NCBI GenBank assembly: GCA_021811435.1
Contig: JAJZOR010000008.1
Location: 1 to 48,251, forward strand
Direction of reading: 5' to 3'
DNA: 48,251 nucleotides
Source: Microcaldota archaeon
Lineage (GTDB): Archaea > Micrarchaeota > Micrarchaeia > Micrarchaeales > Micrarchaeaceae
The notes beneath the pieces were generated by a model. The model had not been told where the DNA came from and ran no database searches. It saw only the letters and a program-made list of their open reading frames with translations. Both the position numbers and the translations under genes were made by a program. Below are positions 1-48,251 of the stretch, in pieces. Position 1 is the first letter of the stretch. Every line of letters starts with the position of its first letter.

Positions 1-2
1 GG

Positions 3-86
3 CAGAAAATTGGCAGCAGTAATGACCTGCTGCACGCTGCCGCCAGAAGGATATTTCAGGAAAAGCGTTTATTACTGGATGACTAG
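3..86 (+). CDS. C-terminal end of an upstream gene (partial)
   Basis: The frame is open from the window edge to a TAG at 84-86 and reads as a charged helical tail (contains LLHAAARRIF and ends LLLDD). A hairpin follows at once. The fragment is too short to identify, and another frame is also open here to about position 126, so the reading is uncertain. Confidence 0.3.
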   Translation, partial: QKIGSSNDLLHAAARRIFQEKRLLLDD

Positions 87-90
87 ACAA

Positions 91-109
91 CCCCCAACGA
101 GGTTGGGGG
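91..109. terminator. Perfect 8-bp hairpin, possible terminator
   Basis: CCCCCAAC (91-98) pairs perfectly with GTTGGGGG (102-109) around a three-base loop. It lies between the end of the partial gene and the GTG of the permease gene. The run of T after it is weak, so it could also be an end hairpin of a lost IS200/IS605-type element; the decayed tnpB at 1004-1590 is not close enough to decide. Confidence 0.35.
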
Positions 110-158
110 AATTCTTAAGGTATTAAATCCATCGTCCGGCCTCAAGCTTAGCGCCATA

Positions 159-1007
159 GTGCTAATACCATTCATACTCGGCATCCTACACGGGGTGACG
201 CCAGATGAGCATACATGGCCCATCACTTTCAGCTATGCCATCGGAAGCTACAGTACGCGGCGAGGGATGAAAGCCGGATTCTCCTTCTCTGCAGGCTTCA
301 CCATACAGAGGGCGATACTCACCACATTGGGATTTGTAGGTCTGGCATCAATATACCGCGCCTACGATCTAAATGGCCCGGTCTACGTGATAGTCGGAAT
401 AGCAATGTCTGTTGCAGGGGCGTACATACTGAACAAGGGATTGGACCTCCACCTACCATTTGACGCGATATTCGGGAGCAGTCGCCATTCAGATAGTTCC
501 GAAAGGGTTCCAATGCGAGACGTCCCGGTAAACCTTGCATTTGTACACGGCCTCATAGCCGGATTCGGTTTCGGGGCATACGCCACTATAATAACATTCA
601 TCCTCGCGCCGCAGGTGCCAGGGTTGCTGTACGCACCGCTGCCCGGTCTATTCTTGGGGCTAGGTACAATGATGATGCAGGTTATCTTCGGTGCCCTGTT
701 TGCCAAAATAGGAAGGCTTAAGAGACTGACTGAGCAGCAGATAAAGTACGTCGGTAGGAAGACCGCAGGCAGGACACTTTATTATGGCGGCATGATATTT
801 GCAGTAATCGGGGTTTTTGTAATCGTGTTCCCCGCGATAGACCAGTGGGCAATAAGCACGGGCAATCCTATACAGAATCTCGATTCTATAGGCGTGTCAA
901 CACTGCTAGTCCTGATAGTCGTCGGAGTATTCGGCATAGGCAACATAATACTCAGTCTCCGCGAGCTTACACGGAATAATGGCAGGCAGGCTAATAAACC
1001 ACGTTAG
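159..1007 (+). CDS. NicO/UreH-like multi-pass metal (Ni/Co) permease
   Basis: A 282-residue integral membrane protein with about six hydrophobic segments. Near the N-terminus is HGVTPDEHTW, which resembles the HxxxPDH signature in the first membrane helix of NicO/RcnA/UreH-type nickel-cobalt transporters. A second His-containing helix (NLAFVHGLIAG, about residue 125) fits the two-half architecture of that superfamily. The start taken is GTG 159; the frame is open upstream only to a TAG at 84 without a better start. The substrate is inferred: a nickel superoxide dismutase operon lies 3 kb downstream, but an IS and other genes separate them. A TauE-like exporter is an alternative. Confidence 0.55.
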   Translation: MLIPFILGILHGVTPDEHTWPITFSYAIGSYSTRRGMKAGFSFSAGFTIQRAILTTLGFVGLASIYRAYDLNGPVYVIVGIAMSVAGAYILNKGLDLHLPFDAIFGSSRHSDSSERVPMRDVPVNLAFVHGLIAGFGFGAYATIITFILAPQVPGLLYAPLPGLFLGLGTMMMQVIFGALFAKIGRLKRLTEQQIKYVGRKTAGRTLYYGGMIFAVIGVFVIVFPAIDQWAISTGNPIQNLDSIGVSTLLVLIVVGVFGIGNIILSLRELTRNNGRQANKPR

Positions 1008-1590
1008 TTACAGCTTAGTGACATCCTCACACGAATAAATCTCGTGGGCTTACATCTGTACAGACCCCTATGAATCCTTCCTCCTTCTTCCTCCCCACAC
1101 AAAGCACAGGTCTTTGATGTGTCCCTTTCACTTACTGCCCTGAAGCGCACTCAGTTGAGTTTGCATTTGTATTCAAGTTCTTTTGCGGCCTCATTGAATG
1201 CTCACTGATGCGTCTGTTGGTTGTTCATGTGATCGAAATCCATATTTTGCCTTATGCCAGCCAACTTGCCAATTACGACGCCTTTTCCCTGGGACTTCGC
1301 GGTCTCGACTATTTGTGTTGTCATGGCGTGAATCTGTTGTTTCGTCTTTAGCATTGCCTGACGCGCCAACCTTCTTTTCTCCTTACTCGTCTTCCTTCCC
1401 TGGGTTGCAAGAACCTCCTGAACCTCTGCAACTTTCTTGTCCTTGTACTGGATAGTAGACCTGATTTTGCCCACTGAATATATCGCGGTCCCTTTCCCGC
1501 CCGGATCGTGGCTGCGTTCCTGATGCCCAAATCGATATAGAGGTTGTTTTTCTTAGGTATATCGGGACGTACACCGCACCGGCCACAGGC
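1004..1590 (-). pseudogene. tnpB: Decayed IS200/IS605 TnpB (N-terminally truncated)
   Basis: Read right to left, two frames join into a TnpB/IS1341-type sequence: a RuvC start (YIDLGIRNAAT), then after a frameshift the helical region and VVIGKLAGIR, then two in-frame stops, then the zinc-finger start TSKTCALCG followed by GLYRC. The catalytic Glu expected in the second RuvC motif (usually ME/IEDL) is Gly. The first roughly 150 residues and the last zinc ligands are missing. The remnant overlaps the 3' end of the permease gene by 4 bases. It is a fossil and cannot be active. Confidence 0.8.
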
Positions 1591-1598
1591 GACTGGTA

Positions 1599-1793
1599 CT
1601 ACGAATACCCTACCTTTGGCATCGGGATTTTGACGCCAAAAGGCGCCTCAAGCTCCGGCATCATCCTAGCCATCTTGTCCTCAACGGCATCCTTGAAGTC
1701 TTCTGAATAGACCGTGATTTCGACTTCTGCGGCGTGGCCGCCTTTCGTGGGTGCAGTATTTTTCGTATCCCTGAAATGAGAAAACCGGTGCAA
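1599..1793 (-). CDS. Possible small protein or gene remnant
   Basis: A 64-codon frame starting at TTG with a protein-like acidic amphipathic C-terminal half (contains VEITVYSEDFKDAVEDK and ends MPKVGYS). It lies 10 bases after the proteasome-like gene on the same strand and just before the TnpB relic. I do not recognise it. It may be the tail of a gene cut by the IS605-type insertion rather than a functional gene, because the only start is a weak TTG. Confidence 0.3.
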   Translation of the reverse strand: MHRFSHFRDTKNTAPTKGGHAAEVEITVYSEDFKDAVEDKMARMMPELEAPFGVKIPMPKVGYS

Positions 1794-1803
1794 TATGGCG
1801 ACT

Positions 1804-2712
1804 TCAGCCAATGCTCTTGAGCGGCTTGGGGTGCGCGATGTCGATTTCTGCTGATGGCAGTGCAAGTGACGCCGCCTTTTGCGCTTCCACCTCAATCTGC
1901 TTTAGCGCTATCTTGTTACTTACGAATTCCTTTATCTCTGCGAATGTCTTCTTGTTAAGTATACTCATCTCTGTCTTGCTCATTGTCAACTCGACATCCT
2001 GTCCTCTCTGAACGCCGACCAGCATGATTGGCGCAGCCACGGTTGATAAAAGTGCCTTTCCGAACTTCGTGTCCTCATACGTCACCTTGTTTATGTACTC
2101 GTTCTCAAGCATTATGCCAACCGCAATTGCATCTTCAATAGTGCGTGCTGATGGATTCGGGCAATTCGTGTTCACGTAATATTTCAGACGCTCCCCAACA
2201 ATATCGTCCGCGCCGAACCCGCAGCCTTCGGGCATCTGCGAAGCGGGCTTTAGTTGGGCAAACAGAACACGATCCTCAGGTTTTGTGTCATTGTTCGTGT
2301 CCATTGTGGCAATCAGTGGCCTTATTACTCCGTCAGAGCATTTTACAGTAACCAGTACGATTGCATTCTGCTCCCCGAAAATCTTGCTGCTGCCGACCAT
2401 GTCGACCACCTTTGTCAGACCGTCCTTCACTGCCGCTACGCCTGCAACTGTATTGCCTGAGCTCATGCCCTCCAAATCCACGACATTTTCCATGATTACT
2501 GCAGTTGTCAGGACGTCAAGCAGTGCGGACCCTGCGCTTGCAGTCACGATATTGCCATCCTTTGATTTCGTTATCTTTGATTGGCCGTCGGCATAGCTTA
2601 CCCTCCGCTCGAACTCCTGCTCATCCGAGTATTCTTTAGGCATAATTGTGACTCTGCTGTCCGCTACAACTAGAACGCCATCCTTGTAGGGTATCTCAGC
2701 TATTACGGTCAT
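1804..2712 (-). CDS. Proteasome-like Ntn hydrolase, paralogue A
   Basis: A 302-residue protein opening with MTVIAEIPYKDGVLVVADSR. This is the N-terminus of proteasome beta/HslV-type Ntn hydrolases, where Met removal exposes the Thr nucleophile. The expected triad can be placed: Thr2, Asp18 (VVADSR) and Lys46, followed by the ASAGS glycine turn at 59-62. The chain is longer than a classic beta subunit (about 200), with an extra C-terminal helical region. Paralogue B at 18255-19127 has Thr2, Asp18 and Lys46 at identical positions. TATA-like TTAAATAC lies about 30 bases before the ATG, suggesting a leaderless transcript. The target is unknown. The promoter side carries an IS from 2766. Confidence 0.7.
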   Translation of the reverse strand: MTVIAEIPYKDGVLVVADSRVTIMPKEYSDEQEFERRVSYADGQSKITKSKDGNIVTASAGSALLDVLTTAVIMENVVDLEGMSSGNTVAGVAAVKDGLTKVVDMVGSSKIFGEQNAIVLVTVKCSDGVIRPLIATMDTNNDTKPEDRVLFAQLKPASQMPEGCGFGADDIVGERLKYYVNTNCPNPSARTIEDAIAVGIMLENEYINKVTYEDTKFGKALLSTVAAPIMLVGVQRGQDVELTMSKTEMSILNKKTFAEIKEFVSNKIALKQIEVEAQKAASLALPSAEIDIAHPKPLKSIG

Positions 2713-2765
2713 GTATTTATATATGATGAAAAAGGTATTTAAGTTGTTCTGATGTGCTTACGACT

Positions 2766-3981
2766 TAGGACGCTGAAAATCTTAGACTTCACGTCTAGGG
2801 CCTCTTTGCGACCCGAAATCGCAGAATTACAATACGTTTTATTTAATCTGGCTGCCGCTAAAGGAAAATCGTCGCATATTGTCTGCGTATATTTTGTTAT
2901 CAGTCCATAAAGTGCTCTATGAAGTTTGCAAGAAGGCAGGAGAACGCATGCACAACAATCCTCTTTATGCCCTTCATTCTGTGGGCAGCGAGGTTATACC
3001 CCAACTCTAACACAGAGTTGGTCTGCTCCACCAACCATCTTTTCCCATAGTCGTCGTCTTTGGACGTCTCGGACTCATAATGGCCCCTTCCGTTCGTTGC
3101 CATCACGTCCTTCATCTGGTTTTTGTCTCTAACCGTTCCGCGAATAACCGCGGAATCGTACGCGGAGTCGGCCAAGAACTTTGCTTCGTACTGCATTTCG
3201 AAGTTATCGGTCACGTACGGGAACAATTTGAAGAACGGTTGCGAATCGTGCACACTTGCAGGTTCCACTACTGCAGCAAGGGGCAATCCTGTTTCACAAT
3301 CGTCTATGATGTGCAGTTTGTAGCCGAAAAGGAACTGTTTCTCTTTCTTGTCCTTTCCGGTCATCTCGTTTAACTGCTGTTCCCTTCTCTTCTGCGATCT
3401 GTGCCCTAAACGTGCGTCTCTATCTTTCTTCGTGAAGAATGCGGGGATGTCGGTGCTGTCTTCTCCGATGAGGCGCAGAAGCCTTCCTTTGCATTTTTCG
3501 GTTGCAAGTTCATTGTAAACCGTCTCTACTGCTCCGCCCTCCGCTGATTTCCGCGCTTTTGAAAGCAGCGAGGGATCCGGTTTCTTCTTGTATCCGAGTT
3601 GTGATGCAATGCCTGTTTCCCAAATGTTGTCCACGGTCTTTTCGTCGCTCTTGTACCCGAACAGTTGTTTTATGGCGAGCGTAATCCAGTTCTTCGCCAC
3701 CATAAATCCGTCCTTGTATGGGTGTCCGTAAACTCTTGCGATCCGCGCTACACGCGGAAGTAACTCAGGTATTTTATTTTTTAGGTTCGATATTTCCATC
3801 TAGGTCAACTGGGCGGAAGTTGCTGCTCGCATGGGCAGCAGCTCCGCTAACAATCATAGACGTCTATTCTGCAGAAAAGTTGCGAACGGTCGCCTACCGC
3901 CCGTTTATCCTATTGCAAGGAAAAAGCAAAGAATTTTTCGGTTTAGCGGAAGTGCAGGTATTATAAATTTTCAGACTCCTA
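2766..3981 (-). mobile_element. Intact DDE insertion sequence with 9-bp target duplication
   Basis: A 1216-bp element. Left end TAGGACGCTGAAAAT and right end (reverse complement) TAGGAGTCTGAAAAT agree at 13 of 15 bases, and the match continues weakly. Immediately outside is a perfect 9-bp direct repeat CTTACGACT at 2757-2765 and 3982-3990, the target duplication. One full-length transposase gene lies inside. The exact duplication and intact gene point to recent insertion. It sits in the intergenic region between the proteasome-like gene and sodN and leaves the sodN promoter (about 4068) untouched. Confidence 0.9.
2900..3799 (-). CDS. IS4/IS5-superfamily DDE transposase
   Basis: A 299-residue transposase that cuts and joins the ends of the surrounding IS. 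The acidic triad can be placed: Asp in GEDSTDIPAFF (about 113), Asp in FLADSAYDS (about 210), and Glu in WLVEQTNSVLE (about 259), with the K/R-rich insertion and FGYKLH strand typical of RNase H-fold transposases of this group. The frame is uninterrupted and ends 134 bp from the left end of the element. Exact IS family assignment (IS4, IS5 or IS1182-like) needs a database search. Confidence 0.85.
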   Translation of the reverse strand: MEISNLKNKIPELLPRVARIARVYGHPYKDGFMVAKNWITLAIKQLFGYKSDEKTVDNIWETGIASQLGYKKKPDPSLLSKARKSAEGGAVETVYNELATEKCKGRLLRLIGEDSTDIPAFFTKKDRDARLGHRSQKRREQQLNEMTGKDKKEKQFLFGYKLHIIDDCETGLPLAAVVEPASVHDSQPFFKLFPYVTDNFEMQYEAKFLADSAYDSAVIRGTVRDKNQMKDVMATNGRGHYESETSKDDDYGKRWLVEQTNSVLELGYNLAAHRMKGIKRIVVHAFSCLLANFIEHFMD

Positions 3982-4067
3982 CTTACGACTGCGCGGCGGT
4001 CTATTTGCCGGCAGTCGCCATACTGCGTAAGATGCATCCAAAAGGCTTCCGTTCCTGCTGCATAAAC

Positions 4068-4077
4068 ATATTTAAAA
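4068..4077 (+). promoter_or_regulatory. TATA box of sodN
   Basis: ATATTTAAAA lies about 30-39 bases before the chosen sodN ATG (4107), the normal spacing for an archaeal promoter with a very short or absent leader. It is 87 bases inside the right border of the neighbouring IS, so the insertion did not remove it. Confidence 0.55.
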
Positions 4078-4106
4078 TTGTAATTTACATTCATACAAGT
4101 GATTTT

Positions 4107-4640
4107 ATGGATGCAATGAATTCACTTGCAAGGAAGTTGCTGGCCAACGTTGACAGGCTAGCGCATTTTGACGAGGTATACGCGCACTGCGACTACCCAT
4201 GCGGCATATACGACCCTTTCGACGCCCAGATCGCAGCCCACACGGTGATAAGGATGGATGACCTCATCGGGCAGCTGAAGCATCCCGAGGGACATCAGGA
4301 CCAAAAGGAAGCCATCGAGTACCACCACAGCATGATAAGGGCCACCGAGATAAAGGAGAAGTACGCTGAGGCGTGCAAGCACGAGCTGAGGGTGCTCTGG
4401 GGAGACTACTTCAAGCCAGAGCACGCGCAGGCAAACCCAAAGCTGCACGAGCTGTTCTTCACCGCAATGAAGCAAGCGTCTAAGGCTAAGCAGACAACTG
4501 ATGTGAAGCAGGCTGAGGCACTGCTCGATACCGTGATGCAGATTGCTGAGGCCTTTTGGAAGACAAAGAACATAGAAACCAAAAGGGTTGAAGCGCCTTA
4601 CCCGACTAAGAGGCAGATAGTCGTCCCGAAGCTTTACTGA
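4107..4640 (+). CDS. sodN: Nickel-dependent superoxide dismutase precursor
   Basis: A 177-residue precursor of NiSOD, which disproportionates superoxide to oxygen and peroxide. The diagnostic nickel hook is HCDYPCGIY at residues 27-35; after removal of the 26-residue leader these become His1, Cys2, Cys6 and Tyr9 of the mature enzyme, binding nickel through the N-terminal amine, His1 and two Cys thiolates. The rest is the helical hairpin body (contains EYHHSMIRATEIKEKYAE). The start is ATG 4107; an ATG three codons later is possible. The maturation peptidase gene begins 4 bases after the stop, the classical sodN-sodX pair. Identification is firm from the hook plus partner. Confidence 0.93.
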   Translation: MDAMNSLARKLLANVDRLAHFDEVYAHCDYPCGIYDPFDAQIAAHTVIRMDDLIGQLKHPEGHQDQKEAIEYHHSMIRATEIKEKYAEACKHELRVLWGDYFKPEHAQANPKLHELFFTAMKQASKAKQTTDVKQAEALLDTVMQIAEAFWKTKNIETKRVEAPYPTKRQIVVPKLY

Positions 4641-4644
4641 TGCA

Positions 4645-4944
4645 ATGGGGTTACCAATCTGGCTGCCATTCAAGATATTCCGGGTCAGGGACCGCAGCAT
4701 GGAGCCCTCCATGAAGGAGGGCGACTACGTCATCGTGAGCAGGCTGCATGGAGGCTTCCGTTCAGGCGACATCGTCGTACTGATGCACCCACTGGCAGGC
4801 ATCTACATAATAAAGAGGATAAAGGAGGTCTTGCATGGTTCCGTATTCCTGTTAGGGGACAACACCGCGGCCAGCGATGACAGCAGGTCATTCGGCACCG
4901 TGAAAACCAGCAAAATACTTGGCAAAGTAATTTATAAAGTGTAG
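4645..4944 (+). CDS. sodX: NiSOD maturation peptidase, S26 signal-peptidase family
   Basis: A 99-residue S26-family peptidase. The Ser nucleophile is Ser18 in RSMEPSM, the Lys general base is Lys57 in YIIKRIK, and the family end box is GDNTAASDDSR. It is much shorter than an ordinary signal peptidase and has no obvious membrane anchor, which is typical of SodX proteins that trim the NiSOD leader to expose His1. The gene sits 4 bases after sodN and is almost certainly co-transcribed and translationally coupled. A general signal peptidase is the alternative, but size and position argue for sodX. Confidence 0.88.
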   Translation: MGLPIWLPFKIFRVRDRSMEPSMKEGDYVIVSRLHGGFRSGDIVVLMHPLAGIYIIKRIKEVLHGSVFLLGDNTAASDDSRSFGTVKTSKILGKVIYKV

Positions 4945-4974
4945 TGGGATAATAAAGCATGATCGAGTGATTGT

Positions 4975-6066
4975 TTGGAGCTTTCCAAGAACACCATTAC
5001 ATACATAGCCCTGGTAGTCGCTCTTATAGTGATAGCCTACCTGATAAGCGTGCTACACGTATTCGGCTCTAAGACAACCACATCTAGCACTACGGTCCAA
5101 TCCACCACTACGACGCCCACTACGGTCCTCACTACGACTTCCTCATCAACCACTACTTCGATAACCGCCAATTACGTGGGTCCTTGCAACGGCTTCGAAA
5201 TCTCAAACGGTTCGTTCTCCGCAACCCTTACTGGCCACTGCATGTGGCCGGGAGGCTCTCTTGGCCTATGGTCCGCCACAGGCAACGCCGGCAGGAACTT
5301 CATAACAGTCGCAGGGGCGAACGGCACGGTGTATTTCAACGCCTCCACGTTCTACAACTGCACCAACTTCATACGGGCAATCAAAATGCCGCCACAGGAG
5401 ATCACGGTCATGCTAAAGACCGGGTCTACCGAGAGCGGGAGTTGCGGACCTGCGATAGCCAAGTTCAATACTACAACATCAGGACCGCTAATAATATACA
5501 AGGACGTATTCAACGGCGCTTTCTCTACCGGCCAATACACCGGCTGGAACGAGAGCGGTGCTGGATTCGGCGAAGCTCCGCTCAACCTGACGTGGGCTAA
5601 CGCCCATGACTGCTACCTCGGCCCGTCCAACAACACGGTTAATGCCGGCTGGAACCTGAGCTCATATTCCGGTACATTCGTTGCGACCACATTCACATGC
5701 GGCCTGACAGTCTCGCCTGGCAACCTGACTTCGAGCCTTTTCAATGCATCTGAGCCATTCCTAGACTTCAAGATCCTAAGCCCGGACAACGCCGGCTTAT
5801 ACGTAGAGGTCATGTACAATAAGACCGCATACATAACCGCTAACTACGATACGTTCAATGTGACCAAGTACGGCGCCACAGGCACGTACACCTTCAGGAA
5901 CGCGAGCATACCGCTGGTGTCGTTCATCGGCGAGCCGGTGAGCATACGCGTGGTCGCCCAAACGCTGCAGCGCCAGACGTACATAGCCGTCGGGGACTTC
6001 AGGCTGAGCAATACGCCACCGCCGGATAACGTAAAGCCGGTAGCATTGAACAGCAATAACGCTTAG
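4975..6066 (+). CDS. Membrane-anchored surface protein with Thr-rich stalk
   Basis: A 363-residue protein starting at TTG. One membrane helix at about residues 7-30 is followed by a stalk of roughly 35 residues made almost entirely of Thr and Ser, a likely O-glycosylated spacer. After it comes a beta-rich ectodomain of about 290 residues with many NxS/T sites and several Cys (for example FYNCTN, GSCGPA, FTCGL) that could form disulfides. The topology is N-in with the body outside the cell. No family is recognised. It follows sodX by 30 bases and may be read through from that operon. Confidence 0.7.
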   Translation: MELSKNTITYIALVVALIVIAYLISVLHVFGSKTTTSSTTVQSTTTTPTTVLTTTSSSTTTSITANYVGPCNGFEISNGSFSATLTGHCMWPGGSLGLWSATGNAGRNFITVAGANGTVYFNASTFYNCTNFIRAIKMPPQEITVMLKTGSTESGSCGPAIAKFNTTTSGPLIIYKDVFNGAFSTGQYTGWNESGAGFGEAPLNLTWANAHDCYLGPSNNTVNAGWNLSSYSGTFVATTFTCGLTVSPGNLTSSLFNASEPFLDFKILSPDNAGLYVEVMYNKTAYITANYDTFNVTKYGATGTYTFRNASIPLVSFIGEPVSIRVVAQTLQRQTYIAVGDFRLSNTPPPDNVKPVALNSNNA

Positions 6067-6089
6067 GTGCTTTTATCCAGGGCGTTACT

Positions 6090-7184
6090 ATGTTGCCCCT
6101 GCATGGAGGCAGGGCCCCAAGATGGCTTTTCGGCAGGATGGTGGAGCTAGGCGGGCTCATATCCGAGGCTATAATAGACGAGTACGGCACTGCAGAATTC
6201 CTCAAGAGACTTAGCGACCCGTACTGGTTCCAGGCGCTCTCATGCGCCATAGGCTACGACTGGCACAGCAGCGGCACGACCACCGTGACTATGGGTGCGC
6301 TGAAGGAGGCCCTCAACTATAACTCTGACGTTTTCATAGCAGGAGGCAAGGGCAGCACAGGGACCTCAACTCCGGAGCAGATAATAAATGGTGCAGACCA
6401 TCTCGGCGTGCCGCAAGAGTGCGGAAGGTTCACCGAACTAAGCAGGACAATAGCGAAGATAGACTCTGGACTTGTCTATAAGGACGTAAGCATATACCAC
6501 CACACCTTTGTGTTCTCAAAGGATGGGGGGTGGGGCATAATACAGCAGGGCATGTTGGGCGGCAAATCGCGCTATGCAATCAGATTCCAGGTTCTGGGCG
6601 AATCTGTCGACGAGACGGACGTCACTAACGAGACCAACAAGGCAGTCGTATCAAGTCCAGGCCAGGAGACAATGGACCTGACCTACGCAAAGAACAGCGG
6701 GTTGAGGGGTTCTACGGTAGAGCTGGTGAATGACGAGATAAACATGATCATGGATAGCCCTCAGCGGAAACTATTCATGCCGGCGCGCCATGAAATCTAT
6801 CCGGGTGCCGACCTTTCGAAAAGCGCGAAGGCCGCCCTGCTCGCAGCAAGCGAGATGCAACCCTCATCATACCAGGAGCTGCTAAAAATGAAAGGCATAG
6901 GGGCAGGTACGCTGAGGTCGCTGGCTATAATAGCGTCCTTGGTGCACGAGACACCTATATACAAGAGGGACCCTGTCATGTATGCATACAATCTCGGAGG
7001 CAAGGACGGGATACCCTACAGGATAAACCTTAAACAGTACGATGAAGTGGTCAGGACGATGGCTGAAATAGTCGATAGGTCAAAGATAAGCGCTGAAGAG
7101 TCGGCAAAGATATTTAAAAGGCTGTGCGCGGACCTGGCTTCCGCGTACAAAGGCGTACACAGGCCGATATTAGCCGCGACGTGA
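6090..7184 (+). CDS. DUF763 family protein
   Basis: A 364-residue protein with the opening of the DUF763 family (LHGGRAPRWLFGRMV). This family is widespread in archaea and thermophilic bacteria and lacks an assigned reaction. A central GGKGSTGTSTPEQI segment and a C-terminal helix-hairpin-helix-like LLKMKGIGAGTLRSL (about residues 270-285) suggest nucleic-acid contact, but that is inference. The gene is followed 4 bases later by cysS in the same direction, so the two are probably co-transcribed. Confidence 0.8.
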   Translation: MLPLHGGRAPRWLFGRMVELGGLISEAIIDEYGTAEFLKRLSDPYWFQALSCAIGYDWHSSGTTTVTMGALKEALNYNSDVFIAGGKGSTGTSTPEQIINGADHLGVPQECGRFTELSRTIAKIDSGLVYKDVSIYHHTFVFSKDGGWGIIQQGMLGGKSRYAIRFQVLGESVDETDVTNETNKAVVSSPGQETMDLTYAKNSGLRGSTVELVNDEINMIMDSPQRKLFMPARHEIYPGADLSKSAKAALLAASEMQPSSYQELLKMKGIGAGTLRSLAIIASLVHETPIYKRDPVMYAYNLGGKDGIPYRINLKQYDEVVRTMAEIVDRSKISAEESAKIFKRLCADLASAYKGVHRPILAAT

Positions 7185-7188
7185 TACC

Positions 7189-8625
7189 ATGGCCCTTTTC
7201 GTATACAACACCCTGTCAAGGTCAAAGGAGGAGTTCGTGCCGCTGCATGGCAGGAACGTTGACATGTTCGTCTGCGGCCTGACGCCATACGACGACGACC
7301 ACCTCGGCCACGCCAAGACATTCATAAGCTTCGACATAATAGTGAGGTGGCTAAGGCATTCCGGATACAAGGTCAGGTACGTGCAGAACATAACCGACAT
7401 AGAGGACAAGATAATCAAGCGCGCCAAAGAGAGGAACATGGACGCATTCGAGCTCGAGAGGCACTACGAAAAGAGGTTCCTGGATGACATGGAAGCCCTC
7501 GGCGTGAGGCAGGACGTCGACCAGTACCCGCGCTCGCACGACTACATAGACGAGATGAGGAGCCAGATACAGCTCCTCATCGACAAGGGATACGCTTACG
7601 ACACAGGCGGCGACGTCTACTACGACGTTGCCAAGTTCGGCGACTACACTAAGCTGTCTGGCATGAAGGTGGAAGACCTCCAAAACCACAGGATAGAGCC
7701 GGATCCAAGGAAAAGGAACGTTTACGACTTCGCGCTATGGAAGGCGGCAAAGCCTGGCGAGCCTTCATGGAAGATAACGCTGAAGGTGGGCGGCAAGGAC
7801 CTCAAGTTCGATGGGAGGCCCGGATGGCACATAGAGGATACCGCAATAACGCATTCTATCTTCGGGCCGCAGTACGACCTGCACGGAGGCGCCAGCGAGC
7901 TCATATTCCCGCACCACTCCAACGAGATAGCCCAGGCCGAGGCGGCGTTCGGCATCAGACCGTTCGTCAAGTACTGGCTGCACACCGGCATCGTGAACAT
8001 AAACGGCGCTCAGATGAGCAAGAGCAAGCACAATTTCATAACGATAAAGTCAATCCTCGAGAGCTTCGAACCAGAGGTGCTGCGCACTCTGTGCGCTTCC
8101 ACCCATTACAGCAACGAACTCAACTATTCCGAGAACCTCATGAAAGACGCAAAGAAGAGGCTCGGCTACATGAACGCCGCATTCAGCATATTCTACAATA
8201 TGCGCGAAGCGGCTCAAGCAGGGCCGGAAGAGGCCGCCATTAAAGCGAGAATCGACGCATTCCTTAAGGATTTCGAATCGGCCATGGACGACGATTTCAA
8301 CACCGCCCTCGCGCTATCAAAGCTCATAATAATCATAAACGAGCTCAGGAACTTTGCAGAGGCGCATGAATCCATAAGTCGGGATTTGAAGGCATACGCG
8401 GTGTCGTCAGTCAAATCTATGGCATCGGTATTCGGCATACTCGAGAAGGACGACTACAAGAAAGGCATACCGATTGAGGCGGACATGCTCGTGAAGAGGA
8501 GGGACGCGCTTAGGAAGGAAGGCAAATTCGCCGAAGCGGACAGCATAAGGAACGAGCTGCGCGAGCGGTACAAGATAGGTCTTGAGGACACGGAATACGG
8601 GTCCGTATGGTTCCCGAGCAGCTGA
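7189..8625 (+). CDS. cysS: Cysteinyl-tRNA synthetase
   Basis: A 478-residue class I synthetase charging tRNA-Cys. The HIGH-type motif is HLGH in GLTPYDDDHLGHAKT, and the KMSKS motif is QMSKSKHNF (about 281). Zinc-site residues known from the bacterial enzyme appear as Cys in FVCGLTPY and HH plus Glu in FPHHSNEIAQ. The second Cys position is replaced: the sequence reads GWHIEDTAI where the bacterial enzyme has GWHIECSAM, so Asp may take the ligand place. The C-terminal DALR-type domain is present (LVKRRDALRKEGKFAEADSI). Length is normal for the family. Confidence 0.96.
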   Translation: MALFVYNTLSRSKEEFVPLHGRNVDMFVCGLTPYDDDHLGHAKTFISFDIIVRWLRHSGYKVRYVQNITDIEDKIIKRAKERNMDAFELERHYEKRFLDDMEALGVRQDVDQYPRSHDYIDEMRSQIQLLIDKGYAYDTGGDVYYDVAKFGDYTKLSGMKVEDLQNHRIEPDPRKRNVYDFALWKAAKPGEPSWKITLKVGGKDLKFDGRPGWHIEDTAITHSIFGPQYDLHGGASELIFPHHSNEIAQAEAAFGIRPFVKYWLHTGIVNINGAQMSKSKHNFITIKSILESFEPEVLRTLCASTHYSNELNYSENLMKDAKKRLGYMNAAFSIFYNMREAAQAGPEEAAIKARIDAFLKDFESAMDDDFNTALALSKLIIIINELRNFAEAHESISRDLKAYAVSSVKSMASVFGILEKDDYKKGIPIEADMLVKRRDALRKEGKFAEADSIRNELRERYKIGLEDTEYGSVWFPSS

Positions 8626-8661
8626 TCCCAGCCACGGTTGCGCAGCCTTATGTAATTTCAG

Positions 8662-9171
8662 CTACTGCTTCTTGTCTTCCGGCTTGTCATGCATGAAACG
8701 CTTTCCAAGCTCCGCCCTAGCCTCCATCTGCTTCTTTATGTCATCCAGCTCCTCCGGCTTGAGCACCTTCTCCAGTACGTACTTAGAATAGTTGAATGAA
8801 GTCTGCGAAATCTCGAGTATTATGGACTGCAGTTCGTTGACCTTGACTACAAGCTCCCTGTCCGGTTTGAGTATCTCGACCCCGGCAGGGGAATAGTTGA
8901 AGGCTATGTTGATCAGCGCCGGAAGGCTGTCAAAGAGCATGGTCACTTGCGCGCTCGTTATGAATACCTTGTCTTTCTCCAGCGGCTCCTCCACCGCGCC
9001 GTAGCAGTACGCCACGCCCCTCTCCTTCAGCAGGTGCTCGTTTATCAGGTTCACCATAAGGGGCTGCAGCCTCGCCTTGTCCGTGTCCTGCATGTCGAAG
9101 TAGAGCTTCGCGAGTATGCCGCCTTTCGATACCTTCTCGTTCGTCACTTCGTCGAGGCTTGATTTGGACAT
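8662..9171 (-). CDS. Conserved-looking protein of unknown function
   Basis: A 169-residue soluble, mainly helical protein without Cys-rich or nucleotide-binding motifs. The middle (TMLFDSLPALINIAFNYSPAGVEIL) reads like a folded hydrophobic core and the C-terminal 40 residues are a charged helix (PEELDDIKKQMEARAELGKRF). No family is recognised. The start at 9171 is 24 bases downstream of the hisS stop on the same strand, so it is probably the second gene of a hisS transcript. Confidence 0.7.
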   Translation of the reverse strand: MSKSSLDEVTNEKVSKGGILAKLYFDMQDTDKARLQPLMVNLINEHLLKERGVAYCYGAVEEPLEKDKVFITSAQVTMLFDSLPALINIAFNYSPAGVEILKPDRELVVKVNELQSIILEISQTSFNYSKYVLEKVLKPEELDDIKKQMEARAELGKRFMHDKPEDKKQ

Positions 9172-9195
9172 ATTATCACGTCAGCGAAATACCTA

Positions 9196-10476
9196 TTATT
9201 CTGTGCCTATCGCATTTATAGCTTCTCCTACGCCCAGCAGGGTCTCGTCGCCACTCACCAGGTCCTTGAGCTTTACCTTGCCCAGCTTCTCCTCCGCCGG
9301 GCCTACAACTATGGCGTACTTGAACTTCATAGCGTTGGCGTAAGCGAGCTGGTTGGACAGGCTCCTCGAGGTCACGTTCAGGTCAGTGGCTATGCCGTGG
9401 TCCCTCAGCTCCTTCGCGACCCTCACGGCGTACCCTCGCGTGTCGTCCTTTATCTCGGCTATGAACACCCTCGCATATGTCGATTGCGTCGAAGCCGAGA
9501 AGTCAAGCAGGTCCAGTACCCTGTCTACCCCTATGGAAGCGCCTGCCGCAGGCGCAGGCTTGCCTCCGTATAATTCGGTCAGCTTGTCGTACCTGCCGCC
9601 GCTGCCTATCGATGGTCCATTCTCGTTGCCAGCGCCTGCAAATTCAAACACTATGCCTGTATAATAATCAATCCCGCGGACCAGGGAAAAGTCTACCTTT
9701 ACTGTCCCTTTTATGGCGTACGGCTCCAGCGCAGCTAGGAACGCCTCTACCTCCGCCACGCCCGTGTTGTCCCTATCCCCTATTATGTCCCTGGCGTAAT
9801 CAAGCTTCTTGTCATTCTCCCCCTCAACTGATATGAAGGAGAGTATCCTGGCGATGGCCTCGCCGTCTACGCCTAGCTCCTCGAGCTTGTGCAAAACCCC
9901 GTCCTGGCCTATCTTGTCCAGCTTGTCTATCGCCCTGTAGACCCCGACCTCCTTGTCCCCTGCCACGCCCAATTTCAACAGCACCGCGTCTATGAGCTTC
10001 CTGTTGCTTACCCTTATCACATGGTCCACCCCGACGCTCTCCAGGGCCTTGCTGGCCGCAGCTATAAGCTCGGCCTCCACCGCCCCTGCGTCCCCCCCTA
10101 TGATGTCTATGTCAGCCTGGGTGAATTCCCTGTAGCGCAGTTTCTGGGGCTCCTCGCGCCTCCAGGACTTGCCTATGTAGTACCTCTTGAACGGCAACTG
10201 GAGGTCCCTGTGCATGCCGAAGTACCTCGCCAGGGACACCGTATGGTCGTACCTGAGTCCTAGGTTATCCTCCTTGAACTCGTATATGAGCTTGGTGTCC
10301 TCCCCTATCGCGTTCTTGGCCTTTAGCACGTCCAGCGACTCCAGCGTGGGGACGTCTATGGTCATGAACCCAAAGAGCTGGAAGACGCGCTCGATCTTCC
10401 TAATCGCCTCATTCCTGAAGAGCGCCTCGTTTGGCAGTAAATCCCTCATACCTCTCGGAAACGGAACGTCTGGCAT
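9196..10476 (-). CDS. hisS: Histidyl-tRNA synthetase
   Basis: A 426-residue class II synthetase for tRNA-His. Visible landmarks: the N-terminal PRGMRDLLP, motif 2 region RRYYIGKSWRREEPQKLRYREFTQADIDIIG read in two parts, the HisRS-specific VDFSLVRGIDYYTG (about 263), and motif 3 GRYDKL with ASIGVDRVLDLL. A C-terminal anticodon-binding domain follows (ARVFIAEI to VVGPAEEKLGKVKLK). Length is typical. Confidence 0.96.
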   Translation of the reverse strand: MPDVPFPRGMRDLLPNEALFRNEAIRKIERVFQLFGFMTIDVPTLESLDVLKAKNAIGEDTKLIYEFKEDNLGLRYDHTVSLARYFGMHRDLQLPFKRYYIGKSWRREEPQKLRYREFTQADIDIIGGDAGAVEAELIAAASKALESVGVDHVIRVSNRKLIDAVLLKLGVAGDKEVGVYRAIDKLDKIGQDGVLHKLEELGVDGEAIARILSFISVEGENDKKLDYARDIIGDRDNTGVAEVEAFLAALEPYAIKGTVKVDFSLVRGIDYYTGIVFEFAGAGNENGPSIGSGGRYDKLTELYGGKPAPAAGASIGVDRVLDLLDFSASTQSTYARVFIAEIKDDTRGYAVRVAKELRDHGIATDLNVTSRSLSNQLAYANAMKFKYAIVVGPAEEKLGKVKLKDLVSGDETLLGVGEAINAIGTE

Positions 10477-10547
10477 TAAACCATCAAGCAGAAGCCACTA
10501 GAGCGGCGGCGCGCTGTGCGCAATAAAAGATGAACGCTACGAAATGA

Positions 10548-10868
10548 TCAGATGTAGCTGTTTATCCATTTCTTCAGGTCTTCCTTCGGAGCTGTGCCCA
10601 CCCTCATAGCCTTTATGCCCCCGTTTTGCATAAAAAGGGTTGTCGGTATGCTCTCTATGTTGTACTTAGCGGCAAGGCCCTCGTTTTCATCAACGTTGAC
10701 CTTGACGAACTTTACCTTATTCTCGTACTCGTTGGATATCTCGTCTATAATGGGGCCGTATATCCTGCACGGACCGCACCACGGCGCCCACAAATCTACT
10801 ATCACTGGCATTTTCGACTTCAGGACCTCCGCGTCGAAGGATTTCTCGTCTACGTCTTTTACCACCAT
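10548..10868 (-). CDS. trxA: Thioredoxin
   Basis: A 106-residue cytosolic thioredoxin with the redox motif WCGPCR at residues 30-35, the conserved Asp before it (VIVDLWAPWCGPC) and the cis-Pro loop SIPTTLF. It reduces disulfides in target proteins. TATA-like TTTAAATAAT lies upstream of the ATG. The gene is monocistronic here, separated from hisS by about 70 bases. Confidence 0.95.
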   Translation of the reverse strand: MVVKDVDEKSFDAEVLKSKMPVIVDLWAPWCGPCRIYGPIIDEISNEYENKVKFVKVNVDENEGLAAKYNIESIPTTLFMQNGGIKAMRVGTAPKEDLKKWINSYI

Positions 10869-10954
10869 AAAACCAACACTATTATAAAGCAGTTATTATT
10901 TAAAACACTTTCCCAATGAGGGGCTGCGTATGGCGATCCTGCGGGTGGAAATAA

Positions 10955-11095
10955 AGCATACACCAGCTCATATCATGCAGTTCTCTTTCTACTCAAATAA
11001 TAGACCACGGCCATCAGTATGCAGAGCTACTAGAGGCAACGCTCGCTCTTCATGAGTTCACAGCCGATGCGGCTCCGGAACTGATAAAGGATTAA
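10955..11095 (+). pseudogene. Possible remnant of a lost gene
   Basis: A 46-codon open stretch with protein-like composition (contains HQYAELLEATLALHEF and ends PELIKD) but no start codon; a TAA precedes it. The stretch from 10869 to 11128 otherwise holds only the thioredoxin promoter. It may be the tail of a gene lost next to the ABC transporter. Low confidence. Confidence 0.25.
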
Positions 11096-11128
11096 AAATG
11101 CTATCATCAAATAATAAACCGTCTTGAA

Positions 11129-11605
11129 ATGAAACTATTTCCGTCCAATGCCGGGATAAGCCTGCTCAGGGGCACGATAATGCTGGTCAAGGAAAGCGGC
11201 GGCACGATGGACGTCTCCAAACTGGCGGACGAGTCGGAGCAGAACGTTGACAGCCTCCTGCCGCTAATAGAGGCGTGCAAGATGCTCGGCCTGGTAACGG
11301 TGGAGGCCGGCGAGATAAGACTCACCCCAGAGGGGGAGAAGATGGACATGAAGAATTTCACGGACATGATAGCCAAGAAGCTTTCCGGAATAGAGCCGTT
11401 CAAGTCGGCGCTTGGGATCCTTTCTGTAAGGAAGGGCGGACTGTCTACGGAGGAGCTCGCGCACGAATTGCAGATAAAGGGGATAATGCTCCATGGCGAC
11501 TTCAAGATGAACAGCGCCCTGCTGAGATCGATGCTGCTGAAATGGGCGGTCAGGACAAGGCTCGTGGTATACAGCGATTCGTCTGACTTGTGGGAGCTCG
11601 GATGA
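11129..11605 (+). CDS. Stand-alone AAA-associated (COG4754-type) regulatory domain
   Basis: A 158-residue protein resembling the AAA-associated C-terminal domain that in many bacteria and archaea is fused to, or encoded beside, NitT/TauT-type ABC ATPases. It has two winged-helix-like segments: residues about 10-75 (LLRGTIMLVKESGGTMDVSKLADE) and 90-158 (ILSVRKGGLSTEELAHEL), joined by a helix. Here it is separate and convergent with the ATPase gene at 11615, whose stop is 10 bases away. It probably couples to that ABC transporter. Confidence 0.65.
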   Translation: MKLFPSNAGISLLRGTIMLVKESGGTMDVSKLADESEQNVDSLLPLIEACKMLGLVTVEAGEIRLTPEGEKMDMKNFTDMIAKKLSGIEPFKSALGILSVRKGGLSTEELAHELQIKGIMLHGDFKMNSALLRSMLLKWAVRTRLVVYSDSSDLWELG

Positions 11606-11614
11606 ACACCGATG

Positions 11615-12388
11615 CTACTTTGTGAGCAAGTGGTAGATCTTATCAGTAAGGGCCGTAAACTTGTCGGACCTCTTATTCCGGGGGTATGGCATGTCCACAT
11701 GAACGATCTCCTTTATCCTCGACGGCCTGTCGGAAAGCACCACTATGCTATTGGACAGCTCCACCGCCTCCTCCACGTTGTGCGTTACCAGTATGACTGA
11801 GCTCACCGATATGTCCTTGCTGCGCAACATGTACATGACGTCCGCCCTGAGCGAATTCGCGGTGAGGGCGTCAAGCGCGCTGAACGGCTCGTCCATCAGG
11901 AGCAGCTTGGGCTGCGACGCTATCGCCCTTGCTATGCCTACCCTCTGCTTCATGCCTCCGCTCAGCGAATTCGGATATGAGCGCCCGAACCCTGAGAGGC
12001 CGAACTGGTCCAGCAGCTGCATGGCCACCTTTTCCTGCTTCTCATCGGGCATGCCGGACAGCGACAGGCCCAGCTTGACGTTCTCCACGTTGGTCAGCCA
12101 AGGCAGCAGGGCGAAGTCCTGGAAGACGAATGATATGCCCTCGGTGGGGCCCTTTATCTCATTGCCGTAGTAGAACACCTTGCCGCCCCTAGGTGCTATC
12201 AAGCCCGCCATTATCCTCAGCAGCGTGCTCTTGCCGCAGCCGCTTGGCCCTATTATGGATACGAATTCGCCGTTCTTCGCAGCGAACGAGACACCGCCTA
12301 TTATCATGCTCTCGTACTCGCCGCTGCTGACGTTGGTGAACGCAAAGCTGATGTTGCGCAGCTCCATTACGTTTTCTGATTCCTCCAT
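11615..12388 (-). CDS. ABC transporter ATPase, NitT/TauT type
   Basis: A 257-residue nucleotide-binding subunit. Walker A GPSGCGKSTLL (about 43), Q-loop FQDFALLPW, signature LSGGMKQR (about 142), Walker B LLLMDEPFSALD and the switch His in LVTHNVEEAVEL are all present. It energises import or export through the fused permease encoded just upstream (12392), whose stop is 4 bases before this start. The NitT/TauT assignment rests on overall similarity and on the AAA-associated partner. No periplasmic binding protein is visible nearby, so the substrate is unknown. Confidence 0.92.
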   Translation of the reverse strand: MEESENVMELRNISFAFTNVSSGEYESMIIGGVSFAAKNGEFVSIIGPSGCGKSTLLRIMAGLIAPRGGKVFYYGNEIKGPTEGISFVFQDFALLPWLTNVENVKLGLSLSGMPDEKQEKVAMQLLDQFGLSGFGRSYPNSLSGGMKQRVGIARAIASQPKLLLMDEPFSALDALTANSLRADVMYMLRSKDISVSSVILVTHNVEEAVELSNSIVVLSDRPSRIKEIVHVDMPYPRNKRSDKFTALTDKIYHLLTK

Positions 12389-12391
12389 GGG

Positions 12392-14017
12392 CTAACCGTA
12401 TATCTTGGCGAGATGCCTGTAGAACCTTTTCCAAACGAAGGTATTTATGATTAATATCATGGCGGTGAGGTTTATCAGCGCAAGTATCATCATCGTGAAG
12501 TTGCCTGAGTTGAGCGAGTTGTCCAGCAGCAGCCCTATCCCTGTGTGCACAGAGCTCAGCACGGCAGTGGTCGGGCCGCCGCTGCTTATCCCGGAGGTGG
12601 TGAAGTATTCCGCGACTATGCTCGCGTTCCATTCCGCAGCTATAGCGGTCACGCTGCCGGTGATTATGCCGGGGACCAGGGCCTTAAGGTAAATGTCTTT
12701 CCATGCGCGCATGCCGCTCACGCCGAACACCTTTTTGACCTCGAATATCGTTTGGGGCAGGGTCCTACTGCTGGCTATCACGCTGAATATTATGTACCAT
12801 ATGCCGCTCAGGAAGAATACGACGAACGCGACGAATTCGCTGTGCTGCGGCAGGCCGTTCAATGAAGCGACTATTACCGGAAGCAATATGGTAGCAGGGA
12901 TCGACGCGAATATCTGGAAGGTTAGAAGGTACGCATGGGCGTGGTGGGTCTTGAAGACGAGGTACACGCACACCGGCACTGCGACTGCCGTTATTATGGC
13001 AAACGACAGCCATACCCTCGCGAATGTTGCTCCAAGGCTTATGATCGTCAGGTATTCGTCAGTGACAATGCCCGGGCTCAGAACGCTGAAATAGTAAAGC
13101 AGCAGCAACGCAAGCACGATGGCGATTGCAGCGATTAGCGGTTTGGGGATGTAACGCGCGCCATGGCGGCGCACAGTTTCAGCTTGGGCCGCTATGAAGT
13201 GGTGGGCCCGTTTTTTAGCTGATTGGCTGGGCGCCGCGCCCCTGGTTATGCTTATCCCGCCTAATGCCGCCCTGAACTTCACGCCTTCCTCCGAGAGCGC
13301 CTTGAACAGGCGCGACCTGGTGAGCGCTCTTTGCTTCGCTTGTGCGCCAGATTCGCTGTATCTGGTTGAGTATTTTTCCAGAGGGCTGAAGAAAAGGAAG
13401 CGCGTTGCTATAACGAAAGCTATGAATATCGCTATACCGATCCCATAATCGAAGAAGTTGCCGGACGCCGCCAGGCGGGTCAGTGCTACGCCTATGCCGT
13501 ACGTGACAGAATAATTGCTGCTCCCGGTGGAGAATATCTCGCTGGTAACCAGGTAGAACAGCCCTATCGACCATGAAAGAACGGATTGCTCCACGACCCG
13601 CGGCATGGCTGCGGGTATGAATATCTTCCTAAGCTGGTCTACTGGGCCCATGTCGTACAGCCTCGCCAGTTCTATGAATTCGTTGGGCAGCGCCTTGATC
13701 GCCTCGTAGACTGCGAACGCTATGTTCCATGTCATGCTGGTGAAGATCAGGAAGATGACTGCTGCGTTTATGCCTATGAAGCCGGGCAGGATGAAGACGA
13801 ATACGGCTATGGCCAGAGGGAAGAACGCCAATATGGGCAGCGTCTGGAGCACGTCGAGCACGGGCAGTATTACGCGTTCCGCGGTGCGCCTCCGGGCCGC
13901 GTATATGCCTATGGCCAGGCTGAAGATCACAGACAGGAAAAGGGCCGTGAACATCCTTAGCCAGGAAACGCCAGTGTCCAGGACCAGCCCAGCTATAAGC
14001 CCTATCAGGTCCGCCAT
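12392..14017 (-). CDS. Fused double ABC permease (two BPD-type domains)
   Basis: A 541-residue membrane protein made of two permease halves in one chain. Each half has about five or six helices and an EAA-type cytoplasmic loop: EAIKALPNEFIELARLYDMG near residue 120 and a second loop around RTLPQTIFEVKKVFGVSG near residue 420. A soluble linker of about 70 residues (roughly 215-285) joins the halves. NitT/TauT permeases are usually separate homodimeric subunits, so fusion gives a single-chain pore. It forms a complex with the ATPase encoded directly downstream. Confidence 0.88.
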   Translation of the reverse strand: MADLIGLIAGLVLDTGVSWLRMFTALFLSVIFSLAIGIYAARRRTAERVILPVLDVLQTLPILAFFPLAIAVFVFILPGFIGINAAVIFLIFTSMTWNIAFAVYEAIKALPNEFIELARLYDMGPVDQLRKIFIPAAMPRVVEQSVLSWSIGLFYLVTSEIFSTGSSNYSVTYGIGVALTRLAASGNFFDYGIGIAIFIAFVIATRFLFFSPLEKYSTRYSESGAQAKQRALTRSRLFKALSEEGVKFRAALGGISITRGAAPSQSAKKRAHHFIAAQAETVRRHGARYIPKPLIAAIAIVLALLLLYYFSVLSPGIVTDEYLTIISLGATFARVWLSFAIITAVAVPVCVYLVFKTHHAHAYLLTFQIFASIPATILLPVIVASLNGLPQHSEFVAFVVFFLSGIWYIIFSVIASSRTLPQTIFEVKKVFGVSGMRAWKDIYLKALVPGIITGSVTAIAAEWNASIVAEYFTTSGISSGGPTTAVLSSVHTGIGLLLDNSLNSGNFTMMILALINLTAMILIINTFVWKRFYRHLAKIYG

Positions 14018-14128
14018 GCAGGTAAATGCGCATAGGATTAATATATTACTTTCCCAGCGGTCGGCGGATCAGTTCTGTATACGAAGCGGCGCAACCGCAT
14101 AAACTGCATATATTATATATCTTGCAAG

Positions 14129-16141
14129 ATGTTCATATTATATGAGAAACATGCGGTGGTTGGTATGCTAGTCCCGATTGTTCTTAGCTTAGGCGCTTTG
14201 AATGCGTTAGTGCCGGTCATAATAATCATAATACTAATAGCTGCGGCCGCAGGCCTGTCGAGGGGCACGGATCTATTCGCGCTCTTTGGCGTAGGCGCAC
14301 TGATAGGGGTCGGCAGCACCATAGGCGCTGGCAGGGCAGGGCAGGCGGCCAACAGGCTTAAGTACAACAACCAGACAAGGAAGACCTATGGAAATGCCCT
14401 TTCTGCGACGGCCAGGACCGGCGCTGTGGTAGGCGGCAAGCTGGCGCTAGGCACTGCGAACATGACAATACGCGGCAGGACGTTCACGATGCCTGGTAGC
14501 GCAGCCATACGGGCCAATCTGGCCAAAAGGCCGGGGCTCTACAAGTTCCTAGTGAAGCACGCTTCTAATCTGGACAAGCAGAAGGCGTTGGGCGCGATAA
14601 TGAAGCCCAAGCCTCCCGGTATGGCCACAAAAGCGGTAAATGACCGCAGTATGGGCAGGAGGAAACCGTCGCCCCAACTCCAGGTCAACAAGATAAAGCA
14701 GGAACAACAGGATAAGGAGAGAAGGGCGTTCAATGAGAACCTCAAAGCCAGGGGGATAGCGCCGCCGGGCATAGGGCTGCGGAGGCCTCGCTCGTGGTCC
14801 CACGTCCCTAAGGGCGTGCAGAAAGCGAACGAAGCGGACATAAAGGCCACGACTGCGCACGTGATGCAGCAGGCCTACAAGGTTTACGCCAAGGATTCAA
14901 GCGGTCGCGACATAAGGGGCGACCTTAACAAGTTGGGCAAGCAGATAGAGGCCTTCAAGGCGACATCCCATGAAAGCATCTTTGGAGAAGAGAGTGCCGC
15001 GGCAAAAGGTAAGGACATAGTCGGGCTGGGCAACCTCATGCTGAGCCTGAAGGCTTATCAGATGGATAGGCTGAAGGAGGCTTACGGGAAGGTGCAGGCC
15101 AACAACGCGGAGATAAAGGAAAAGGAGCATCAGCTGGACGGCATCCCGAAGGATTTACCCAAGGCGCAGGCGGAGAAGCTGAGGTCGAACATCAACGACG
15201 CCATAACAAAATTGAGAGCGGATACCGCGCAAATCGAGAGGATAACAAACCTTGAGATAAAGCAGGCAGGCTTCGCGATAGAGGACGCCAAATCCAGGAT
15301 CGATTACATGGTGACGCAATACCTGGCGCCGCGTTATTTGAGCTCGGCAATAAAAAACGCCGGCATGAGGTATGCGATGGGGGCCGAGACGAGAGAGGAG
15401 CCATTACGTGTACTGGGCGCAGGGCTAGGGCTGCTTGCCGAGAATATCAAGGCCAACATTGCGAACCCTAAGGAAATGATAAAGTCAAGCAATGAGATAC
15501 TGAAGACTACGGCAGGCGAATTCATGGAGACCAGTTCCAATGCGGCGCGGCAGACGGCGAGCGACTTTGTCCACGTAGCCGGGGAGTACTTAAGCCCTGA
15601 AAATGTATTTGCCCATGCAAAGATAGCGTGGTACGAGGGCGTGGAGAGGAGGGCGGAGACAAAGGCGGCCACGCACAACCCTTACGAGGAGAGCGCGCAG
15701 AAGCTCGCGGCCGAGAGTTACGACAATATCAGGGTGGAGTTCCTGAATTTCGTTGGAAGGGGCGGCAGCAAAGAGGAATTTGGGAAGCAGTTCCCTGAGG
15801 AATATAACATGATAAACCAGGAGGCGAATTATTACAACAGCCAGCATCCTGAGAAGCCCGCAAGCGAAAGACCGGACGAATTGACCACGCGCGAAACGCA
15901 CAATGCTTATGCGATGCAGAACGCCGAAGAATACCGCGCCAAGATTTCAGGTGACTATAACAAGGGAGGCAACGCCGAAGAGCGCGATAGGGCCGCTGCG
16001 ACAGAGCGCATACGCAAGGCCATAGATGAGCTCCATAAGCAGGCGCAGGAGCAGGCTGCGGCACAGGACAGGCAGCGCGCGTTCAAGCAGCAGATCGACA
16101 ATGCCAACAAGGGCAAGCCGCCCTTTGACTCGAACAATTAG
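14129..16141 (+). CDS. Large membrane-anchored helical protein, unknown function
   Basis: Up to 670 residues. The N-terminus has two hydrophobic segments (VPIVLSLGALNALVPVI region and LFALFGVGALIGVG), followed by about 600 residues that are highly charged, Ala/Lys/Glu-rich and probably coiled coil, ending in a Q/A-rich tail. ATG 14129 is given, but ATG 14165 is a good alternative: it has GGTGG just upstream and sits about 45 bases after the TATA-like ATATTATATAT at 14109-14119. It converges on the RCK cluster with a 4-base overlap. A cytoskeletal or envelope-scaffold role is possible, but no family is recognised. Confidence 0.65.
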   Translation: MFILYEKHAVVGMLVPIVLSLGALNALVPVIIIIILIAAAAGLSRGTDLFALFGVGALIGVGSTIGAGRAGQAANRLKYNNQTRKTYGNALSATARTGAVVGGKLALGTANMTIRGRTFTMPGSAAIRANLAKRPGLYKFLVKHASNLDKQKALGAIMKPKPPGMATKAVNDRSMGRRKPSPQLQVNKIKQEQQDKERRAFNENLKARGIAPPGIGLRRPRSWSHVPKGVQKANEADIKATTAHVMQQAYKVYAKDSSGRDIRGDLNKLGKQIEAFKATSHESIFGEESAAAKGKDIVGLGNLMLSLKAYQMDRLKEAYGKVQANNAEIKEKEHQLDGIPKDLPKAQAEKLRSNINDAITKLRADTAQIERITNLEIKQAGFAIEDAKSRIDYMVTQYLAPRYLSSAIKNAGMRYAMGAETREEPLRVLGAGLGLLAENIKANIANPKEMIKSSNEILKTTAGEFMETSSNAARQTASDFVHVAGEYLSPENVFAHAKIAWYEGVERRAETKAATHNPYEESAQKLAAESYDNIRVEFLNFVGRGGSKEEFGKQFPEEYNMINQEANYYNSQHPEKPASERPDELTTRETHNAYAMQNAEEYRAKISGDYNKGGNAEERDRAAATERIRKAIDELHKQAQEQAAAQDRQRAFKQQIDNANKGKPPFDSNN

Positions 16142-16872
16142 GCCTTGCCTTTCAGCCGTTCTATCAGCACATTGCCTATGTCGGCGCCGGCAGTGGCCTC
16201 CGGCATCACAGTCCTGTGCGCACCGGCCTTGACTATCTTTGGTATGTCGTCCGAGCGCGTCAGCCTCGCTATGACCTTCACGTTGGGGTTAACCGCCTTT
16301 GCCGTTATTGCTATGAGCGCGTTCTCCGTGTCGTCTTCGCTGCATGCTATCACGAAGCTCGCTTCCCTTACGTTGGCCGCGGAGAACGTCTCCTCGTCCT
16401 TCGGGTCGCCCACTACGACAAGTGCATTTTTCCTGTAGAGTTCGCGCGCGGTCCAGTCCCTCTCGGTTATCGCCACGGCCTTGGCCGACCTGGCGCTGAA
16501 CTCCTCCATAAGCGAACCTGCAAGCTGATTGAAAGGGACCACTATTATGTGCCCCTTCAGCCTCTTTATCCTGGACAGGACTATAAGGCCCCTGACGTTT
16601 ATGCTCCTTATGAAGCTGAAGAACCAGCTGGCCACGAGTACGGTAAGCAGCGCGAACACTATGCCGTCCAGCATGCTGGCCGCCAGCACAAACGGGGTCG
16701 TCTCGCTTTGGAAAGGCAGTATTACGCTCGCGTAGAAGATGTTGAGCGATGAGAGCACGTTCCATATTATCGCGTCGCCGAAGCCGATTCCGGAGTACAT
16801 TGTGAGGGCCGTGGACGCGGCGAAAAGCGCTGCGGCTATGTACATCAAGGTGTACCATGTCCTCTTTATCAT
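16138..16872 (-). CDS. Membrane RCK/TrkA-like protein with degenerate NAD site
   Basis: A 244-residue protein: two N-terminal membrane segments (about 8-30 and 60-90), then an RCK/TrkA-N-like Rossmann domain (from HIIVVPFNQLAG). The glycine-rich nucleotide loop is lost (VPFNQL instead of GxGxxG), and the K+ filter TVGYG is absent from the pore region. It is the third gene of a three-gene cluster in which the starts and stops overlap (4 bases with the gene before it). It is likely a regulatory or structural subunit of a channel-like complex rather than a self-sufficient K+ channel. Confidence 0.75.
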   Translation of the reverse strand: MIKRTWYTLMYIAAALFAASTALTMYSGIGFGDAIIWNVLSSLNIFYASVILPFQSETTPFVLAASMLDGIVFALLTVLVASWFFSFIRSINVRGLIVLSRIKRLKGHIIVVPFNQLAGSLMEEFSARSAKAVAITERDWTARELYRKNALVVVGDPKDEETFSAANVREASFVIACSEDDTENALIAITAKAVNPNVKVIARLTRSDDIPKIVKAGAHRTVMPEATAGADIGNVLIERLKGKA

Positions 16873-17678
16873 TTCTTAGCACCCATCCTCGACAGTATCG
16901 ATGACCCTATGTCCAGCCCGGCCAGCGCCTCAGGTATGACGCATAGGCCTGCACCTGCCTTATGCATCTTCGACACGTTCGCTTCGTCCCTGGAGCGCGC
17001 TATTATGCTGACGTCATGGTTGAGGTACCTGGCGGTTATCACGCCGAGCAGATTGGCGAAATCGTCCTTGGAGGCGAACACTACGGCCCTGGCGTTCCTT
17101 ATTGACGCTTCCGTCAGGGTTTCCGCGTCGGTGAAATCGCCGTTCACCACGGGATACCCGACGTCTATCAGCGTATCGGTCTTCAGCGGATCCCTCTCGA
17201 CAAGAAGGAAATTCACGCCCTTTGAGGCGAACTCGGCGCACAACTTCTCTGCGAGGGTCGAGTAGCCGCATATTATTATGTGGTTTTTCGCCAGCCGCTT
17301 CCTTCTGAAGAGCATCATCCTGGCCCTTATGTCGACCTTGGTTATGAAATCTATGAACGCGGCGATCACGAAACCTATTATGGCTATCTTTGTTATCCCG
17401 TCCAGGATGGAGATGCCTATAACTACGTTGGAATCGAAAGCAGCCCTGGTGGCGTTGGCCTGCGTGGTTAGGTTCGTAAGCTGATTGAGGTTTACCCCGG
17501 ACGAGTCTAGGAGCGTAGACATGGTGTAGTAGCCAGCCAGGTAGGCGTCGTGGGATATGTAGAATATCGAGTAGAGAGAGACCACAGCGAAAAATACTGT
17601 GGCGGCGACCAGCCACAGGAGTATGTTGCCCGCTATGCCCTCCTCGTTTAGCTTCGGAATGGAGACCACATCCACCAC
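16869..17678 (-). CDS. Membrane RCK/TrkA-like protein, channel-like
   Basis: A 269-residue protein with two hydrophobic segments (about 15-45 and 90-115) around an outside loop that carries DAYLAGYYTMST but no TVGYG selectivity filter, then an RCK domain (HIIICGYSTLAEKLCAEF). The nucleotide loop is GYSTLA, only partly matching GxGxxG; the acidic strand end is LLVERD. It starts at GTG 17678, overlapping the stop of the soluble TrkA-N gene by 1 base. Paralogous to the next gene (16138). Confidence 0.78.
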   Translation of the reverse strand: MVDVVSIPKLNEEGIAGNILLWLVAATVFFAVVSLYSIFYISHDAYLAGYYTMSTLLDSSGVNLNQLTNLTTQANATRAAFDSNVVIGISILDGITKIAIIGFVIAAFIDFITKVDIRARMMLFRRKRLAKNHIIICGYSTLAEKLCAEFASKGVNFLLVERDPLKTDTLIDVGYPVVNGDFTDAETLTEASIRNARAVVFASKDDFANLLGVITARYLNHDVSIIARSRDEANVSKMHKAGAGLCVIPEALAGLDIGSSILSRMGAKK

Positions 17679-18109
17679 TATGATTTCAGTATTTCATCAG
17701 CGATCTCCTTGCTGGCGGCCTTCTGCGGCATCACGATGTAGTCGGCCCCAGCCTCGATGAGCTTCTGCCTTACCGCGTCGTCGTTGGCCCTGGTGGCTAT
17801 GAATATCTCTTTGTTAAGGTCCTTGGCGGTGAGCACAGAGAACAGGTTCTTGGCGTCGTTGTCCATCACTATGGCTATCGCCTTCGCAGATTTTATGCCG
17901 GCGTCCTTGAGGATCTTCTCCTTGGTCGCGTCGCCGGATATCGCCTCGTAACCGCGCTGCCTGACGTTCTCCGCCTTCTGCTTGTCCACTTCTATGACTA
18001 TGAACGGAACGTCCTCTTCCGCAAGGATGTCGACCACCCTCTGTCCTACAATGCCGTAGCCGCATACGATAACGTGGTCCTTCAGCGCAGATTTTCCAGC
18101 CATGAACAT
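17678..18109 (-). CDS. Soluble TrkA-N/RCK nucleotide-binding protein
   Basis: A 143-residue single Rossmann domain. It keeps the full NAD motif GYGIVGQRVVDIL (about residues 17-29) and the acidic residue after strand 2 (FIVIEVD). It lacks membrane segments and the TrkA-C domain. It is first in the operon with two membrane RCK proteins, so it probably supplies the ligand-sensing site for the complex. ATG 18109 is used; an ATG two codons later is equally possible. Confidence 0.85.
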   Translation of the reverse strand: MFMAGKSALKDHVIVCGYGIVGQRVVDILAEEDVPFIVIEVDKQKAENVRQRGYEAISGDATKEKILKDAGIKSAKAIAIVMDNDAKNLFSVLTAKDLNKEIFIATRANDDAVRQKLIEAGADYIVMPQKAASKEIADEILKS

Positions 18110-18254
18110 ACCGCTTAGATTTTACAGAGATATCGGCGCCCAAGGCTAAAAATATTTGTGACAGGGCGGCCCGCTGAGGCGCCAGACCGTTGATCCTTCA
18201 TTTCGCGGATTGCGCACGCTAAAAGAAAAATGTGGAAGGGGGCCACGGCAGAGC

Positions 18255-19127
18255 TTACCAGAGCAGCTTCCAAGGCCCTTTCTCGGTTTCGCTCGTGACC
18301 CTCGTTATCTTCTCCGTCGCTATAGTTGTCTCGGGCGCTACGCGCAGCATGTCGAGATTCTTCTGCTTCGTCTTGATTCTATCGGCGAAATAGTCCCTGA
18401 GCTCCTTGTACGTCATGCCCTCCAGGCGCTTCCTCTCGTTCTTGTCGACTATGGCGTCCGTGTCGTTGGCCTTGTTTTCGTCAACTGCGTGCATCTTTAT
18501 AGGACCGCCTACCACGATCGCCTTCTTGCCGTATATCTCAACCTGGTATTTCATGTACTTTGATTCGAGCATGAACGCTAGAGCCATCGCATCGGCCAGA
18601 TCTCTGGTGTTATCGTCTGGGCAGTACTTTGCTATTAGCCCGTCAAGGTAAACCGGGACTGTCCCGTCGGTGCCGGCTGCTATGCTCTTTTTGACTTCCT
18701 TTAACTTTGTCGAAGCTTTATTGCCGTACACCCCAGGCGGAAGCACGTCGGCAGTCATGGTATGAACCTTGCCATCATCGCCCCTGAAAGCTATCAGTAG
18801 GATTGCAGGGCCGTAGCCATTCATGCCGCCTATGGCCTTGCTGACTGCGCCCTCTACTTGCTTATTGCCTGCCGGGGTGCGCTTCTTTAGCGCGATTTCA
18901 GAGTCTGTAACTGTGCGGGCTGCAATGGTGTCCACTGCGGCGTCACCCGCCATAGCGGCCACTATGTCATCGTCCTTGGACAGCTTTATCTTGTTTGCTG
19001 TATCGTCGTATCGTATGTCGACTTTTGTGTGGATACCATCAGGTGAATACGTTCTTATCATGGTCGTCCTGCTGTCAGCAACTACTAAGACACCCCCCTT
19101 ATAATAAATCAGAGCTATAACTGTCAT
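18255..19127 (-). CDS. Proteasome-like Ntn hydrolase, paralogue B
   Basis: A 290-residue paralogue of the protein at 1804-2712. The N-terminus MTVIALIYYKGGVLVVADSR and the triad Thr2, Asp18, Lys46 align without gaps to paralogue A, followed by AMAGD at 58-62 in place of ASAGS. C-terminal halves also correspond (acidic loop, then EMTYKELRDYFADRI-like helix here, TFAEIKEFVSNKI in A). The family resembles HslV/Anbu-type peptidases, but no ATPase partner is nearby. TATA-like elements (TTTAAATAC) lie in the 50 bases upstream. Confidence 0.7.
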   Translation of the reverse strand: MTVIALIYYKGGVLVVADSRTTMIRTYSPDGIHTKVDIRYDDTANKIKLSKDDDIVAAMAGDAAVDTIAARTVTDSEIALKKRTPAGNKQVEGAVSKAIGGMNGYGPAILLIAFRGDDGKVHTMTADVLPPGVYGNKASTKLKEVKKSIAAGTDGTVPVYLDGLIAKYCPDDNTRDLADAMALAFMLESKYMKYQVEIYGKKAIVVGGPIKMHAVDENKANDTDAIVDKNERKRLEGMTYKELRDYFADRIKTKQKNLDMLRVAPETTIATEKITRVTSETEKGPWKLLW

Positions 19128-19261
19128 CGCATATCAACTCTCCAAGTATTAAAGTGTGCGTTAAAGTATTTAAATGCCTTATATGCCAGATTTGCCGCGG
19201 CCGAAATAGATCCTGACCGTAGCAAGCGCATTTGCGCGCTTCATGCTGCCATTGCGGGCAC

Positions 19262-20716
19262 CTAGCACGTATAATTTCTCGGGAACGCGATGAAGAAATC
19301 CGGGTAACCGACTCTCCTTGTCACATTGGCGAAATTTATCGCTGACTGATTGGACCCGAGATTCGTAAAGAATACTATTGGGTAATGCTGGATGGTAGAA
19401 TTATAATAATACGGGAAATGCGCCCTGTAGCCGGAGTATATTAGGTACACCCAATCGTTAGAGATCATGTTGCAGCTGCTTATGCCCTGCGCCGCCATGG
19501 CGCCCCCTGCGGCATATAGCGTACTGTTGGAGGATCCGTAGAATATGTAACCGCCATACGGCGCCCATGTCAGCAGCATCAGCGACATGACGATGAACAA
19601 CGCTGCAAGCAGATCGCGGTATAGATTTTTACGATGCACAACCCTGCGACCATTCGCCATGTCGGAAATTGCCATGGCAAGCAGCAGGGCTGCGCCAGAG
19701 TATATTAAGTAGCCCAGCCGGGGCAGGGAGTCGAGCGATCCCCTTGCCGAAGTTAGCAACCATGCAAATGCGCCTAAAGCCAGAAATGTAGCAGCAACCC
19801 CGTATTCGTATCTGCGATGCGATGACGGCAACGCCTTTATCTTGCTCGCTATTGACGCGATCCTGCCGCCCGGCCTGTCATCCGATAGCAGCAGCACCGC
19901 CAGAATCACCAACGCCGGAGCAAGATCCGGCAGGATCAGCCAAAGGGAGCCCGTTATGACGCCCAGCGGGAAGTAGTTCGCGCCGGCTTGGGAAAAGGCA
20001 CTGGCCGATATGATATAGCTGAACACTGGATTATGGAACACGACGGCGTTGAACGCCAGCCAAGGCAATGTGGTAAAAAGAAAAGACAGTGAGGCCTTTG
20101 CCCTGACTTCCTTTGGCAGAAGCAGGATAAGCGGAACGAACGCGAGATTCGGGTACTTGGCCAAGCCTGCAAGTGCGACAGCTATGCCGGATTTCCAGTC
20201 CCTTTTAATCAGGAGTGCTACGAATATCAGCAGCAGTGCAATCGACACTATCTCTGTGCCGTTTAGCAACAGCAGGAATAGCGCAACATATGGAGTGAAC
20301 AGTAGCATGGTTAGCAAAAGCGGCGTAACGCAGAGCACTCTTGAAATGTAAAAAATCGAAAGCAGAAGCAGCCCGAACACGAATGCGAAATATAGGGGCA
20401 TGGACCAACTGCCGCCAATCCACGCGAATGGCATCATCATTATGCCAGTCAGCGGCGCGCGCAGGTTCTCGAAATAGAACTGATTTCCATAAAGTATCGT
20501 GTTTGCAAGTTGCCCATTAAAGAGCGCCGAATAGAAGGCAGGGCTTATGAGCGACTTGGCATAAAGCCAGTGCGCTATGAAATCCCAGTTAGCGCCGCCT
20601 AGATTGTACATTGAGATTGAGTCGTACAGGGCAATAGAGTATATGATTATGATTAGGGTTAATTCGATGGCACGTACGCGCGACATTGCGCCGCTGCCAC
20701 GGATTGTTAGTCGCAT
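19262..20716 (-). CDS. GT-C (GT87-like) membrane glycosyltransferase
   Basis: A 484-residue protein with about ten hydrophobic helices and a short C-terminal outer domain. An acidic residue in the first outer loop (NWDFIAHWLYAKSL, about residue 43) and the loop FYFENLRAPLTG match the arrangement of polyprenyl-phosphate-dependent GT-C mannosyltransferases (GT87/DUF2029 type). Sugar donor and acceptor cannot be told from sequence. The abundance of NxS/T sites in the surface proteins of this window makes glycosylation a reasonable context. Start ATG 20716; a second Met follows at residue 11. Confidence 0.65.
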   Translation of the reverse strand: MRLTIRGSGAMSRVRAIELTLIIIIYSIALYDSISMYNLGGANWDFIAHWLYAKSLISPAFYSALFNGQLANTILYGNQFYFENLRAPLTGIMMMPFAWIGGSWSMPLYFAFVFGLLLLSIFYISRVLCVTPLLLTMLLFTPYVALFLLLLNGTEIVSIALLLIFVALLIKRDWKSGIAVALAGLAKYPNLAFVPLILLLPKEVRAKASLSFLFTTLPWLAFNAVVFHNPVFSYIISASAFSQAGANYFPLGVITGSLWLILPDLAPALVILAVLLLSDDRPGGRIASIASKIKALPSSHRRYEYGVAATFLALGAFAWLLTSARGSLDSLPRLGYLIYSGAALLLAMAISDMANGRRVVHRKNLYRDLLAALFIVMSLMLLTWAPYGGYIFYGSSNSTLYAAGGAMAAQGISSCNMISNDWVYLIYSGYRAHFPYYYNSTIQHYPIVFFTNLGSNQSAINFANVTRRVGYPDFFIAFPRNYTC

Positions 20717-20732
20717 AAAATCAGATGCAGAT

Positions 20733-20805
20733 TAGCTCCACCCAGATTCGAACTGGAGTTTGCGGCTCCAGAGGCCGCTGTCCTTGACCGCTAGACGATG
20801 GAGCT
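20733..20805 (-). tRNA. tRNA-Gln (CTG)
   Basis: The complement folds into a standard cloverleaf. Acceptor AGCTCCA/TGGAGCT, D-arm with TAGCGGTCAAGGA, anticodon stem GCGGC/GCCGC around loop CTCTGGA giving anticodon CTG, and a T-arm with TTCGAAT. It has no intron and no encoded CCA; the discriminator is A. Confidence 0.93.
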
Positions 20806-20948
20806 AGCCACGCTCATTAATTTCTCCTCAAAATCTTTAAAGACTCTTGTAGCTTCGCCAGATTGCATGGCGCGTAGGGGGTGAACACGCAGGTACCTTA
20901 TTGCCGGGAAATGTTTTTATACTGCCATGGCGATTCACGTATGTTTAT

Positions 20949-21647
20949 ATGGCTTACCGCGAGAACACACACCTAAGCCAGGAGGTCAGGGATATCCTGC
21001 TGGCCGATGTAGTGCTCATAATAGCGTTTTCGCTCACGCTTTCCGGCGGCATATTCAATCTTTTAAGCAGAGGGACGTTTACAGACTTCTTCACGCTGTA
21101 CCTGCCGATATCGGCCGTAGCGGTCACGCTATCCTTCATACTCCACGAGATGATGCACAAGCTGGTGGCGCAACATTATGGCGCCATAGCGGGTTTCAGG
21201 ACATCGTACACCGGTTTGTTAATCACGATACTTACGGGTGCCGCAGGCTTCCTGCTCGGCATACCAGGGGCCACCATGATATATGTAAACAGCTTCACGC
21301 GCAAGGAGAACGGTATAGTCTCGCTGGCAGGGCCGCTCACCAATTTCGTAGTCTTCGGAGCCGCACTGCTGCTGCTCGTCATACTCAACCCGCCGCAGTA
21401 CAGCTTCACGGATTATGCCTTAAGCTTCACGCTCTTCATAAGCATATACCTGGCCTTCTTCAACATGCTGCCGATATACCCACTCGATGGCAGCAAGGTG
21501 CTGGCATGGGACATCAGGGTATACGTGCTTACCATGGCGGTGATTTTAGGCTTGGTGTGGTACTTCAGCATAATACCATTGTCAGTAGTGCTCTACATGG
21601 TGCTGATAGCCATTTTTTTCTCCATGTTCTACCGCATGGTGCTATGA
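20949..21647 (+). CDS. M50 (site-2 protease family) membrane metalloprotease
   Basis: A 232-residue intramembrane zinc protease. The zinc motif is HEMMH (about residue 63) in FILHEMMHKLVAQHYG, and the second metal-binding motif is NMLPIYPLDGSK (about 178), the classical NxxPxxPLDG. About six hydrophobic helices. The start is ATG 20949, chosen because TTTATATG-type promoter sequence lies immediately before it; an upstream in-frame ATG at 20901 would add 16 residues. It lies divergent to tRNA-Gln. Confidence 0.85.
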   Translation: MAYRENTHLSQEVRDILLADVVLIIAFSLTLSGGIFNLLSRGTFTDFFTLYLPISAVAVTLSFILHEMMHKLVAQHYGAIAGFRTSYTGLLITILTGAAGFLLGIPGATMIYVNSFTRKENGIVSLAGPLTNFVVFGAALLLLVILNPPQYSFTDYALSFTLFISIYLAFFNMLPIYPLDGSKVLAWDIRVYVLTMAVILGLVWYFSIIPLSVVLYMVLIAIFFSMFYRMVL

Positions 21648-21803
21648 ACCGCACTGCAACTGCAAGACCGTTTTGCTATCGATGGAACAACGGCAATAGG
21701 TATTTATGTGTTTATTGTCATGTATAAATATACGGTTTATACACTAAAGCGCCAGTTACGCCTTCAGCCAGTCGGTAAGCTTCAGTATTGCACGTGATGA
21801 CCA

Positions 21804-23960
21804 ATGGTCGACAACAATGACAGTGAAGCGGTTACGACTATCGATTCCTTAATGAACACAATCAAACTTAACGGCAGGTCCGAACTGGTGGCGCTGTCGG
21901 CTTCCCTTAAGGCCGATCCCAGGGTCGTGGAGAAATGGGCCAAGATACTCGAGGACAACGGCCTCGTCAAGGTAACATATGTCACTGGCAGGATGTTCAT
22001 AGAGCCGGTAACCGCGTCGACGGACCATACGACCATGGTGTCAAACAAGGTTGCAGTGACAGAGGCCCAGATAGAGCACGAACTTAATGCCCAGACGCTC
22101 GAACTAGAGAAATTTTCAAAGATGCTGGACAAGGTAAGCCTGACGGCTATGACGATGGAGACGCTGCTGGCCAAGGCCATGCCACCTGAGGTCAGGGAAA
22201 GCACTAACGAGATATCCAAGACCTATGAGCTCATGCAGAGCCAGAAGATAAAGGCGGAAGTCGTGAGGAAGACGGCCATAGACGAATTCGGCGCACTTAA
22301 CGCAAAGGTCGCGGAGATGATGAGCAAGCTAGAGTATCTGGCGTCGCCGAAGGTAGGGGAGAGCGTGGACCAGAACATGGCCAAGCTGCGCGAATCGATG
22401 GCCCACGCAGACGAGTTCCGCGCAAGCATAGACGCGATAAACAAGAACAAGGAGCGCGCATTCCAGGATATGAAGAAGAGCCTGGACCAGCAGCTCAGCG
22501 ACCTTAACGCGAGGCTCGGCAGGACGAATGCCGAGATAGAGGCGCGCATGAAGGCCTACGCCGGCGAGATGAGGACTGACATAGGCGAAATTTCAGCTTA
22601 CACGGCCACAGCCAAAGAGGGCATCAGGGAGCTGGAGAGGCTCAAGAAGGACCAGGAGGCCATAAAGAAGATGCTCGTAGAGTCCAGGGGCGCATTCGGC
22701 AAGGAGTACGGCAAGGTCGCAGACGAGGTCAGGAGGGCCGAGCTGAGGCTCAAGAGCGAGGCTGCTAGGGTCGCAGGCGACCTTGACCAGATCAGGAGCA
22801 GGCTTGCCGAGCCGGCCAAGCTCCAGGAGTCGATAAACCAGACCAGGGCCGAGGTTTCCAAGACGCGCGGCGAGATGGGGCGTATTGCGGAGGAGATGGC
22901 ACGGCAGAAGGCGCAACTGGATGCATTAGGCGCATCGCTGGACAGGATAAGCGCGGCCACCTCCGGCGTAGAAAGCACGCTCAAGAGCGAGACCCCGGCG
23001 TCGATGGGCCAGCGGATAGCATCGATTAACGCCGCTTACCAGGCCATAGACGCAAACAAGAGCAAGGCGGAGCAGCTGCGCGCCAGCGTGGACAAACAGT
23101 TCGACGACGCGAACAAGAAGATCGATGGCATAATAGCGAAGATAGACGCCTTCTCTGCGGATAAGAGGCGCACTGAAGCTTACGAGAAGCTGGCCAAGAT
23201 CGAAGCCATGTCCAAGAACATGGAGCAGTTCAGGGCGGCGCTCGATTCCGTCGCCAAGGACAAGGACTCGTCGCTTGCGCAGATAAGAAGCAACTTCAGC
23301 GCGCAGATCAAGGACCTGAACATGCAGATAGAGCACGCCCGCAGGCAGATAGACCCGCAGGTGAGGGCTTATGCGGAAACCATGAGGGCCAGCCTGCAGG
23401 AGATCGCCAAGAGCGCGGCTACGGCGGGCGCTGGCATGAAGAAGCTGGAGGCCTTCAGGAAGGAGCATGAGAACACGATGCGCACGATAGTTGATATGAA
23501 GGCGAAGTTCGACGACAGGTACAACGGCGTGCTGGGCGAGATGTCGAAGAGCGAGCAGGTAATAAACGACAACTCCGCCAGCATATACAGGGTGCTCGAA
23601 GACGTCAAATCCAGGATGGGGGAGCCGATGAAGATACACGATTCGATAAAGGCGGTCCAGGCGGAGATAGCGGAAACGCGCACAGTGCTCAACAATATTA
23701 AGAGCGAGGTCGCACAGATGGCCCAGCAGCTCGCCGCGCTTAAAAAATCTACAAACATACCTATGGAAAGGCAGCTTTACATACTCAACGACATACTCGG
23801 CAAGACCGCGACTACGGGACTTGAGATAACCGGGGTGAAGGGGAACATAGACAAGACCGCGGCCAACATGATAACGCTGACAGGCGGGGAACAGAAAGGC
23901 GACGGAAATGCGGACAAGAAGAAGGGCAGAGGCGGCACGGTCAAGCACAAGGGGATTTGA
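21804..23960 (+). CDS. Winged-helix plus long coiled-coil protein of the pilus operon
   Basis: A 718-residue protein. Residues about 10-75 read as a winged helix-turn-helix (LNGRSELVALSASLKADPRVVEKWAKILEDNGLVKV). The remaining 600 are almost continuous coiled coil. It contains an internal duplication: residues about 203-374 and 475-648 follow the same pattern (EFRASID/QFRAALD starts, KAYAGEMR/RAYAETMR, then RSRLAEP/KSRMGEP). The stop overlaps the ATPase start by one base, so it belongs to the assembly operon. A scaffold linking the cytoplasmic ATPase to another partner is plausible; function is not established. Confidence 0.75.
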   Translation: MVDNNDSEAVTTIDSLMNTIKLNGRSELVALSASLKADPRVVEKWAKILEDNGLVKVTYVTGRMFIEPVTASTDHTTMVSNKVAVTEAQIEHELNAQTLELEKFSKMLDKVSLTAMTMETLLAKAMPPEVRESTNEISKTYELMQSQKIKAEVVRKTAIDEFGALNAKVAEMMSKLEYLASPKVGESVDQNMAKLRESMAHADEFRASIDAINKNKERAFQDMKKSLDQQLSDLNARLGRTNAEIEARMKAYAGEMRTDIGEISAYTATAKEGIRELERLKKDQEAIKKMLVESRGAFGKEYGKVADEVRRAELRLKSEAARVAGDLDQIRSRLAEPAKLQESINQTRAEVSKTRGEMGRIAEEMARQKAQLDALGASLDRISAATSGVESTLKSETPASMGQRIASINAAYQAIDANKSKAEQLRASVDKQFDDANKKIDGIIAKIDAFSADKRRTEAYEKLAKIEAMSKNMEQFRAALDSVAKDKDSSLAQIRSNFSAQIKDLNMQIEHARRQIDPQVRAYAETMRASLQEIAKSAATAGAGMKKLEAFRKEHENTMRTIVDMKAKFDDRYNGVLGEMSKSEQVINDNSASIYRVLEDVKSRMGEPMKIHDSIKAVQAEIAETRTVLNNIKSEVAQMAQQLAALKKSTNIPMERQLYILNDILGKTATTGLEITGVKGNIDKTAANMITLTGGEQKGDGNADKKKGRGGTVKHKGI

Positions 23961-25465
23961 TGGCGAACGAGAAAGTCGAGGAGAAGGTACTGGCTGAGTA
24001 CGGCCTTGACGTCCACGGCATGAAAGTGCAAATCAGGATAACCCAGAGCACGGATTTCGTGCCGTTCTACGCGGTGACCTTCCCCGGGATAGGCATGGCG
24101 ACCAAGTTGCTGCTTAACTCGTTGCGATCGGAACTTACCACCATGGTGCCGCTGGATATCAGCCTTGTCAGCAGGCAGGATTATGTCGAGAAGGTGAACG
24201 AGAGGTACAGGGAAGCCAGCATGTTGCTGATAGACAAGTACCTCCCGGGCACTAACGACCAGACCAAGTCAATGCTGACTGCTTACATAACCAACATGAT
24301 GCTGCTGCTTGGCGACATAGAGGCGCCGCTCGCCGATGAGAACCTCGAGGAGGTAGCCATAAACGGGTCGAGGAATCCTGCCTGGGTATTCCACAAGGAG
24401 TTCGGCTGGTGCAAGACCAACGTCAAGGCGGATAACGACGAGGCCATCTACGAGCAGTCCGCGTTCATAGGCAGGAGGGTAGGCAAGCAGATAAGCAACC
24501 TGGCGCCCCTTATGGATGCAGAGCTGCCTGACGGCTCGAGAGTCAACGCCACCTTATTCCCCATATCGCAGGTGGGCAACACAATAACCATAAGGAAGTT
24601 CTCGAAGAACCCGTGGACCATGCCGATGATGATCAACAACGGCACAATCAGCGCGGAAGTGGGCGGGCTGGTATGGCTTTGCATACAGAGCGAGATAAGC
24701 CTGCTCATGGCCGGCGGCACGGCAAGCGGCAAGACCAGTTTCCTCAACGCAGCAGGCATTTTCTTCCAGGCGAACAGGAGGATAATTACGGTGGAGGAGA
24801 CCAAGGAGTTGGCACTGCCGGCGTTCCTGCAGTGGATACCGATGATAACGAGGCAGCCGAACCCCGAGGGCAAGGGAGGCGTCACCTTATATGACCTCAT
24901 GATAAACGCGCTGAGGCAGAGGCCCGACATAATGCTCATAGGCGAGGTAAGGACAGGCAAGGACGCGGAGACGCTTTTCGAGGCGATACACACCGGCCAT
25001 GCCGTGTACGGCACCATACACGCGGACAACGCGCAGGACACCATAATAAGGATGACGAATCCGCCTATATCTATACCAAAGATAATGATGAACGGGATAG
25101 GCGGCGTGATAGTGAATTTCAGGCACAGGCTGCGCGGAATAAGGAGGGTGCTGGAGGTGGCTGAGGTCGTCAGGACAGGCGACGCCAACGTTTTATACAA
25201 GTGGAACAGCAGGGACGACACCTTCTCGAAGATATCCGAGCTTACGAACCTTGTCGACACGCTTTCGCTCTATACCGGCATGACGAGGAAGGAGATAGAG
25301 GGCGACATCACGCAGAAGGCCAACATACTGAGCTGGATGTCCAAGAACAACATTTTCGACGTGGATGATGCAGGGCTCGTGGTGGCCAACTACTACAGGG
25401 ACAGCAGCAAGATAGTAAAGATGGTCGAAGACGACGTCAAGTTCTCAAAGGATCTTTTGAAGTGA
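23960..25465 (+). CDS. Type IV pilus/secretion ATPase (VirB11/TadA/FlaI family)
   Basis: A 501-residue hexameric motor ATPase. An N-terminal domain of about 150 residues precedes the core: Walker A GGTASGKTS (about residue 252), the acidic Asp-box region VEETKEL, Walker B DIMLIGEVR (about 322) and the His box HTGHAVYGTIHAD (about 343). The ATG at 23960 shares its A with the previous TGA. It powers pilin extrusion together with the two TadC proteins encoded downstream. Adhesion pilus or secretion is more likely than an archaellum, since no other fla genes are present. Confidence 0.93.
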   Translation: MANEKVEEKVLAEYGLDVHGMKVQIRITQSTDFVPFYAVTFPGIGMATKLLLNSLRSELTTMVPLDISLVSRQDYVEKVNERYREASMLLIDKYLPGTNDQTKSMLTAYITNMMLLLGDIEAPLADENLEEVAINGSRNPAWVFHKEFGWCKTNVKADNDEAIYEQSAFIGRRVGKQISNLAPLMDAELPDGSRVNATLFPISQVGNTITIRKFSKNPWTMPMMINNGTISAEVGGLVWLCIQSEISLLMAGGTASGKTSFLNAAGIFFQANRRIITVEETKELALPAFLQWIPMITRQPNPEGKGGVTLYDLMINALRQRPDIMLIGEVRTGKDAETLFEAIHTGHAVYGTIHADNAQDTIIRMTNPPISIPKIMMNGIGGVIVNFRHRLRGIRRVLEVAEVVRTGDANVLYKWNSRDDTFSKISELTNLVDTLSLYTGMTRKEIEGDITQKANILSWMSKNNIFDVDDAGLVVANYYRDSSKIVKMVEDDVKFSKDLLK

Positions 25466-25469
25466 AACG

Positions 25470-26177
25470 ATGGCAGACCAAGCCCAACCGAAGGACGCAT
25501 ACACGTCCAGCGACGTCTATGCGCGCCTGGTAAGCAGGATAAGCGAGATGGAGAAGACCGCCACGAGGCCCGATACCGCGTATGTGAACATCACATCGAT
25601 ATTCTCAGTCGGACAGAAACCGCCCCCCAGGCCTTATGCCGATCTGCTTAAGGCGATAGACGAGATCGAATCCAAGAAGCCGGCAGCTAAGGAGGCGCCC
25701 AGGGAGAGGGGCCCGATTGCCGCAGTGCCGGTGAGCGCCAGGAGCCAGGAGAACGACGAGAGGCAGGAACCCAGGGAAACGGTCGAGACTGCGGAATATC
25801 CAGGCCTTCAGGAGGCGATGGCCGGCGTGCAGGAAGCAGAGGAGGCCAAGCCTTCAAGGCTATCCAGGCTGGCGTCGATTGGCAGGACCAAGGCGCGCAT
25901 AGACACCAGCAAGCTCGTGCTTCCGAACCTGCAGCTATCAGACCAGATAACAGAGATAGAGCGCATAATAGACGGCCTTAAGCAGGGCGCTTTCGACAAG
26001 GAGCATGTGCAGGTTGTGATCGAAGAGGTATACGGCCTGAAGCAGGCGGTCGACGATCAGAAGAAGGATCGGAGGGGGCATGCCAAGGCCATGACATCCG
26101 CAGAACAGGCGCTGTGGAACATGAGGGATAAGAGGATAGCCAATGCGATAATCCTGCTGCAAAAGGGCGGTAAGTGA
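25470..26177 (+). CDS. Unknown protein of the pilus assembly operon
   Basis: A 235-residue soluble protein with a low-complexity, Glu/Pro/Ala-rich middle (about 75-130) and a helical C-terminal domain (about 150-235, from LPNLQLSDQITEIERIIDG). The N-terminal 60 residues look folded. It starts 5 bases after the ATPase gene and its stop overlaps the next start by one base, so it is translated as part of the operon. I do not recognise it. Confidence 0.75.
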   Translation: MADQAQPKDAYTSSDVYARLVSRISEMEKTATRPDTAYVNITSIFSVGQKPPPRPYADLLKAIDEIESKKPAAKEAPRERGPIAAVPVSARSQENDERQEPRETVETAEYPGLQEAMAGVQEAEEAKPSRLSRLASIGRTKARIDTSKLVLPNLQLSDQITEIERIIDGLKQGAFDKEHVQVVIEEVYGLKQAVDDQKKDRRGHAKAMTSAEQALWNMRDKRIANAIILLQKGGK

Positions 26178-27199
26178 TGTTTTTCAAGACAGGCAAAAAG
26201 GGTGCGGATGCAGGCAGTAAGCAGGCGCAGCGCAACGCCGCGGATTCGGCGCAGGCCAAAGCCAAGCAGCCAAAATTCAACCTGCTGTCCAATGTGAAGA
26301 TCGGGGGCGGCGGCTTCGGAGCCAGGGCGAAGCAGGGGGCCAGGCGGAAGCCGGAAGGCAAGCCGACCAGATGGCGCCTTTACGTGCAGAGCATGGGGGC
26401 CAAGCGCAAGGGGCTCGAACAGGCCCTCAGGGTAGAGGGTTTCAGGGAAAGCCTCTACGAGTTCGTGCAGCGCATGCTCATAACAGCGCTCATGATCGCG
26501 GGGCTTATCTTCGTGCTGCTCGTGATAATACTGTCGAAGGCAGGCCTGACGGTCGAAGAGAGCCTCGTGTTCGGCCTCGTAGTGGGGTTCGCAGTCTTCC
26601 AGGTCTTCATAAACACGCTGCTGAATTTCCCGATGCAGAAAAGCAAGGCATCGGGCAAGCTCGTGGAGCGCGACATACTATTCGCCGCCAGGGACATGAT
26701 AATATCCTTGAGGTCCGGCATGCCGCTATTCAACGCTATGGCCTCGGTGAGCACCGGCTACGGCCAGGCCAGCAAGCAGTTTGCCAGGATAATAGAGAGG
26801 GTGCAGCTGGGCACGCCCCTGGAGCAGGCTATAGACCAGCAGATAGAGGAGAGCAGCAGCATCTCGTTCAGGAGGATAATGCTGCAGGCCTCGGTGAGCA
26901 TAAAGGCCGGCGCTGACGTAATATCTGCGCTGCAGGCGATCATAGACCAGCTCTCGCAGGAGAGGATCATAGCGCTCAGGAGGTACGGCCAGAGGCTCAA
27001 CGCCCTGGCCATGTTCTACATGCTGTTCGGCGTGATAATACCGAGCATGTTTATAGCCGTAGCCATAATACTCACCACCTTCGTGTCCGTCATAACCATA
27101 GACGACACTGTGCTTGAGTTCGTGATCGTAGGCATAGCATTCGTGCAGCTCATATTCCTCGAGATGATAAGGTCTTCCAGGCCTTCGTTCTCTATGTGA
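26177..27199 (+). CDS. TadC/FlaJ-type pilus membrane platform protein 1
   Basis: A 340-residue platform protein with a basic, disordered N-terminal 70 residues, then membrane helices at about 95-125 and 125-150, a T2SS-F-type cytoplasmic helical domain (ARDMIISLRSGMPLFNAMASVS and following, 170-270), and two C-terminal helices. The F-domain interacts with the motor ATPase. ATG 26177 overlaps the previous TGA; a GTG one codon upstream is an alternative. Confidence 0.88.
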   Translation: MFFKTGKKGADAGSKQAQRNAADSAQAKAKQPKFNLLSNVKIGGGGFGARAKQGARRKPEGKPTRWRLYVQSMGAKRKGLEQALRVEGFRESLYEFVQRMLITALMIAGLIFVLLVIILSKAGLTVEESLVFGLVVGFAVFQVFINTLLNFPMQKSKASGKLVERDILFAARDMIISLRSGMPLFNAMASVSTGYGQASKQFARIIERVQLGTPLEQAIDQQIEESSSISFRRIMLQASVSIKAGADVISALQAIIDQLSQERIIALRRYGQRLNALAMFYMLFGVIIPSMFIAVAIILTTFVSVITIDDTVLEFVIVGIAFVQLIFLEMIRSSRPSFSM

Positions 27200-27204
27200 T
27201 TGCC

Positions 27205-28206
27205 ATGGCGATGTCAGATATAAGATTCGACCTCTTCGTCCCCAGGAACGTCATAAGGGGCGTGTCCAGGGAGCTGGACCTCTCCGGCATGAAGATGTCG
27301 GTCAACAAGCTCATAAGCTACGTGGTCATAGGCTCGATAGGCGTGTACGCGTTCCTGCTGGCCTTCTTCGCGTACTTCGGCCTTCTGCTGGCAGGCATAT
27401 TCGTAGGGTTAGTCGGCGTGGCGGTGTACATAGTGGTGCTGTACGCGATACTCGAATACCAGATAGACGAGAGGAAGACGAAGATGGAGCAGATGCTGCC
27501 GGACTACTTCCAGATAGCCTCGGCCAACCTCAGGAGCGGGATAGCGCTGGAGAGGGCCATGCTTCTTGCAGCAAGGCCGGAGTTCGGCTTCTTCAGCGAC
27601 GACCTGAAGGAGATGAGCAGGCAGGTGTTCAGCGGAGAGACGCTCGAAAATTCGCTGAAGGGCCTGTCATCGAAGTACCGCTCATACCAGCTGACCCACG
27701 CGGTCAGGATGATGCTCGAAGCCGTCAGGTACGGAGGCGCTATGGCCGACCTGCTGGAGCAGCTCGCTAAGGAGATGAGGAACCAGCAACTCATACAGAA
27801 GGAGGTCTCAGGCCAGCTGTTCATGTACAGCATCTTCATAGTGTTCGCGGGGCTTATAGCCGCGCCTGCGCTGTACGGCCTCACGAGCCAGATGATAGTC
27901 ATAACGGACAAGATATGGGGCGGCATACTGCAGACCAACCCCGGCGGGCTGCCTACGACAGGGGCATCGTTCCTCAGGCCGAGCCCGCCGCAAATCAGCC
28001 CGTCCAGTTACACGATCTTCTCATTGGTAGCGATAGTCATAATAACCGGATTCGCCAGCCTTATAGTTTCTGCGATAAACTCCGGCTCGGCGGTGAAGGG
28101 GATAAGGTACGTGCCGCTCTTCATAATAGTAGGTCTCGTCATATTCGTCATAGTGCAGAGCGTGGTAGGCGGGTTCCTGTCCGGTATAAGCGGTACCAGC
28201 ATATGA
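27205..28206 (+). CDS. TadC/FlaJ-type pilus membrane platform protein 2
   Basis: A 333-residue second platform protein with the same plan: two early helices (about 35-80), an F-domain (QIASANLRSGIALERAMLLAA, about 100-120, onward to 205), and C-terminal helices. ATG 27205 is used, 5 bases after the previous stop; a GTG at 27196 overlapping it is possible. Archaeal systems often need one long or two separate platform proteins, so the pair fits a single assembly machine. It converges with surE, 17 bases away. Confidence 0.88.
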   Translation: MAMSDIRFDLFVPRNVIRGVSRELDLSGMKMSVNKLISYVVIGSIGVYAFLLAFFAYFGLLLAGIFVGLVGVAVYIVVLYAILEYQIDERKTKMEQMLPDYFQIASANLRSGIALERAMLLAARPEFGFFSDDLKEMSRQVFSGETLENSLKGLSSKYRSYQLTHAVRMMLEAVRYGGAMADLLEQLAKEMRNQQLIQKEVSGQLFMYSIFIVFAGLIAAPALYGLTSQMIVITDKIWGGILQTNPGGLPTTGASFLRPSPPQISPSSYTIFSLVAIVIITGFASLIVSAINSGSAVKGIRYVPLFIIVGLVIFVIVQSVVGGFLSGISGTSI

Positions 28207-28223
28207 CGCGGAACGTCGGGCGG

Positions 28224-28997
28224 CTACGCACCGATTATCTTGCGCGCTTCAGCCATCTGGCGATCCTCCGGCGAAGCGAGTGATATAGGGGTCACGGATA
28301 TGGCCCTCCTGACGAACACCGTGTAGCAGTCGCTGCCCTTCTTCAGCTTCTTCTTCCTTGAGCTCCACAGCCAGTAGTACAGGTCGTGCCTTGGGTCGCT
28401 CTTCTGCACTACGTACTTGCTGAAGAGGGAATCCTCTATCGTGGATATCTCTGTCTTGGTCTTGCCGTTCACGCTGTCCGGTATGTTGACGTTGAGCATG
28501 TCTACCCCTTTCGGGAATCCTTTTTTCTTTATTGCGGTAAGCATCTTGACTATCTGCGCCTTGGCGCTGGAGAACATCTTCGCAGAGGCCCTGTCAGCCA
28601 GCTCCAACGAGAACGCTATGCCTTTTATGTGGCATACCGCGCCGAACTTCACGGCCGATACGGTGCCTGACGACTCTATCGCGTCCATCCCTGCGTTGGT
28701 GCCCTTGTTCACGCCGGACAGCACCAGGTCAATTTTCTTGCCCCTGAAAAGCTTGTAGCGCGCTATGTATACGCAGTCGGCCGGCGTGCCGGACACCGCA
28801 TAGCCCCATATTCCGGGAAGCACGACCTTATCCGCCCTCAACGGCTTGTGGAACGTCAGGCTCATCCCGCTGGCGCTTTGCGGGCCGGTAGGCGCGACTA
28901 CGCTGACTGAACTTTTGCCGTAGACCTCGATTGCAGCCTCGTAAAGTATCTTCATCCCCTTGCTGTAAATCCCGTCATCGTTCGTAACAAGAATCAT
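28224..28997 (-). CDS. surE: SurE 5'/3'-nucleotidase
   Basis: A 257-residue metal-dependent nucleoside monophosphatase. The N-terminal metal motif is VTNDDGIYSKG (Asp at 7 and 8), followed by APTGPQSASGMSLT and the family signature SGVNKGTNAG. It hydrolyses nucleoside 5' or 3' monophosphates. Transcription probably starts from a TTTAAACCCT element at about 29040 that lies at the very end of the upstream surface-protein gene. Confidence 0.94.
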   Translation of the reverse strand: MILVTNDDGIYSKGMKILYEAAIEVYGKSSVSVVAPTGPQSASGMSLTFHKPLRADKVVLPGIWGYAVSGTPADCVYIARYKLFRGKKIDLVLSGVNKGTNAGMDAIESSGTVSAVKFGAVCHIKGIAFSLELADRASAKMFSSAKAQIVKMLTAIKKKGFPKGVDMLNVNIPDSVNGKTKTEISTIEDSLFSKYVVQKSDPRHDLYYWLWSSRKKKLKKGSDCYTVFVRRAISVTPISLASPEDRQMAEARKIIGA

Positions 28998-29048
28998 TTC
29001 ACCACATTTTGATTTGCACTTAGTTATTACGCGCTTAGGGTTTAAATT

Positions 29049-31775
29049 CTAGGGGTGCGTGTAGGAAGCCCTGCAGCCGTTGTTGATAAACCTGGAGTTA
29101 GGGCACGCGCTGCCCGAAACGCCGGCAACCGATACGTTTGCGTTCCATATGTGCGCAGGGTAGCCGTTTTCGGCGTCTGGCGTCTCGTTCATCATGCCGT
29201 TGAATCCGGAGCTTAGCGGCCAGTACGCAACAAGCGCATTCGCGGAACCTGGCACGGAATTATTCGCGTAAAGCTGCTGCACCTGCGATGCGGTGAGCGT
29301 GGCGTTGCGGATCGCATAGTCGGACACTAGGCCGTTGAACCAGCTGCCTGAGCCGCAGTTGGAGGCGTCTGCCGTGCCCAAGGAATAATTTACAGCCCCG
29401 GCCGAAATAAGCGGCACACCTGGCACTGACACGTTTTTGACGCCGTTTATGTAGGCAGTGAATGTTATTACGCTCGGGCCCCTGCTGTGCCCTGTCATGA
29501 TTATGCTGCTCCACTTGTCGGCCGGGATGCTGCCGACAGGCGTGCATGACGTCGGTGTTCTTATTACGTCTATGTTGCCGTTGACGAGTTCGATCAATGA
29601 CCGGTGGCTGCCGGAGTTTATTTCTGGCTGCATGGCCTGGTCCACGATCACGCCGTTGAGCGAATACGGATAGACCCAGAGCGAGATTGTAAACCCTGTC
29701 CAATTGGCGAACCTGAACCCGTTGTTCGGATAGACGTAGGTGCCGTTGCCGTTGTTGTAATTGCCGAAGCCACTCAGCCCCAAGACGTTAGGCAGCATTG
29801 CCTTGCTCAGGCCGAAAATGCTGCTTTCGTTTACAAGGACGTTTCCCCCAAAAGCGCTCTCGTTGCTGCCCAGATACACGTGCCCGATCGAACTGTTGCT
29901 GCATTGGTTTATGTTTGCGCAGTTGAGCACCCCCTGCGCTTCCCTTGTGCCTGGCTGCCCTATGGCATCCTTGAACGCAGGGTCGCCGAAGTACCCTGCC
30001 GGGCTTGTAAAGTTTACACCGAAGTCCTGGCCGTTGTTCCCGTTTCCGCTGTAGTCGTTTGCATTGCCGTCCAGGGGCCACCATCCGAAGAGCCCGGCGC
30101 CGCTTATAGGGATGCCGCGGATGCCCTGCTCGTACAGGCGCGACACCTGCTGCGGCTGCAGGCTGGTGTTATACAACTGCACGTTTGCCAAAGATGCGTT
30201 TACGTAAACCGTGACGTCGGAATGGGCGTCGTTGTCGTTGTCTTCGTCAGTGTTGTTAGGCCCGCCAAAAACGAGCGGCTTGCTGCTGGGCATCACGCTG
30301 CCGCTTTGTGGATAAGAGCAGTATGGTACCCCGTCGACGTATTGGTCTATGGAAGTGCCGTTGTATGTGTAACCGACGAAGTACCAGGTGTTTTTTAATA
30401 ATGGGAACGGATATCCCTGGCATATGGCGTTGGCCCCGCTAGACTCGCCGTTGACAGCTATGCCTGCGCTAAAAATGCCGTTCCCTACCAGATTCTTTGG
30501 AGCCGGAACGTCGCCTATCGAACCTAGGCTCATCCCGTACGATTCTTCCTTGTCAAATATAGCAGAGGTGTTAGAGCTTGAATCAATCCATGCGAAGGCG
30601 CTTATCGCATTCGCAGGATCGAGAGAGGGCTCATTCGGTACGCTTATGTATTCGTTGCCTACGAATGTTGCGACCTTAGTGCCCAGGTCGCCGAAAGAGA
30701 ATATGCCGTATGGGGATTTATCGGTCAGCAGTCCGGCTGCGCTGTCCATATAGGACGGCACGAACTTAGAGGCGAAATAAAGGCCTTTCTGCACAGCATA
30801 ATACCTTACTGCGGATATGTTGAGCAGTTCAAGCGCCGGGCCATCGAGCAGGAACGCGCTGCCGGTTGAGAGCGAATTGAATATTCCGGAAGATGCGCCG
30901 TATACCAGGTAAGGCTTCAGCGAAGGGGGCGCGGTCGCATTGGCTTTTATTGTTATAAGCCCGCCCATGTTGCATACGCTCTGGTTTATGTCGACGCTGT
31001 TTGCAGCGGCGAGTATGAAGTTTGGGTTCTGGAACTTTTGTGGTATGGAAGCGCACGTAGGTGAGCTTGCGCTTGAATTGACTATTATCGTACCGTACAC
31101 GAACATGAACGGGGCTTGGCTGCCGTACAGCGCCTGGACGTTTCCGACTATAGATGCGGTAGTGCTATTGCCGAAAGCAATCGGGGTTGGATTTGCCTTC
31201 TCTGCGCTTGAAACGCTCAGAGTGCCATTGAGTGGCATGCCTACGCTGACATTGACCGGGTAGTATATCGTACCGCCTGTAGCGTTTATTATATCCAGCG
31301 CGGTGTACGTGGCGTTTATGCTGTACGGAGTGGACTGGTACACCGTTATGCTGTAGTTCTCAACCGCTAATTTTATGCCCTGCTGCAGCGCCATGGCCTC
31401 CAGCCGTGCAGTATAATTCGAGAAAGTCACTGTCATGTTCGGTATGCTTGATCCGAACGCAGTGCCGTTGTACATTAGGCTCTGGAGCGTGGATGCCGTG
31501 TTGTTTATGAAATGGTCGTGCCTCAACGCAGGGGTGCCCTCGTACATGGTGATCGATCGCACCGCATCCGAAAGGCTTTCCGCAAGGAAGTTATGCGCGC
31601 TGGCAGACGCCATGGATATCGCGGACTGCGTCTCAAGGTTGAGCGACGCTTCGGAAGCCAGGTTATTGGCGTTTATGTTGAGTATTACGTATGTTATCAG
31701 TATGCCTAGCATTAGTATGAATAGCAGTATCGTGAGAAGCGTCAGAAGCACCCCCTTGCTATTTTTCGCCATCAT
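29049..31775 (-). CDS. Giant pilin-like LamG surface protein 1
   Basis: About 908 residues. The N-terminus is a short basic stretch then a long hydrophobic helix (TLLTILLFILMLGILITYVIL), pilin-like and lacking an ordinary signal-peptide cleavage site. The ectodomain contains at least two LamG/concanavalin-A-like modules: one with sequence EYISVPNEPS to GWWPLDGNANDYSG (about residues 375-575) and one ending in YWPLSSG (about 690-880). Many NxS/T sites. Start taken at ATG 31775, just after the previous stop; a second ATG follows directly. It is the last gene of a four-gene operon. Confidence 0.8.
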   Translation of the reverse strand: MMAKNSKGVLLTLLTILLFILMLGILITYVILNINANNLASEASLNLETQSAISMASASAHNFLAESLSDAVRSITMYEGTPALRHDHFINNTASTLQSLMYNGTAFGSSIPNMTVTFSNYTARLEAMALQQGIKLAVENYSITVYQSTPYSINATYTALDIINATGGTIYYPVNVSVGMPLNGTLSVSSAEKANPTPIAFGNSTTASIVGNVQALYGSQAPFMFVYGTIIVNSSASSPTCASIPQKFQNPNFILAAANSVDINQSVCNMGGLITIKANATAPPSLKPYLVYGASSGIFNSLSTGSAFLLDGPALELLNISAVRYYAVQKGLYFASKFVPSYMDSAAGLLTDKSPYGIFSFGDLGTKVATFVGNEYISVPNEPSLDPANAISAFAWIDSSSNTSAIFDKEESYGMSLGSIGDVPAPKNLVGNGIFSAGIAVNGESSGANAICQGYPFPLLKNTWYFVGYTYNGTSIDQYVDGVPYCSYPQSGSVMPSSKPLVFGGPNNTDEDNDNDAHSDVTVYVNASLANVQLYNTSLQPQQVSRLYEQGIRGIPISGAGLFGWWPLDGNANDYSGNGNNGQDFGVNFTSPAGYFGDPAFKDAIGQPGTREAQGVLNCANINQCSNSSIGHVYLGSNESAFGGNVLVNESSIFGLSKAMLPNVLGLSGFGNYNNGNGTYVYPNNGFRFANWTGFTISLWVYPYSLNGVIVDQAMQPEINSGSHRSLIELVNGNIDVIRTPTSCTPVGSIPADKWSSIIMTGHSRGPSVITFTAYINGVKNVSVPGVPLISAGAVNYSLGTADASNCGSGSWFNGLVSDYAIRNATLTASQVQQLYANNSVPGSANALVAYWPLSSGFNGMMNETPDAENGYPAHIWNANVSVAGVSGSACPNSRFINNGCRASYTHP

Positions 31776-31776
31776 A

Positions 31777-34020
31777 TCATCTCCATACGGCAATGCTAAC
31801 ATTATATTCCGAATACCTGCCGTACGCGCTTATGTAAAGCGGCAATGATGCCTTGCTGAGCTCGAATGCGTTGGACAGGCCGGAAGGGATGTAGCTCGTA
31901 CCGTTGAACATGGTGTTGTAGGCGAATCCGTCCGCTGCGCTGCCGCTGTAATCGTTCGCGTCGCCGTCCAATGGCCACCATCCGTAGTTTGAAACGCCGC
32001 TTATGGGCGAGCCCTCTGCCCCCTCCTGATAGAGCTCGGATATCTGGGTCGAATTAAGCGCGCTGCCGTAAAGCTGCACTCCCGCTATAGAGCCGTTGAA
32101 CTCGCTGGACGCTCCGCCTGCGCATGAACCTGCTATGTTCATGCACCCGATTAGCAGCGGGATTGAGGTGCGGCCAAGGGCGCCGGCGACCATCGTATTG
32201 CCCACGCGATTGCCGTCTATGAACAAGGAGAGCGAACTGCCGTTGAAAGTCGCGGCCTCGAAATGCCATGCACCTGCCGAGAGCTGGTAGTCCGCGGTAT
32301 AATTTTCCTCTATGCCGCTTATGTTCAACGAGACCCACGGCCTTGCTGCAAATGAAGATGAGGCGTTCGTACCCAATTCGTATTCTCCGTATTTGCCTGC
32401 GATGAAGCCGCTTGTTCCTGGGGAGGGTTTGAACGTTTTGGCGTAAAACCATCCGGTTATCGTTATGTCATTCCCGGAAACGCTTATGGTGTTGGAGTCG
32501 GGGATGTAGACAAGGCTGTTTACTGCGTTGAAGTTTGCCATGCCGATCGCAGGGGCGTATCGCCCGTTTATCAGCATGCCGTCGTTGTACGACGAACTTA
32601 TGGATTGCATGAGCAAGTTCGCCGGGCCGCCGTAGCCGTTGAGGTACATACTGGCCATTGCGTCTATGGCGCTCTGGCTTTGCTGCGTCTTGAATTCGCC
32701 CAATGCGTAAAGCGTGGAGCCGTCAGATACGTACAGGTTACCGTATGCCAGCGACGCTGACGGAGATGTGCCATATGTCTGCGAAGGTATTAGGTTGAGC
32801 ACCCATTTTTGCGCGCCGCTGCCGCTGGAATACGCCTGAAGCACCGGGCCGCCGAGGAGGTATACGAGGCCCGTAGACTGGGCCACTGACGGAGTGCCGT
32901 TGTAGGCACCGTTAACTGCATTCGAAACAGCTACTGAAAAGATGCCGCTGCCATTGGTTGCGCGCAATATGTAAAGCGAGTTTGAGGTATGCACATACGC
33001 GTACGGGTTGGCGCCCCCGCCTACCGCTATCCCGCCTTTCTCTGCGCCTCCCAGAGAATTGGGCGGATACCTCAGGGTGCCGTTAGGATAGAGAAGCGTG
33101 AACGCAGTGCCATTGGCGAAAGCTATGTATCCGCCGAAAGCAGCCGGGGAGCTGGTCGCTTGGGAGCCTATGGTCCTGGTCCATAGGGGCACCAGGGACG
33201 ATCCGGTGAAACTGAATGCGGTCACATTGTTCATCCCGCTAGGCGCAGGAGTGGTAGAAACGTACTCGCCATTTATGTACAGAGGCGCGCTAGCATTGAG
33301 GCCTATGCTTGGCAGGGGCACGTTGGCTACAATTGCGCCGGTCTGCGGGTCCAGCAGGTATAGCCCTCCCGCCGCCCCGAATCCCACGTAAGCCCCGGCC
33401 AGGGAGAGCTGGCTTTTAACCTTGGCCCCCACATTGGTGGCCCAAATCTTACCGAGGGACGCAGCCGAGGCATTGGTGCTCACTGCGTCTATGTAGCCGC
33501 TCGCGTTTGCATATATTATCTCGCTATCGTATATAAGCGGTGCCGAACTGACCGCGGTTCCGGTGGACACATTGACGACAGCGGCGCCGGTGGTGGCGTT
33601 AAGCGCGTAAAGCCTGCTCCCCGAACCGAATGCCACCAGACCCTGGGATGCGACCGGCGGGGTGTCCATGCCGTTCGAGGTGAACGTGAACAGTATCTCA
33701 GGGGCATTAGGGCCGTAACTTGAAGTGGAATTCAGGGCCTGGCTGCCGGCGAACTGGGGCCATGTCGTCTGGAGGGCAGGGCTTTGGAGCTGCGCATACA
33801 GAGGATACGTCGAGGCAAGGGTTGCCCCGTTCATGTTGGCGAGCTCGTTGACTATAGAGACCGCCTGGGATGGGGATGGCTGATAGCTTATCAATTGGGT
33901 ATAGTGCGCGTACAGCAGTATGGACACCGCAGCACTGGCCACTATGAGCGCGAATATGGCATCCAGGCTAAACAGGAAGCCCTTGAAACCCCAGATTCCT
34001 TTTTGCGTAGCCAAACTCAA
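31777..34020 (-). CDS. Pilin-like surface protein with beta-propeller and LamG domain
   Basis: A 747-residue protein. N-terminus KGFLFSLDAIFALIVA is the archaeal minor-pilin-like hydrophobic helix. Residues about 100-430 contain repeated PQQ-propeller-like strands (LYALNATTGAAVVNV, LYLLDPQTGAIVANV, and LVYLLGGPVLQAYSSG). Residues about 500-700 form a LamG-like module ending FNGSIAGVQLYGSALN and GWWPLDGDANDYSG. The start overlaps the 183-residue pilin gene by 4 bases. It is probably a tip or adhesin component binding glycans or partner cells (inference). Confidence 0.78.
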   Translation of the reverse strand: MSLATQKGIWGFKGFLFSLDAIFALIVASAAVSILLYAHYTQLISYQPSPSQAVSIVNELANMNGATLASTYPLYAQLQSPALQTTWPQFAGSQALNSTSSYGPNAPEILFTFTSNGMDTPPVASQGLVAFGSGSRLYALNATTGAAVVNVSTGTAVSSAPLIYDSEIIYANASGYIDAVSTNASAASLGKIWATNVGAKVKSQLSLAGAYVGFGAAGGLYLLDPQTGAIVANVPLPSIGLNASAPLYINGEYVSTTPAPSGMNNVTAFSFTGSSLVPLWTRTIGSQATSSPAAFGGYIAFANGTAFTLLYPNGTLRYPPNSLGGAEKGGIAVGGGANPYAYVHTSNSLYILRATNGSGIFSVAVSNAVNGAYNGTPSVAQSTGLVYLLGGPVLQAYSSGSGAQKWVLNLIPSQTYGTSPSASLAYGNLYVSDGSTLYALGEFKTQQSQSAIDAMASMYLNGYGGPANLLMQSISSSYNDGMLINGRYAPAIGMANFNAVNSLVYIPDSNTISVSGNDITITGWFYAKTFKPSPGTSGFIAGKYGEYELGTNASSSFAARPWVSLNISGIEENYTADYQLSAGAWHFEAATFNGSSLSLFIDGNRVGNTMVAGALGRTSIPLLIGCMNIAGSCAGGASSEFNGSIAGVQLYGSALNSTQISELYQEGAEGSPISGVSNYGWWPLDGDANDYSGSAADGFAYNTMFNGTSYIPSGLSNAFELSKASLPLYISAYGRYSEYNVSIAVWR

Positions 34021-34568
34021 CCAACCGCGATAGGCTTATTGCTCCATAGCATGGTCCTCACGATAACAGGTGTGCCACCTATGTTTGATCCCGATGTGAC
34101 TATATAAGTGTTAAGCGCATGGAATGTAGTCGGATTCTCCCCTATAGCGATGTTGTACGGGCCTCCAGTTATGGTGATATAGTAGTTGTATCCGATGCCA
34201 AGCAGTTGCTTTGTGGCGGAATAGTTCTGCGCCGCCATCGCGATGAAGGTGTAGAGCTTCCTCGCTGATATGGACATCTTATCCTGCGAGGAACCCAAGC
34301 CCACGCTTACTTGCGCCCACGTGGCTGCGCCGCCCAACGAGACGGCAGATTGCCAGTTTGGCGGGGAACCGGTGGAGAGCAGGCTTGTGGCCAGGGCCTG
34401 CGTCTGCAACCCAAGGAGCGCACCGGAGCCCACATACGAGATGGCTAGCTGGTTGCTTATGTTGAACCATGTAAACGTAAGTATCGTCAGCGCCACGCTG
34501 AATATCACTATGGCAAATATGATGTCGAAACTCCAGAACTGCGCTTTGAAATCCTTCTGTATGCCCAT
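34017..34568 (-). CDS. Small pilin-like membrane protein
   Basis: A 183-residue protein whose first 45 residues (KAQFWSFDIIFAIVIFS and the following helix) share the pilin-like pattern of its neighbours. The remainder is a short beta-rich ectodomain without LamG features. It is encoded between two giant paralogues, with 1 base to the upstream gene and a 4-base overlap downstream, so it is probably a stoichiometric minor pilin of the same fibre. Confidence 0.72.
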   Translation of the reverse strand: MGIQKDFKAQFWSFDIIFAIVIFSVALTILTFTWFNISNQLAISYVGSGALLGLQTQALATSLLSTGSPPNWQSAVSLGGAATWAQVSVGLGSSQDKMSISARKLYTFIAMAAQNYSATKQLLGIGYNYYITITGGPYNIAIGENPTTFHALNTYIVTSGSNIGGTPVIVRTMLWSNKPIAVG

Positions 34569-34569
34569 T

Positions 34570-37218
34570 TTATCTACCCGACGATACGTTAAGCCTAGCG
34601 AACGGAGGCAGGCCCTCCATGTAGATTTGCTGCACTTCTGCCTGCGAGAGCGTCGTGTTGTATATCTGCACGTTTGCTATCTGCCCTGTGAATGTGTTTG
34701 CTCCGAAGACCAGGTTGCTAACCGCCTTTATGTTGCCGCTTAGCGAGCCGCTGCCTATCTGGGCGCCGTTGAGGTAGGCGGTGTATGCGGTGCTACCGCC
34801 CGAGTTCTGAGCCGCGAACGCGACCTGGTTCCATGCGTTCCGGTTCACCGCTGCGGAGGCAAGCGCGGCGCCCGCTCCGTTTCCAGGATATATGTAGATC
34901 TGGTTTGCGGCGTTGAAGCCGATGGCCCACAAATCCTGCGGATTGCTGTTGAGGGGGAACTGGTAGTTGTTTATGAAGTTGGATGAGTAAAACCAAAGGC
35001 TGACGCTGAGCGAATTCGTAGCGGGATAGCCTGTGCTGGTCTGCGCGGTATTGAGGCCGTTGAAGCTCGGCACATGTAGCTCGGCGGAGCCTTGGGCGTT
35101 CACGTACTTTAGCTGCTTGAATGATATGCCTTTTGGCGCGCTCTGGTTGGTTTTCAGTGCGGCATAGTTGCCTGTCGTGTTGTCAAGGAGCCACCATCCT
35201 TGAAGCGCGGCGCCGGGCAGCGGCGAACCGGATAGGCCGGCCCCGTACAGGCTGCGCACCTGTTGCATCGACAGCGCGCTGTTGTACAACTGGACGTTCG
35301 AAATGAGCCCGTTGAAAGTATTGACGAGACCGTAAGCGCCGCCGAAATTGAACGCATTGGCGCTCATCTGCGAAACCGACGTGCTGGAGCCGGTAGAGAC
35401 GAGGGTCCCGTTGACGTAGAGGCTCATGGTCTTATTGTTGCCGTTCCACACCCCGGTTACCATGTAGGTCGTGTTGGCCGCTAGCGCGCCTCCGTATATT
35501 TCGTACTGGCCGCCTATTGACAGCATGGCATTGCCCGACATGGCGTTTATCCCTATAGCTTCGCTCGAGAGGGCTGGTCCGGAAACTTCGGCTATGTTCT
35601 GCGGATATGCACCAGAGCCTGTGCCGTTTATCCACGCCGATATTGTCATGTTCTGGGAGATCAGCGCCGGCAGCGTGCCGTCTATGGAGCTGTTATACCC
35701 GTTGAAATGCGCGGCCTCCAAAGCGGTAGCGTTGGCACTTACAGGCGCCCAGGAGTTGGATGCGAACGCTGCGTTGTTGTAAGAGCCGCTGAGGTCGTAT
35801 ATTGTGTTGCCATAACCCTCGTCCATTGGCCACCAACCCATCAGGGCCGGAAGCGAAGAAGCGTTATAGCTGTACGCATTTACCGTGATGTTGTAGGTGC
35901 CTGCGATGTTGCCGTTCACGAAAGCGCTTTCGAAACCTGTGCCATTGGTGTAGGCAGCAATGGAGTGGGTGCCTTGCAGCGACTGGTGGAGCGTTCCATT
36001 GCTTGCCACGAAGCCGAGGAGGTCGCTGCCCGCGTTCAGGCCGGCGCCCGTGCGCACCCTCGCGGTGAGCTGCACAACGTTAGTGTAGCTTACGTTGGAT
36101 GGTGTCATCTGGTTGCCGCGGCCGGAGTGGTCTTGCATGTCGCCGTCCATGGGCCACCATCCCGAAAGACCGCTTGAACCCAGCGGCTGCGCGCCTATGC
36201 CCTCGGAGTAGAGTGCGGATATCGAGCCGCCTGAAAGGGTAGAGTTGTAAAGCTGGATGTTGGCGATGGAGCCGTTGAACCACCCGCCGCCTACTGGCGA
36301 AATCGTCTTGTTCGTGGAACCGATGGCTAGCAGATTCGCATCGGACGTTATGCCCAACGCGGCCGAGGACGTTGCCATGCTTTTACCATTCAGGTACAGT
36401 GTTATGGTGTTGCCGCTGGTGGAATAAGCCACTGCTATGTAGGACCATACTCCGGTGCTCAGAGTTATTGGAATCGTGTTGGCAGACCCTACCACACCCG
36501 CGATCAGTTGATTGCTGCCTATAATGTCCACATATGGCTGGCCCGTGCCCTTCCCTATAAGGTCCCTGAACGCCCCGCTCTGCACATTGGACGGGTAGAC
36601 CCACATGCCTATTGTAGATGCAGGCTTGAGATTCAGAGAGTTTGCAGCGTAGCCGTAGCTGCTCCGCCCGTTGAACGAGGCCGCAGCAACGTCAGCAGTC
36701 ACGGTGGCGGCGAGGTATGAAGGCAGGTTGAGCGTGGAGACGGGCGGCTCGTCAACGAATATGGCGCCCTTAGAATTGTAGAGACTGATGTATCCGCTTG
36801 CTGCAGGCAGCGAGTATACGCTTATGCCTTGGCCGCTCATGCTGGAATTCAATGTGCCGTTTATGTTGAGGTTCCTGCCGACGCTGTATGCGTAAGCCGC
36901 TATTACCTGCCGTCCTATCGAGGTCCTGGCTACCACCACACCTGTCGTGGATATTGAGAGATTGTAGGACAGCGCCTGCGAAGGAGGCGGCAGCTGCACC
37001 GCGGCGGAATAGCCGTTTCCCGAGCTCACGGCCTGGTCTATGTACCCGGCCACGTTCTGCGCTATAAGCTGCAGCGAGCCGTATTCCTGCTGCGATATGC
37101 TCGACGCCCTCTGGCTCACTATAAGGCCGAAAACCACAAGGAACAGGACTAGCACGAAAGAATAGACTATAACGAACTCCAGCGCTATCTGCGCCTTCGC
37201 CGCCGGAAGGCTGAACAT
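34570..37218 (-). CDS. Giant class III-type pilin with three LamG domains
   Basis: An 882-residue protein, first in its operon. The N-terminus AKAQIALEFVIVYSFVLVLF is a class III (archaeal type IV prepilin) signal: a basic region, Q before the helix and Glu at the +5 position. Three LamG-like modules follow, at about residues 160-365, 475-680 and 720-880, each ending in a similar run (FNGSIANIQLYNST, FNGLISNVQLYNSA, FTGQIANVQIYNTT). Two modules carry the connector GWWPMD and the third GWWLLD. It should be exported and assembled by the pilus machine encoded at 21.8-28.2 kb; no prepilin peptidase gene is in the window. Confidence 0.82.
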   Translation of the reverse strand: MFSLPAAKAQIALEFVIVYSFVLVLFLVVFGLIVSQRASSISQQEYGSLQLIAQNVAGYIDQAVSSGNGYSAAVQLPPPSQALSYNLSISTTGVVVARTSIGRQVIAAYAYSVGRNLNINGTLNSSMSGQGISVYSLPAASGYISLYNSKGAIFVDEPPVSTLNLPSYLAATVTADVAAASFNGRSSYGYAANSLNLKPASTIGMWVYPSNVQSGAFRDLIGKGTGQPYVDIIGSNQLIAGVVGSANTIPITLSTGVWSYIAVAYSTSGNTITLYLNGKSMATSSAALGITSDANLLAIGSTNKTISPVGGGWFNGSIANIQLYNSTLSGGSISALYSEGIGAQPLGSSGLSGWWPMDGDMQDHSGRGNQMTPSNVSYTNVVQLTARVRTGAGLNAGSDLLGFVASNGTLHQSLQGTHSIAAYTNGTGFESAFVNGNIAGTYNITVNAYSYNASSLPALMGWWPMDEGYGNTIYDLSGSYNNAAFASNSWAPVSANATALEAAHFNGYNSSIDGTLPALISQNMTISAWINGTGSGAYPQNIAEVSGPALSSEAIGINAMSGNAMLSIGGQYEIYGGALAANTTYMVTGVWNGNNKTMSLYVNGTLVSTGSSTSVSQMSANAFNFGGAYGLVNTFNGLISNVQLYNSALSMQQVRSLYGAGLSGSPLPGAALQGWWLLDNTTGNYAALKTNQSAPKGISFKQLKYVNAQGSAELHVPSFNGLNTAQTSTGYPATNSLSVSLWFYSSNFINNYQFPLNSNPQDLWAIGFNAANQIYIYPGNGAGAALASAAVNRNAWNQVAFAAQNSGGSTAYTAYLNGAQIGSGSLSGNIKAVSNLVFGANTFTGQIANVQIYNTTLSQAEVQQIYMEGLPPFARLNVSSGR

Positions 37219-37389
37219 ACTGTGAATAATCGCACTAAGGGTTTAAATTTTTATACTTGCGGATGCGGTGCGGGACCCGGACGCACTGCGGTTGCGGTTT
37301 GAGGGGCGGTAGGCTGCGCGAAGCCCTTGTCTCTGTACCGGCCCGATAGCGGGGAGGCTGCCTTGGCTGCAACGAAAAGATGGGATTGT

Positions 37390-37780
37390 GACAAAAGTCA
37401 GGTGTTACCAGTTCCAGTTAACCATAGGAGATCATGCCATACGCCTTTATACATGACCGCAGTACGCTGTCTCCCGTAATATCCGCGTTTTATTATTTTC
37501 CTTTTAACGAGCACTACAAACATGTTGTGCAGCATCATTACGGTTAGAGGATCGGAATATGCTCTCTATTGTTTTATACGACGCATCATCGTCTAAAAAT
37601 TTGGAAAACAAAGGGGCCGTGTTTGTCATTTTTCTGTTGCCGAACTGCGAAAGATCCTTTATTAACAGCAGTAGCGCTTTCTGTTTCGAGTCTAGTTTTT
37701 GCGGTCTCCCGAAAGAAGAGGGTATTATAGATATAGACCTAAAAGCTCTTTGTCCCGCTTCGGGCTTTTGGGGTGAATCG
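37390..37780 (-). pseudogene. Decayed IS4-like DDE transposase N-terminal fragment
   Basis: Three frames join to a recognisable archaeal transposase N-terminal half. Frame one carries GRPQKLDSKQKALLLLIKDL and DDDASYKTIESIF; a second carries MMLHNMFVVLVKRK; a third carries ADITGDSV, which fits the first catalytic Asp motif. Two frameshifts and a stop show it is dead. It occupies the gap between the pilin operon and the kinase gene; 37219-37390 holds only the pilin promoter. Confidence 0.65.
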
Positions 37781-37782
37781 CG

Positions 37783-38289
37783 ATGAGCTACTACATCATA
37801 ATAAGGGGCCCGTTAGGCTCTGGAAAATCCTCCGTCGCAGCGGAGCTTTCAAGGATGCTGAAAGCGGAGCTCATAAGCATTGACGCCGTGCTGGAAGCCA
37901 ACGGGCTCGAGGATGACATTGAGGAAGGCTACATCTCGCAGAGGTCCTTCATAAGGGCTAACGAACTCATGGCGCAGGGGGCGGAGGCGCTTATGGATTC
38001 CGGAACGCCCGTCATATTCGATGGCAACTTCTATTGGCGATCGCAGCTGGAGGACCTGATACGGAGGCTCAGGCACGAGGGTTACGTGTTCACGTTAAAG
38101 GCCGGCCTTGACGTATGCATTTCGAGGGACTGGGAGAGGAAGTCGCCGCACGGCGCCGTGGCTACCAAGGCCGTTTACAGCAAATCTACGTCATTCGAAT
38201 ACGGCGTCGGGATAGACGCTAACGGCGAGCTGGCCGAAGTCGTGGCCTCCATACTCACATTTATACACGGCAGGAACCAAAAGCCGTAG
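37783..38289 (+). CDS. AAA-33/zeta-like P-loop kinase
   Basis: A 168-residue P-loop NTPase. Walker A is GPLGSGKSS (about residues 9-17). VIFDGNFYW (about 75) corresponds to the Walker B/DGN motif of polynucleotide and zeta-toxin-like kinases, and RDWERK resembles a lid Arg segment. It probably phosphorylates a small molecule or nucleotide; substrate unknown. It starts directly beside the transposase relic and has no antitoxin-like partner, so a toxin role is unsupported. Confidence 0.75.
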   Translation: MSYYIIIRGPLGSGKSSVAAELSRMLKAELISIDAVLEANGLEDDIEEGYISQRSFIRANELMAQGAEALMDSGTPVIFDGNFYWRSQLEDLIRRLRHEGYVFTLKAGLDVCISRDWERKSPHGAVATKAVYSKSTSFEYGVGIDANGELAEVVASILTFIHGRNQKP

Positions 38290-38423
38290 AACCTCTGCGG
38301 ACGATGCGGTAATCATTAGGACATGGTGGTAAGCCCAAAAGATAGGCGCTGAGTTTCCCTTTACGCCCCACATAAACATACAATAACGCATTTCCAACCT
38401 TCAATGCTAGGCACTTTCGAAAG

Positions 38424-38933
38424 TCACTTCGCAAATCTGATGTAAATCCTGCGGTAAAGCAATAGCACCGATACAACTAGAATCGCCGCCGTTCCAAGGT
38501 ATACGTATAGAAGCGGGGAGGCTGCTCTGCTCTGAATGCTAGAACCTATCGAGACTGTCAAAAGCAGGCTTAAGAAGCCTATAACGGCCATCACCAACGC
38601 ATGCACGGTGAATATCATGCTGAACGCAATGCCCTGATTGTTTGTGCCTTTTTGCTCACCGATACGGTAGAACAACGAGGGGAGATTCATAAGATATGGA
38701 TATTTTTCGAATATGGCATATCTGTATCTGATCATCAAAAGGAGCGCTGCCGAAACGCATGTGAATATTAAAGGCGCTATGAACAGCGTGATCTTACCTG
38801 TGGACCCGAAATAATAAACTCCCACAAACCAGGAAAAAATGATAAGCAGCAATCCGACAGCGATGAGCGTCTTTGCTGCGCTCTCCAGCCCGTATCTCTT
38901 AAGCGCTTTACTGACCATTAATCTGTTCCTCAT
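38424..38933 (-). CDS. Four-helix integral membrane protein, unknown
   Basis: A 169-residue protein with four clear membrane helices (about 20-42, 50-70, 105-130 and 140-162) and short loops. A loop of about 35 residues between helices 2 and 3 carries FEKYPYLMNLPSLF. No motif or family is recognised. It lies just downstream of tRNA-Thr, reading in the same direction. Confidence 0.6.
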   Translation of the reverse strand: MRNRLMVSKALKRYGLESAAKTLIAVGLLLIIFSWFVGVYYFGSTGKITLFIAPLIFTCVSAALLLMIRYRYAIFEKYPYLMNLPSLFYRIGEQKGTNNQGIAFSMIFTVHALVMAVIGFLSLLLTVSIGSSIQSRAASPLLYVYLGTAAILVVSVLLLYRRIYIRFAK

Positions 38934-38975
38934 CCAAACTATTTAAGCCTTGTGGGACTTAAACGGAATTTCAGA

Positions 38976-39048
38976 AGCCCCGAGAGGGAGTTGAACCCTC
39001 GACCTCTTGTTTACGAGACAAGCGCTGCTACCACTGAGCTACCGGGGC
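38976..39048 (-). tRNA. tRNA-Thr (CGT)
   Basis: The complement is a canonical cloverleaf: acceptor GCCCCGG/TCGGGGC (one T-G pair), D-arm TAGCTCAGTGGTAGCA, anticodon stem CTTGT/ACAAG around loop CTCGTAA (anticodon CGT), T-arm with GGTTCAACTCC. The discriminator is T, as in archaeal tRNA-Thr. No intron and no encoded CCA. Confidence 0.93.
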
Positions 39049-39203
39049 ATCGATGTATATCTTTCGCTTTTTATGCATTTCAACTTATCTAAGTGTTTGT
39101 GATTTGAAAAACTTATAACTCTGATGTAGTGGATAATTTCGTTAACACCCAGATATAAACTCCCTTTCTTTATAGAAATCTTAGTGTTAAAATACCTATA
39201 TTT

Positions 39204-39368
39204 TTAGTGCTTTTTTACACTACATACTATCTTAGCCTGTAGTTTATTAGGCGTTACTGTCTTAGACCATTCAAGATTCGTTTTCTTGCCTTTGAGGTAA
39301 ACTTTATATCCTGTCTTCAGTTTTTCCAAAGCGTCTGGTGCGGATACGTCTAGTTTTCTAAGTTTATA
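39204..39368 (-). pseudogene. Possible remnant in the AT-rich gap 39049-39536
   Basis: This 490-base AT-rich gap has no credible gene. The best stretch is a 54-codon frame with a protein-like C-terminus (LEKLKTGYKVYLKGKKTNLEWS and a following basic tail) but no ATG or GTG. A TAG precedes it, within a near-duplicate TATAGTATAA pair. It is probably a gene end left by rearrangement. Nothing else is visible in the gap. Confidence 0.25.
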
Positions 39369-39536
39369 CTATATTTATACTATAGTAATGTTAATATGGC
39401 ATATGCCATGTAACATATCCTTACATGCGATCTTATGTGAGATTGTAGCCATACCATCAAATACGATGTATTTGAAATTATTAACACACTGGGTAAAGAC
39501 TTTACGCGACCGATAAAAATTTCGTGCCGTTTTTGA

Positions 39537-39839
39537 TTAGTGGTGCTTCGGGGTAAAGAAGTTGCCATGTTCATAGCGTGGCTCCTTGTCCGTCTCTACT
39601 ATGGAGATGCAATCGTTAGGGCAGAGTATGATGCAGGCCTCAACTCCTGTGCAATTCCGGACTTGTACCGGATTGCCTTTCAATGGGATAAGATTGTCGT
39701 ACCGTGTTTGCATTTCTTCGTCATTGGCGCTGCCATCCCCTCTGAAAGCCAATGCACCCTGAGGACATATGTCAACGCAGGAAAGACACCCTAGGCAGCA
39801 TCCCTCTTTGAAAATCATTTTATAGTACGGTCCGGTCAT
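39537..39839 (-). CDS. Dicluster ferredoxin with one incomplete site
   Basis: A 100-residue electron-transfer protein. The N-terminal cluster motif is complete: CLGCLSCVDICP. The C-terminal one reads CTGVEACIILCP, lacking the second Cys of CxxCxxCxxxCP, so it would hold a 3Fe-4S cluster or use another ligand; an extra Cys follows in CPNDC. Start ATG 39839 is chosen because GGTGGG lies just before it; upstream codons would add an unlikely hydrophobic stretch. It is the last chromosomal gene before the integrated element. Confidence 0.85.
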   Translation of the reverse strand: MTGPYYKMIFKEGCCLGCLSCVDICPQGALAFRGDGSANDEEMQTRYDNLIPLKGNPVQVRNCTGVEACIILCPNDCISIVETDKEPRYEHGNFFTPKHH

Positions 39840-39885
39840 AATCCCACCAAAATAAACACAAATCAAATACCGCAGCAACATTTAT

Positions 39886-40074
39886 TTACTGTGATATATT
39901 GGATTCCGAATGTCTATAAACCTGTCTGCTGCTTAATTCCTTTCCTTTTGCTATGGAACTGAACCCGAGTTTGTCGTCGAAAATCTGATTTGCTCCCATC
40001 GGGATTTGAACCCGAGTTGCAGGGTTGAAAGCCCCGCGTCCTTGGCCGAGTTTGTCATCTTTTTCTAGCTTCAT
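39886..40074 (-). pseudogene. int: int(N): N-terminal part of the partitioned SSV-type integrase
   Basis: A 62-codon frame starting ATG 40074 after GGTG at a good distance. It reads MKLEKDDKLG, then codons derived from the tRNA 3' part (GRGAFNPATRVQIP), then FDDKLGFSS. The same tRNA-derived frame is open at the other border and runs into the rest of the integrase. This is what an SSV-type integrase looks like after integration: attP lies inside int, so the gene is cut into int(N) and int(C). The frame ends at a stop in chromosomal DNA. Confidence 0.8.
39921..40048. repeat. Attachment-site repeat (att), distal copy with partial tRNA-Glu
   Basis: Matches 47101-47228 over about 128 bases. It contains the 3' 58 bases of tRNA-Glu (39991-40048, one mismatch in the acceptor stem, A for T-side base) plus about 70 bases of flanking sequence at lower identity. 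Similarity stops sharply at 40048 in the D-loop part of the tRNA. This is the att copy made when an element integrated into tRNA-Glu. Confidence 0.88.
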
Positions 40075-40220
40075 CCTAGCACCTTCAAAACACCAAAACA
40101 AACATAAACAATTCCAGCTTTCTGAACAGTAGCTTTTCCCAAGCAAGCTATATAAGCAGGCACGGTTCAGTTTTCCCAGAAATCCGAACCCTACTAAAGA
40201 TTAGATAATGCTTATACTTA

Positions 40221-41147
40221 TCATGAAAGAAATTTATCGCCGTTGAAATGCACCATGTGATTTGGCTTATCTGCAAGCCAAATCTCGGTTTCCCACGCTA
40301 TGTTGTCTATGTGCTTCTTAAATTCATGAAAGCTAGGGAATGCAGTTACATATATTCGCTTTGCCTTAGTTACTTTCAGAGCTTCCTCAAGTTCTAGCTT
40401 TCGCTTAGGTGATACTGGCCCATGAGAAGTAACCACTTCAATAAGAAAAAGAAAATTACGCTGTTTTTCGTACAATACTATGTCAGGTAGCTTATTATGG
40501 ACATTAAAAGGTATACCCAATCTGTCAAGTTGATTTCTATTCACATCAAGTGCCTTCTTTGCAGTATCTCCGATGTACAATAGTTCTGAATTAGGACAGA
40601 AGTTTGGTCTGAAATGCTTAATCACCTGTACCTGTAATTCGTTGTGTTTTCCTGGAGACAGCTTTATAGTAGGCATATTCGGTAATTTGATTGGAATCTT
40701 ATTTGATTCGCTCCGCCTATCATATTCGTCCGTAAGTCTACCGACGTTCTTTATGAACAAGCCAAGGTTTTTATTCCAGTTTCCAGTCCCATAACTTCTA
40801 ATCGTTTTTAGAGCGATAGGTGATATTATATATACTGTATTTGGGCTATTTGTTGGTCTCGATGGAACGTCAGTATTTCTAAACACAAGTCCCGCTTGCT
40901 CAAATTGATGTAATGTTTGCCTCCTTATCGTTTCTCTTGTGTTCTCCGCATAGGTTTTTCCATAGTCCATCTTTATGAAAGTTAATATATCGTGAATCCC
41001 GATAGATTTTTCTTCGGCATTAGTCCAACTTCCATTCTTCTTTAAGTTTATCAATGCCAAAAGAGTTAACGCAGAGCGTTCATTCTGCTGCGCCCTTGGC
41101 ATGCCAACCGCTTTCAATATCTCTACTGCTTCGCTAATTTTGCTCAT
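40221..41147 (-). CDS. BsuBI/PstI-family type II restriction endonuclease
   Basis: A 308-residue protein of the BsuBI/PstI restriction enzyme type, expected to cut CTGCAG-like sites. An N-terminal helical domain (about 1-130) precedes the catalytic region PDIVLYEKQRNFLFLIEVV followed by TSHGPVSPKRKLEL (about 225-260), which carries the family Asp, Glu and Lys residues. The start overlaps the methyltransferase stop by 4 bases, so the pair is made together. Whether the enzyme still cuts, and its exact site, cannot be told here. Confidence 0.85.
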   Translation of the reverse strand: MSKISEAVEILKAVGMPRAQQNERSALTLLALINLKKNGSWTNAEEKSIGIHDILTFIKMDYGKTYAENTRETIRRQTLHQFEQAGLVFRNTDVPSRPTNSPNTVYIISPIALKTIRSYGTGNWNKNLGLFIKNVGRLTDEYDRRSESNKIPIKLPNMPTIKLSPGKHNELQVQVIKHFRPNFCPNSELLYIGDTAKKALDVNRNQLDRLGIPFNVHNKLPDIVLYEKQRNFLFLIEVVTSHGPVSPKRKLELEEALKVTKAKRIYVTAFPSFHEFKKHIDNIAWETEIWLADKPNHMVHFNGDKFLS

Positions 41148-42739
41148 GCCAACTCCTTGCCAACGGTTAGTATCCTTTCATTGATGTTCAATTCAGCTAG
41201 AACTATTTCATCAAATTGTGCTTCTGTAAGTTTGCCTTTATGATCTAAAACAATTTTTCCTATTTGGCATATTTTTTCCAGTGATGGTAATGGCATATTC
41301 CTCATATCTGTTGCATTTACTTGCGTGTTCCCATTCAATGCCCTGAAATACCTATCTATTAAGGTTGTATTGAGTATTGCTGCCAAACCCATTGTTTCAT
41401 CTACTGACATAGCTCCGTTTATTTTGTGTATGTAATTAACATGATTCTCTATGCCCAAACTTTGTGCGTCTAGGTCTGATTTTAGAAATGGGACTGCATA
41501 TAACCTCCGTGCTTGTTCTTTTGAGCTGAAGCGTTTAACAAGCACGTAGTTTTTCATAGGTACTATAAGCGGAGCACTTTTACTCGAAACTAAGATTGCA
41601 GGAGCCTTACCATTCTTATAGACCGGCCACTCTACCTTGAAGTCCTTCATGTTGTGCATCCATAATAGCGGAGCATAAGCTTTGCCGTTAGGTTTATCAA
41701 TCAGGTACTCCTTTGATCTGAAATCAATTATGGGCCCTGTAGAAATTTCCAGCCCTAAATCTGTTATGAAATTAGGCCATTTGTCTATAGTATGTAAAAT
41801 CTTCACATCCTCTCTAGAGTCTGGTATCCTTATGAAAATCTGGTGCCCTTTCTTGTAAACAATATCTCTGTATTCAACATTCATTTCCCTTACTTCGTCT
41901 AGTTTACCAGTCTTGCTTATGCTGATTAGAACTTGCATGTTTTTAGTTTGATTTCCCTTTTTGAGTTTCATTATTACGCTTTCCTGTAATACATCATCGT
42001 TATGGAAAACCTTCTTTCTTGACTCAAATAGGTGTATGTCCGTTATAGTTGCGGAACTCAGTAGATGCCATCTGAAGTTGTTGTAGTATGTGCCGGAGCA
42101 AAAACTGCGTGGCGTTATGAAAACAGCTTCGCCATTCGGCTTTAGCTTGCTCATAGCCACAGTAATGAAAAGGGCGTAGATATTAGGATGCAAGGCGGCT
42201 AGCATGCGCATAGATTTTGACATTTGGTCTTTTCCAAGCTTATAGTATGGCGGATTGGATATTACAAAATCGTATAGCTCGGCCTCCGAGCCTTTGGCTG
42301 AATCTAGCTTGTTGCTTATTCCGGCGTTCATGTTGGCCTTTATGAAGTCCTCATTGTGTATTGTGTAGTCTAGCTCCTTGCCGTGCTTTTTAAGTTCTTT
42401 TTTGCATGTAGAAAGCGTTTTATTCAAGAACGGTAGAATCCCCTCATCGTTCTCATAAACATCTGCGGTTATCTTAAGCTTGCCTTCGACTGCTGCTAGC
42501 CTCTCGCACACGGCGGCGGTTAGCGTGCCTGTTCCAGTCCCCGGGTCTAGTATGCGCAGCTCGTTTTGGTATATGCTAAACTTGCCAGCCATAAACGAGC
42601 TTATCTCCTTTGGCGTAAAGAATTGGCCTATGTTCTTCCTAACTGATATTTTGCAGCTTTCGGAGTATAAAATAGACAGGCGTTCAGCGTAAGCCGTAAG
42701 GTTTTCATCCTGCATTTTCTCAGGCAATTCCGCTATCAA
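41144..42739 (-). CDS. N6-adenine DNA methyltransferase of the BsuBI/PstI-like system
   Basis: A 531-residue gamma-type methyltransferase. AdoMet-binding motif I is LDPGTGTGTLTAAVCERL (about residues 44-61) and catalytic motif IV is NPPY in FVISNPPYYKLGKDQ (about 146). The C-terminal 230 residues form the target-recognition domain. It protects host DNA from the partner endonuclease. The start is TTG 42739 with GGTG upstream; no ATG fits. First of the two RM genes. Confidence 0.92.
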   Translation of the reverse strand: MIAELPEKMQDENLTAYAERLSILYSESCKISVRKNIGQFFTPKEISSFMAGKFSIYQNELRILDPGTGTGTLTAAVCERLAAVEGKLKITADVYENDEGILPFLNKTLSTCKKELKKHGKELDYTIHNEDFIKANMNAGISNKLDSAKGSEAELYDFVISNPPYYKLGKDQMSKSMRMLAALHPNIYALFITVAMSKLKPNGEAVFITPRSFCSGTYYNNFRWHLLSSATITDIHLFESRKKVFHNDDVLQESVIMKLKKGNQTKNMQVLISISKTGKLDEVREMNVEYRDIVYKKGHQIFIRIPDSREDVKILHTIDKWPNFITDLGLEISTGPIIDFRSKEYLIDKPNGKAYAPLLWMHNMKDFKVEWPVYKNGKAPAILVSSKSAPLIVPMKNYVLVKRFSSKEQARRLYAVPFLKSDLDAQSLGIENHVNYIHKINGAMSVDETMGLAAILNTTLIDRYFRALNGNTQVNATDMRNMPLPSLEKICQIGKIVLDHKGKLTEAQFDEIVLAELNINERILTVGKELA

Positions 42740-42851
42740 GTCCTACACCAGTTCTTATTTTGTATTAAACTAATTTATACTTTCACTGTTCAATCAACTA
42801 ATATATAGCTTGGGGTGGTCAAGTTCCCAAGTATGATCCCAAAAAGTCCAA

Positions 42852-43571
42852 TTAACCTATTTTAAAGTAATTACTCAGAATTTTTACAATTCCAGCTTTT
42901 GTAGCCAAAATCGCTTGCTCTGCTTCTTTTTCAGACACCATATAGTAGGCCCCGAGAATCTTCTTTGCTGTCTCCAAATCTACCTTTACCGGCCCGCTAA
43001 TCTCTCCTTCTTTTAGGTCGCCGAATCCGCTTTCCTTTGCTATCTTATCTAAACTATCACTAATTTCTTTAGCCTCTCTTTCATCAATATGCGCTACTCT
43101 ATCTCCAATGTCAATTATTTTATTTCCTAGTTCAGCAGCGGTCTCTTTATCCAAAATCTTAAAGTTGTCTGCCTTATCAACCAAGGTATCCCATCCTACA
43201 AATTTTTGGTCTTCGCCTAATTTACCACTCCATGTTACTTTATTTTTACTGGCAAGTTCTTTCACCACATCTGGGCCTTCAATATTCCGCATCTCAATTT
43301 TATTAATAGCTGTAAACATGAAATATCTGATAGTAGTCCTGCACATCAAAGCAGTAGCAATATAAAATCCAGATTCATAACACTTCGCAGCTTCTATAAA
43401 CAAAAATAGCCCCTGCCTAAATTTATCCTCTTCCGCTATTCTACCAACATTATTCTTGTTGGCCTCCATTTCTATCTCCTTGCGTAGACTTTCATATAAG
43501 CTATAAGCTGTTTTGTTACTATTTATCCCCAAGATGCGTTTAATTTTGCAAGAGAGCTCAAATTTGTCCAT
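42852..43571 (-). CDS. Unknown helical protein of the island (DUF4145/HEPN-like?)
   Basis: A 239-residue soluble, helix-rich protein. Residues about 45-90 (FRQGLFLFIEAAKCYESGFYIATALMCRTTIRYF) resemble the core helices of DUF4145/HEPN-type domains, where a Y/F-rich helix is followed by Arg-containing R-x4-6-H-like segments; a downstream RVAHID (about 175) could supply the His. This is a resemblance, not a firm match. It begins 8 bases after the stop of the preceding unknown gene, so the two form a pair just upstream of the RM operon. Confidence 0.65.
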   Translation of the reverse strand: MDKFELSCKIKRILGINSNKTAYSLYESLRKEIEMEANKNNVGRIAEEDKFRQGLFLFIEAAKCYESGFYIATALMCRTTIRYFMFTAINKIEMRNIEGPDVVKELASKNKVTWSGKLGEDQKFVGWDTLVDKADNFKILDKETAAELGNKIIDIGDRVAHIDEREAKEISDSLDKIAKESGFGDLKEGEISGPVKVDLETAKKILGAYYMVSEKEAEQAILATKAGIVKILSNYFKIG

Positions 43572-43579
43572 GTAATCAC

Positions 43580-44272
43580 TTAGGGATAAGACTTCAACTC
43601 TTCAAAGAAACGTTCCTTTGTAATAACTCCTTCAATTTCTAAGTAAGGTGCTAGAAGGATGAAGGTTTCCTTAGCGAAAGCAAGCATGTCAATATAATTC
43701 CATTTGCCATCTTTTAAGAAAACCGCGCCCCTCACCTTTTCGCCTTCTATAGTCATTCCAGCATTATAGCCGTACTTAGTCAAATCATCCACTCCGTGTA
43801 TATTGCTTATCAGCTCAGCCAAGCCTGTGTCATCAATTACAAGCTCCTTTCCAGAACTTTTCTCTTGCGATGGCTTGATATTGCGTGATAAAGGCACTAA
43901 GGTCTTGCCTTCAAGCATAGTACTGCTTTCTATTGGCACTATCATCTTCTTTAGCAAGGTCAAAAAAGAGGTGTTTATGCTCTCCGCTTCCTTTTCGATA
44001 GCTTTCAAGTCGAATGTAACCTTCATAAGAGAGGTGTATGCTTCCTTCTTGTTAGCTATCTTGTCCTTGGTCTCATCAGTGGTGTGCATGTCTAGAGTAA
44101 ATTTGCGCCCTTCTTTATCCGTTATGAACCTAATTGTGAAATGTTTCTTTAGCTCCTTTTCTATAAACATGAGCTTCATGTCCTTACTTGCTTCCTTACC
44201 TCCGATGCCAACGATAACTGGAAGCTTGCCAAATTTTATGCACTTAGGCAGTTTAGGCTTATTTTCGACCAT
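43580..44272 (-). CDS. Unknown protein of the island, paired with 42852
   Basis: A 230-residue protein with Lys/Glu-rich alternating strands and helices (FGKLPVIVGIGGKEASKDMKL near the start, LKDGKWNYIDMLAFAKETFILLAP near the end). No known motif is seen. ATG 44272 is chosen (MVENKPK); an ATG 10 codons upstream is weaker. It is followed after 8 bases by the HEPN-like gene. Its location in an island beside restriction-modification suggests a defence or counter-defence role, but this is only position. Confidence 0.65.
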   Translation of the reverse strand: MVENKPKLPKCIKFGKLPVIVGIGGKEASKDMKLMFIEKELKKHFTIRFITDKEGRKFTLDMHTTDETKDKIANKKEAYTSLMKVTFDLKAIEKEAESINTSFLTLLKKMIVPIESSTMLEGKTLVPLSRNIKPSQEKSSGKELVIDDTGLAELISNIHGVDDLTKYGYNAGMTIEGEKVRGAVFLKDGKWNYIDMLAFAKETFILLAPYLEIEGVITKERFFEELKSYP

Positions 44273-44360
44273 AGTATCACTTAGTATTAACTTTATACGC
44301 ACCTTTTACAACAAAATAAGTTAATGTAAATATATACGTTTTCTGTCTAATTTTATAATA

Positions 44361-44605
44361 GGTAACCCTAGCCCTTTAAACTACACCGGCACGTTCGGAG
44401 CAAACTCCTCACGTGGGCTAGCGTGCCAACGCACTGTAAGTTGGCAACCCAGCAAGCGGCTTGTTTTGAGTGGGGGCAAAACAAGCCTAGGGCGTCCATG
44501 TGATGTAAGGTAGCCGTAGCCCGCTGAGCGACACCGAAGGTGTCTTTGGGGCGGGCGGAGGCTGCAAGGCGGGATAGTCTCTACACGACTCTCTACATGG
44601 ACGGC
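44361..44605 (+). ncRNA. Candidate large structured RNA in the island
   Basis: About 245 GC-rich bases inside AT-rich DNA, with consecutive perfect helices: CTAGCCC 44368-44374/44415-44421; TGCCAAC 44424-44430/44440-44446; GGCTTGTTTT 44458-44467/44478-44487; CGTCCATGT 44493-44501/44595-44603. Nested in the last are GTAGCC 44510-44515/44560-44565 (one wobble), GCCCGC 44519-44524/44551-44556 and GACACC 44530-44535/44539-44544. TATA-like AAATATATAC at 44329-44338 would start a plus-strand transcript near 44361, just before the first helix. A frame open on the other strand reads through the helices and is not credible as a gene. RNA family not recognised. Confidence 0.65.
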
Positions 44606-44724
44606 TATAATATTGATGTGCAGTAGTTCCTCATAAAAAAAGCCCTGTTTTGAAAGATTCCCTCGATACTCTTCTCTACATGGATTGCCTAAGTCATGTA
44701 GAGAACTTTGCGGCATGTAGAGAA
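44590..44724. repeat. TCTCTACATG repeats with a perfect 11-bp inverted pair
   Basis: The motif occurs at 44590-44599, 44672-44682 (TTCTCTACATG), inverted at 44695-44705 and again inverted at 44714-44724 (CATGTAGAGAA). The middle two form a perfect 11-bp inverted repeat with a 12-base spacer; a variant TCTCTACACG is near 44578. The group lies between the structured RNA and the small gene at 44756. It may be an operator, an iteron-type site or RNA hairpins. Confidence 0.6.
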
Positions 44725-44755
44725 ATCGCTTAAACTGCTTGGAAAGCCGTCATAG

Positions 44756-44947
44756 TCAGTCCCAAACGTCGCTTACGAGTGCCTTTACGGACTTGTACTT
44801 GTGCACCTTTCCAGTCCTAAGCTCCTCAAGCCCTATATCCAAGCCAGTAACCTTCTTTTTCTTCATGGCATTGGCTATTAGAGTGATTTGAACTTCAAGA
44901 TTGACGAGCCTCCTTTCGATCTGACTCACCGACTTTGTATTCGCCAT
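44756..44947 (-). CDS. Small protein, possibly antitoxin-like
   Basis: A 63-residue protein from ATG 44947 (MANTKSVSQIERR). The N-terminal half is a charged helix; the C-terminal part (GLEELRTGKVHKYKSVKALVSDVWD) resembles the tail of RelB/VapB-type antitoxins but no toxin gene is adjacent. The gene sits 21 bases after int(C) on the same strand and next to the TCTCTACATG repeats, which could be its operator. Assignment is tentative. Confidence 0.5.
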   Translation of the reverse strand: MANTKSVSQIERRLVNLEVQITLIANAMKKKKVTGLDIGLEELRTGKVHKYKSVKALVSDVWD

Positions 44948-44968
44948 AATAATATTGTACCGATGCAA

Positions 44969-45539
44969 TTATTTAGGGTTTGTTATCAAATTTTTGAGCC
45001 TTTCGGCTTTCTCTACCGAAAACGCCTCATCCACCGCTTTGTAAAGCTCGTCTTTTCTAGTGTTTATGTAGGTCATGGTGGTGCTTGGGTCGCTATGCCG
45101 CGCGAACCTGCTTGAAAGCACCACATTCCCATTGCTTTGGCGTGCGAAGCTGGTTATCGCGTAGTGCCTCAGGCTGTGAGTGGTAAGCCTATGCAGCCGC
45201 CTTGGTGTCCTTCTGTATGACTCCTCGCTCTGGTCGTACACTTCGTCCAGCTTTGCCGCTCGGACATACTCCCTGAACACCTTCCGCACGTAGTTCTTCT
45301 CTAGGAACGGCTCGCCCCTAAGGCTATGCCCAAGCTCCGCGAAGAACACGAAACCACCAGCTTGAGTGATCGCCCGCTCATTACGGTTTATGAACTCGAC
45401 AGTTTGCCGAAAAAGTGGCACCGGAATTAGCATTGTATCAATTATGTGAGCCTTTTCCGTTTTCACGATTAGTTCACGTGTCTCGAACTTGATGTCTTTT
45501 ACGTTCACCTTGACAGCTTCGCCTATCCTGAGTCCAAGC
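44969..45539 (-). pseudogene. int: int(C): catalytic part of the tyrosine integrase, cut by IS110
   Basis: About 190 codons. In frame from the insertion point: LGLRIGEAVKVNVKDI with the first catalytic Arg, TTHSLRHYAIT with the His-x-x-Arg pair, then RHSDPSTTMTYIN with the third His and the Tyr nucleophile. The upstream half lies at 46853-47228 on the other side of the IS110-type element. The reading frames of both halves are in register once the 1311-bp element is removed. Confidence 0.88.
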
Positions 45540-45599
45540 TGAATGGTATGAGAACTATTCCTTAATCGGCATCGGTTGATAATGTTAATCGGTGTTTGA

Positions 45600-46616
45600 A
45601 TGGAACAGTACTATATAGGCCTAGATTTAGGCACGAAGTGGACGTACGCCACTATGATAAACGGGGAAAAGAACGTAATCAAGGAAGCAAAACTCCCTTG
45701 TGAGGAAGCAGCAATAGAAAGGTTCCTTGGCGGTATACCAAAGGAATGCCTTAATGTTGTGATGGAGGCCTGCGGCATCTGGCACGGCCTGTACGATTAT
45801 CTTGTGGAAAGATGCAATGTCGTCAAAGTTGCCAATCCCATGCAAACGAAGTTGAATTCATCAGGGAAAAAGACCGACAAATTGGATTCAAAGAGGCTGG
45901 CAGAACTTTTGAAAGCAGGAATGATAAACGAGTCTTATGTACCTCAAAAAGATGCAAGAGATTATAGGAGTAAAATCAGACATAGGCAGTCAATGGTAAG
46001 TATATCGACAGAACTCAAGAACCAGATTCATGCGACACTTAGGGAAGAAAACATAAAGCATCCTAAAGAATTCGAAGACATATTTACGAAGAAAGGCATT
46101 ACATGGTTAAAGCATCTTAGAATCAGTGAAATAGACAATTGTCTTGAATTGATCACCGCTGCAAATGTTCAAATAAAGAATGCAGATCATCTGATTCCAG
46201 ATGATCTTTACAGAAATGAGATAAGATTATTGAAAACAATGCCAGGAGTAGGAGATATAACCGCGCCTGTTATAATGTCGGAAATAGTCGACATAAAAAG
46301 ATTTGAAAATCCAAAGGCGTTATGCAAATATGCAGGTTTGGTGCCGAAAGTCATTCAGTCTGGAGAGTCCGATAGGCGCGGTAGATTGGTCAAACAGAGT
46401 TCCAAAATATTAAGGACCGCATTGATTCAATGTGCACAGGGCGTATTAAAGAAAAAGGACGGTGGCAAATTGAAAATGTTTTTCCTGAAAATGGCAAAGA
46501 AGAAAAAATCGAATACTGCAGTGACAGCACTCGCACACAAGATGCTATATATCATGTGGTTTATGCTCACCAACAATGAAGGATTCCATGACGGTGGAAC
46601 CCAAGTTGGTGAGTAG
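45600..46616 (+). CDS. IS110-family DEDD transposase/recombinase
   Basis: A 338-residue RNA-guided recombinase. The N-terminal RuvC-like DEDD domain is visible: Asp9 in GLDLGTKW, Glu56 in VVMEACGIW, Asp93 and Asp96 in KTDKLDSKRLAELL. The C-terminal Transposase_20 domain follows (TMPGVGDITAPVIMSEI, then KALCKYAGLVPKVIQSGES and SSKILRTALIQCA) and should carry the Ser nucleophile. Start ATG 45600 is about 60 bases from the left core; the stop is followed directly by the guide RNA region. Full length and uninterrupted. Confidence 0.93.
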   Translation: MEQYYIGLDLGTKWTYATMINGEKNVIKEAKLPCEEAAIERFLGGIPKECLNVVMEACGIWHGLYDYLVERCNVVKVANPMQTKLNSSGKKTDKLDSKRLAELLKAGMINESYVPQKDARDYRSKIRHRQSMVSISTELKNQIHATLREENIKHPKEFEDIFTKKGITWLKHLRISEIDNCLELITAANVQIKNADHLIPDDLYRNEIRLLKTMPGVGDITAPVIMSEIVDIKRFENPKALCKYAGLVPKVIQSGESDRRGRLVKQSSKILRTALIQCAQGVLKKKDGGKLKMFFLKMAKKKKSNTAVTALAHKMLYIMWFMLTNNEGFHDGGTQVGE

Positions 46617-46725
46617 TGGCAGCGGCACCCCGATCAAGCGCATGGGTCTCGAACCCGACAAGCTGAATGGGGGCCTAAACGACTACCATATTGTGCTTAG
46701 AGCACGGATAGATGTTTGTCGATAG
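46617..46725 (+). ncRNA. Bridge/seek RNA of the IS110-type element
   Basis: Two stem/internal-loop units in a row. Target loop: outer stem from GGCACCCC (46624-46631) with GGGGGCC (46669-46675), inner hairpin GGGT-CTCGA-ACCC (46644-46656). Guides beside it are ATCAAGCGCA (46633-46642), equal to the complement of the right flank, and CAAGCTG (46659-46665), equal to the left flank at 45535-45541. Donor loop: outer stem CGAC/GTCG (46680-46683, 46718-46721), inner hairpin GTGCT-TAG-AGCAC (46693-46705). Its guides are TACCAT (46684-46689), complementary to the left end, and ATAGATG (46708-46714), equal to the right end plus core. Exact transcript ends are unknown. Confidence 0.82.
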
Positions 46726-46804
46726 CCGCAAACCATACAAAAGATATACGAAGGAAAGTGATATAAAAATAGGTGGTACATATTTAATTATAACCCGATG
46801 GAGG

Positions 46805-46834
46805 AATGCAACTGTGTTTTTCAGTTGCATTTTT
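46805..46834 (+). terminator. Intrinsic-type terminator at the end of the IS110 element
   Basis: AATGCAACTG (46805-46814) pairs perfectly with CAGTTGCATT (46822-46831), 10 bp with a 7-base loop rich in T, followed by TTTTC. It lies just inside the right inverted repeat and would stop the transposase/guide RNA transcript before the integrase DNA. Confidence 0.65.
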
Positions 46835-46852
46835 CTTTAGTTCTCATAGATG

Positions 46853-47228
46853 CGCTTGATACCCAAACAATAGGCGAAACTTGTCGTTCTCTATTACCTT
46901 GAAGAAGGCTTGCACCTCCTGTTCCGTGAAGCCCTTATTCAGGCTTCCGTACTTCGGAGGCGCATTGCCTCTGAAACGTTTCTTCTTGATGCGGTAGATT
47001 ACGGACAAGACGTCCTTGATCTCGTGGAAAGTTAGCTGCGGAAGCACCTCCTGTATGTGCTTCTTGAGTTTTTCGGGTTCGGTCTCCGTGATGGAACCGA
47101 ACCGTTTGCTGCTTAATTTCTTTGCATTGGCTAGAGAACTGAACCCGAGTTTGTCGTCGTAAATTCCATTTGCTCCCTTCGGGATTTGAACCCGAGTTGC
47201 AGGGTTGAAAGCCCCGCGTCCTTGGCCG
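46853..47228 (-). pseudogene. int: Integrase middle part, upstream of the IS110 insertion
   Basis: Open from the tRNA-derived codons (GRGAFNPATRVQIP, inside 47171-47228) through DDKLGFSSLANAKKL, TEPEKLKKHIQEVL, to LLFGYQA where the IS110 element begins. No own start is needed: in the circular element this follows int(N) MKLEKDDKLG. Residues up to FGYQA are the N-terminal DNA-binding portion of the recombinase. Joined with int(N) and int(C), a full integrase of about 330 residues results. Confidence 0.82.
47101..47228. repeat. Attachment-site repeat (att), copy at intact tRNA-Glu
   Basis: Partner of 39921-40048. It consists of the 3' part of tRNA-Glu (47171-47228, nearly identical) and about 70 bases beyond the tRNA end at lower identity that code for integrase residues. 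Here the tRNA remains complete because the incoming att sequence re-creates its 3' part. Confidence 0.86.
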
Positions 47229-47245
47229 GACTAGACGAAGGGAGC
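47171..47245 (-). tRNA. tRNA-Glu (TTC), integration site
   Basis: The complement folds as a cloverleaf: acceptor GCTCCCT/AGGGAGC, D-arm TAGTCCGGCCAAGGA, anticodon stem CGGGG/CCCTG around loop CTTTCAA (anticodon TTC), T-arm with GGTTCAAATCC, discriminator A. No intron, no encoded CCA. Its 3' part is the att site of the island; the gene itself is intact. Confidence 0.93.
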
Positions 47246-47327
47246 ATCCTGCTGCGTCAAAACAGGCGCCCGGAGCAGGACAGTTTTCATATCTAGGCGG
47301 CAAACACTATAAATCTTTCCGGATTTT

Positions 47328-47435
47328 TTAGAAAAACGCGTCCTTGGCAGTCTTGGCTATGTCTCCTCTCTTGATGTCTCGGTTGCGGAGGGCGCTCTTG
47401 GCGGTCAAATTCGTGTAGATGCGTGTAGATTTCAT
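47328..47435 (-). CDS. Possible 35-residue basic protein
   Basis: A short frame from ATG 47435 reading MKSTRIYTNLTAKSALRNRD then a basic helix (KRGDIAKTAKDAFF). Composition is protein-like, and TATA-like ATTTAAAT lies some 70 bases upstream. A longer start at 47525 is possible. It lies between tRNA-Glu and the TFB gene in the otherwise empty stretch 47246-47593. Not recognised; may be a gene end. Confidence 0.3.
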   Translation of the reverse strand: MKSTRIYTNLTAKSALRNRDIKRGDIAKTAKDAFF

Positions 47436-47593
47436 AATTTTGGAATAAATGACATGTAGCGACGACAAATAGACCGCGCAATCGGCCCAAAACATGCCAA
47501 AAGATTTAAATATATGGTTGTTCATTAATTATACTGCTCATTCTAGGAAGATTTAAAAGCTTTCTCTGTTTTTCTAGGAGCTCACGCTTATAT

Positions 47594-48251
47594 ATGGGTG
47601 AAACTATGAACGCGAAGTCAAAAGTTACAAAGTCAAACAAGAAGGCAGGCGCCGCCAAGAAGGACGCGAAAAGACCGATTGCTGCTAAGAAGGAGGCTCA
47701 CGAGGACAGGGTCAGCATGGTGACCGAGAAGCCCGTTCCGCCGATAGAGAAGGAGGCGCCGGTTATAAGCGTGGCGCGCCCGAACTTCCAGGCCCGTGAA
47801 TCCAGCGCGCCCAGCGTGCAGGAGCAGATAAAGAAGTGCCCGAGCTGCGCCAGCACCAACCTCGTATTCGATAATGAGAGGGGCGAACTGGTATGCAACA
47901 GTTGCGGACTGGTGATAGAGGAGAACGTGACCGACACCGGACCGGAATGGCGCGCGTTCGATGCGGATCAGAGGAATGCCAGGGCGAGGACTGGAGCGCC
48001 GATAAAGTTTACCAAGCCGAACCGCGGACTTGTTACCGAGATAGATCTCTACAACAAGGACATAAGGGGCGTAAGGATACCATCAAAGAGGCAGGCGCAA
48101 TTGTACAGGATGAGGAAATGGCACAAGAGGGCGAGCATAGCAAGCTCTAGCGAGAGGAACTACCTGATAGCCCTTCCTGAGCTGAACAGGGTGTCGAGCT
48201 ACCTCGGCTTGCCTGACAATATCAGGGAGAGCGCCGCGCTGCTGTACAGGA
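47594..48251 (+). CDS. tfb: Transcription initiation factor B (partial)
   Basis: The first 219 residues of TFB, cut by the window end. A Lys/Ala-rich extension of about 80 residues, unusual for archaeal TFB, precedes the zinc ribbon CPSC...CNSC (Cys at about 82, 85, 101, 104). The B-finger/linker follows (GPEWRAFDADQRNARARTG), and the first cyclin repeat begins (SSSERNYLIALPELNRVSSYLGL). TFB binds TBP and the BRE to recruit RNA polymerase. ATG 47594 is used; a second ATG is at 47606. TATA-like CTTATATATG overlaps the start. Confidence 0.95.
   Translation, partial: MGETMNAKSKVTKSNKKAGAAKKDAKRPIAAKKEAHEDRVSMVTEKPVPPIEKEAPVISVARPNFQARESSAPSVQEQIKKCPSCASTNLVFDNERGELVCNSCGLVIEENVTDTGPEWRAFDADQRNARARTGAPIKFTKPNRGLVTEIDLYNKDIRGVRIPSKRQAQLYRMRKWHKRASIASSSERNYLIALPELNRVSSYLGLPDNIRESAALLYR

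What the first reader, a model, noticed from the sequence alone, without database searches (positions are those of the whole stretch)
46617..46675. Guide RNA of an IS110-type element matches both sides of its own insertion target
The noncoding tail contains ATCAAGCGCA and CAAGCTG as the two arms of an internal loop around a GGGT/ACCC hairpin. The first is the complement of the right flank (46851-46860), the second equals the left flank (45535-45541). One guide reads as one strand of the target and the other as its complement, the geometry of a bridge/seek RNA target loop. Two independent matches of 10 and 7 bases, in the correct arms of one loop, are very unlikely by chance.
Basis: partly seen in the sequence, partly recalled or inferred. 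Interest (0 to 1): 0.95.

Follow-up and report, generated by a model that had tools for sequence, protein, structure and literature searches.

The report
Archaeal RNA-guided IS1111 jumping gene
A small jumping gene in a tiny archaeon (a Micrarchaeote, judging by its relatives) carries an RNA whose two short guides spell out both halves of the DNA site it sits in; this is a clear natural case of the RNA-guided IS1111/IS110 transposons already known from bacteria and archaea, here parked in the integrase gene of a genomic island.

Summary
Confirmed. The 1.3-kb element (45542-46850) is an IS1111-type member of the IS110 family: DEDD transposase, 11-bp subterminal inverted repeats, and a long non-coding region downstream of tnp. 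RNA 46614-46729 has a target loop whose arms match the flanks exactly: 10 nt ATCAAGCGCA = reverse complement of 46851-46860, and 7 nt CAAGCTG = 45535-45541. The arms are in the order published for IS1111 seekRNAs. No other site in the window (0/93,726) and no shuffled NCR (0/200,000) gives both matches. Intact orthologues of the interrupted gene show the empty site CCAAGC[TG]CGCTTGAT, with a shared TG core. The interrupted gene is the integrase of a 7.2-kb tRNA-Glu island, hit at the codons of the GLRIGEA motif. The mechanism (bridge RNA/seekRNA-guided insertion) was established in 2024 for these families, so this is a new member of a known kind. No transcript or activity could be tested.

The parts
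45542..46850 (+). IS1111-type insertion sequence (between the two copies of the TG core)
   Evidence: Junctions set by comparison with intact orthologous target genes L033-L036
45535..45541 (+). left target CAAGCTG, including core TG 45540-45541
   Evidence: Equals guide 46659-46665; empty site
46851..46860 (+). right target TGCGCTTGAT, including core TG 46851-46852
   Evidence: Reverse complement of guide 46633-46642
45547..45557 (+). left subterminal inverted repeat TATGAGAACTA
   Evidence: conserved in L004, L005; L009 has TATGAGAACTG
46838..46848 (+). right subterminal inverted repeat TAGTTCTCATA
45600..46616 (+). tnp, 338-aa DEDD transposase/recombinase (D9, E56, D93, D96; GLVPKVIQSG)
   Evidence: PF01548 + PF02371, NF033542 IS110 RNA-guided transposase 2.9e-68, alignment of 10 relatives
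46614..46729 (+). predicted bridge RNA/seekRNA, two internal loops joined by an outer stem
   Evidence: Fold; covariance model and 12 pairs with two-sided changes against 3.8 in shuffles
46633..46642 (+). right target guide ATCAAGCGCA (5' arm of target loop)
46659..46665 (+). left target guide CAAGCTG (3' arm of target loop)
46644..46656 (+). GGGT/ACCC hairpin inside the target loop
46684..46689 (+). right donor guide TACCAT, complement of left-end ATGGTA 45543-45548
   Evidence: Covaries with the left end in L004, L009 and G122
46708..46714 (+). left donor guide ATAGATG, equals right end plus core 46846-46852
46693..46705 (+). GTGCT/AGCAC hairpin inside the donor loop
46761..46767 (+). TATA-box-like ATATAAA in the right end, similar motif in all seven copies examined
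   Evidence: function inferred only
46800..46836 (+). hairpin next to the right inverted repeat, kept as structure while its sequence changes
44969..45541 (-). C-terminal part of the interrupted tyrosine integrase gene
   Evidence: PF00589; orthologues L033-L036
46851..47169 (-). N-terminal part of the same integrase gene, its frame running on into tRNA-Glu; start codon not fixed

Best explanation
An IS1111-type (IS110-family) insertion sequence. Its DEDD recombinase is predicted to bind an RNA made from the non-coding right end. One RNA loop pairs with the two halves of the target (10 nt with the right top strand, 7 nt with the left bottom strand, both including the TG core); the other pairs with the element's joined ends in the excised circle. 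The recombinase then exchanges strands at the TG core, placing the element in one orientation inside the integrase gene of a tRNA-Glu island, at the codons of the conserved YQAQLGLRIGEA motif. Shown here: anatomy, target and donor matches, empty site, RNA covariation, natural retargeting in relatives. Inferred from the 2024 work on other members: transcription, RNA-protein complex, circle intermediate, strand exchange.
For: Exact 10 + 7 nt matches, 0/93,726 sites and 0/200,000 shuffles. Empty sites in four orthologues. Protein: PF01548/PF02371, NF033542 2.9e-68, PDB hits ISCro4 6e-12 and IS621 1.4e-10, DEDD and G--P----SG invariant in 10 relatives. RNA invariant between window and relatives outside the guides and a few other positions. 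Retargeting: L004 LTG ATTAAATGAA (10 nt) and RTG GATATT (6 nt); L009 LTG TATTTTGTT and RTG AAAGAATAT (9 + 9 nt) match their own, different flanks; own-versus-swapped flanks 208 against a mean of 142 over 14 elements, 154 against 102 over 10 chosen to be less alike, 0/200,000 each. Donor guide covaries with the left end: 6 nt to its own, at most 5 to others'. Same site hit in L005's diverged integrase (flanks about 76-78% DNA identity, IS 91.8%), which suggests separate insertions.
Against: No transcript, circle or transposition was observed. Some relatives match only partly (L026, L019, L018, L030, L031), the L004 right guide matches 6 nt with a one-base offset, and end-only relics L049 and L054 do not match. 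Own flanks also exceeded swapped ones in the reversed-order control (182 against 139), because long single matches raise both scores, so that test alone does not prove the order.
Confidence: 0.95

Rival explanations
1. The guide-like segments are flanking DNA captured or copied into the element (for example by imprecise excision), not functional guides.
For: The left match continues into the element's own end (CAAGCTGAATGG, 12 nt), as a copied junction would.
Against: The two matches are in opposite sense, in two arms of one conserved structure, and the rest of the RNA is nearly invariant. Relatives carry different segments at the same two positions that match their own flanks. The 5-nt extension does not follow the left end in L004 (AATGG against AACGG) or L009.
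Confidence: 0.03
2. The element belongs to the IS110 group proper (IS621-like), with the RNA moved to the other end.
For: Shared DEDD domain; IS621 is among the only two PDB transposases matched.
Against: 11-bp subterminal inverted repeats, short left end, RNA in the right end and top-strand guide 5' of bottom-strand guide are the IS1111 traits (PMC11187229, PMC11208160). Transposase length 338 aa lies in the IS1111 range of 330-350.
Confidence: 0.03
3. The element is a dead remnant whose guides record a past insertion; it no longer moves.
For: Single full copy in the genome; relics of related ends elsewhere in the genome; L005 and L009 copies have disrupted tnp frames.
Against: The window tnp is open over 338 aa with all catalytic residues, and ends and RNA are intact.
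Confidence: 0.25

Closest known systems
IS1111-family insertion sequences with seekRNA (ISEc11, ISPa11, ISKpn4, ISPst6; Siddiquee et al. 2024, PMC11187229)
   Same: DEDD transposase of about 340 aa, subterminal inverted repeats, NCR downstream of tnp, two short target matches with the top-strand match 5', natural retargeting among relatives, insertion without loss of target sequence
   Different: Archaeal (Micrarchaeota) host; highly diverged transposase (at most 34% identity to the best-listed plasmid-borne relatives); different target
IS621 and IS110-group bridge RNA (Durrant et al. 2024, PMC11208160)
   Same: Target loop and donor loop, dinucleotide core covered by both guides, donor guides for the element's own ends, DEDD recombinase
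   Different: RNA in the right end instead of the left, long inverted repeats, arm order reversed relative to the strand of the element
ISEc21 (IS110 family)
   Same: Targets the codons of a catalytic motif in another mobile element's recombinase gene (PMC11187229); here the window element hits an island integrase
   Different: ISEc21 has an upstream NCR and hits a DDE transposase; the window element hits a tyrosine integrase

Membership tests
IS1111 group of the IS110 family | DEDD/RuvC N-terminal domain plus Transposase_20 C-terminal domain | tested here: met
   D9, E56, D93, D96 invariant
IS1111 group of the IS110 family | GL-P----S(t)G motif in the C-terminal domain | tested here: met
   GLVPKVIQSG, residues 246-255
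IS1111 group of the IS110 family | Subterminal inverted repeats of 7-17 bp, usually 11-13 | tested here: met
   11 bp perfect
IS1111 group of the IS110 family | Asymmetric extensions of 7 + 3 or 6 + 3 bp beyond the repeats | tested here: met
   9 bp lie between the repeats in the predicted circle (GA-TG-AATGG), compatible with 6 + 3; the exact cut within the core is not fixed
IS1111 group of the IS110 family | Long NCR downstream of tnp | tested here: met
   46617-46837, 221 bp; left side 42 bp between repeat and tnp
IS1111 group of the IS110 family | Insertion leaves the target intact apart from the element | tested here: met
   Empty site in four orthologues, TG shared
IS1111 group of the IS110 family | Transposase falls in the IS1111 clade of the family tree | not tested
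   No tree with reference IS110/IS1111 sequences was built
seekRNA / bridge RNA system | RNA segments matching both strands of the target, top-strand match 5' (IS1111 order) | tested here: met
seekRNA / bridge RNA system | Donor loop matching the element's ends (bridge RNA) | tested here: met
   TACCAT and ATAGATG; covaries in relatives
seekRNA / bridge RNA system | RNA transcribed and bound by the transposase | not testable with these tools
   No transcript or protein data
seekRNA / bridge RNA system | Circular intermediate, RNA-dependent transposition, reprogramming | not testable with these tools
   Needs an experiment
IS110 group (IS621-like) | RNA in the left end, very short inverted repeats | tested here: not met
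   RNA downstream, 11-bp repeats

The most novel reading that the evidence does not exclude
The guide is aimed at the codons of the most conserved integrase motif (YQAQLGLRIGEA), so one RNA can serve a whole family of tRNA-island integrases; such elements would act as RNA-guided parasites that immobilise islands in Micrarchaeota. In addition, the right-end hairpin with an upstream TATA-like box, present in all seven copies examined, may be a regulatory part of archaeal IS1111 elements that has not been described.
Probability: 0.35. Interest if true: 0.5.

Novelty: new member of a known kind. Interest (0 to 1): 0.4.

Why it matters
It extends a fully legible RNA-guided transposon (all four guides, both ends, core and empty site readable) to a small-genome archaeon, and its relatives show the RNA body kept nearly constant while guides change with the target. 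That makes it a compact natural test set for how these guides are rewritten, and a candidate recombinase from an archaeal lineage for DNA-insertion tools.

Tried and rejected
A scan of viral contigs with the transposase found no relative. Rfam has no family matching the RNA. A first guess of GA as core gave an empty gene 3 bp too long; orthologues corrected it to TG. The empty site of L004 was not found in 58 other genomes of its family. The sigma-70 scan found no promoter, as expected for an archaeon. The first inverted-repeat scan used loci in the wrong orientation and was redone.

Full report
Observation. ATCAAGCGCA (46633-46642) is the reverse complement of the right flank 46851-46860; CAAGCTG (46659-46665) equals the left flank 45535-45541; a GGGT/ACCC hairpin lies between them. 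Treating every window position on both strands as a possible insertion site, none of 93,726 gives 10 and 7 nt or more together; none of 200,000 shuffled NCRs does.

The element. ORF 45600-46616 (338 aa) has the DEDD_Tnp_IS110 and Transposase_20 domains, is named by NCBIfam as an IS110 RNA-guided transposase (2.9e-68), and matches the solved ISCro4 and IS621 transposases. D9, E56, D93, D96 and the G--P----SG motif are invariant in ten aligned Micrarchaeota transposases. Perfect 11-bp subterminal inverted repeats bound it, the left end is short and a 221-bp non-coding region follows tnp: the IS1111 layout (PMC11187229; PMC11208160).

Target. The element interrupts a tyrosine integrase gene on the minus strand. 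Two orthologues carry the exact target uninterrupted (L033, L036), one has a single mismatch (L035) and one three (L034); they read YQAQLGLRIGEA across the site. Comparison shows that TG is shared by both flanks and that nothing of the target was lost; both guides cover TG. L005, 91.8% identical as DNA over the element, sits at the same codons of an integrase whose flanks are only about 76-78% identical, which suggests separate targeting rather than descent.

RNA. Segment 46614-46729 folds into an outer stem with a target arm and a donor arm. Between the window, L005 and L004 it is almost invariant except at the two target guides, one donor-guide base and two positions near the 3' end. A covariance model finds further copies in other Micrarchaeota and a relic in the same genome. 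Over the aligned matches 12 of 25 pairs have two-sided changes against 3.8 in shuffles, and slid structures fail; the alignment was fitted to the model and includes weak matches, so this leans in favour.

Donor loop. TACCAT (46684-46689) is the complement of the left end and ATAGATG (46708-46714) equals the right end plus TG. The right donor guide changes with the left end: TACCAT/ATGGTA in the window, TACCGT in L004, ACCAAC in L009, TACCAG in G122 (guide and end there lie on different contigs); each matches its own end at 6 nt and others' at 5 or fewer.

Retargeting. L004 lies between genes with guides matching its own flanks (10 and 6 nt). L009/L008 lie in sequence that recurs in other genomes of the family and have 9 + 9 nt to their flanks; the empty sites are present in other genomes. 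Over 14 elements own flanks score 208 against 142 for swapped flanks, and over ten less similar ones 154 against 102; neither was reached in 200,000 permutations. The top-strand guide lies 5' of the bottom-strand guide, the order reported for IS1111. Exceptions: partial matches in several distant elements, and none in the end-only relics L049 and L054.

Novelty. The 2024 papers established guided insertion for this family, note its abundance in bacteria and archaea and saw natural retargeting. A search of the held papers for Micrarchaeota with IS110 and insertion sequence returned none, but absence from that library proves little. I file it as a new member of a known kind.

Not shown. Transcription, RNA binding, circle formation and activity are inferred from those papers. 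The host is called a Micrarchaeote because the two nearest named relatives are Micrarchaeota MAGs, one of them held again as a genome of the window's own genus (G239).

Noticed in passing
39924-47228: A 7.2-kb island bounded by 125-nt direct repeats (90% alike) that include the 3' part of tRNA-Glu (47170-47246); it carries a BsuBI/PstI-type restriction endonuclease (40221-41147) and an N6-adenine methylase (41144-42739), and the integrase interrupted by the element.
   Followed up: partly
G000, loci L066-L073: The 1.1-Mb genome encodes eight related tyrosine integrases (seven others at 55-64% identity to the window copy), several next to tRNA genes (Leu, Ala, Ala, Pro, Glu); the closest genomes have five to nine matches.
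   Followed up: partly
L068, L071: Two other integrases of the same genome carry the target with one mismatch, which would be a G-U pair with the guide, but are not occupied.
   Followed up: partly
46800-46836 and L004, L005, L009, L049, L050, L054: A hairpin next to the right inverted repeat is kept in all seven copies although its sequence differs; z-scores -2.8 to -5.6. Function unknown, perhaps transcript end or insulation.
   Followed up: partly
46761-46767: TATA-like ATATAAA about 70 bp before the right repeat, with a similar motif in all seven copies; in the circle it would point towards tnp.
   Followed up: no
L002 (G000:C3:3766-3807) and L054 (G000:C17:141896-142000): Relics in the same genome: a lone left end and a right end with RNA but without tnp.
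   Followed up: partly
45535-45546 and 46659-46670: The left target guide match continues 5 nt into the element's own left end (CAAGCTGAATGG); not kept in L004 or L009.
   Followed up: partly
44969-47226 minus strand: The integrase reading frame runs through the 3' half of tRNA-Glu, so the attachment site appears to overlap the start of the gene.
   Followed up: no
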